A stretch of 25,739 bases of DNA from the IMG/VR virus record IMGVR_UViG_3300046010_004944, positions 1 to 25,739 of that record. One strand, written 5' to 3'. This document shows, in pieces, positions 1-25,739 of this stretch. The translations under genes and the position numbers were made by a program. The stretch comes from a virus. The notes under the pieces are model-generated. The model was not told the origin of the DNA, made no database searches, and worked only from the letters and a program-made list of their open reading frames with translations. Position 1 is the first letter of the stretch; every line of letters starts with the position of its first letter.

Positions 1-58
1 GAAACTTTTTTAAATACTCTCTAATAATAGTATTTTTAATTGTTGGTTTACCAGCCAT
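1..58 (-). CDS. Leftward gene, N-terminal 19 codons only
   Basis: On the minus strand an ATG at 58-56 opens a frame that runs off the left edge and reads MAGKPTIKNTIIREYLKKF. A perfect TATATTTG promoter element lies 15 bases upstream, which supports a real start. The basic N-terminus followed by a helix resembles, from memory only, the starts of small helix-turn-helix phage proteins in Bacteroidota. It is transcribed away from the replication genes and shares the operator-like array with them, so a regulator is possible. Too little is visible to assign a function. Confidence 0.55.
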   Translation of the reverse strand, partial: MAGKPTIKNTIIREYLKKF

Positions 59-73
59 GTTAATAGTTTTTAC

Positions 74-81
74 AAATATAT
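74..81 (-). promoter_or_regulatory. Leftward Bacteroidota-type -7 element
   Basis: Read on the minus strand this is TATATTTG, a perfect match to the Bacteroidota -7 consensus TAnnTTTG. It lies 15 bases before the leftward ATG, so the predicted transcript has a leader of only about ten bases. No clear TTTG -33 element is seen at the expected distance. Confidence 0.55.
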
Positions 82-135
82 AAAAAATTGGTTAACTTTG
101 AGGTATAGCGTTATTTAGATTAATTCTAATTAAAA

Positions 136-314
136 AAGTGTAAAGTGTAAAGTGTAAAGTAGTTTACACTTGCATTATTTATATTTTAAAATACAAAAAA
201 TAACAAATTTTTTTTTAGTGTGTAAAGTAGTTTACACTTTGGGTTAAATCGTTGATACCATTGATTAAATCGTGTAAAGTAAAATGTAAAGCACTTTACA
301 CTTAGTTTACACTT
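136..314. promoter_or_regulatory. Array of GTGTAAA/TTTACAC half-sites (operators or iterons)
   Basis: Forward half-sites GTGTAAA lie at 138-144, 145-151, 152-158, 220-226 and 272-278, with a variant ATGTAAA at 284-290. Reverse half-sites TTTACAC lie at 163-169, 231-237, 295-301 and 306-312. Pairs form three palindromes with a 4-base spacer (GTAG, GTAG, GCAC) centred near 160.5, 228.5 and 292.5, about 64-68 bases apart. The first three forward copies are tandem at 7-base steps. The array lies between two divergent promoters and just before a primase gene. It could be an operator region for a phage repressor or the iterons of a replication origin; the sequence does not decide between them. Confidence 0.8.
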
Positions 315-347
315 TTTTGTTAAAAAATAAATATTTTCACTATTTTG

Positions 348-378
348 TTGTTTGTATTAAAATAATCATATATATTTG
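348..378 (+). promoter_or_regulatory. Rightward early promoter
   Basis: TATATTTG at 371-378 is a perfect Bacteroidota -7 element. TTTG at 351-354 (16 bases before it) or TTG at 348-350 (20 bases before) supplies the -33 element. The predicted start, about 4-6 bases after the -7 box, falls at the first base of the 383-403 hairpin, so the transcript begins with a structured leader. The promoter is directly downstream of the palindrome array, as expected if that array controls it. Confidence 0.7.
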
Positions 379-382
379 CAAT

Positions 383-505
383 ATCTGAAATAGGCACTCA
401 GATGTTAAGACATAGCTCAAATAAAACATTTAAACCTTTACTGGTGTGTTGTAGGAGTTGAGCCCTACTAGGTTGCCAAACCAAACACATCTTTAAAGGT
501 TTTTT
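383..505 (+). ncRNA. Structured leader RNA: hairpin, three-way junction, U-tract
   Basis: A 5' hairpin pairs ATCTGA (383-388) with TCAGAT (398-403). A second, larger fold follows. AAACCTTTA (432-440) pairs perfectly with 494-502. After a 2x2 internal loop, 443-450 pairs with 484-491 with one G-U pair. The stem then opens into two arms, GTAGG 451-455 with CCTAC 464-468 and GGTT 471-474 with AACC 479-482, with only three unpaired junction bases. TTTTTT at 500-505 follows. This could be an attenuator for the replication operon, a regulatory leader, or a small RNA of about 120 nt ended by the U-tract. TAAAACATT occurs on both sides of the fold (422-430, 511-519). I do not recognise the family. 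Confidence 0.6.
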
Positions 506-519
506 ACATTTAAAACATT

Positions 520-810
520 ATGATTAAATTAAGAATTGAAAACCTAAAAGACTTTTTAGAAATTGAATTTAACAATACTTTTAAAATTTTACACGAATTA
601 GAAGAAACAGTTAAAAATAATAAACTTGAAAAAGTACTGCTAATACCATATAAAGAAAATGGAGATGTAATTTTTGATTTAACTGGTATTGTTTTAGATA
701 ATAATTATTTAAATGGTGAAGATTTTATTGATATGGATTTTGATAAACTAGACTTAAATAACTTTAAAGATGTAATTTTAAGCTACCAATATTCAACTAC
801 AATTAGCTAA
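520..810 (+). CDS. Small acidic protein, first gene of the replication operon
   Basis: This encodes 96 residues, strongly acidic in the second half (many D and E from residue 50 on). No recognised motif, signal peptide or membrane segment is present. Its ATG follows the leader RNA's U-tract by 14 bases, and its stop lies four bases before the primase gene, so the two are almost certainly co-transcribed. There is no Shine-Dalgarno sequence, as is usual in Bacteroidota. The charge could suit a DNA-mimic or a protein partner of the replication enzymes, but that is speculation; the function is unknown. Confidence 0.75.
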   Translation: MIKLRIENLKDFLEIEFNNTFKILHELEETVKNNKLEKVLLIPYKENGDVIFDLTGIVLDNNYLNGEDFIDMDFDKLDLNNFKDVILSYQYSTTIS

Positions 811-814
811 ATTT

Positions 815-3097
815 ATGATAACATTAAGTAGAGCAAGGCAATTACTAGATTTTAATTTATCTCTTATTACAATAGGCGATAAAAAACTACCTAATTTTCC
901 ATGGAAACCTCAACAAAGTACACCATTAAGTAAAGATGCTTTTGAAAAAAACTATATTTATAAAGGTGGCATAATTAAAAAAGATGGTACTGAAATACCT
1001 GAAACTTGCGGAGTTGGTATTGTTACTGGTTATAATGGATTAGAATGTATTGATATTGATTTAAAAATATTACCATCTCTAAAGGAGCAACAAGATTTTT
1101 GGAATGAATATATTAGTTTCTTATCTGATAATATTGATGATTTTGATAATAAATTTTGTATTTATAAGACCGTTAATAATGGCTATCATATTATTTATAG
1201 ATGTGCTAAAATAGAAGGTAATAAAAAGTTAGCAAAATTAGAAGGATATACAGAGGCTATTTTAGAAACTAGAGGTACTGGAGGTTATATTTTTGTATAT
1301 GAAAATAAGGTAGGTAAATTGGATTATACTGAAATTAAAGAAATATCTATTTTAGATCGTGAAGTTTTATTAGAGATTAGTAGGTCTTATAATTTTATTG
1401 AAGAGGTTAAAAAAATAGAACCTGAACAAAAAGAGTATTCTGATTCTAAAATTAAGCCATGGGATGACTATAATTCTAAAGTATCTATTTTTGATATTAT
1501 TTCTGATTCATTTGAAGTAGTAAGGAATATTAAAGATAAATATATTATTAGAAGATTTAATGCTACTTCTGCACATAGCGGATATGTTTATAAGAATAGC
1601 GGATGTATGTATTTATTTTCAACTGGTACAATATATCCAAACGAAAAGCTAATAAGTCCATTTACTGCCTATACAATTAAACACCATGGCGGGGATTTTA
1701 AAGAGGCTTCTAGAGTTATTTATAATGATGGCTATGGTTCTAGGTTAATAAAAGAACCTAAAGAACTGCTTGAAACTGTTATAATTGATAAAAAAGATTT
1801 AGAGTTTCCTTTAGATATATTCCCTGAAAGCGTACAAAATTATATTAAATTGTGTAATAATACTTTAGATAGTTCTATTGATTATATGGGTTGTTCATTC
1901 CTTTGGATGTCTAGTGTTATTATTGGTAACTCTATTAATATACGCATTAAAAATGGATGGATTGAAAATTGCACACTTTGGATTTCTATTGTAGGTAAAG
2001 CTGGTTTAGGTAAAACGCCATCTATTTCAAATATTATTTTTCCTTTGATGAAAGCTAATAATAGAGAAATTAAGCAATTTATTAAACAAAATCAAAAATA
2101 TCATGCTTACAAGGAATTAGATAAAAAAGAACAAAAGAATACAGAAGAAATAAAAAAACCGATTAAAACTCAATTTATTGTAAACGATATTACTTTAGAG
2201 GCTTTAGTAGATTTACACGAAGAGAGTGATAATGCAGTAGGGGTTTTTAAAGATGAACTTGCCGGGTGGTTTAAAGATATGAATAAATATCGTGCTGGCT
2301 CTGATTTAGAATTTTGGTTAAGTAGTTGGAGTGGTAAAGCTGTAAATTTAAACCGTAAAACCGCTAAATCTGCCTTTGTTGAAAAGCCTTTAATTCCAGT
2401 TTTAGGAGGTATACAACCTAGTATATTAACTACATTTTACACAGATGAAAATAAAGATAATGGATTTATTGACCGTATGCTTTTAGCGTTTCCTGAATTA
2501 GAAATAGAAAGTTATAACGATAAAGAAATATCAAAAGATATTTTAGAATGGTACTCATCAAGTGTTATTAATTTCTATGATGCTATTAAAAAGGATATTT
2601 TAAAAAGAAATATTGAAATGGAAATAGAACCAATTATATCAGACTTTTCAAGTGAGGCTAAAACTGAATGGATAAGAGTTTTTAACGAGATAACTAATAT
2701 TCAAAATAGTGATGAGGAAAATGAATATATGAAGTCTATGTTACCTAAACAAAAATCTTATATTCCTAGATTTGCATTGATATTAAATACAATAGACTGT
2801 TTTTATTCTGATAATAATGATGTAACAACTATTACAAAAGAAAGTGTTTTAAAAGCTGAAAAGCTATCAAAGTACTTTATTGCCATGGCTAAGAAAATTA
2901 AAGTTAATACAGTTGAGGTTTCAGATATAAAGAAAAATCTTTACCAAAATAAAGATAAAACAACTAGAGATAAATTTAACGCTTTATACGCTGAAAATCC
3001 TAAATTGAATAAAAAAGAGGTTGCGGATTTATTAGGAGTATCAAGACAAATGATTTATAATTTTATTAAAGACATAGAGAAAAATGACACAAACTAA
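815..3097 (+). CDS. Bifunctional primase-polymerase with DUF3987 ATPase domain
   Basis: A 760-residue replication protein. Residues about 1-200 form a prim-pol (archaeo-eukaryotic primase type) domain: GVGIVTG (66-72), metal-binding D80 and D82 in CIDID, H125 in NNGYHIIYR, and the glycine-rich ETRGTGGY (151-158). Residues about 240-310 carry the HSGYVYK...FSTGT region often found after such primase domains. Residues about 335-640 match DUF3987, an ATPase/helicase-like domain, with Walker A GKAGLGKT (394-401) and an acidic DE pair (480-481). The C-terminus has a helix-turn-helix (KKEVADLLGVSRQMIYNFI, about 734-752). It probably primes and unwinds DNA at the phage origin; the palindrome array upstream is a candidate site. 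Confidence 0.9.
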   Translation: MITLSRARQLLDFNLSLITIGDKKLPNFPWKPQQSTPLSKDAFEKNYIYKGGIIKKDGTEIPETCGVGIVTGYNGLECIDIDLKILPSLKEQQDFWNEYISFLSDNIDDFDNKFCIYKTVNNGYHIIYRCAKIEGNKKLAKLEGYTEAILETRGTGGYIFVYENKVGKLDYTEIKEISILDREVLLEISRSYNFIEEVKKIEPEQKEYSDSKIKPWDDYNSKVSIFDIISDSFEVVRNIKDKYIIRRFNATSAHSGYVYKNSGCMYLFSTGTIYPNEKLISPFTAYTIKHHGGDFKEASRVIYNDGYGSRLIKEPKELLETVIIDKKDLEFPLDIFPESVQNYIKLCNNTLDSSIDYMGCSFLWMSSVIIGNSINIRIKNGWIENCTLWISIVGKAGLGKTPSISNIIFPLMKANNREIKQFIKQNQKYHAYKELDKKEQKNTEEIKKPIKTQFIVNDITLEALVDLHEESDNAVGVFKDELAGWFKDMNKYRAGSDLEFWLSSWSGKAVNLNRKTAKSAFVEKPLIPVLGGIQPSILTTFYTDENKDNGFIDRMLLAFPELEIESYNDKEISKDILEWYSSSVINFYDAIKKDILKRNIEMEIEPIISDFSSEAKTEWIRVFNEITNIQNSDEENEYMKSMLPKQKSYIPRFALILNTIDCFYSDNNDVTTITKESVLKAEKLSKYFIAMAKKIKVNTVEVSDIKKNLYQNKDKTTRDKFNALYAENPKLNKKEVADLLGVSRQMIYNFIKDIEKNDTN

Positions 3098-3236
3098 AAC
3101 AATAGGTAACCAATCCTTTGATAAAATACAGGGTAAAATTTACACCGAAGTAAATGGTACTAAAGTACAAGTAAAGACTAGATTTAGTCTAAATGATATT
3201 TATATGGAACAAACAAGACTTAAAATTAAATTATAA
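3084..3236 (+). CDS. Hypothetical 50-residue protein
   Basis: A short frame overlapping the end of the primase gene by 14 bases and ending in TAATG, which shares its last base with the nuclease start. Such overlap on both sides is typical of a translated, coupled gene. The protein starts MTQTKTIGNQSFDK and ends in a basic segment (TRLKIKL). It has a small beta-like character and no recognised motif. Function unknown. Confidence 0.65.
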   Translation: MTQTKTIGNQSFDKIQGKIYTEVNGTKVQVKTRFSLNDIYMEQTRLKIKL

Positions 3237-3718
3237 TGGCTAAACAAAAACTATCACTTCAAACACTTACCGACCTAGACTGGTCAATTAGATGTTCTAA
3301 AACTAAAATGCAACCTGATTATGTACCTAAAACTACATTTACTGATAAAACAGCAAACGGATTAACTAAATGTATTGTTCATTGGTTAAACTTAAACGGA
3401 TGGCAAGCAGAACGTATTTCTACTACTGGACGTTATATTGATAACTCTAAAATAGTTACAGATGTGTTAGGTAATAGAAAAAAGATAGGAAGCGGTAAAT
3501 ATATCAAAGGTTCCGGAACAAATGGTAGTGCAGATATTTCAGCAACTATTAAAGGACGCTCAATTAAGATAGAAGTAAAAATTGGTAAAGATAAGCAGTC
3601 AGATGCACAAAAGAAGTATCAAGAAATGATTGAAAAGGCTGGGGGTGTTTACTTTATAGCTACTGATTTTGATGAATTTATGATGTTTTACAAAGGCATT
3701 ATTGAACAGACTATTTAA
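3236..3718 (+). CDS. VRR-NUC / PD-(D/E)XK-like nuclease
   Basis: A 160-residue protein with a nuclease core in its C-terminal half. GSAD gives D100 and IEVK gives E113 and K115, the D-ExK signature. Next come KDKQSDAQKKYQ (Q121, Q125) and AGGVYFIATD, the order seen in VRR-NUC and phage Holliday-junction-resolvase-like enzymes. The N-terminal 60 residues contain NGLTKCIVHWLNLNGW, the helix that normally begins these domains. It follows the primase in the same operon by a TAATG overlap, which suits a role in recombination or branch resolution during replication. The fold is well supported; the exact substrate is inferred. Confidence 0.8.
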   Translation: MAKQKLSLQTLTDLDWSIRCSKTKMQPDYVPKTTFTDKTANGLTKCIVHWLNLNGWQAERISTTGRYIDNSKIVTDVLGNRKKIGSGKYIKGSGTNGSADISATIKGRSIKIEVKIGKDKQSDAQKKYQEMIEKAGGVYFIATDFDEFMMFYKGIIEQTI

Positions 3719-3785
3719 CCAAACAATGACTTTTTGAATGATATAAAAATATTTAACGGGGATATTAACTTTTAAAATTATAGAG

Positions 3786-3914
3786 ATGAAAACTAGAATA
3801 CCTAGAAAATTAAAGAAAAAACAGAAAACTATTTTAACATTTGCTAAAAAATTTAGAAGATGCGAGTTAAAACACTTTAGTAAATTAATTAATAAACTGG
3901 AATTATGCTCCTAA
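3786..3914 (+). CDS. Very basic 42-residue protein
   Basis: The protein begins MKTRIPRKLKKKQ and is lysine- and arginine-rich throughout, with two cysteines (C26, C41). It is followed by an overlapping hydrophobic microprotein whose ATG lies inside its last codons. The stretch from 3719 to 4022 otherwise contains no long gene. The charge suggests nucleic-acid binding, but nothing specific can be read. It could be a chance frame, though the nested overlap with the next one argues for translation. Confidence 0.5.
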   Translation: MKTRIPRKLKKKQKTILTFAKKFRRCELKHFSKLINKLELCS

Positions 3915-4003
3915 ACATACTATACACAATAGCCAGAATTTTACTATTACCAATTAAATTTGTCATCTTATTAGAGTTTATAGATTTTTTGTTATATTAT
4001 TAA
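3905..4003 (+). CDS. 32-residue hydrophobic membrane microprotein
   Basis: The frame overlaps the previous basic microprotein by 10 bases. Nearly the whole 32-residue protein is hydrophobic (MLLNILYTIARILLLPIKFV onward), forming one probable membrane helix with two internal charged positions. Its size would fit a small membrane regulator or a holin-like helper, but no family is recognised. The -33 element of the lipoprotein promoter lies inside its 3' end. Confidence 0.45.
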   Translation: MLLNILYTIARILLLPIKFVILLEFIDFLLYY

Positions 4004-4018
4004 TTATTGTTATATTTA
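3988..4018 (+). promoter_or_regulatory. Promoter abutting the lipoprotein start codon
   Basis: TTTG at 3988-3991 and TATATTTA at 4011-4018 are 19 bases apart. The -7 box differs from TAnnTTTG only at its last base. The box ends four bases before the ATG at 4023, so transcription should start at or next to the start codon, giving a leaderless message. Confidence 0.55.
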
Positions 4019-4022
4019 CACC

Positions 4023-4382
4023 ATGAAACACATTATAATTTTATTATCGGTTATTCTTCCAGGGTGCAGTAAAAAACCTATTAACCCTATTCCGTTACCA
4101 ATTAATACTCATATTGTTGAGGTAATTTATAAACCACAATATAATCATTCCTATTTTACTTTAGCTCTTAACTATCCTAATGGTGAAGTTATTGGAGTTT
4201 ATCAAGATACTAGTAATAATGTTATTATTAAAACTTATACTTTAACAGACCAACCTATTTTAGTTAGTGGAAAATCTTATAACTTTATTCAAGGAACTGA
4301 TACAATGATTATAAAGATAGACGGAATTGTATTTGAACACTTTGTAGGAATAAGTTATTCGAGAGTAATTAACGTAAACTAA
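4023..4382 (+). CDS. Phage-encoded lipoprotein
   Basis: A 119-residue protein with a short type II signal peptide: MKH, then a hydrophobic run, then lipobox LPGC with the lipidated cysteine at residue 15. The mature part is beta-rich and about 105 residues long, and starts CSKKPINPIP. The positive residues after the cysteine do not look like the acidic export signal that sends Bacteroidota lipoproteins to the cell surface, so a periplasm-facing location is more likely. It sits alone between microproteins and the terminase with its own promoter. Lipoproteins of phages T5 (Llp) and TP-J34 (Ltp) block superinfection; a similar role is possible here but not shown. Confidence 0.75.
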   Translation: MKHIIILLSVILPGCSKKPINPIPLPINTHIVEVIYKPQYNHSYFTLALNYPNGEVIGVYQDTSNNVIIKTYTLTDQPILVSGKSYNFIQGTDTMIIKIDGIVFEHFVGISYSRVINVN

Positions 4383-4417
4383 ACTGTTTTAGATAATATA
4401 AAATATATTAATTTATT

Positions 4418-4699
4418 ATGGCAAAAGGATTTCAAAAGGGACATAAAGGATTAAAACCAAAAGGCTCAAAGTCTTATAGAACTATTGAATGGGAAAACTT
4501 TGGTAAGGAATTACTTGAAAAAGGTATGCCAAGAGCTTTAGAAATTATGGACACTTGCGAAGATGATAAGTTTATGAATCACTTTACTGGCCTTTTAGAA
4601 TACTTTAAACCTAAACTGGCAAGAGTAGATAATTTACAACTTCCTGAAAATACAACACCTTTAACTAAAATTGAGATAGTTGATTCAACTAAATCGTAA
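4418..4699 (+). CDS. terS: Terminase small subunit (probable)
   Basis: A 93-residue basic protein starting MAKGFQKGHKGLKPKG, with a helical middle (WENFGKELLEKGMPRALEIM) and the phrase LLEYFKPKLARV. This matches the short small-terminase-like proteins that precede TerL in Bacteroidota phages. It overlaps the large subunit gene by 20 bases. It would recognise phage DNA and load it into the motor. The call rests mainly on position and general resemblance; it is shorter than many small terminases, and the basic N-terminus is the likely DNA-binding part. Confidence 0.65.
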   Translation: MAKGFQKGHKGLKPKGSKSYRTIEWENFGKELLEKGMPRALEIMDTCEDDKFMNHFTGLLEYFKPKLARVDNLQLPENTTPLTKIEIVDSTKS

Positions 4700-5903
4700 A
4701 TATTTACCTTTAATTGAAAATAATACACGTTACTTTATTATTACTGGAGGGCGTGGCTCTGCTAAATCTTTTAGTGCTTCATTACTTTTTACCAAGTTAG
4801 GAATAGAAGAACCTCAACGAATACTGTTTACTCGTTATACAATGGTTGCAGCTCATTTATCTATTATACCTGAGTTTGTAGAAAAGATTAAGTTATACAA
4901 TGCTGACAACCTATTTAAGATTAATAAAACTGAGATAGTAAATGAAACTATTGGAAGTTCAATTATCTTTAAAGGAATTAAAACAAGTTCAGGAGACCAA
5001 ACAGCTAATCTTAAATCATTACAAGGTGTTACCACATGGGTACTAGACGAAGCTGAAGAGTTAAACGATGAGAGTATATTTGATAAGATAGATTTCAGTA
5101 TTAGAACTAAAGGAATACAGAATAGGGTAGTTTTAATTATGAATCCTAGCACTAAAGAGCATTGGATTTACAAACGTTTCTTTGAAGCTAAAGGTGTTCA
5201 AGAGGGCTTTAACGGCATTAAAGATGATACTACTTATATTCACACTACTTACTTAGATAACATTAATAACCTGGATGAATCGTTTTTAAAACAAGTTGAA
5301 CAAGTTAAACTAACACAGCCTGAAAAGTTTAAGCATATTATTTTAGGCGGTTGGTTAAATAAAGCTGAAGGTGTTATATTTACCAACTGGCGAATAGGTG
5401 AATTTGATAATACCATACCTAATGTATTCGGTCAAGATTATGGATTTAGTATTGACCCTAGTGTTTTAGTTAATGTGGCTATTGATAAGTCTAAACGTAT
5501 CATTTACGTTAATGAGTGCTTTTGTAAACCTTTTATGACTACTACTGATATTGAGATAGAAAATAAACGTTATGCTGGAGATAAGTTAATCATCGGAGAT
5601 AATTCAGAAGGTCGTTTAATTGAAGAGATAAGACGTAAAGGTGTTAACATTAAAGAAACAGTTAAGATAGCTGTTAGTTCAGGTATTGCTTTGATGCAAG
5701 ATTATGAGATAGTAGTTACTGAAACGAGCCTAAATATAATTAAAGAATTAAATAACTATTCATGGTCTGATAAGAAGTCAGGCACTCCAATTGATTTATA
5801 CAACCATTGTATTGATGCTATACGTTATAGCGTTGTTTATCAATTAGATAATCCAAATATAAAAAGAATGTCACCTCGTGGTTTTGGAGTTAAAAGAAAT
5901 TAG
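4680..5903 (+). CDS. terL: Terminase large subunit (packaging ATPase-nuclease)
   Basis: A 407-residue packaging motor. The ATPase domain has Walker A GGRGSAKS (23-30), Walker B VLDEAEE (D123, E124) and the coupling motif LIMNPST (N155). The C-terminal RNase H-like nuclease domain shows GQDYGFSIDP (D253), IIGDNSE (D307) and CIDAIRY (D379), the expected three acidic metal ligands. The length is typical. It overlaps terS at the front. The next promoter's -33 box lies in its last codons, so the tail module gets its own transcription start. In most phages the portal gene follows; here the portal is about 16 kb away. Confidence 0.95.
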   Translation: MIQLNRKYLPLIENNTRYFIITGGRGSAKSFSASLLFTKLGIEEPQRILFTRYTMVAAHLSIIPEFVEKIKLYNADNLFKINKTEIVNETIGSSIIFKGIKTSSGDQTANLKSLQGVTTWVLDEAEELNDESIFDKIDFSIRTKGIQNRVVLIMNPSTKEHWIYKRFFEAKGVQEGFNGIKDDTTYIHTTYLDNINNLDESFLKQVEQVKLTQPEKFKHIILGGWLNKAEGVIFTNWRIGEFDNTIPNVFGQDYGFSIDPSVLVNVAIDKSKRIIYVNECFCKPFMTTTDIEIENKRYAGDKLIIGDNSEGRLIEEIRRKGVNIKETVKIAVSSGIALMQDYEIVVTETSLNIIKELNNYSWSDKKSGTPIDLYNHCIDAIRYSVVYQLDNPNIKRMSPRGFGVKRN

Positions 5904-5911
5904 TATATTTG
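5883..5911 (+). promoter_or_regulatory. Tail-module promoter abutting the chaperone start
   Basis: TTTG (5883-5886), 17 bases, then TATATTTG (5904-5911): both elements match the Bacteroidota consensus exactly. The box ends five bases before the ATG at 5917, so the transcript should be leaderless or nearly so. This also favours 5917 over the upstream in-frame ATG at 5878, which would lie ahead of the transcription start. Confidence 0.7.
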
Positions 5912-5916
5912 TAACT

Positions 5917-6495
5917 ATGCAACAAGTAAAAGTAAACAATGAAATATATGAAGTTCCAATTAGTTGGAGTGAATTAAACTACTGGAAGGCTTGCCAGGTA
6001 TTAAATTTAGTAGGAGATAAAGGCAAACAACTTGCTTTACTTTCTAAAATACCTATGCAATTAATTGATATTATGCCTAATAATCAAATACAAATATTCT
6101 TTGATTTAATATCATTTACTGAAAACTTAGAAGTATTTGAAGGGCAAGAAGTATTGGATGAGTATAAAGATTTTGACTTTGGAAGTATTGAATACGGTAA
6201 AGCTGAAGCTATTAAAAAGATAATGGCTAAAGATTTATCAGGCTTTGAGGTTGCAGCCGAATCAATTAAGTTTCTTTATAACAAAGATATTAATGAGATG
6301 CCATTTTTAGAAGTGATAGGTACAGCTAATTTTTTTTTGAGCAAATTACTAGCTTCTATAATAGTTTCTCCCAACTTGGAGAAGGTGAAACGAGCAATGA
6401 ACAAATCCAAGCTGGAATTGAAAGACTATACAGTTTTGGTAGCTTTGCAACATACATTGAACTCGCAAGGAGTGGAGCAATCGGAAACACAATAG
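5917..6495 (+). CDS. Tail assembly chaperone, zero-frame product (gpG-like)
   Basis: A 192-residue protein starting MQQVKVNNEIYEVPISWSEL, which resembles tail-chaperone-like proteins of Bacteroidota siphophages (beta-rich start with a VP.SW motif, then helical with LSKIPMQLIDIMP). The in-frame ATG at 5878 was rejected because a consensus promoter lies between the two. After T9 at 6330-6338 the zero frame continues for about 52 codons with CCC, TTG, CTG and TCC codons that are rare in neighbouring genes, while the -1 frame reads as a well-formed chaperone extension. The long and short products would together coat and fold the tape measure protein during tail assembly. Confidence 0.75.
   Translation: MQQVKVNNEIYEVPISWSELNYWKACQVLNLVGDKGKQLALLSKIPMQLIDIMPNNQIQIFFDLISFTENLEVFEGQEVLDEYKDFDFGSIEYGKAEAIKKIMAKDLSGFEVAAESIKFLYNKDINEMPFLEVIGTANFFLSKLLASIIVSPNLEKVKRAMNKSKLELKDYTVLVALQHTLNSQGVEQSETQ
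6330..6339 (+). other. Candidate -1 frameshift site, T9 then G
   Basis: Zero-frame codons are AAT TTT TTT TTG AGC. Heptamers T TTT TTT (6330-6336) and T TTT TTG (6333-6339) both allow -1 slippage, and a run of nine also allows polymerase slippage. A 7-bp hairpin (6365-6371 with 6378-6384) lies 25 bases downstream, farther than usual for a stimulator. The -1 frame is open from 6330 to its stop at 6603-6605. Confidence 0.7.
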
Positions 6496-6605
6496 ACGAA
6501 GTATTAAAGCAGCCAGTAAGAGTTGTTTATATGCTTTTACTTTATGATAAGGAATATAGAGAGTACGAAAAGAAATTAACAGAAATATTAAAGAATAAGA
6601 AATGA
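6330..6605 (+). CDS. Tail chaperone -1 frame extension (gpT-like)
   Basis: The -1 frame has no usable start codon near its beginning, so it can only be made as a fusion to the first 140 or so chaperone residues, giving about 229 residues. It reads FEQITSFYNSF, then a helical region and DEVLKQPVRVVYMLLLYDKE and EYEKKLTEILKNKK. The DxVL..P...VY pattern followed by a charged helix is what gpT-type extensions look like. Its TGA overlaps the next gene's ATG (ATGA), the usual arrangement of coupled genes, which is strong evidence that the frame is translated. A homopolymer undercall (nine for ten) would make one continuous gene instead. Confidence 0.75.
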   Translation, partial: FFFEQITSFYNSFSQLGEGETSNEQIQAGIERLYSFGSFATYIELARSGAIGNTIDEVLKQPVRVVYMLLLYDKEYREYEKKLTEILKNKK

Positions 6606-7033
6606 CAATACAAGACGAGATTAGAGAACATATAAAGACGTTTAAACCAACCGCTATATTTAGTTATGGTCGTAGTTTTGATACATCTTTAAAAACAGCA
6701 TTAGATTTAATTACTGATTGGTTTATTTATTTAGAGCCAGTTACATTTAATGGTCAATCTAATAATACAGAATCTGCTACAATAGTTATGGGATTCCTTA
6801 AACAAGATAGTCCTGATTCAAGTTATGATAAGGATGATAATTTAGATATAGACCCAAGTATTGAGGAGATACAGTCAGATGCTCATACGCTAGCTTTATT
6901 ATGGCTTAATGACTTCTTAGATAATTACAAGCATTCAGATAGCACTTACACATTAGAGCCTATTACACGCATTAAAAACGTAATGTCAGGCAAGTTATTG
7001 AGAGTAACTTTTAATGGTAAACCTAAATGCTAA
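6602..7033 (+). CDS. Tail terminator or neck protein candidate
   Basis: A 143-residue soluble protein with no signal or membrane segment. It begins MTIQDEIREHIKTFKPTAIF and has mixed alpha/beta character ending in RIKNVMSGKLLRVTFNG, a beta hairpin. It overlaps the chaperone extension by ATGA and the next gene by 7 bases. Size and position, next to a gp10-like completion protein, suggest a tail terminator or head-tail joining protein. No specific motif confirms this. Confidence 0.5.
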   Translation: MTIQDEIREHIKTFKPTAIFSYGRSFDTSLKTALDLITDWFIYLEPVTFNGQSNNTESATIVMGFLKQDSPDSSYDKDDNLDIDPSIEEIQSDAHTLALLWLNDFLDNYKHSDSTYTLEPITRIKNVMSGKLLRVTFNGKPKC

Positions 7034-7569
7034 CACTAAGTCAGGAACTTGTTATATCTAATTTTGCTAAAGAGTTTATTAAACTTATTCAGTATGCTAT
7101 TAAGAATAAACCAATTAAAAGAGTTAGTAGACGTAAAGTAAAGGGTAAATATGTAGATAAAGTATTTTCAGCTCCAGTTAATGCTTCAGGTGAATTAGCT
7201 AAAACGTTAAGATATGAGATAACAAACACTAGCTTATCTATCTATGCTAATGATTATATTTATGATTTAGTTTATGGTAAAGCTCCAAGTAAAACTGCTA
7301 TGGGCATTGACTTTAATTTAGATTCAAAGATTAAGAAATGGATAGGAGATAAAGGAATTAGTGCCGTTAATATGTCAGATGACACTTTATCTACTTTAAT
7401 TACCAATAAAATACAAAAGTTTGGTTCATCTATTTACCTAGCCCATCATGGTAATAATTCAGGCTTATTAGAAAATATAATAAATGATAAGTTAATTAGT
7501 GATTATAATAGTAAATTTACAAAGCAGTTAGCTGAAGATTTCAAAGCTGCTTTTAATAATGGCAACTAA
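7027..7569 (+). CDS. Tail completion protein, HK97 gp10-like candidate
   Basis: A 180-residue basic protein. The pattern of a basic N-terminal half, NASGELAKTLRYEI, a strand (SLSIYANDYIYDLVYGKAPS), then IKKWIGDKGI and later LITNKIQKFGSSIY resembles HK97-gp10-like tail completion proteins of Bacteroidota phages. It would help close the tail or join head and tail. It overlaps both neighbours (7 bases before, 11 after), consistent with one operon. The identification rests on remembered family pattern, not an alignment. Confidence 0.55.
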   Translation: MLTLSQELVISNFAKEFIKLIQYAIKNKPIKRVSRRKVKGKYVDKVFSAPVNASGELAKTLRYEITNTSLSIYANDYIYDLVYGKAPSKTAMGIDFNLDSKIKKWIGDKGISAVNMSDDTLSTLITNKIQKFGSSIYLAHHGNNSGLLENIINDKLISDYNSKFTKQLAEDFKAAFNNGN

Positions 7570-8323
7570 TATAACGCAAGATACAACGCCTTACATATGG
7601 TCATCCGCTAATGATGATGTTGTCTATACGTTTACTTTTAAACAAAAGGGTATTTTTGGTTTTGCAGATGATGGTAATGGATTTGTTGAAATAGTTTTAA
7701 TTTCACCATTTGATGTTACACCAGTACCAGGCGATTATGTATTTATAGACAATCCAATTTATTACGGAACTTATAAAATAAAATCAGTTGTTAGCTCTTC
7801 AAATTTAATTTTAGATACACCTTATGTTGCGCCAACAGTAGTTTATACAACTATTAGACATTTAAGAATACCAACGTTTAGTTTATACAAAGGTACTACT
7901 GGTTCTGAAGGATATACAAATGATTTACCTTATACAAAAGTATCTGACATTAAACCTCCAGTATCATATACTGGGGCTGGAATACCATATATTAGCATTA
8001 ATATAAAAGGATTAGTTAAAAGTATATTTACTAATACATTTAGCGTTCAATCAGGTGAAATAGATTTTAATATTTTTAATGCTATTAGATTATTTTGGGA
8101 TGGTGTTAATACTATTTATGATTCAACAATAGCATATACTTTTGTTTTAAACTCAGCTATAACAAATGATGAATTAAAAGAAAAAATTATTACAGAGGGG
8201 TTTTATATAACTCCAATTGATAAACCATTTATTTATACTCAGGGAATTACTTTTGTAAATAAGTTTAACCAAGTAACAACTGTGCCTTATTTATATGTTT
8301 ACATTAACGGAGTATTGATATGA
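7559..8323 (+). CDS. Beta-rich tail structural protein
   Basis: A 254-residue protein rich in aromatic residues, T and S, with few charges. Residues about 37-92 form a small beta module (DDGNGFVEIVLISPF, then GDYVFIDNPIYYGTYKI and LILDTPYV) that recurs at residues 105-160 of the next gene's product. The later part, with IPYISINIKGLVKSIF and a C-terminal PYLYVYINGVLI, looks like a virion component. It is translationally coupled to both neighbours by short overlaps. Position ahead of the hub-like and tape measure genes points to tail tip or baseplate. Exact role unknown. Confidence 0.65.
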   Translation: MATNITQDTTPYIWSSANDDVVYTFTFKQKGIFGFADDGNGFVEIVLISPFDVTPVPGDYVFIDNPIYYGTYKIKSVVSSSNLILDTPYVAPTVVYTTIRHLRIPTFSLYKGTTGSEGYTNDLPYTKVSDIKPPVSYTGAGIPYISINIKGLVKSIFTNTFSVQSGEIDFNIFNAIRLFWDGVNTIYDSTIAYTFVLNSAITNDELKEKIITEGFYITPIDKPFIYTQGITFVNKFNQVTTVPYLYVYINGVLI

Positions 8324-9213
8324 TAACACAAAAAATAAGAATATTAAATAATACTAGTACTAGCGTTTTATTTAAATTAGCTGGTTTGTTTTCAAATTTA
8401 GAATTAAATAGTTTAAGTACCGTACCAGCTTGGATAACTGAAAATCTAATTTCAGGATATATTTTATCTATTGATTTAGATCCAACTGATTTAGGAACAT
8501 ATTATATTTACTATACATTAGGAGGTTCACCACCAACTGAGGATGCTTTATTAATTATTGAAGTAGTTGATAGTTTAACTAATGATTTAGATACTTGTGT
8601 TAAGTCTATAACTAGTGTTTCTGATTCATATACTAATGATAATGGAAGAGTTAAAATAACCGTTCAAGTAGATTTTACTAGTTACGTTCCTAAAGTAAAT
8701 GAGTATGTGTATGTTTCAGGATCTATTTATAGTGGTTATCATAGAATATATAATACTGATTTTGGAAGTATAACTTTAGATTTACCTTATATTAGCTTTG
8801 CTGGTTCCACAGATTTGATATATTTTTTTGGAAGTAATACGTCAAAATGTTTAGTTTGGATTAATAGAGAGGGTGGTCGTTCATCTTATACATTTGACCA
8901 AAGAAAAGATTTTAATGAAATTATTGGAGAAAGTAAAACGTTTGATAACAATGGAAGTATTAAATATATTAACAGAGGTAAGAACTTTGATTATATAACT
9001 GTTTATAAAACTGGTATATCTAATACAGAAGTAGATTTAATTGAATCTTTGCGTTACTCTATTCAAGCATGGGAGTTTGATGTTAATACTAATACAGCTA
9101 TTCCTATTGTATTAGATTCTAATTCATTTAGTAAATACAATACTAAAAATAGAATGAATGAGATTAATTTAAAATATAGAATTGCAACTTATAAACTAAT
9201 TCAAAACCAATAA
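8320..9213 (+). CDS. Beta-rich tail tip protein with Ig-like start
   Basis: A 297-residue protein. Residues about 1-85 look like an Ig/cadherin-type beta sandwich (LSTVPAWITENL, then LDPTDLGTYYIYYT). Residues 105-160 repeat the module seen in the preceding gene (NDNGRVKITVQVDF, NEYVYVSGSIYSGYHRIY, ITLDLPYIS). The rest contains CLVWINREGGRSSYTFD, a phrase typical of Bacteroidota phage tail proteins. The gene ends in TAATG, sharing a base with the next start. Probably a tail tip or baseplate subunit; the assignment is by resemblance and position. Confidence 0.65.
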   Translation: MITQKIRILNNTSTSVLFKLAGLFSNLELNSLSTVPAWITENLISGYILSIDLDPTDLGTYYIYYTLGGSPPTEDALLIIEVVDSLTNDLDTCVKSITSVSDSYTNDNGRVKITVQVDFTSYVPKVNEYVYVSGSIYSGYHRIYNTDFGSITLDLPYISFAGSTDLIYFFGSNTSKCLVWINREGGRSSYTFDQRKDFNEIIGESKTFDNNGSIKYINRGKNFDYITVYKTGISNTEVDLIESLRYSIQAWEFDVNTNTAIPIVLDSNSFSKYNTKNRMNEINLKYRIATYKLIQNQ

Positions 9214-11285
9214 TGTTAATACTTCGTTCAGATAATGGAGATTTTGATTTGTTTGGTAATGAGGACATTGTACAAACATTAGCAATATTTAACCTTGAAG
9301 ATATTTCTGCTAGGAGTGGTGAATATACGCCTTTATTTAATTTACCTTTAACTAATAATAATATTAGATTAATTGAATATGCTACTTTTATTAACAGCGT
9401 AAATACAGCACCGTTTAAAAAAATACCAATTAAATTAATTATTGATGGTATGGATTGTAAATTAGGTTTCTTAGCTATTGATTCCGTTACTGATACTATT
9501 AAAGCTCGTTTTTATTCAGGTAATAGTAACTTTTATGACTTATTAAAGTCATTATATTTAACTGATTTAGATTGGTCGACATATAACCATATATGGAATT
9601 ATACAAATGCAGTATCTAGTTCGTCTAATACAAGTGGTTATATTTATCCAGTAATGACTTACAATGGTCAAATATTATCAGGAGACATTGTAGATGTTAG
9701 AAAGATATTACCAGCTACTTACAATAGAACTATTTTAAATAAAATTTTATCTGAGTTAGGCTATACTTCTGATTTAAACTTTGATACTTCTGATTTAGAT
9801 GTTAGTTTATTGCCTTATGCTAAAAAAAATCCTACTTTAACTCCTGAAGTATTATTATTAAATAGTGTTGATGTATATAGAACTGAAAATTATATAGTAC
9901 CTACTTATACTCATGTTATAATACCTGGTTATCCTAATTTTTATAATACAATTTTTAAATCATCTGAGTTTACAGATATTGGAACTACTGGAAGTTCACA
10001 ATATTATGATTTTATAAATAAAAAATTTACAGTTCAATACTCAGGTACTTATTCAATAAATGCTCTATTAGAATTAGATGATTATGATTTAGGATTAGTT
10101 GGAACATTCAATGCAACAAATGTAGTTTATTATAGATTTAATTGTAATATTTATATTCAGGTTTTAAAAAGATACAACGGAACTAGTTCTGTTGTAAAAA
10201 ATGAGTTAATTGGAACTATTGGTGCTGGTTATAATAATACAGCTTCTCCAGTTAGTTCAATTGTTTCTTTTACTGGTGCTTATGTAAATAATACAACTTC
10301 AGTAGATGTTTATTTAAATTCAGGTGATGAATTATATGTAGGACTTTATGTAGCGTTTACTTGCGATGTTGCATCAAACGGAACTAATCCAGTTAAAACT
10401 TATTTAACTTTTAATCCAATTATATTAGATACAGCTACATTAACAATAGATTTAGAACCTGAACTAGTATTTGGTCAATTAATACCATATTCTACTATCC
10501 TACCTAAAATTAAATGTAACGATTTTATTAAAGATATTTGTATTAGATTTGGTTTATTATTTAGTGTTAATGAAGATGCTAAACATATTATAATTAATAA
10601 ATTAGATACTATTATTGATAACATACCAAATGCCATTAATTGGAGTGATAAACTAGATGATTCTGAATTACCTGAGATTAATTTTAAATATGATAGTTAC
10701 GCTCAAATAAATCATTTTAAACATAAAGAAGATAAAACTGTAACTAATACAGACATTGGAACAGATTATATTTTAAATATTAATAACCAGAATTTAGAAC
10801 TAGAGAAAACTATTTATACTTCACCTTTTGCACCTTGTGAGAATGTAGATTTTAATGGAACTACTACTGCTATAATTGGTTTATATAATACAACTAACTC
10901 TAAATTTGATATAGATGTACAGCCTAGAATTTGTTTTAGTGAAGCCGTTATAGGTGCTTTTAAATTTACAGATGGTACAACTACAAGCGGATATATAAAT
11001 ACTCGTAGAATATGGTTTATAGATAACGCATTGCCTGATTTATCAATGGGTTTTGGTACTAATTTAATTACTAAAAACTCCCAATACTTAATTACTACTC
11101 TACAAGATTTAAGATTAGTTAAAGCTAATTTTAATTTAAAAATAATAGATATTAAAGACTTTGATTTTTTTACACCAATTTATATAGAACAATACCAGGC
11201 TTATTTCTTTGTATCTAGTATTAACCAATTCAATTACACTAGACCTGATTTAACAGAGGTTGAACTTATTAAACTTAATCAATAA
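9213..11285 (+). CDS. Large tail hub / distal tail protein
   Basis: A 690-residue protein starting MLILRSDNGDFDLFGNEDIV and continuing with FNLEDISARSGEYT and NLPLTNNN, the standard opening of a Bacteroidota phage tail protein family in which an LF..E element precedes a beta domain tolerant of small insertions. A long aspartate-, asparagine- and tyrosine-rich beta region follows, then a segment around residues 430-520 (CNDFIKDICIRFGLLFSVNE, LPEINFKYDSY) like hub proteins. It is coupled by TAATG overlaps to both neighbours and sits directly before the tape measure gene. It is likely the hub or distal tail protein. Confidence 0.65.
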   Translation: MLILRSDNGDFDLFGNEDIVQTLAIFNLEDISARSGEYTPLFNLPLTNNNIRLIEYATFINSVNTAPFKKIPIKLIIDGMDCKLGFLAIDSVTDTIKARFYSGNSNFYDLLKSLYLTDLDWSTYNHIWNYTNAVSSSSNTSGYIYPVMTYNGQILSGDIVDVRKILPATYNRTILNKILSELGYTSDLNFDTSDLDVSLLPYAKKNPTLTPEVLLLNSVDVYRTENYIVPTYTHVIIPGYPNFYNTIFKSSEFTDIGTTGSSQYYDFINKKFTVQYSGTYSINALLELDDYDLGLVGTFNATNVVYYRFNCNIYIQVLKRYNGTSSVVKNELIGTIGAGYNNTASPVSSIVSFTGAYVNNTTSVDVYLNSGDELYVGLYVAFTCDVASNGTNPVKTYLTFNPIILDTATLTIDLEPELVFGQLIPYSTILPKIKCNDFIKDICIRFGLLFSVNEDAKHIIINKLDTIIDNIPNAINWSDKLDDSELPEINFKYDSYAQINHFKHKEDKTVTNTDIGTDYILNINNQNLELEKTIYTSPFAPCENVDFNGTTTAIIGLYNTTNSKFDIDVQPRICFSEAVIGAFKFTDGTTTSGYINTRRIWFIDNALPDLSMGFGTNLITKNSQYLITTLQDLRLVKANFNLKIIDIKDFDFFTPIYIEQYQAYFFVSSINQFNYTRPDLTEVELIKLNQ

Positions 11286-13582
11286 TGGCACAGCAAGTAG
11301 AGATATTTAATATAGATTTTGGAGATACTTTAGATAGTATTGAAAAATTAAAAGCAGAGTTAAAAGAAACTCGTAAACTATTTGAAGCTGCAAAGCCTAA
11401 CACGCCTGAATTTGCTAAGTTTTCAAGTGAGGTAAAGCGATTAGATGGTACAATTAAATCGTTAAACTCTGCAACTAAAGAAAATCAAAATGCACTAGGA
11501 GGTATTAATACGGCTGCTAAGTTTGCTTCTGGTTCTTATGGTGAATTAAAGCAAAAGATTGACCAACAAAAGAAAGCATTAAATGAATTAACAGTAGGTA
11601 CAGATGAGTTTAATCAAGCTCAAGAGGAGTTAATATCATTACAAGAACAAAGAATAGAAGTTGAAAAGAAGATACCTAGCTTATTCCAGGAACGTATTAA
11701 AGGAGCTTTAGATGAAAGTAACGCATTAAAACAATTAAAAGCGGATTTAAAAGCTGCTCAAAGCGCTGCATTAAATGGAGATGGTAAAGCTGCTCAAAGG
11801 GTAGCGGAACTAAAAGATAAGATTGACGATTTAAAGGATAGCACTAAATCTTTACAAGGTTCAGGAGTTGAACGTTTAAACACTTCTGTACAATTATTAA
11901 CTGAAGGTTTCCAAAACTTTGATACAGATAAGTTAGCAACTGGTTTTAAAGGTATTGGTGCTGCTATGAGTGCTATTCCTTTAATACTTTTAATTGAAGG
12001 TATTAAAGCATTAATAGATAATTTTGATGAAGTTATTAAGTTTGCTAAAGAATTAACAGGAGGTTTTAGTGCTGCTGAGAAAGAAGTTATTAGTTTAACT
12101 AAAGCATTTGAGCAAGAAACATTTGTTAATAAAACTTTAATAGCACAGTACGATAATCAAATTGCATTATTAACGGCTCAGGGAGTTAGTGAAAAAGAAT
12201 TAATAGAGATTAAAAAGAAAAAAATAAACCTAGAGATAATTGAAGCAGATAATCAATTAAAATTAAACGCTGCTAAGGTTGCTCAAATATTATTAAATGA
12301 TACTTTAGGAGATTCATTACAAAAGCTAAATGTTGCTTTACTTCGTAAAACAGGACAAGATGAAGCCGCTAATATTTTAGAAAAAACTATATTAGCAGAT
12401 AAAAAGAAACGAGCTAAAGAAGAATTAGATTCGGCTCAAACTGCTGCAATTAACTTAGCTAAACTTAAAAACGATTTATTAATATTAGACGTTGAAACTA
12501 ATAAAAAAGAATTAGATAGTGCTAAAAAAACAAAAGAAGAAAAGCATAAACTTGAAATTGAGCAATATAATGAATCGATTAAAATTAGAGATGAGTTAAT
12601 AAAAGAACTTGAAGATAAAGAAAGGCAGCAAAGAGAACTAGAGAAGCAACAATATGAAATAGGTATGAGAGCCTATGAAGATTATATTGCTGAGCTTAAA
12701 GCCATTGACGATAAACGTTTACAAGATAATATTGCAAGAGCTGAGGTTAATTTATTAAATACTTATACTCAAAACGATAATTATTTACAAGCTCAATTAG
12801 AATTATTAAATGCTGAACGTGAACAAGAATTATCTAATACTGAATTAACAGAATCTCAAAGAGCTGAGATAATTAATAAATACAGAGAGCAAGAGCGACA
12901 AGCTCAAATGAAATACTACTCTGATAATTTAGCTGGAGCCACTAATGTTACAAATTCATTAGCTCAATTATCTGATGGATTATTTGAATTAAAACGATCT
13001 AATTTACAAAAAGGTTCTGATGAAGATAAAGCTGCTGCCAAAAAACAATTTGAATTAAATAAGGCTTTTAGTTTAGCTAGTACTGCAATATCAGGAGCAC
13101 AAGCTGTTATATCTGCCAGTGCATCAACCCCTTATTTATATGTTGGTTTAGCTGCTTCTATTGCTGCTAGTATAGCAACTACTGGAGCATTAGCAAAAAT
13201 AGCTAGTACTAAGTTTCAGTACTTTGATGGTGGTTTTACGTCTAAAGGAAATCCAAAAAAAGAAGCCCAAAGTATGGGCAATGCTCAATTTCATAACAAT
13301 GAATATGTTGTTCCTGATAAAGTTTTAAGCACTCCTCAAGCTAAACCACATGTTACAGCTTTAGAAAAAATGCGTAAAGGTCACAGCGTGTCAGGTATAA
13401 GTGGTTTTTATGATGGTGGCTTTACTGGTCGTTCAGCAAGTTACAGTTCAGCTTCAGTAGCTCAAACACAGAATGATTTAATAAATGCAGTATTATCTTT
13501 ACCTAGTCCAATAGTTAAAGTATCAGAGATTAATAAAGTTAGCAATAGTAATAAAGTTAGTGTTAACGTATCTAGTCTTTAG
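11285..13582 (+). CDS. Tape measure protein
   Basis: A 765-residue protein that sets tail length and probably enters the host envelope during injection. Residues about 15-200 and 400-560 are alanine-, lysine- and glutamate-rich coiled coil. A hydrophobic helix lies at 221-244 (GIGAAMSAIPLILLIEG) and a second hydrophobic region at about 596-640 (PYLYVGLAASIAASIATTGA). The C-terminus has DGGFTSKGNPK, FHNNEYVVPDKV and DGGFTGRS, the glycine-rich EYVVP segment common at tape measure ends. At 765 residues the predicted tail is short to medium for a siphovirus. Its 3' end overlaps the convergent leftward gene by 11 bases. Confidence 0.9.
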   Translation: MAQQVEIFNIDFGDTLDSIEKLKAELKETRKLFEAAKPNTPEFAKFSSEVKRLDGTIKSLNSATKENQNALGGINTAAKFASGSYGELKQKIDQQKKALNELTVGTDEFNQAQEELISLQEQRIEVEKKIPSLFQERIKGALDESNALKQLKADLKAAQSAALNGDGKAAQRVAELKDKIDDLKDSTKSLQGSGVERLNTSVQLLTEGFQNFDTDKLATGFKGIGAAMSAIPLILLIEGIKALIDNFDEVIKFAKELTGGFSAAEKEVISLTKAFEQETFVNKTLIAQYDNQIALLTAQGVSEKELIEIKKKKINLEIIEADNQLKLNAAKVAQILLNDTLGDSLQKLNVALLRKTGQDEAANILEKTILADKKKRAKEELDSAQTAAINLAKLKNDLLILDVETNKKELDSAKKTKEEKHKLEIEQYNESIKIRDELIKELEDKERQQRELEKQQYEIGMRAYEDYIAELKAIDDKRLQDNIARAEVNLLNTYTQNDNYLQAQLELLNAEREQELSNTELTESQRAEIINKYREQERQAQMKYYSDNLAGATNVTNSLAQLSDGLFELKRSNLQKGSDEDKAAAKKQFELNKAFSLASTAISGAQAVISASASTPYLYVGLAASIAASIATTGALAKIASTKFQYFDGGFTSKGNPKKEAQSMGNAQFHNNEYVVPDKVLSTPQAKPHVTALEKMRKGHSVSGISGFYDGGFTGRSASYSSASVAQTQNDLINAVLSLPSPIVKVSEINKVSNSNKVSVNVSSL

Positions 13583-13784
13583 GCACAAAGCCTGGAGGAG
13601 GATTTTTTCTGTAATGTTCTTTAAATATCATAGCACCTAATTGAGATTCAGTCATATCTCTATACTCTCTATCGTAATTAAACATTTCTAAAACAACACC
13701 CCTTAATAATATTTGTTTATTTCTAAATAAATACTTACTACCATTTATAATTGTGTCTTTTTTATTGCTTGGTTTTCTACCCAT
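13572..13784 (-). CDS. Leftward 70-residue gene inside the virion operons
   Basis: The only complete leftward gene supported in the window. The protein begins MGRKPSNKKDTIINGSKYLF, is basic at the start, and ends with MTESQLGAMIFKEHYRKNPP and GFVPKD, with a composition like a real folded protein. It exactly fills the gap between the tape measure and protease genes. It has its own perfect TATATTTG element at 13818-13811, and its stop lies within the tape measure's last codons. This is the layout of a moron, an independently expressed accessory gene, possibly regulatory or for host benefit. No family recognised. Confidence 0.7.
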   Translation of the reverse strand: MGRKPSNKKDTIINGSKYLFRNKQILLRGVVLEMFNYDREYRDMTESQLGAMIFKEHYRKNPPPGFVPKD

Positions 13785-13810
13785 AATATATAATAAAGTT
13801 TATTATAATA

Positions 13811-13818
13811 CAAATATA
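13811..13818 (-). promoter_or_regulatory. Leftward -7 element of the moron
   Basis: Read on the minus strand this is TATATTTG, an exact Bacteroidota -7 match, 26 bases before the leftward ATG. No TTTG is seen at the usual -33 distance. It is back to back with the rightward box at 13835-13842. Confidence 0.5.
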
Positions 13819-13834
13819 AACTTTTTTTTCATAT

Positions 13835-13842
13835 TATTTTTA
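13835..13842 (+). promoter_or_regulatory. Head-module -7 element abutting the protease start
   Basis: TATTTTTA matches TAnnTTTG except for the last base and ends four bases before the ATG at 13847, the same spacing as at 4011-4018 and 21854-21861. No good -33 box is visible, so the evidence is the box and its repeated placement. Confidence 0.4.
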
Positions 13843-13846
13843 CATA

Positions 13847-15073
13847 ATGAAAATTGCTAAATTAAATATTGAAGGTTACATAGGTGAATTAGATTCTAAA
13901 TCTCAATTTGCTGGTGAAAAAAACTTCTCATTAAAGCATTTAAACACTTTCTTAAACAATTTAGATTCTGATATAACTGACATTGAATTTACTGTAAATA
14001 GTGGAGGGGGTTCAGTTTTTGAAGGGTGGGACATTAGAGCAGCATTGTTAAACTCAAACAAAACATTACATTCTATTGGAGAAAACATTGTAGGTTCTAT
14101 TGCCACCGTTATTTATATGGCTGCTAAAGTTGAAAATAGAAGTATTGTAAAAGGTACTGATTTCTTCATTCACCATCCTTATTGGTTACCTGGTGAATCT
14201 GAACCTATTAGAGCTAATGAATTATTAGCATTAGGTAAAGATTTAAAAGAGGAGCAAGACAAGTTATTAAACTTTTATGCTAATGAATCAAAAGCAACGG
14301 CTGAACAACTTTCACCACTAATGGCAAAGGAAACTAATTTAACAAGTGAACAAGCTGTTAATTTAGGTTTTGCTGGTAAAGAAATTGATTCAGTAGATTT
14401 TGTAAGTTATCATAAATACAGATTAGCTGCTTTTATTGACATTAAAGATAAATCAAATAAAAAACAAATAACAAACATGGAACAATCAATTTTAGATAAA
14501 GCTAACAAGCTATTTAAAAACATGAAAAGAATTGCTACTGGTAAATTCTTTGACATGGACATCACAGCAACTAACGAAGCTGGAGATTCTGTAAATTTAT
14601 TTATCGAATCAGAAACAGAAGATTTGACTGGTAAATCTGCTTATATCATCGATGCTGAAGGTAACCAAACTACTGCTTCAAATGGTAAGTATGTAGATGC
14701 TGATGGTAAAACAATTGTAGTAGCTGAAGGTAAAGTAGTAGAAGTTATGGATAAGGCTGCTGAAAGTACAGATGAGCCTTCATTAGAAGATTTAAAAGCA
14801 TTAGTAGCAGCTAAAGAAGCTGAGTTAAACGATTTAAAAGCTGAAAAAGAAAAGATCGAAGCTAACTTATTAGCTAAAGAAACTGAAAACGAAGCTATTA
14901 AAGCTAATGTAACAACTTTAGAAACTGAGTTTAAAGCATTAAAAGAAGTAATTATTGGTGAAGGTGCTGAGTTTGACTTAGGTACTCAATCATTTAAAGC
15001 TAAAAAAATTGTATCTGCTAATCCTAACCAGGCTTATTTAGATGAAATGGCTTCAATCTTCAAGAAAAAATAA
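13847..15073 (+). CDS. ClpP-like prohead protease fused to scaffold
   Basis: A 408-residue protein. Residues 1-200 are an S14 (ClpP-type) serine protease: oxyanion-loop NSGGGSVFEGW (51-61), nucleophile S84 in VGSIATVIYMAA, and H109 in FFIHHP. At the place of the usual aspartate (DtwmtaeEA in relatives) it has KETNLTSEQA, so the third triad residue would be E162. Residues from about 211 are a scaffold: an acidic beta region, then coiled coil (LKALVAAKEAELNDLKAEKE). It would process and organise the prohead built from the next gene. An internal ATG at 14477 probably makes the scaffold alone, as in lambda C/Nu3. Confidence 0.88.
   Translation: MKIAKLNIEGYIGELDSKSQFAGEKNFSLKHLNTFLNNLDSDITDIEFTVNSGGGSVFEGWDIRAALLNSNKTLHSIGENIVGSIATVIYMAAKVENRSIVKGTDFFIHHPYWLPGESEPIRANELLALGKDLKEEQDKLLNFYANESKATAEQLSPLMAKETNLTSEQAVNLGFAGKEIDSVDFVSYHKYRLAAFIDIKDKSNKKQITNMEQSILDKANKLFKNMKRIATGKFFDMDITATNEAGDSVNLFIESETEDLTGKSAYIIDAEGNQTTASNGKYVDADGKTIVVAEGKVVEVMDKAAESTDEPSLEDLKALVAAKEAELNDLKAEKEKIEANLLAKETENEAIKANVTTLETEFKALKEVIIGEGAEFDLGTQSFKAKKIVSANPNQAYLDEMASIFKKK
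14477..15073 (+). CDS. Scaffold protein from internal start
   Basis: The in-frame ATG at 14477 would give a 198-residue scaffold without the protease (MEQSILDKANKLFKNMKRIA). Support comes from three things. The 29 bases before it contain no G and are A-rich, like the leaders of the capsid and tail tube genes. The ATG falls exactly where the protease domain ends. Isoleucine codon use also changes there: none of 17 is ATC before it, 6 of 13 are ATC after it, as in the highly expressed capsid gene. This nested arrangement is established in lambda (Nu3 within C). Confidence 0.6.
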   Translation: MEQSILDKANKLFKNMKRIATGKFFDMDITATNEAGDSVNLFIESETEDLTGKSAYIIDAEGNQTTASNGKYVDADGKTIVVAEGKVVEVMDKAAESTDEPSLEDLKALVAAKEAELNDLKAEKEKIEANLLAKETENEAIKANVTTLETEFKALKEVIIGEGAEFDLGTQSFKAKKIVSANPNQAYLDEMASIFKKK

Positions 15074-15112
15074 ACAAACAAACAATTAAAAACAACAAAT
15101 TAAAATAAAAAC
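15074..15112 (+). promoter_or_regulatory. G-free A-rich translation leader of the capsid gene
   Basis: The 39 bases between the protease stop and the capsid ATG contain no G and are mostly A. They include ACAAACAATTAAA (15078-15090), which recurs exactly before the tail tube gene (16161-16173). Such unstructured A-rich leaders are associated with strong initiation in Bacteroidota, which rarely use Shine-Dalgarno sequences. Confidence 0.5.
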
Positions 15113-16129
15113 ATGGGAAATTTAATCACATCGGTTGCTTCTTACACAGGTAAACAAGCAGAATTTCAAGAAACATTTGTATTAGCTTTGGCTAAAACTC
15201 CAGAGTTAGCGCAATTAGGTTTCAGAATTGAGCAAGATATTCAAAGCTCTAAAACGTTTTATAAAACAGGACGTTTACAAAAAATCACTAAAAAATCAGT
15301 AGATTGCAATACTGGAGATACTGCAACTGGTGTTCCAATTAGTTCAGTAGTGTTATCAGTTACACAAATGGAAGCTGAGTTATCACAATGTAAAGCACCA
15401 TTTGAAGCATCTATTTATGAAGCAGCTTTGAAAAAAGGTTATGATGTTTATAACTTAGAAGGTACTCAAATCCAAACTTTATTACTTGAAGTATTTGGTA
15501 ATGCGGTTGCTGCTGACTTATATCGTCAAATCTTTTTAAATGATACTACTTTAACTAACTCTGATTATACTGCTTATGAAGGTATTTTCAAAACGTTAAA
15601 AGCTGGTGTATTAGCTGGAGATGGTACTGTTAGAGTTGCTGCTGTTATTTCTGATACTGACATTAATCAAACTAATATCTTAGCTACTTTAGACACTTAT
15701 GTTGATTCTCAAAACTCAGTATTAAAATATAACTACACGCCTGACCAAAAGCGTATGTTTGTAACTGACCCAATTTACAGAGCATTAGAGCAAAAATATA
15801 CCACTTTAGGTAACTTAGAAAGTTCTAAAACTGAATTAATTAATGGTATCTCTACTCTTAAATTCAGAGGTATTCCAGTAGTAAACCTGTTAACTATCGG
15901 AGATTATATCAATGTTGACTTTGCAACTGGTTCACCAGCAACAGCAAATGATAACCGTATCATCTTAACTAATCCTTTAAACCACGTTATCGGTACAGAT
16001 TTATTGACTGATACTGCAAACGCTGAGTTTTGGTATGAGCGTAAAGATAAAAAGAACTACTGCCGTTTAAACTATCGTGCTGGTTATAAATACATTGATG
16101 GTGTAGAAAACGTTATCGGAGGATTCTAA
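15113..16129 (+). CDS. Major capsid protein (HK97 fold)
   Basis: A 338-residue protein placed directly after the protease-scaffold gene. It begins MGNLITSVASYTGKQAEFQE, has a long N-terminal helical region, CKAPFEASIYEAALKKGYDV in the middle, and a C-terminal half with FVTDPIYRALEQK, LKFRGIPVVNLL and ILTNPLNHVIGTD, the order found in HK97-type capsid proteins of Bacteroidota phages. Codon use (many ATC, CGT and AAC) marks it as highly expressed. The length is usual. A strong hairpin lies just after its stop. Confidence 0.88.
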   Translation: MGNLITSVASYTGKQAEFQETFVLALAKTPELAQLGFRIEQDIQSSKTFYKTGRLQKITKKSVDCNTGDTATGVPISSVVLSVTQMEAELSQCKAPFEASIYEAALKKGYDVYNLEGTQIQTLLLEVFGNAVAADLYRQIFLNDTTLTNSDYTAYEGIFKTLKAGVLAGDGTVRVAAVISDTDINQTNILATLDTYVDSQNSVLKYNYTPDQKRMFVTDPIYRALEQKYTTLGNLESSKTELINGISTLKFRGIPVVNLLTIGDYINVDFATGSPATANDNRIILTNPLNHVIGTDLLTDTANAEFWYERKDKKNYCRLNYRAGYKYIDGVENVIGGF

Positions 16130-16136
16130 ATTAAAT

Positions 16137-16154
16137 GGGAGGGTAATACCTCCC
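16137..16154 (+). other. GC-rich hairpin after the capsid gene
   Basis: GGGAGG (16137-16142) pairs with CCTCCC (16149-16154) around a 6-base loop. It is one of the most GC-rich stretches in an AT-rich window and lies 7 bases after the capsid stop. It is followed by CTTATTAC, not a T run, so it is more likely an mRNA-stabilising or processing hairpin or weak attenuator than a full terminator. Confidence 0.55.
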
Positions 16155-16185
16155 CTTATTACAAACAATTAAATAATAAAACAAA

Positions 16186-16755
16186 ATGCCAACATGTAAC
16201 GAATTATTATCAGGAATTACACCTGATTGCAACGGTCTAAATAAAGTAGGCGGTATTGACAAAAGAGTTTATTTTGTTGAAAAAAAGTATTTAAGTGTAA
16301 CCTATGATAATTTAGGTTATATGAACAGTATTGCTTTATCAAATGTGGGGTCTATTCCAGCTAAATTATACAAGTTTACAACTAAACGTGATAAAAATGT
16401 AGCTAACTGGCCTATGACAGTAGGTGAAAATGTTAATACTTATAATCATGGTATCACTTTACCATTGTATTTAAGCACACCAGCTCAAGTATTAGCTGCT
16501 GAAACATTAGCTAATACAGATGACTTAGTGTGTTTCTATCAAGAAAATGCTGAAAATATCAGAGTTTTAGGTATAGGACAAGGGTTAAATGGTTCTGCTG
16601 GTGAAGGTGGTTCAGGAACTTTATTAAACGATCCAACTGGTTATAGCTTAACTTTATCAGGTGAAGATAAAAATATGCCTAAATACTTTAGTATTAACGG
16701 AGCAAATGCAACAGTAGCTCAAAACATAGCATACTTAGACGCTTTATCTGCTTAA
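16186..16755 (+). CDS. Major tail tube protein (probable)
   Basis: A 189-residue protein: N-terminal MPTCNELLSGITPDCNGLNK, then GGIDKRVYFVEK, SVTYDNLGYMNSIAL, KLYKFTTKRD, YNHGITLPLYL, DDLVCFYQENAENIRVLGIG and GYSLTLSGEDKNMPKYF. This sequence of strands matches the tail tube family of Bacteroidota siphophages. It shares the G-free leader motif with the capsid gene and ends just before an intrinsic terminator, so the two most abundant virion proteins form one strongly expressed unit. In most siphophages the chaperone follows this gene; here it is about 10 kb upstream. Confidence 0.75.
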   Translation: MPTCNELLSGITPDCNGLNKVGGIDKRVYFVEKKYLSVTYDNLGYMNSIALSNVGSIPAKLYKFTTKRDKNVANWPMTVGENVNTYNHGITLPLYLSTPAQVLAAETLANTDDLVCFYQENAENIRVLGIGQGLNGSAGEGGSGTLLNDPTGYSLTLSGEDKNMPKYFSINGANATVAQNIAYLDALSA

Positions 16756-16776
16756 TTAAATTAATTACAAAAAAAG

Positions 16777-16808
16777 AATCCTAATCATTAATTTGGTTAG
16801 GATTTTTT
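16777..16808 (+). terminator. Intrinsic terminator after the tail tube gene
   Basis: AATCCTAA (16777-16784) pairs perfectly with TTAGGATT (16797-16804) around a 12-base loop. The T run 16803-16808 follows, its first two bases lying in the stem, and an A run precedes the stem. It ends the capsid/tail tube unit. The -33 box of the next promoter lies in its loop. Confidence 0.8.
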
Positions 16809-16819
16809 ATTTATATTTG
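16792..16819 (+). promoter_or_regulatory. Glycosylation-cassette promoter overlapping the terminator
   Basis: TTTG at 16792-16795, 16 bases, then an exact TATATTTG at 16812-16819, seven bases before the ATG at 16827. The -33 element lies in the terminator loop and the spacer contains its 3' stem and T run, so the cassette is insulated from the structural genes upstream and started afresh with an almost leaderless message. Confidence 0.7.
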
Positions 16820-16826
16820 TATCTGT

Positions 16827-17600
16827 ATGATAAACAGAGTTAACTCAGCTTTAAGAAACCCAATAGCAAATAGATACGAATTAAAACAACTTGTATCTGA
16901 GTTATGTAATTATAACATGAATCTTAATTGTGGTCAATGTATTAATGAAGCTGTTATATTATTAGGCAATTGGTTAAAGTTACAAGGTCAAGAAAATGAT
17001 TATAAGTCAAGAGCTTTCAAAGGTGAATATACATTAAAACAAATTAATCTATTTGTTCAGGTTTATAATTGTGGAGATGATGAACGTCAATACGAATTAG
17101 ATACTTGTTTAAAAAATAACAAAGCGTTAAATATTAATGGAGTGCCTTACTTTAATGTAATTGAGATTAAAGAACGTTTAACATTTAAAGAGTTATTTAA
17201 ACTTACTGAGCAATATCCTGATAGAATTAACATAATTGCTAATTCAGATATTTACTTTAATGAAACTATATTAAAATGCAGATGGTTGCAAGGTAAAGAA
17301 TGTTTTGCTTTATCTCGCTGGGATATTAACGGCAATACTGCTACTTTATTTGACCGTAAAGATTCTCAAGATGTTTGGATATTTAATGGGACTGTAACCG
17401 AAGATATAGGTAATTATTATTTAGGTGTTCCTGGATGCGACAATAAATTGATGTGGGAATTAAAATCAGTAGGTTATCAAGTATCAAACCCTTCTAAAAC
17501 AATACACAGTTTGCATTTACATAATTCTAATTATAGAACTTATGACCACAAAACAGAGAGAGTTCCACAGCCTTATCACTTTATAAAACCACATTATTAA
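16827..17600 (+). CDS. Glycosyltransferase-like protein with N-terminal CxxC extension
   Basis: A 257-residue protein. Residues about 73-257 resemble a GT-A-like family: FVQVYNCGDDERQYELDTCL (76-95), INIIANSDIYFNETI (134-148) with D141 as the probable metal or sugar-nucleotide ligand, CFALSRWD, then DRKDSQDVWIF (176-186), GVPGCDNK (200-207) and NPSKTIHSLHLHNS. The first 65 residues are helical with NCGQC (C35, C38) and look like a small phage protein fused in front. It opens the glycan cassette. The donor sugar and target are not readable; the virion or host surface glycans are candidates. Confidence 0.75.
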   Translation: MINRVNSALRNPIANRYELKQLVSELCNYNMNLNCGQCINEAVILLGNWLKLQGQENDYKSRAFKGEYTLKQINLFVQVYNCGDDERQYELDTCLKNNKALNINGVPYFNVIEIKERLTFKELFKLTEQYPDRINIIANSDIYFNETILKCRWLQGKECFALSRWDINGNTATLFDRKDSQDVWIFNGTVTEDIGNYYLGVPGCDNKLMWELKSVGYQVSNPSKTIHSLHLHNSNYRTYDHKTERVPQPYHFIKPHY

Positions 17601-17601
17601 T

Positions 17602-17835
17602 ATGTATAAAATAGATAAAAATATAAAACCCCCAACTGCGTTACTTTATCCGTTTAAAGATATGGAAGTGGGAGATAGTTTTTTTATAGAATCTAAAGAT
17701 AAAAAAGAAGCTCAGTTATTTAGATTAAAAGCAATGGGAGCAGCAAGGCAATATGTTTATAAATCTCAATCAAAAGATTTAAAATATGTTACTAGGTATG
17801 TAGAAAACGGAATAAGAATTTGGAGAATTAAATAA
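17602..17835 (+). CDS. Small phage protein, DUF7303-like
   Basis: A 77-residue basic protein with YPFKDMEVGDSFFIESKDK and, later, YVTRYVENGIRIWRIK. The PF..M..GDSF phrase plus a terminal TR...G.RIWR is a common small-protein pattern in Bacteroidota phages, and I associate it with DUF7303. It lies one base after the first glycosyltransferase and three bases before the next, so it belongs to the cassette operon. The biochemical role is unknown; the strand-rich C-terminus could bind nucleic acid. Confidence 0.65.
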   Translation: MYKIDKNIKPPTALLYPFKDMEVGDSFFIESKDKKEAQLFRLKAMGAARQYVYKSQSKDLKYVTRYVENGIRIWRIK

Positions 17836-17838
17836 ATT

Positions 17839-18765
17839 ATGAAAATACTACATATAGGTTTATGCGTACAACCTAAACCATACAACGGATTCCAACAAGC
17901 ATTTACTGATGTAGTTGGTGAGGAAAATTATAGAGAGATTAGTACAGGAGAAGAAAACTTAAATGCTAAAGTATTAATTTTAGCCAATGAGTTTAAACCT
18001 AATATTGTATTTATGCAAATACAAGCTCCAAATATAATTTTACATAACGTATGTCAAAGATTAAAAGACATGGGTTGTTTTATAATTAATTGGACTGGAG
18101 ATAAACGTCACGAAGTGCCACAATGGATGATAGATTTAGCACCTTATGTATCTTTAACTTCATTTAGTAATATGGATGACGTAAATACCATGCGTTCATT
18201 AGGCTTTAAATCTGACTATTTAGAGATAGGTTACAATGAAAGTATTTATACTCCAGTTGGCGAAGCATTAAATATGCCTGAAATAATATTTATGGGTAAC
18301 AATTATGGACGTGGTTATTTTCCTATGAGTGGTTTTCGTATTGATATGGTAGATTTTTTACGTCAAGAATACGGTAATAGATTTGGTGTTTACGGTTCAG
18401 GGTGGGCTTATGGTAACGGTAACTTTAATCATAGCCAATTAGAAGAAGCTAAAGCGTATAGAGGTGCTAAAATTGCTATAAATTGTAGCCATTTTGATAG
18501 CTTAAATTACAATAGTGATAGGTTATTAAGGATTTTAGGTAGTGGTACTATGTGTTTGAGTTATGATCATTTAGGAATGAAGGAAACTTATAACCATGAT
18601 AAGGTTAGTTATTTTAAAAGATTTGATGAGTTACAGTATAAAATAGAATTAGCTTTAGAATATCCTGAAGATTCAAAACTTATGGCATTAAATGGATATA
18701 ATTTTGTAAAAAATACATTCACTTTTAAAAATCAAGTCGAAAATATTATTAACTTAGCAAAATGA
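17839..18765 (+). CDS. CgeB-family glycosyltransferase (GT-B fold)
   Basis: A 308-residue protein starting MKILHIGLCVQPKPYNGFQQ with a Rossmann-like N-terminal domain (NIVFMQIQAPN, FIINWTGDKRHEVPQW). The C-terminal domain has IIFMGNNYGRG (149-159), FGVYGSGW (182-189), YRGAKIAINCS (207-217), SDRLLRILGSGTMCLS (226-241) and a closing GYNFVKNTFTF. These match glycosyltransferase family 1-type proteins of the CgeB/spore-maturation group. It would transfer a sugar from a nucleotide donor. It overlaps the next small gene by four bases (ATGA). Confidence 0.85.
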   Translation: MKILHIGLCVQPKPYNGFQQAFTDVVGEENYREISTGEENLNAKVLILANEFKPNIVFMQIQAPNIILHNVCQRLKDMGCFIINWTGDKRHEVPQWMIDLAPYVSLTSFSNMDDVNTMRSLGFKSDYLEIGYNESIYTPVGEALNMPEIIFMGNNYGRGYFPMSGFRIDMVDFLRQEYGNRFGVYGSGWAYGNGNFNHSQLEEAKAYRGAKIAINCSHFDSLNYNSDRLLRILGSGTMCLSYDHLGMKETYNHDKVSYFKRFDELQYKIELALEYPEDSKLMALNGYNFVKNTFTFKNQVENIINLAK

Positions 18766-18974
18766 TAGATTGGAATAATAGACTAACAACTCAGTTTGAT
18801 TTTGTAAAAGAAAAAATACAAGACATCAAGCATAATAAATCAAATGGTAATTTAACTATTAATTACTATTATTTTGATAAAGAATATAAACTAGAAGTTA
18901 CTGGACAAATTACAGATGATTTTTTAACGGTTGATTATATAGCATATAGTCATATAATAAATGGATATTTATGA
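18762..18974 (+). CDS. Hypothetical 70-residue protein
   Basis: Coupled by ATGA-type four-base overlaps on both sides, between two glycosyltransferase genes, so very likely translated. The sequence is a charged helix (FDFVKEKIQDIKHNK) followed by beta strands (LTINYYYFDKEYKLEVTG). No signal peptide, membrane segment or known motif. It may be a helper of its neighbours; no function can be given. Confidence 0.7.
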   Translation: MIDWNNRLTTQFDFVKEKIQDIKHNKSNGNLTINYYYFDKEYKLEVTGQITDDFLTVDYIAYSHIINGYL

Positions 18975-19711
18975 AAGTAATAGGATTATTAACCATACAT
19001 TATGGTAAAGAATATTTAAAAGAATGTTTAACTTCTATAAAAAATCATTGTGAAAAAGTTGTTGTGGCTTATACTGAAAAACCATCTCACGGATTTGGAA
19101 CAACAGAAACTTGCCCTGATAGTAAGTCAGATATTAAATTAATTTGTGAACAAGTATTAGGAGATAAATTAATATGGGATGAATACGATAATTATACAGC
19201 AGAAAATCAACACCGAAGACAAGTTCATAATTACTCGAACGGTTATGATTTAGTTTTAACAATTGATGCGGATGAGGTATTTGAACCTAGTGAGTTAACA
19301 AATGCTTTAGAATACGCTTATAATAATCAACAAAGATATTACGGAATTAAAGGTTATATAAACTTTTGGCGTTCTTTTAATTGGGCTTGTTATGATGGAT
19401 TTAGACCTATTAGAATTGAAAACTTAAACAATTCAAATACACATCAAAATCATGAATGTCCATTAACTATTTATCATTTTAGTACTGCTCAAAGTGAACC
19501 AGTAATGAGATATAAATATAAAATATTCGGTCATGCTTCAGAGATTAAAACTGATTGGTTAGATAGCATACATTATAAATGGACGCCTAAAAATAACTTT
19601 GGAGATTTGCATCCAGTTAGTTATAATTTATGGAATGCTGTACCATACGCAAAACATAATATGCCTGAGTTTTTAAAACAGCATCCTAACTTTAATAAAG
19701 AATTGATATAA
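18971..19711 (+). CDS. Family 2-type glycosyltransferase
   Basis: A 246-residue GT-A-fold enzyme. The N-terminus IGLLTIHYGKEYLKECLTSI is the standard opening of GT2 proteins, HCEKVVVAYTEKPS forms the nucleotide-binding strand, and LTIDADEVFEPSEL carries the DxD metal motif (D99, D101). C-terminal HYKWTPKNNFGD and histidines could belong to the acceptor site. It overlaps the preceding gene by four bases and the next by one (TAATG). It probably adds one sugar in a chain built with the other cassette enzymes. Confidence 0.8.
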   Translation: MKVIGLLTIHYGKEYLKECLTSIKNHCEKVVVAYTEKPSHGFGTTETCPDSKSDIKLICEQVLGDKLIWDEYDNYTAENQHRRQVHNYSNGYDLVLTIDADEVFEPSELTNALEYAYNNQQRYYGIKGYINFWRSFNWACYDGFRPIRIENLNNSNTHQNHECPLTIYHFSTAQSEPVMRYKYKIFGHASEIKTDWLDSIHYKWTPKNNFGDLHPVSYNLWNAVPYAKHNMPEFLKQHPNFNKELI

Positions 19712-20250
19712 TGTTAGCGGTATCATTAATAGAAAATAAACCATTAAGCACTAAAACAGCTTTAGCACACGCTCCATTTTTACCAGATGATGCTATATTA
19801 TATGAAGAACCTCGTTTAAATTCAATACATGAATACAATAAACGATTAACTTCCTTAGAGTTTTGGAATCAGTTTGATGAGGAAAATATATTAATTATAC
19901 AACATGATAGCGTAATTTTAAGAAATGGTATTGAAGATTATTACCAATATGATTTTATAGGCGCACCAATTAAATGGATAGATTTTCCAGCTATGAACGG
20001 TGGCTTTAGTTTAAGACGTAAATCCGCTATGATTAATGTTATTAAAAACTATCATTATAACGGTTTAGAAAATGAAGATTTATATTTTTGTAACGGATTG
20101 AAACAACTTAACGGAAATTTACCTACATTTGAAACTGGTAAAACATTTAGCTGTGAAACTATATTTAATTTAGGCTCTTTAGGTTACCATGCAATAGATA
20201 AATATTTAACAAATGAACAAATAAACCAAATAAAAACACAATATGAATAA
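19711..20250 (+). CDS. DUF5672 glycosyltransferase-like protein
   Basis: A 179-residue protein that matches the DUF5672 pattern along its length: NILIIQHDSVILRNGIEDYY (59-78) with H65 and D66 in the place of the usual Q-D, YDFIGAPIKW (80-89), MNGGFSLRRKSAM (95-107), ENEDLYFCNGL (120-130) and an FSCE segment before the C-terminal helix. DUF5672 proteins are regarded as sugar transferases of GT-A type. It starts within the stop codon of the preceding gene and overlaps the next by eight bases. Confidence 0.8.
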   Translation: MLAVSLIENKPLSTKTALAHAPFLPDDAILYEEPRLNSIHEYNKRLTSLEFWNQFDEENILIIQHDSVILRNGIEDYYQYDFIGAPIKWIDFPAMNGGFSLRRKSAMINVIKNYHYNGLENEDLYFCNGLKQLNGNLPTFETGKTFSCETIFNLGSLGYHAIDKYLTNEQINQIKTQYE

Positions 20251-20458
20251 AGTAATAGCATCATTTATAATATCATTAATAGTAAGTTATTTATTTAACT
20301 CGTATTGCTACAATTCATTTAATCCTCAAAACTTCCCTTTAGGAGCTAAGATTTTACAATGTTTAGGAGTTTTAATTATTTTAGGCATATCATCAATAGT
20401 TAAATCTGAAGTAATAAATGATTTAAAAAATGAAGTAGAAAAACTAAAAAATAAATAA
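20243..20458 (+). CDS. Small two-helix membrane protein
   Basis: A 71-residue protein with two probable membrane segments, about residues 4-18 (VIASFIISLIVSYLF) and 34-52 (GAKILQCLGVLIILGISSI), then a charged helical tail (EVINDLKNEVEKLKNK). The topology would fit a holin, but also a small membrane anchor for the glycan enzymes around it. Since it is embedded between transferase genes and no endolysin is near, the holin call is not supported beyond topology. Confidence 0.65.
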   Translation: MNKVIASFIISLIVSYLFNSYCYNSFNPQNFPLGAKILQCLGVLIILGISSIVKSEVINDLKNEVEKLKNK

Positions 20459-20460
20459 AT

Positions 20461-21030
20461 ATGAGTGAATTAATCAAACAAAATTACAACCTAGCTTGTA
20501 TAACACCATCTGATATTAATGAACATATTGATACGCTATATAATTTAGCTAAAGAATGTAGCCATGTTACAGAGATGGGAGTTAGAAATGTTGTAAGTAC
20601 ATGGGCTTTTATGCTTCGTGATCCTGAAGTATTAATAGGTATTGATTTACATACTAATTTTAATGTAGATAAAGCACTATTAGCCTATCCTAAATGGAAG
20701 TTTATTAAATCAGATACTACTAAAATTAAGATAGAAGAAACTGATTTATTGTTTATCGATACATTACATATCTATTCTCAATTAAAAAAAGAGTTAGTTT
20801 TACATGCAGACAAGGTTAAAAAGTATATTGTATTACATGATACTACTACTTACGGATTTGTAGATGAACCAACTGATTGGCAAACTCCAGAGATTATGGA
20901 AAATTATAAACTTGAAGAAAAAAGAGGGTTACAACCAGCTATAATTGAATTTTTAAATGATAATCCTGAATGGATTATGTTTAAAGAATACACTAACAAC
21001 AATGGATTAACAATTTTAAAAAGAAAATAA
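20461..21030 (+). CDS. SAM-methyltransferase-like / CmcI-like protein
   Basis: A 189-residue Rossmann-like protein. CSHVTEMGVRNVVSTW (33-48) corresponds to methyltransferase motif I (E38, G40), VLIGIDLH (57-64) supplies the acidic ribose-binding position (D62), and LLFIDTLHIYSQLKKEL (96-112) followed by YIVLHDTTTYG (122-132) is the D..H.Y...EL...HD pattern of Methyltransf_24 and cephalosporin-hydroxylase-like (CmcI) proteins. In a sugar cassette it may methylate a glycan, which would cap or diversify it. The fold is fairly clear; the substrate is unknown. Confidence 0.7.
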   Translation: MSELIKQNYNLACITPSDINEHIDTLYNLAKECSHVTEMGVRNVVSTWAFMLRDPEVLIGIDLHTNFNVDKALLAYPKWKFIKSDTTKIKIEETDLLFIDTLHIYSQLKKELVLHADKVKKYIVLHDTTTYGFVDEPTDWQTPEIMENYKLEEKRGLQPAIIEFLNDNPEWIMFKEYTNNNGLTILKRK

Positions 21031-21031
21031 T

Positions 21032-21355
21032 ATGAGCAAATACATTTTAAAACCAGGTTACGAAACTATCATTACTAAATCAGATGATGGACACGAATTA
21101 TTAATTACACCAAATACATTTAACGATTATTTTGGTGACTTAATGATGAAAAATAATCAAGGTCATTTATTAACTATTAGCCAAGACTGGGTTAATAATA
21201 ATAGTACAGAAAAAAAAACATTCACCCAAATTACGGAAAATGTTATTTTATTAACCTCGAATCAAGAAAAGATAGAAGAAAAACAACAGAATCAAACTGT
21301 AAAAGTGCAGGAGTTAAAGTCAAAAGGTGGGAGGCCACGAATAAACAAAATTTAG
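21032..21355 (+). CDS. Hypothetical 107-residue protein, zero-frame product
   Basis: The N-terminal 60 residues (MSKYILKPGYETIITKSDDG, then ELLITPNTFND) look like a small beta domain. After residue 61 the zero frame is low-complexity (EKIEEKQQNQTVKVQELK) and ends SKGGRPRINKI, a basic tail common in small Bacteroidota phage proteins. The last 130 or so bases overlap, in the -1 frame, the beginning of a glycosyltransferase family 25 domain. The nine-A run at 21210-21218 lies at the switch point. Both the short protein and a frameshifted fusion may be made. Confidence 0.6.
   Translation: MSKYILKPGYETIITKSDDGHELLITPNTFNDYFGDLMMKNNQGHLLTISQDWVNNNSTEKKTFTQITENVILLTSNQEKIEEKQQNQTVKVQELKSKGGRPRINKI
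21210..21218 (+). other. Candidate -1 frameshift site, A9
   Basis: Zero-frame codons are GAA AAA AAA ACA, giving the heptamer A AAA AAA (21211-21217), a known efficient -1 slippery pattern. Nine A's also permit polymerase slippage. The -1 frame is closed by stops up to 21204 and open from there to 21828, where it encodes the GT25 domain. Confidence 0.65.
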
Positions 21356-21828
21356 AACATAATGGACGTATTAAAGCTACTGAAATAGCAGCATTAAGAA
21401 GCCATAAAACATTATTAGAACACGCTTATAATTCAGGTTATGAGCGTGTTTTTATTTTAGAAGATGATATAGATTTTTGTGATAACTTTAAACTTAAATT
21501 AGCTAATGCTATGCTTGAACTTCCTGAAGATTGGGATTGCTTACATTTAGCTGGTTATAGCCCATCTGACTGCCTAATTAATTATAGCGGATTATTGTAT
21601 AAATCTATTAAAACATGGGGGGGTTATTCATATATTGTTAATCGTAAAGCAATACCAAAACTAATAGAAGAAATTAGTAAGGAATTAACGCAAGTTGACA
21701 CACATTATACATGGATTATGAAAGATATGAACTGGTTTAAAACTAAAGAAATGCTAGTTTATCACTTGCCAGGCTATTCAGATATTAACGAAGCTCACCG
21801 AGATATTAAGGAATTATATAATAAATAA
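21217..21828 (+). CDS. GT25 (LPS-type) glycosyltransferase, reached by -1 shift
   Basis: In the -1 frame relative to the preceding gene the reading is CYFINLESRKDRR, KSAGVKVKRWEAT, HNGRIKATEIAALRSHKTLL, YERVFILEDDIDFCDNF, ELPEDWDCLHLAG and WGGYSYIVNRKAIPKL: a complete glycosyltransferase family 25 domain, including the EDD catalytic motif. No ATG, GTG or TTG exists in this frame between the stop at 21202-21204 and the ATG at 21511, which would remove the N-terminal third and the EDD motif. A -1 shift at A9 gives a fusion of about 265 residues (62 + 203). Alternatives are a homopolymer miscall, a rare ATT start at 21220, or a decayed gene. Confidence 0.75.
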   Translation, partial: NIHPNYGKCYFINLESRKDRRKTTESNCKSAGVKVKRWEATNKQNLEHNGRIKATEIAALRSHKTLLEHAYNSGYERVFILEDDIDFCDNFKLKLANAMLELPEDWDCLHLAGYSPSDCLINYSGLLYKSIKTWGGYSYIVNRKAIPKLIEEISKELTQVDTHYTWIMKDMNWFKTKEMLVYHLPGYSDINEAHRDIKELYNK

Positions 21829-21853
21829 TAGTATTTAATTTAGTGTTATGTAT

Positions 21854-21861
21854 TAATTTTA
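21854..21861 (+). promoter_or_regulatory. -7 element abutting the portal start
   Basis: TAATTTTA matches TAnnTTTG except for the last base and ends exactly four bases before the portal ATG, as at the lipoprotein and protease genes. No clear -33 TTTG was found, so support is moderate to weak. Confidence 0.35.
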
Positions 21862-21865
21862 TAAC

Positions 21866-23098
21866 ATGACTAAAAAGAGTACATTTAGAGCTAAAGTTTA
21901 TACATTTTTAAACAGAATTGTTAATATTACTGAGAATAAATCTAAAGGAATTATTAACTATGATTCTGATAATTTATTTCCTCAAAGATTAATAAGAACA
22001 GTTAGTGAAAGTGGAACTGCAACGGCTTGTATAGAAGTATTAAATCAATATATTTACGCTGAAGGATTAGTTAATGAAAAACTAGGTAAATCAAAAGCAA
22101 ACAATAATCAAACGTTTAATGAAGTAATAGCAGAAGCAACAGCCTATGTATCGCTTTTACAAGGTGTAGCGTGGCATGTTAAAAGAGATGGTACTGGTAA
22201 CCCTATTTCAGTTAAATGTATTCCTTACGAGAATATTAGAGTAGCCGATAATGGTAACTATATTTATAACCCTACTTATTCATTAGATTGTAAATTTGAT
22301 ACAACTAAAGATATTGAATACCCTAAATTTAAAGGTGCTAAAGTATCAAATGAGGAATTAAAAGTAATTGCTAGTTATAAAAATAATGATGGAGAAACAT
22401 TAGGAGAGATATTATACCACTTTAATAAAAAACCTGGTCAATACGTTTATTCAATTCCTTCTTATTTTAGTGCTATTTCTGATATTGAAGCGGATGCTGA
22501 ACAAAGTAAGTTTGAATTAGAATCAGTTAATAATGCGTTTTTGCCTGGTGGATTTTTAACTATTGTAGGTGACATAGATGACAAAACAGAAGATGAGAAC
22601 GGTAAAACGGAATTAGATTATTATGTTGATACTTGCGAAGCCTTTACTGGAAACGCTAAAGATAGACAAGGTGAAACTGGACGTAATAAATTAATGCTTT
22701 TATTTGCTAAAACTAAAGAGGAGTTACCAGTATATCAATCTGTAAATACTGGCGAAGTATTTAATGCAGTTGAACAAAGCACTCCGAGAGTAGCAAAAAA
22801 AGTGGCTAGAGCTTTTGGAGTTCCTGACTTCTTAGTTAATCTAGGTGGTTCTGTTGGTTTTTCAACTAACATTATATCAGATAATATTGTGTTATTTAAC
22901 AATAGAGTTAGACCATTACAAAATTTAATTAGTCAATCTTTACAAATGGTATTTCCTGAAAAAGATTTTAAATTAACTCAAAATAATCCTATTAAATATA
23001 TTGAGCCTTTAATTTTATCTAAATTAACAGATAATGAGTTAAGAGCATTAATAGGATATAAACCTAAAACAGATGCCATACCGCCCACTAATAATTAA
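21866..23098 (+). CDS. Portal protein
   Basis: A 410-residue protein with YDSDNLFPQRLIRTVSES near the start, then TATACIEVLNQYIYAEGLVN, a middle stem region (SYFSAISDIEADAEQSKFEL) and a C-terminal RVAKKVARAFGVPDFLVNL followed by NIISDNIVLFNNRVRPLQNL. This order (wing, clip/stem, crown) and the FGVP..L motif are typical of siphovirus portals. It would form the dodecameric DNA channel and dock TerL. It is unusually far from terL and lies after the glycan cassette. It overlaps the next gene by 26 bases. Confidence 0.88.
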   Translation: MTKKSTFRAKVYTFLNRIVNITENKSKGIINYDSDNLFPQRLIRTVSESGTATACIEVLNQYIYAEGLVNEKLGKSKANNNQTFNEVIAEATAYVSLLQGVAWHVKRDGTGNPISVKCIPYENIRVADNGNYIYNPTYSLDCKFDTTKDIEYPKFKGAKVSNEELKVIASYKNNDGETLGEILYHFNKKPGQYVYSIPSYFSAISDIEADAEQSKFELESVNNAFLPGGFLTIVGDIDDKTEDENGKTELDYYVDTCEAFTGNAKDRQGETGRNKLMLLFAKTKEELPVYQSVNTGEVFNAVEQSTPRVAKKVARAFGVPDFLVNLGGSVGFSTNIISDNIVLFNNRVRPLQNLISQSLQMVFPEKDFKLTQNNPIKYIEPLILSKLTDNELRALIGYKPKTDAIPPTNN

Positions 23099-23609
23099 AT
23101 CAGAGTTTACAGAATTTGTAAAACTAGGTGCTAATGTTACTAAAAATAGTGATATTGATACCTATATTAAGGATATGCAAGAGATTGAATACAAACCTAC
23201 TGTGCCTTTAGTTTTTTATAATGCTATTTGTGGTTCACCTGGCACAGAATTAACAGCTTTTTTAAATGAGTATGTAAAGCCTTATTTAATTTGCGGAGCT
23301 TATGAAAAGTTTTTATTATGGCATGGTCGTAATGTAGCTCAGTTTGGTTTAAGAGAGAATCAAGAAGATACAAGTACACCTATTAGCGATAAAGCAAGGG
23401 GTGAATTAATAGCAGACGTAAGACGTAAAACAAACGTTTATTTATTAGGAATGAATGATAGGTTAAATGATTTGAGTTACACATTTGATGGAATGGTTTA
23501 TGATTTTACTTCGTGTGAAGTTTCTAAATCGAAGCCTAAAATAGGAATGAAACAAGTTGGTGGTAATAGAAATAAATACTGGGATAAAAAATTACAAAGA
23601 TGGTTATAA
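23073..23609 (+). CDS. Head-tail connector candidate (DUF6712-like)
   Basis: A 178-residue protein following the portal in an overlapping frame. It starts MPYRPLIIKSEFTEFVKLGA, has a helical core (NSDIDTYIKDMQEIEY, LTAFLNEYVKPYLICGAYEK) with FLLWHGRNVAQFGL, and a basic C-terminus. Position after the portal, a short helical bundle and general resemblance to DUF6712-type connectors suggest a head completion or adaptor protein. The 26-base overlap and the next 10-base overlap point to one operon. Confidence 0.55.
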   Translation: MPYRPLIIKSEFTEFVKLGANVTKNSDIDTYIKDMQEIEYKPTVPLVFYNAICGSPGTELTAFLNEYVKPYLICGAYEKFLLWHGRNVAQFGLRENQEDTSTPISDKARGELIADVRRKTNVYLLGMNDRLNDLSYTFDGMVYDFTSCEVSKSKPKIGMKQVGGNRNKYWDKKLQRWL

Positions 23610-23935
23610 AAAGAGTTAAAGGTGATACTTATTCACTAGATATTACAATAACTAATACTTCAGATGAGCCAATAGACTTAACTGATTGTACTGTATTTTT
23701 TACAGTTAAACGTAATTTACAAGATACAGATGCTCAGGCTTTAATTAATAAATCAGTTACGTCATTTTCAAGTCCTACAACTGGAGATTTATCTATACCG
23801 TTATTAGCTTCTGATGTTGATTATGTTGGTGAATTTTACTACGATGTTAAAATTAAAGCATTAACCGGTGTTATTACTTCCGTTATTACAGATAAATTTA
23901 TTTTATTAGATCACGTTACAATTAGAACTTCATAA
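23600..23935 (+). CDS. BppU-like baseplate or fibre-anchor protein
   Basis: A 111-residue all-beta protein: KRVKGDTYSLDITITNTSD, PIDLTDCTVFFTVKR, then FYYDVKIKALTGVITSV and a closing strand with VTI. This is the pattern of the N-terminal domain of phage baseplate upper proteins (BppU type), which anchor receptor-binding proteins. It overlaps the connector gene by 10 bases and is followed one base after its stop by the tail spike gene, which fits an anchoring role. Confidence 0.7.
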   Translation: MVIKRVKGDTYSLDITITNTSDEPIDLTDCTVFFTVKRNLQDTDAQALINKSVTSFSSPTTGDLSIPLLASDVDYVGEFYYDVKIKALTGVITSVITDKFILLDHVTIRTS

Positions 23936-23936
23936 T

Positions 23937-25739
23937 ATGCCATCATATAAATTAACCGTAAATAATGCCAAAGTCATTTTAAAAACAATGGCTAATTATA
24001 TAATTAATTTAACTGGCATAAAAGATAATTTAACTGGAACTGGCAATGTAACTAATGGTAAAATAGATTGGACTTTACAAGATTTTACAAATACAGCTAG
24101 TTGGTTTACTACTAATAATCCAGTTTTATTATTAGGTCAAAAAGCTATTGAAACAGATGATTTATTAACAGCTCCTAAATTTAAAATAGGAAATGGTGTA
24201 ACGGATTGGAATAGTTTACCATATTTTAGTTCAGGAGGAGGAAGCGGTGCAGTTGAAACAGTAACTGGTACAAACGTAGACAATACAGATCCTTTAAATC
24301 CTATTATTGATATTCCTAATTTAGAACAAATAACAGCATTGACTGTAACGATTACAAACCCGATTCAAACAGAATCAAATATTACGGTTTATGAACCTTT
24401 ACCATCAATTGATGTAGCAGTTACAATAGATGCTGATGGAATTTATATAGTAAACGATAGTAACACAAATAACTTATTTCAAGTTGATAGGGTTGCTGGA
24501 ACTATAACTAAAAACGGTGTAGATATTGCAACGGTTAATGATATACCAACTGTAGATACAACCATTATAGACGGCTCAACTAATCCAGTTGACGGTAATG
24601 CTGTATTTGATGCTTTAGCTTTAAAAGCACCTTTAGCATCTCCAACATTTACTGGGACTGTTAATTTAAGTGGCAATACAGCATCTAGGTTAATGATGAC
24701 AGATGCTAGTAAAAATATTGTTTCTACTGGTTTATTTGTTACACCAGAAATGTTTAATGCAAATGCTGGAGATGGTACGACTGATTCAAGTGCAGCTATA
24801 CAGTCTTGTATTGATAGTGGTTTTGCTGTTTGCTTAACTGGTGGTCGTAATTATAGAATATCAACAGAAATATCTATTACAGATAGTCGTTATATATTTG
24901 GGACTGGTGAGGGTGCGAAAATATCAACCGCTACAAATATTGTATTATTTAGGGTAACTGGAAATAATAATAACTTTTTTAATTTAAAATTAGAGGGTGC
25001 AGTTTCTGGCGGTTCTGGTGCTACAAATTTTGGTATTTGGGCTGATGGTGTTGCAGGCTTAACGTCTTATAGAATTAATAATAAAGTATCTAATTGTTCG
25101 TTTACTAATCTTTATTATGGTGTTGCTACTCGTAACATGGTTGGAACATCAAGCGCTACAAAACACGAAGGGGCTTTTGCTGTATCTGACTGTTCATTTA
25201 CTGGATGTTTAGCCGGGTTTATTGCATTAGGTAGAGGTGAATATAACACAATAACTAACTGTAAATTTTACGGTAACACAACTGGAGTATCTTTTACTGG
25301 AGGTAATAACAGTATTACTGGCGGCACTATTACAGATAATACAACTGGTATATCTGTTTTATCAGGTACTAATGATGGGCATAGTTCAGCTACTGGAGTA
25401 ATGATAAACCATAATACTACAAATATTAATTGTACTCATACATTAGGATATTTATTTAATGGATGTATGATTTACGCTGGTTCTGTTACTTTAACAGGAA
25501 CTGGTAAAACTGTTTTCTTAGGATGCTGGTTTTCGATGTCAACTTATACATTAACAATAACAAATAGCCCTGTTTATTTTAATAACTGTGAATTTGTAGT
25601 AGTTCCAACAACATATACACTAACTGGCACTGCTCCAATAATGAATAAAAGTTATAGTGGTGCATCAAAATTATTAACACCCACTACAACTACTACTAAT
25701 ACTGAGTTAATTAATAATAATAATTTAAGTCCTTTCTTC
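23937..25739 (+). CDS. Tail spike with Mtd-like N-domain and beta-helix (3' end outside)
   Basis: An open frame of 601 codons reaching the window edge without a stop. Residues about 60-96 (FTTNNPVLLLGQKAIETDDL, then KFKIGNGVTDWNSLPYF) match the major-tropism-determinant-type N-domain used to attach fibres. About residues 215-245 hold the DGNAVFDALALKAPLASP linker and PTFTGTVNLSG. From about 275 the AGDGTTDSSAAIQSCIDSGF motif begins a pectate-lyase-3-like right-handed beta-helix, with repeated N.I/N.T/G turns onward (NNSITGGTITDNTTGISV). It would bind and perhaps cut a host surface polysaccharide. The catalytic site is not identified. Confidence 0.85.
   Translation, partial: MPSYKLTVNNAKVILKTMANYIINLTGIKDNLTGTGNVTNGKIDWTLQDFTNTASWFTTNNPVLLLGQKAIETDDLLTAPKFKIGNGVTDWNSLPYFSSGGGSGAVETVTGTNVDNTDPLNPIIDIPNLEQITALTVTITNPIQTESNITVYEPLPSIDVAVTIDADGIYIVNDSNTNNLFQVDRVAGTITKNGVDIATVNDIPTVDTTIIDGSTNPVDGNAVFDALALKAPLASPTFTGTVNLSGNTASRLMMTDASKNIVSTGLFVTPEMFNANAGDGTTDSSAAIQSCIDSGFAVCLTGGRNYRISTEISITDSRYIFGTGEGAKISTATNIVLFRVTGNNNNFFNLKLEGAVSGGSGATNFGIWADGVAGLTSYRINNKVSNCSFTNLYYGVATRNMVGTSSATKHEGAFAVSDCSFTGCLAGFIALGRGEYNTITNCKFYGNTTGVSFTGGNNSITGGTITDNTTGISVLSGTNDGHSSATGVMINHNTTNINCTHTLGYLFNGCMIYAGSVTLTGTGKTVFLGCWFSMSTYTLTITNSPVYFNNCEFVVVPTTYTLTGTAPIMNKSYSGASKLLTPTTTTTNTELINNNNLSPFF

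Follow-up and report, generated by a model that had tools for sequence, protein, structure and literature searches.

A conserved run of nine A's probably joins a small phage protein to a GT25 glycosyltransferase by frame slippage

In a family of uncultured phages, a run of nine A's kept in diverged viral contigs very probably serves as a site of programmed slippage in the gene that starts at 21032, with two products that have a 57-residue domain in common, one short and ending in a basic tail, the other a GT25 glycosyltransferase fusion of ~265 aa. Coordinates are those of the window, that is, the whole 25,739 nt stretch of DNA analysed (IMG/VR virus record IMGVR_UViG_3300046010_004944), and the locus looks like a real, new example of programmed frame slippage. 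Its elements, all on the + strand, are:

21032..21355, + strand: frame-0 gene of 107 aa (ORF list), with homologues in 26 contigs that have an identical 48-codon extension after the A-run
21202..21204, + strand: TAG that closes the −1 (GT25) frame shortly 5′ of the A-run, read from the sequence
21205..21828, + strand: −1 open frame encoding the GT25 domain (profile matches, dN/dS, fold match), without its own start before 21511
21210..21218, + strand: A9 slippery run (sequence), invariant in 26/26 contigs, with a variable upstream flank
21219..21355, + strand: overlap that behaves as dual-coded, holding the small-protein tail (frame 0) and the first strand and helix of GT25 (frame −1), both frames conserved in all relatives (recoding and pairwise simulation tests)
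21460..21468, + strand: catalytic-type EDD motif of GT25, in frame −1 (from sequence), its residues E86 D87 D88 being invariant alignment columns

The nine A's, the only run of that length in the window, are read as GAA AAA AAA ACA in frame 0, where the 107-aa protein consists of a folded domain (residues 1-57), the residues encoded by the run (60-63) and a disordered tail ending in ...SKGGRPRINKI. A one-base slip on the run would give E-K-K-N instead and lead into the GT25 frame; by a count along the sequence, the predicted fusion would take 62 residues from the small protein and 203 from the −1 frame. The first-pass annotation had placed a complete GT25 domain in the −1 frame right after the run, which the sequence and the Pfam and PHROGs matches confirm, and had found that frame devoid of ATG, GTG or TTG until past the EDD motif, which is also correct, the first such codon being the ATG at 21511.

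By profile, EDD motif and fold, the −1 product is a predicted GT25 glycosyltransferase. Its translation matches Pfam PF01755 (Glyco_transf_25) with E 1.4e-11 and 45.1 bits (cut-off 24) across profile positions 3-190 of 199, and the PHROGs glucosyltransferase family phrog_2835 at 4.7e-17, while the best Foldseek matches of its structural model are Mimivirus R655 and COLGALT1 (E 2.6e-8). The small protein, modelled with AlphaFold2 from 14 sequences, shows a confident domain at about residues 1-57 (pLDDT ~90 over residues 1-50) and disorder beyond 61 (pLDDT <55), and in the GT25 model the first strand starts with residue 12, counted from the beginning of the open frame. Given that one domain ends just before the A-run and the other begins just after it, the nine A's lie in a short linker between the two. 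Searches with the small domain returned no family above chance in Pfam or PHROGs and no significant match in the PDB, its best viral fold match being the uncharacterised A0A6J5QQC0 (E 0.0077).

Relatives were sought with searches that did not fix the length of the A-run. GT25 protein-pattern searches of viral contigs returned 3 and then 25 loci, and querying with the small protein led to these same 25, so that small protein and GT25 always co-occur; a further diverged contig, L104, was reached via its portal gene (its GT25 matches PF01755 at 2.1e-12), and a DNA pattern 3′ of the run and indifferent to run length returned exactly the same 26 contigs. Three lineages are found, the window with L008 and L009 (GT25 identity 72-82%), the L010 group (51-53%) and L104 (55%), the relatives thus reaching down to ~50% GT25 identity. 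No relatives were found in scans of bacterial genome contigs, and those of the portal protein are phages of Bacteroidota.

Conservation of the slippery site and of the frame layout in diverged homologues, a criterion for recoding, is seen throughout: all 26 contigs have exactly nine A's, a GT25 encoded in frame −1 that lacks an ATG, GTG or TTG ahead of its first strand, and exactly 48 frame-0 codons from the first codon of the run (GAA or CAA) to a homologous stop. Such an arrangement, kept in 26/26 contigs, is far beyond chance. The sequence immediately 5′ of the run varies whereas the nine A's do not, even in L017 and L009, where a residue next to the run is replaced (E to Q and T to S, respectively), and the frame-0 protein keeps a basic end, KGGRPRINKI in the window, KRGRQPKxK in most contigs and GKPRTQKA in L104. 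In L008 and L104 a TGA of the −1 frame directly abuts the A-run, so that this frame can be entered only in or after the run. Over the ~243 kb of loci examined, nine A's stand at this site in 24/24, next to 11 other A/T runs of at least nine. The proposal that a conserved frame transition at the run yields a fusion of the small domain and GT25 is therefore supported by the alignment, with the same layout in 26/26 relatives, and none of these contigs has ten A's, an intact single frame or marks of decay, the findings that the first-pass annotation had named as telling against it.

Both frames bear signs of selection, a further criterion for recoding. Downstream of the overlap GT25 is under purifying selection (dN/dS 0.01-0.41). 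Within the overlap, GT25 codons were replaced by synonymous ones at genome usage, which left frame 0 open with a probability of 0.028 in the window, 0.004 in L008, 0.0008 in L009 and 0.018 in L104, and of 0.06-0.28 in the L010 group. Pairwise simulation, in which one sequence was changed into another under GT25 constraint alone, gave a joint probability that frame 0 stays open and is conserved to the same degree; this was 0.00005-0.02 in 10 of 14 pairs and 0.03-0.19 in the other four; these values are not independent, as the lineages share ancestry, and some lineage pairs alone (e.g., L008-L009) are not significant. Differences by codon position are flatter in the overlap (0.295/0.246/0.310) than downstream (0.260/0.170/0.382), and the excess of synonymous-site identity in the overlap is modest. 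Taken together, the recoding, simulation and codon-position results indicate that positions 21219-21355 behave as dual-coding and that the frame-0 tail, too, belongs to a genuine product; selection keeps the unshifted protein as well, for which the openness and identity tests speak in most lineage pairs.

The sequences show the anatomy of the locus, its conservation, selection on both frames and the restriction of entry into the −1 frame to the run or what follows it; that slippage occurs, its ratio and the machine that slips we infer from them, and we propose that the gene at 21032 has two outputs. Most messages would probably be read in frame 0 into the 107-aa protein, a folded domain with a disordered basic tail. 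A fraction of the messages would gain one A by transcriptional slippage on the nine A's, which we think somewhat likelier than not to be the mechanism, or else ribosomes would slip back one base on A_AAA_AAA; either event would give the same ~265-aa protein, made of the 57-residue domain, a linker with ...EKKN... and a complete GT25, for which no alternative start is conserved in these sequences. Through the domain that both products have, the enzyme is presumably directed to the location, or the partner, at which the free short form is found as well, and it is plausible that slippage limits this one enzyme to a fixed fraction. As counterpoints, AAA makes up 83% of the Lys codons (365 of 442) of this AT-rich phage, which together with the conserved E-K-K-T accounts for part of the conservation of the run, and a longer in-frame run, an A11 (Lys-Lys-Lys), is tolerated by relatives in a putative tail-region gene. 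It lies near the start of that gene in L010 (10134) and L011 (9716), is kept in both and may itself be a slippage site. The window also has an in-frame T9 at 6330-6338, inside ORF 5878-6495 and 5′ of a tape-measure-like gene.

The same two products could arise by programmed −1 ribosomal frameshifting, which we judge possible but the less probable route. Every sequence has the heptamer A_AAA_AAA, of the form X_XXY_YYZ, in register (GAA/CAA AAA AAA), and ribosomal sliding on A-tracts is described (PMC4363877). However, in E. coli A_AAA_AAA is a weaker site than A_AAA_AAG (PMC5009743), the window has four further A_AAA_AAA heptamers in frame within ordinary genes, the portal gene among them, without any sign of recoding, and a ribosomal shift leaves the constant length of nine unexplained. 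The folded sequences, moreover, gave no unusual downstream structure (z −1.2 to +1.5) and no conserved RNA stimulator at the run, of which not every natural site has need; no Rfam family was found at the locus, and no Shine-Dalgarno-like element was seen by eye at the usual distance. A homopolymer of about nine or more whose length is conserved among homologues, the criterion for transcriptional slippage taken from PMC1088944, is present in all contigs, and Baranov et al. consider a 9A run of conserved length very likely to be used in this manner (PMC1088944). The run fixed at nine, the want of an evident stimulator, the A7 heptamers in ordinary genes and the weakness of the site thus favour transcriptional over ribosomal slippage; of the −1 shift at the nine A's put forward by the first-pass annotation, the conserved frame transition stands and the ribosomal route is the less favoured.

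Explanations that dispense with programmed slippage fare worse. That GT25 is translated separately, from a non-AUG start immediately 3′ of the run, is improbable: the window and L008 do have an ATT at 21220, but near-cognate codons differ by clade, L009 having TTA there, L104 none and the L010 group an ATC elsewhere, and the sole ATT kept by most clades lies within strand 1 (I-N-L). The ATT at 21220 was accordingly rejected as not conserved, and internal initiation of GT25 appears unlikely. Homopolymer tracts switch surface-glycan genes in bacteria, and the run had also been suggested to be such a phase-variation switch worked by replication slippage, by which phages with A10 would make fused GT25 and phages with A9 would lack it. 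This reading is not supported, and we give it a slightly slimmer chance still, since searches independent of run length found nine A's in every one of the 26 contigs and neither A8 nor A10, and since the frame-0 tail is selected and its stop kept, neither of which a pure switch needs; with no variation in run length between these contigs, a phase-variable gene was rejected as a candidate. A sequencing error or a decaying gene, to which the frameshifted look of the locus alone would point, is excluded by the relatives to the extent that we regard its chance as negligible: a second viral record (L002) has the identical sequence, 25 further contigs show the same layout, and dN/dS is well below 1.

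The frameshift gene stands at the end of a glycosyltransferase cassette (16827-21030) located between head genes and the portal gene, a site from which a role in the virion or in assembly may be hypothesised. Neighbouring genes are:

16827..17600, + strand: 257-aa protein with similarity, over its first ~65 residues, to the N-domain of a Bacteroides-phage pre-portal gene (hhalign pairwise P 0.0026; alignment)
17839..18765, + strand: Glyco_trans_1_2 glycosyltransferase of the cassette (PF13524, E 2e-13)
18971..19711, + strand: cassette glycosyltransferase, GT2-like (PF00535 at E 0.0021, a match that misses the curated cut-off)
19711..20250, + strand: DUF5672 protein of the cassette (PF18922, E 6.2e-29)
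20461..21030, + strand: conserved 189-aa cassette gene directly upstream (ORF list), with a weak, sub-threshold Methyltransf_24 match (Pfam)
21866..23098, + strand: portal protein, directly downstream of GT25 (phrog_11226, E 1.5e-41)

The content of this region varies among relatives. An additional 246-aa gene (MPRPRPRETxxEFIQRCMGD..., with an FDYDGTL motif) that the window lacks lies between head gene and cassette in L010 (412-1152), L017 (997-1737) and L027 (424-1164). L104 has no 189-aa gene directly 5′ of the small protein, and inside its cassette it encodes a 159-aa protein (2042-2521) with a IDIGTYRGFSAFAFGYN motif, methyltransferase-like by eye.

Some Bacteroides and gut phages have one pre-portal protein with a C-x2-C N-domain and a C-domain, ending in RRGRPSSK in one of them. 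The first ~65 residues of the protein at 16827-17600 likewise contain a C-x2-C motif, the remainder being a conserved domain without assignment, and for their hhalign comparison with the pre-portal N-domain 1 of 200 permutations reached the score (outlying value 133). The small domain compared with the pre-portal C-domain gives P 0.19, which is not significant, with 21 of 200 permutations reaching the score, so homology there is suggestive only, and the gene at 16827 as the other half of a split pre-portal gene is a possibility offered as a hypothesis. We may speculate, tentatively and with doubt, that insertion of the cassette cut an ancestral pre-portal structural protein in two, its C-terminal half now being the small domain and its N-terminal half starting the gene at 16827, and that A9 slippage acts in a Gag-Pol-like way to plant few GT domains, in fixed number, on the assembling head or neck. 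If so, virion proteins would be glycosylated on site.

The locus prompts a testable idea, that the phage may tie the amount of an enzyme to a small partner protein. Annotation pipelines would probably call the GT25 enzyme absent or truncated in such genomes, and the A9 site, being natural and kept in diverged phages, could be of use for telling transcriptional slippage from ribosomal shifting. With known GT25 glycosyltransferases (PF01755; the collagen galactosyltransferase COLGALT1, Mimivirus R655) the phage enzyme has in common the Pfam match and the best fold matches, but it is apparently expressed solely as a frameshift fusion, and the literature searched held no precedent for a phage glycosyltransferase made by programmed frame slippage. 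Wang and colleagues are said to have described, in 1999, a Helicobacter pylori alpha-1,2-fucosyltransferase gene whose expression involves a frameshift. Both cases combine a glycosyltransferase with frame slippage, but the H. pylori one is bacterial, its tracts are phase-variable and a single enzyme is divided into two parts, whereas here a phage has an invariant A9, a fusion to a separate domain and a selected frame-0 tail. Retroviral Gag-Pol, by analogy only, also uses a rare −1 shift to join a structural-type domain to an enzyme and to set the ratio, although here the genome is that of a DNA phage and the small domain is a virion protein by hypothesis.

Comparable systems are Thermus thermophilus dnaX, with transcriptional slippage on A9 (PMC1088944), and transcriptional slippage in IS elements, which likewise have nine A's in a coding region and two products with a common N-terminal part; in dnaX these are a standard and a shorter polymerase subunit and in IS elements there is a transposase fusion, whereas here a small phage protein would be joined to a glycosyltransferase, with long dual coding. 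Recoding in phages is known from tail chaperones, lysins and capsid proteins, and the programmed frameshift of the phage A2 major head protein is cited as well (PMC10885494). The frameshifts of tail assembly chaperones and of the A2 head protein also give two products with a common N-terminal part and, like the present gene, are located among structural genes. The present gene differs in being neither a tail chaperone nor a capsid extension: the added part is a predicted enzyme, and no stimulator was seen; the case would extend the known recoding events of phages to an enzyme fusion.
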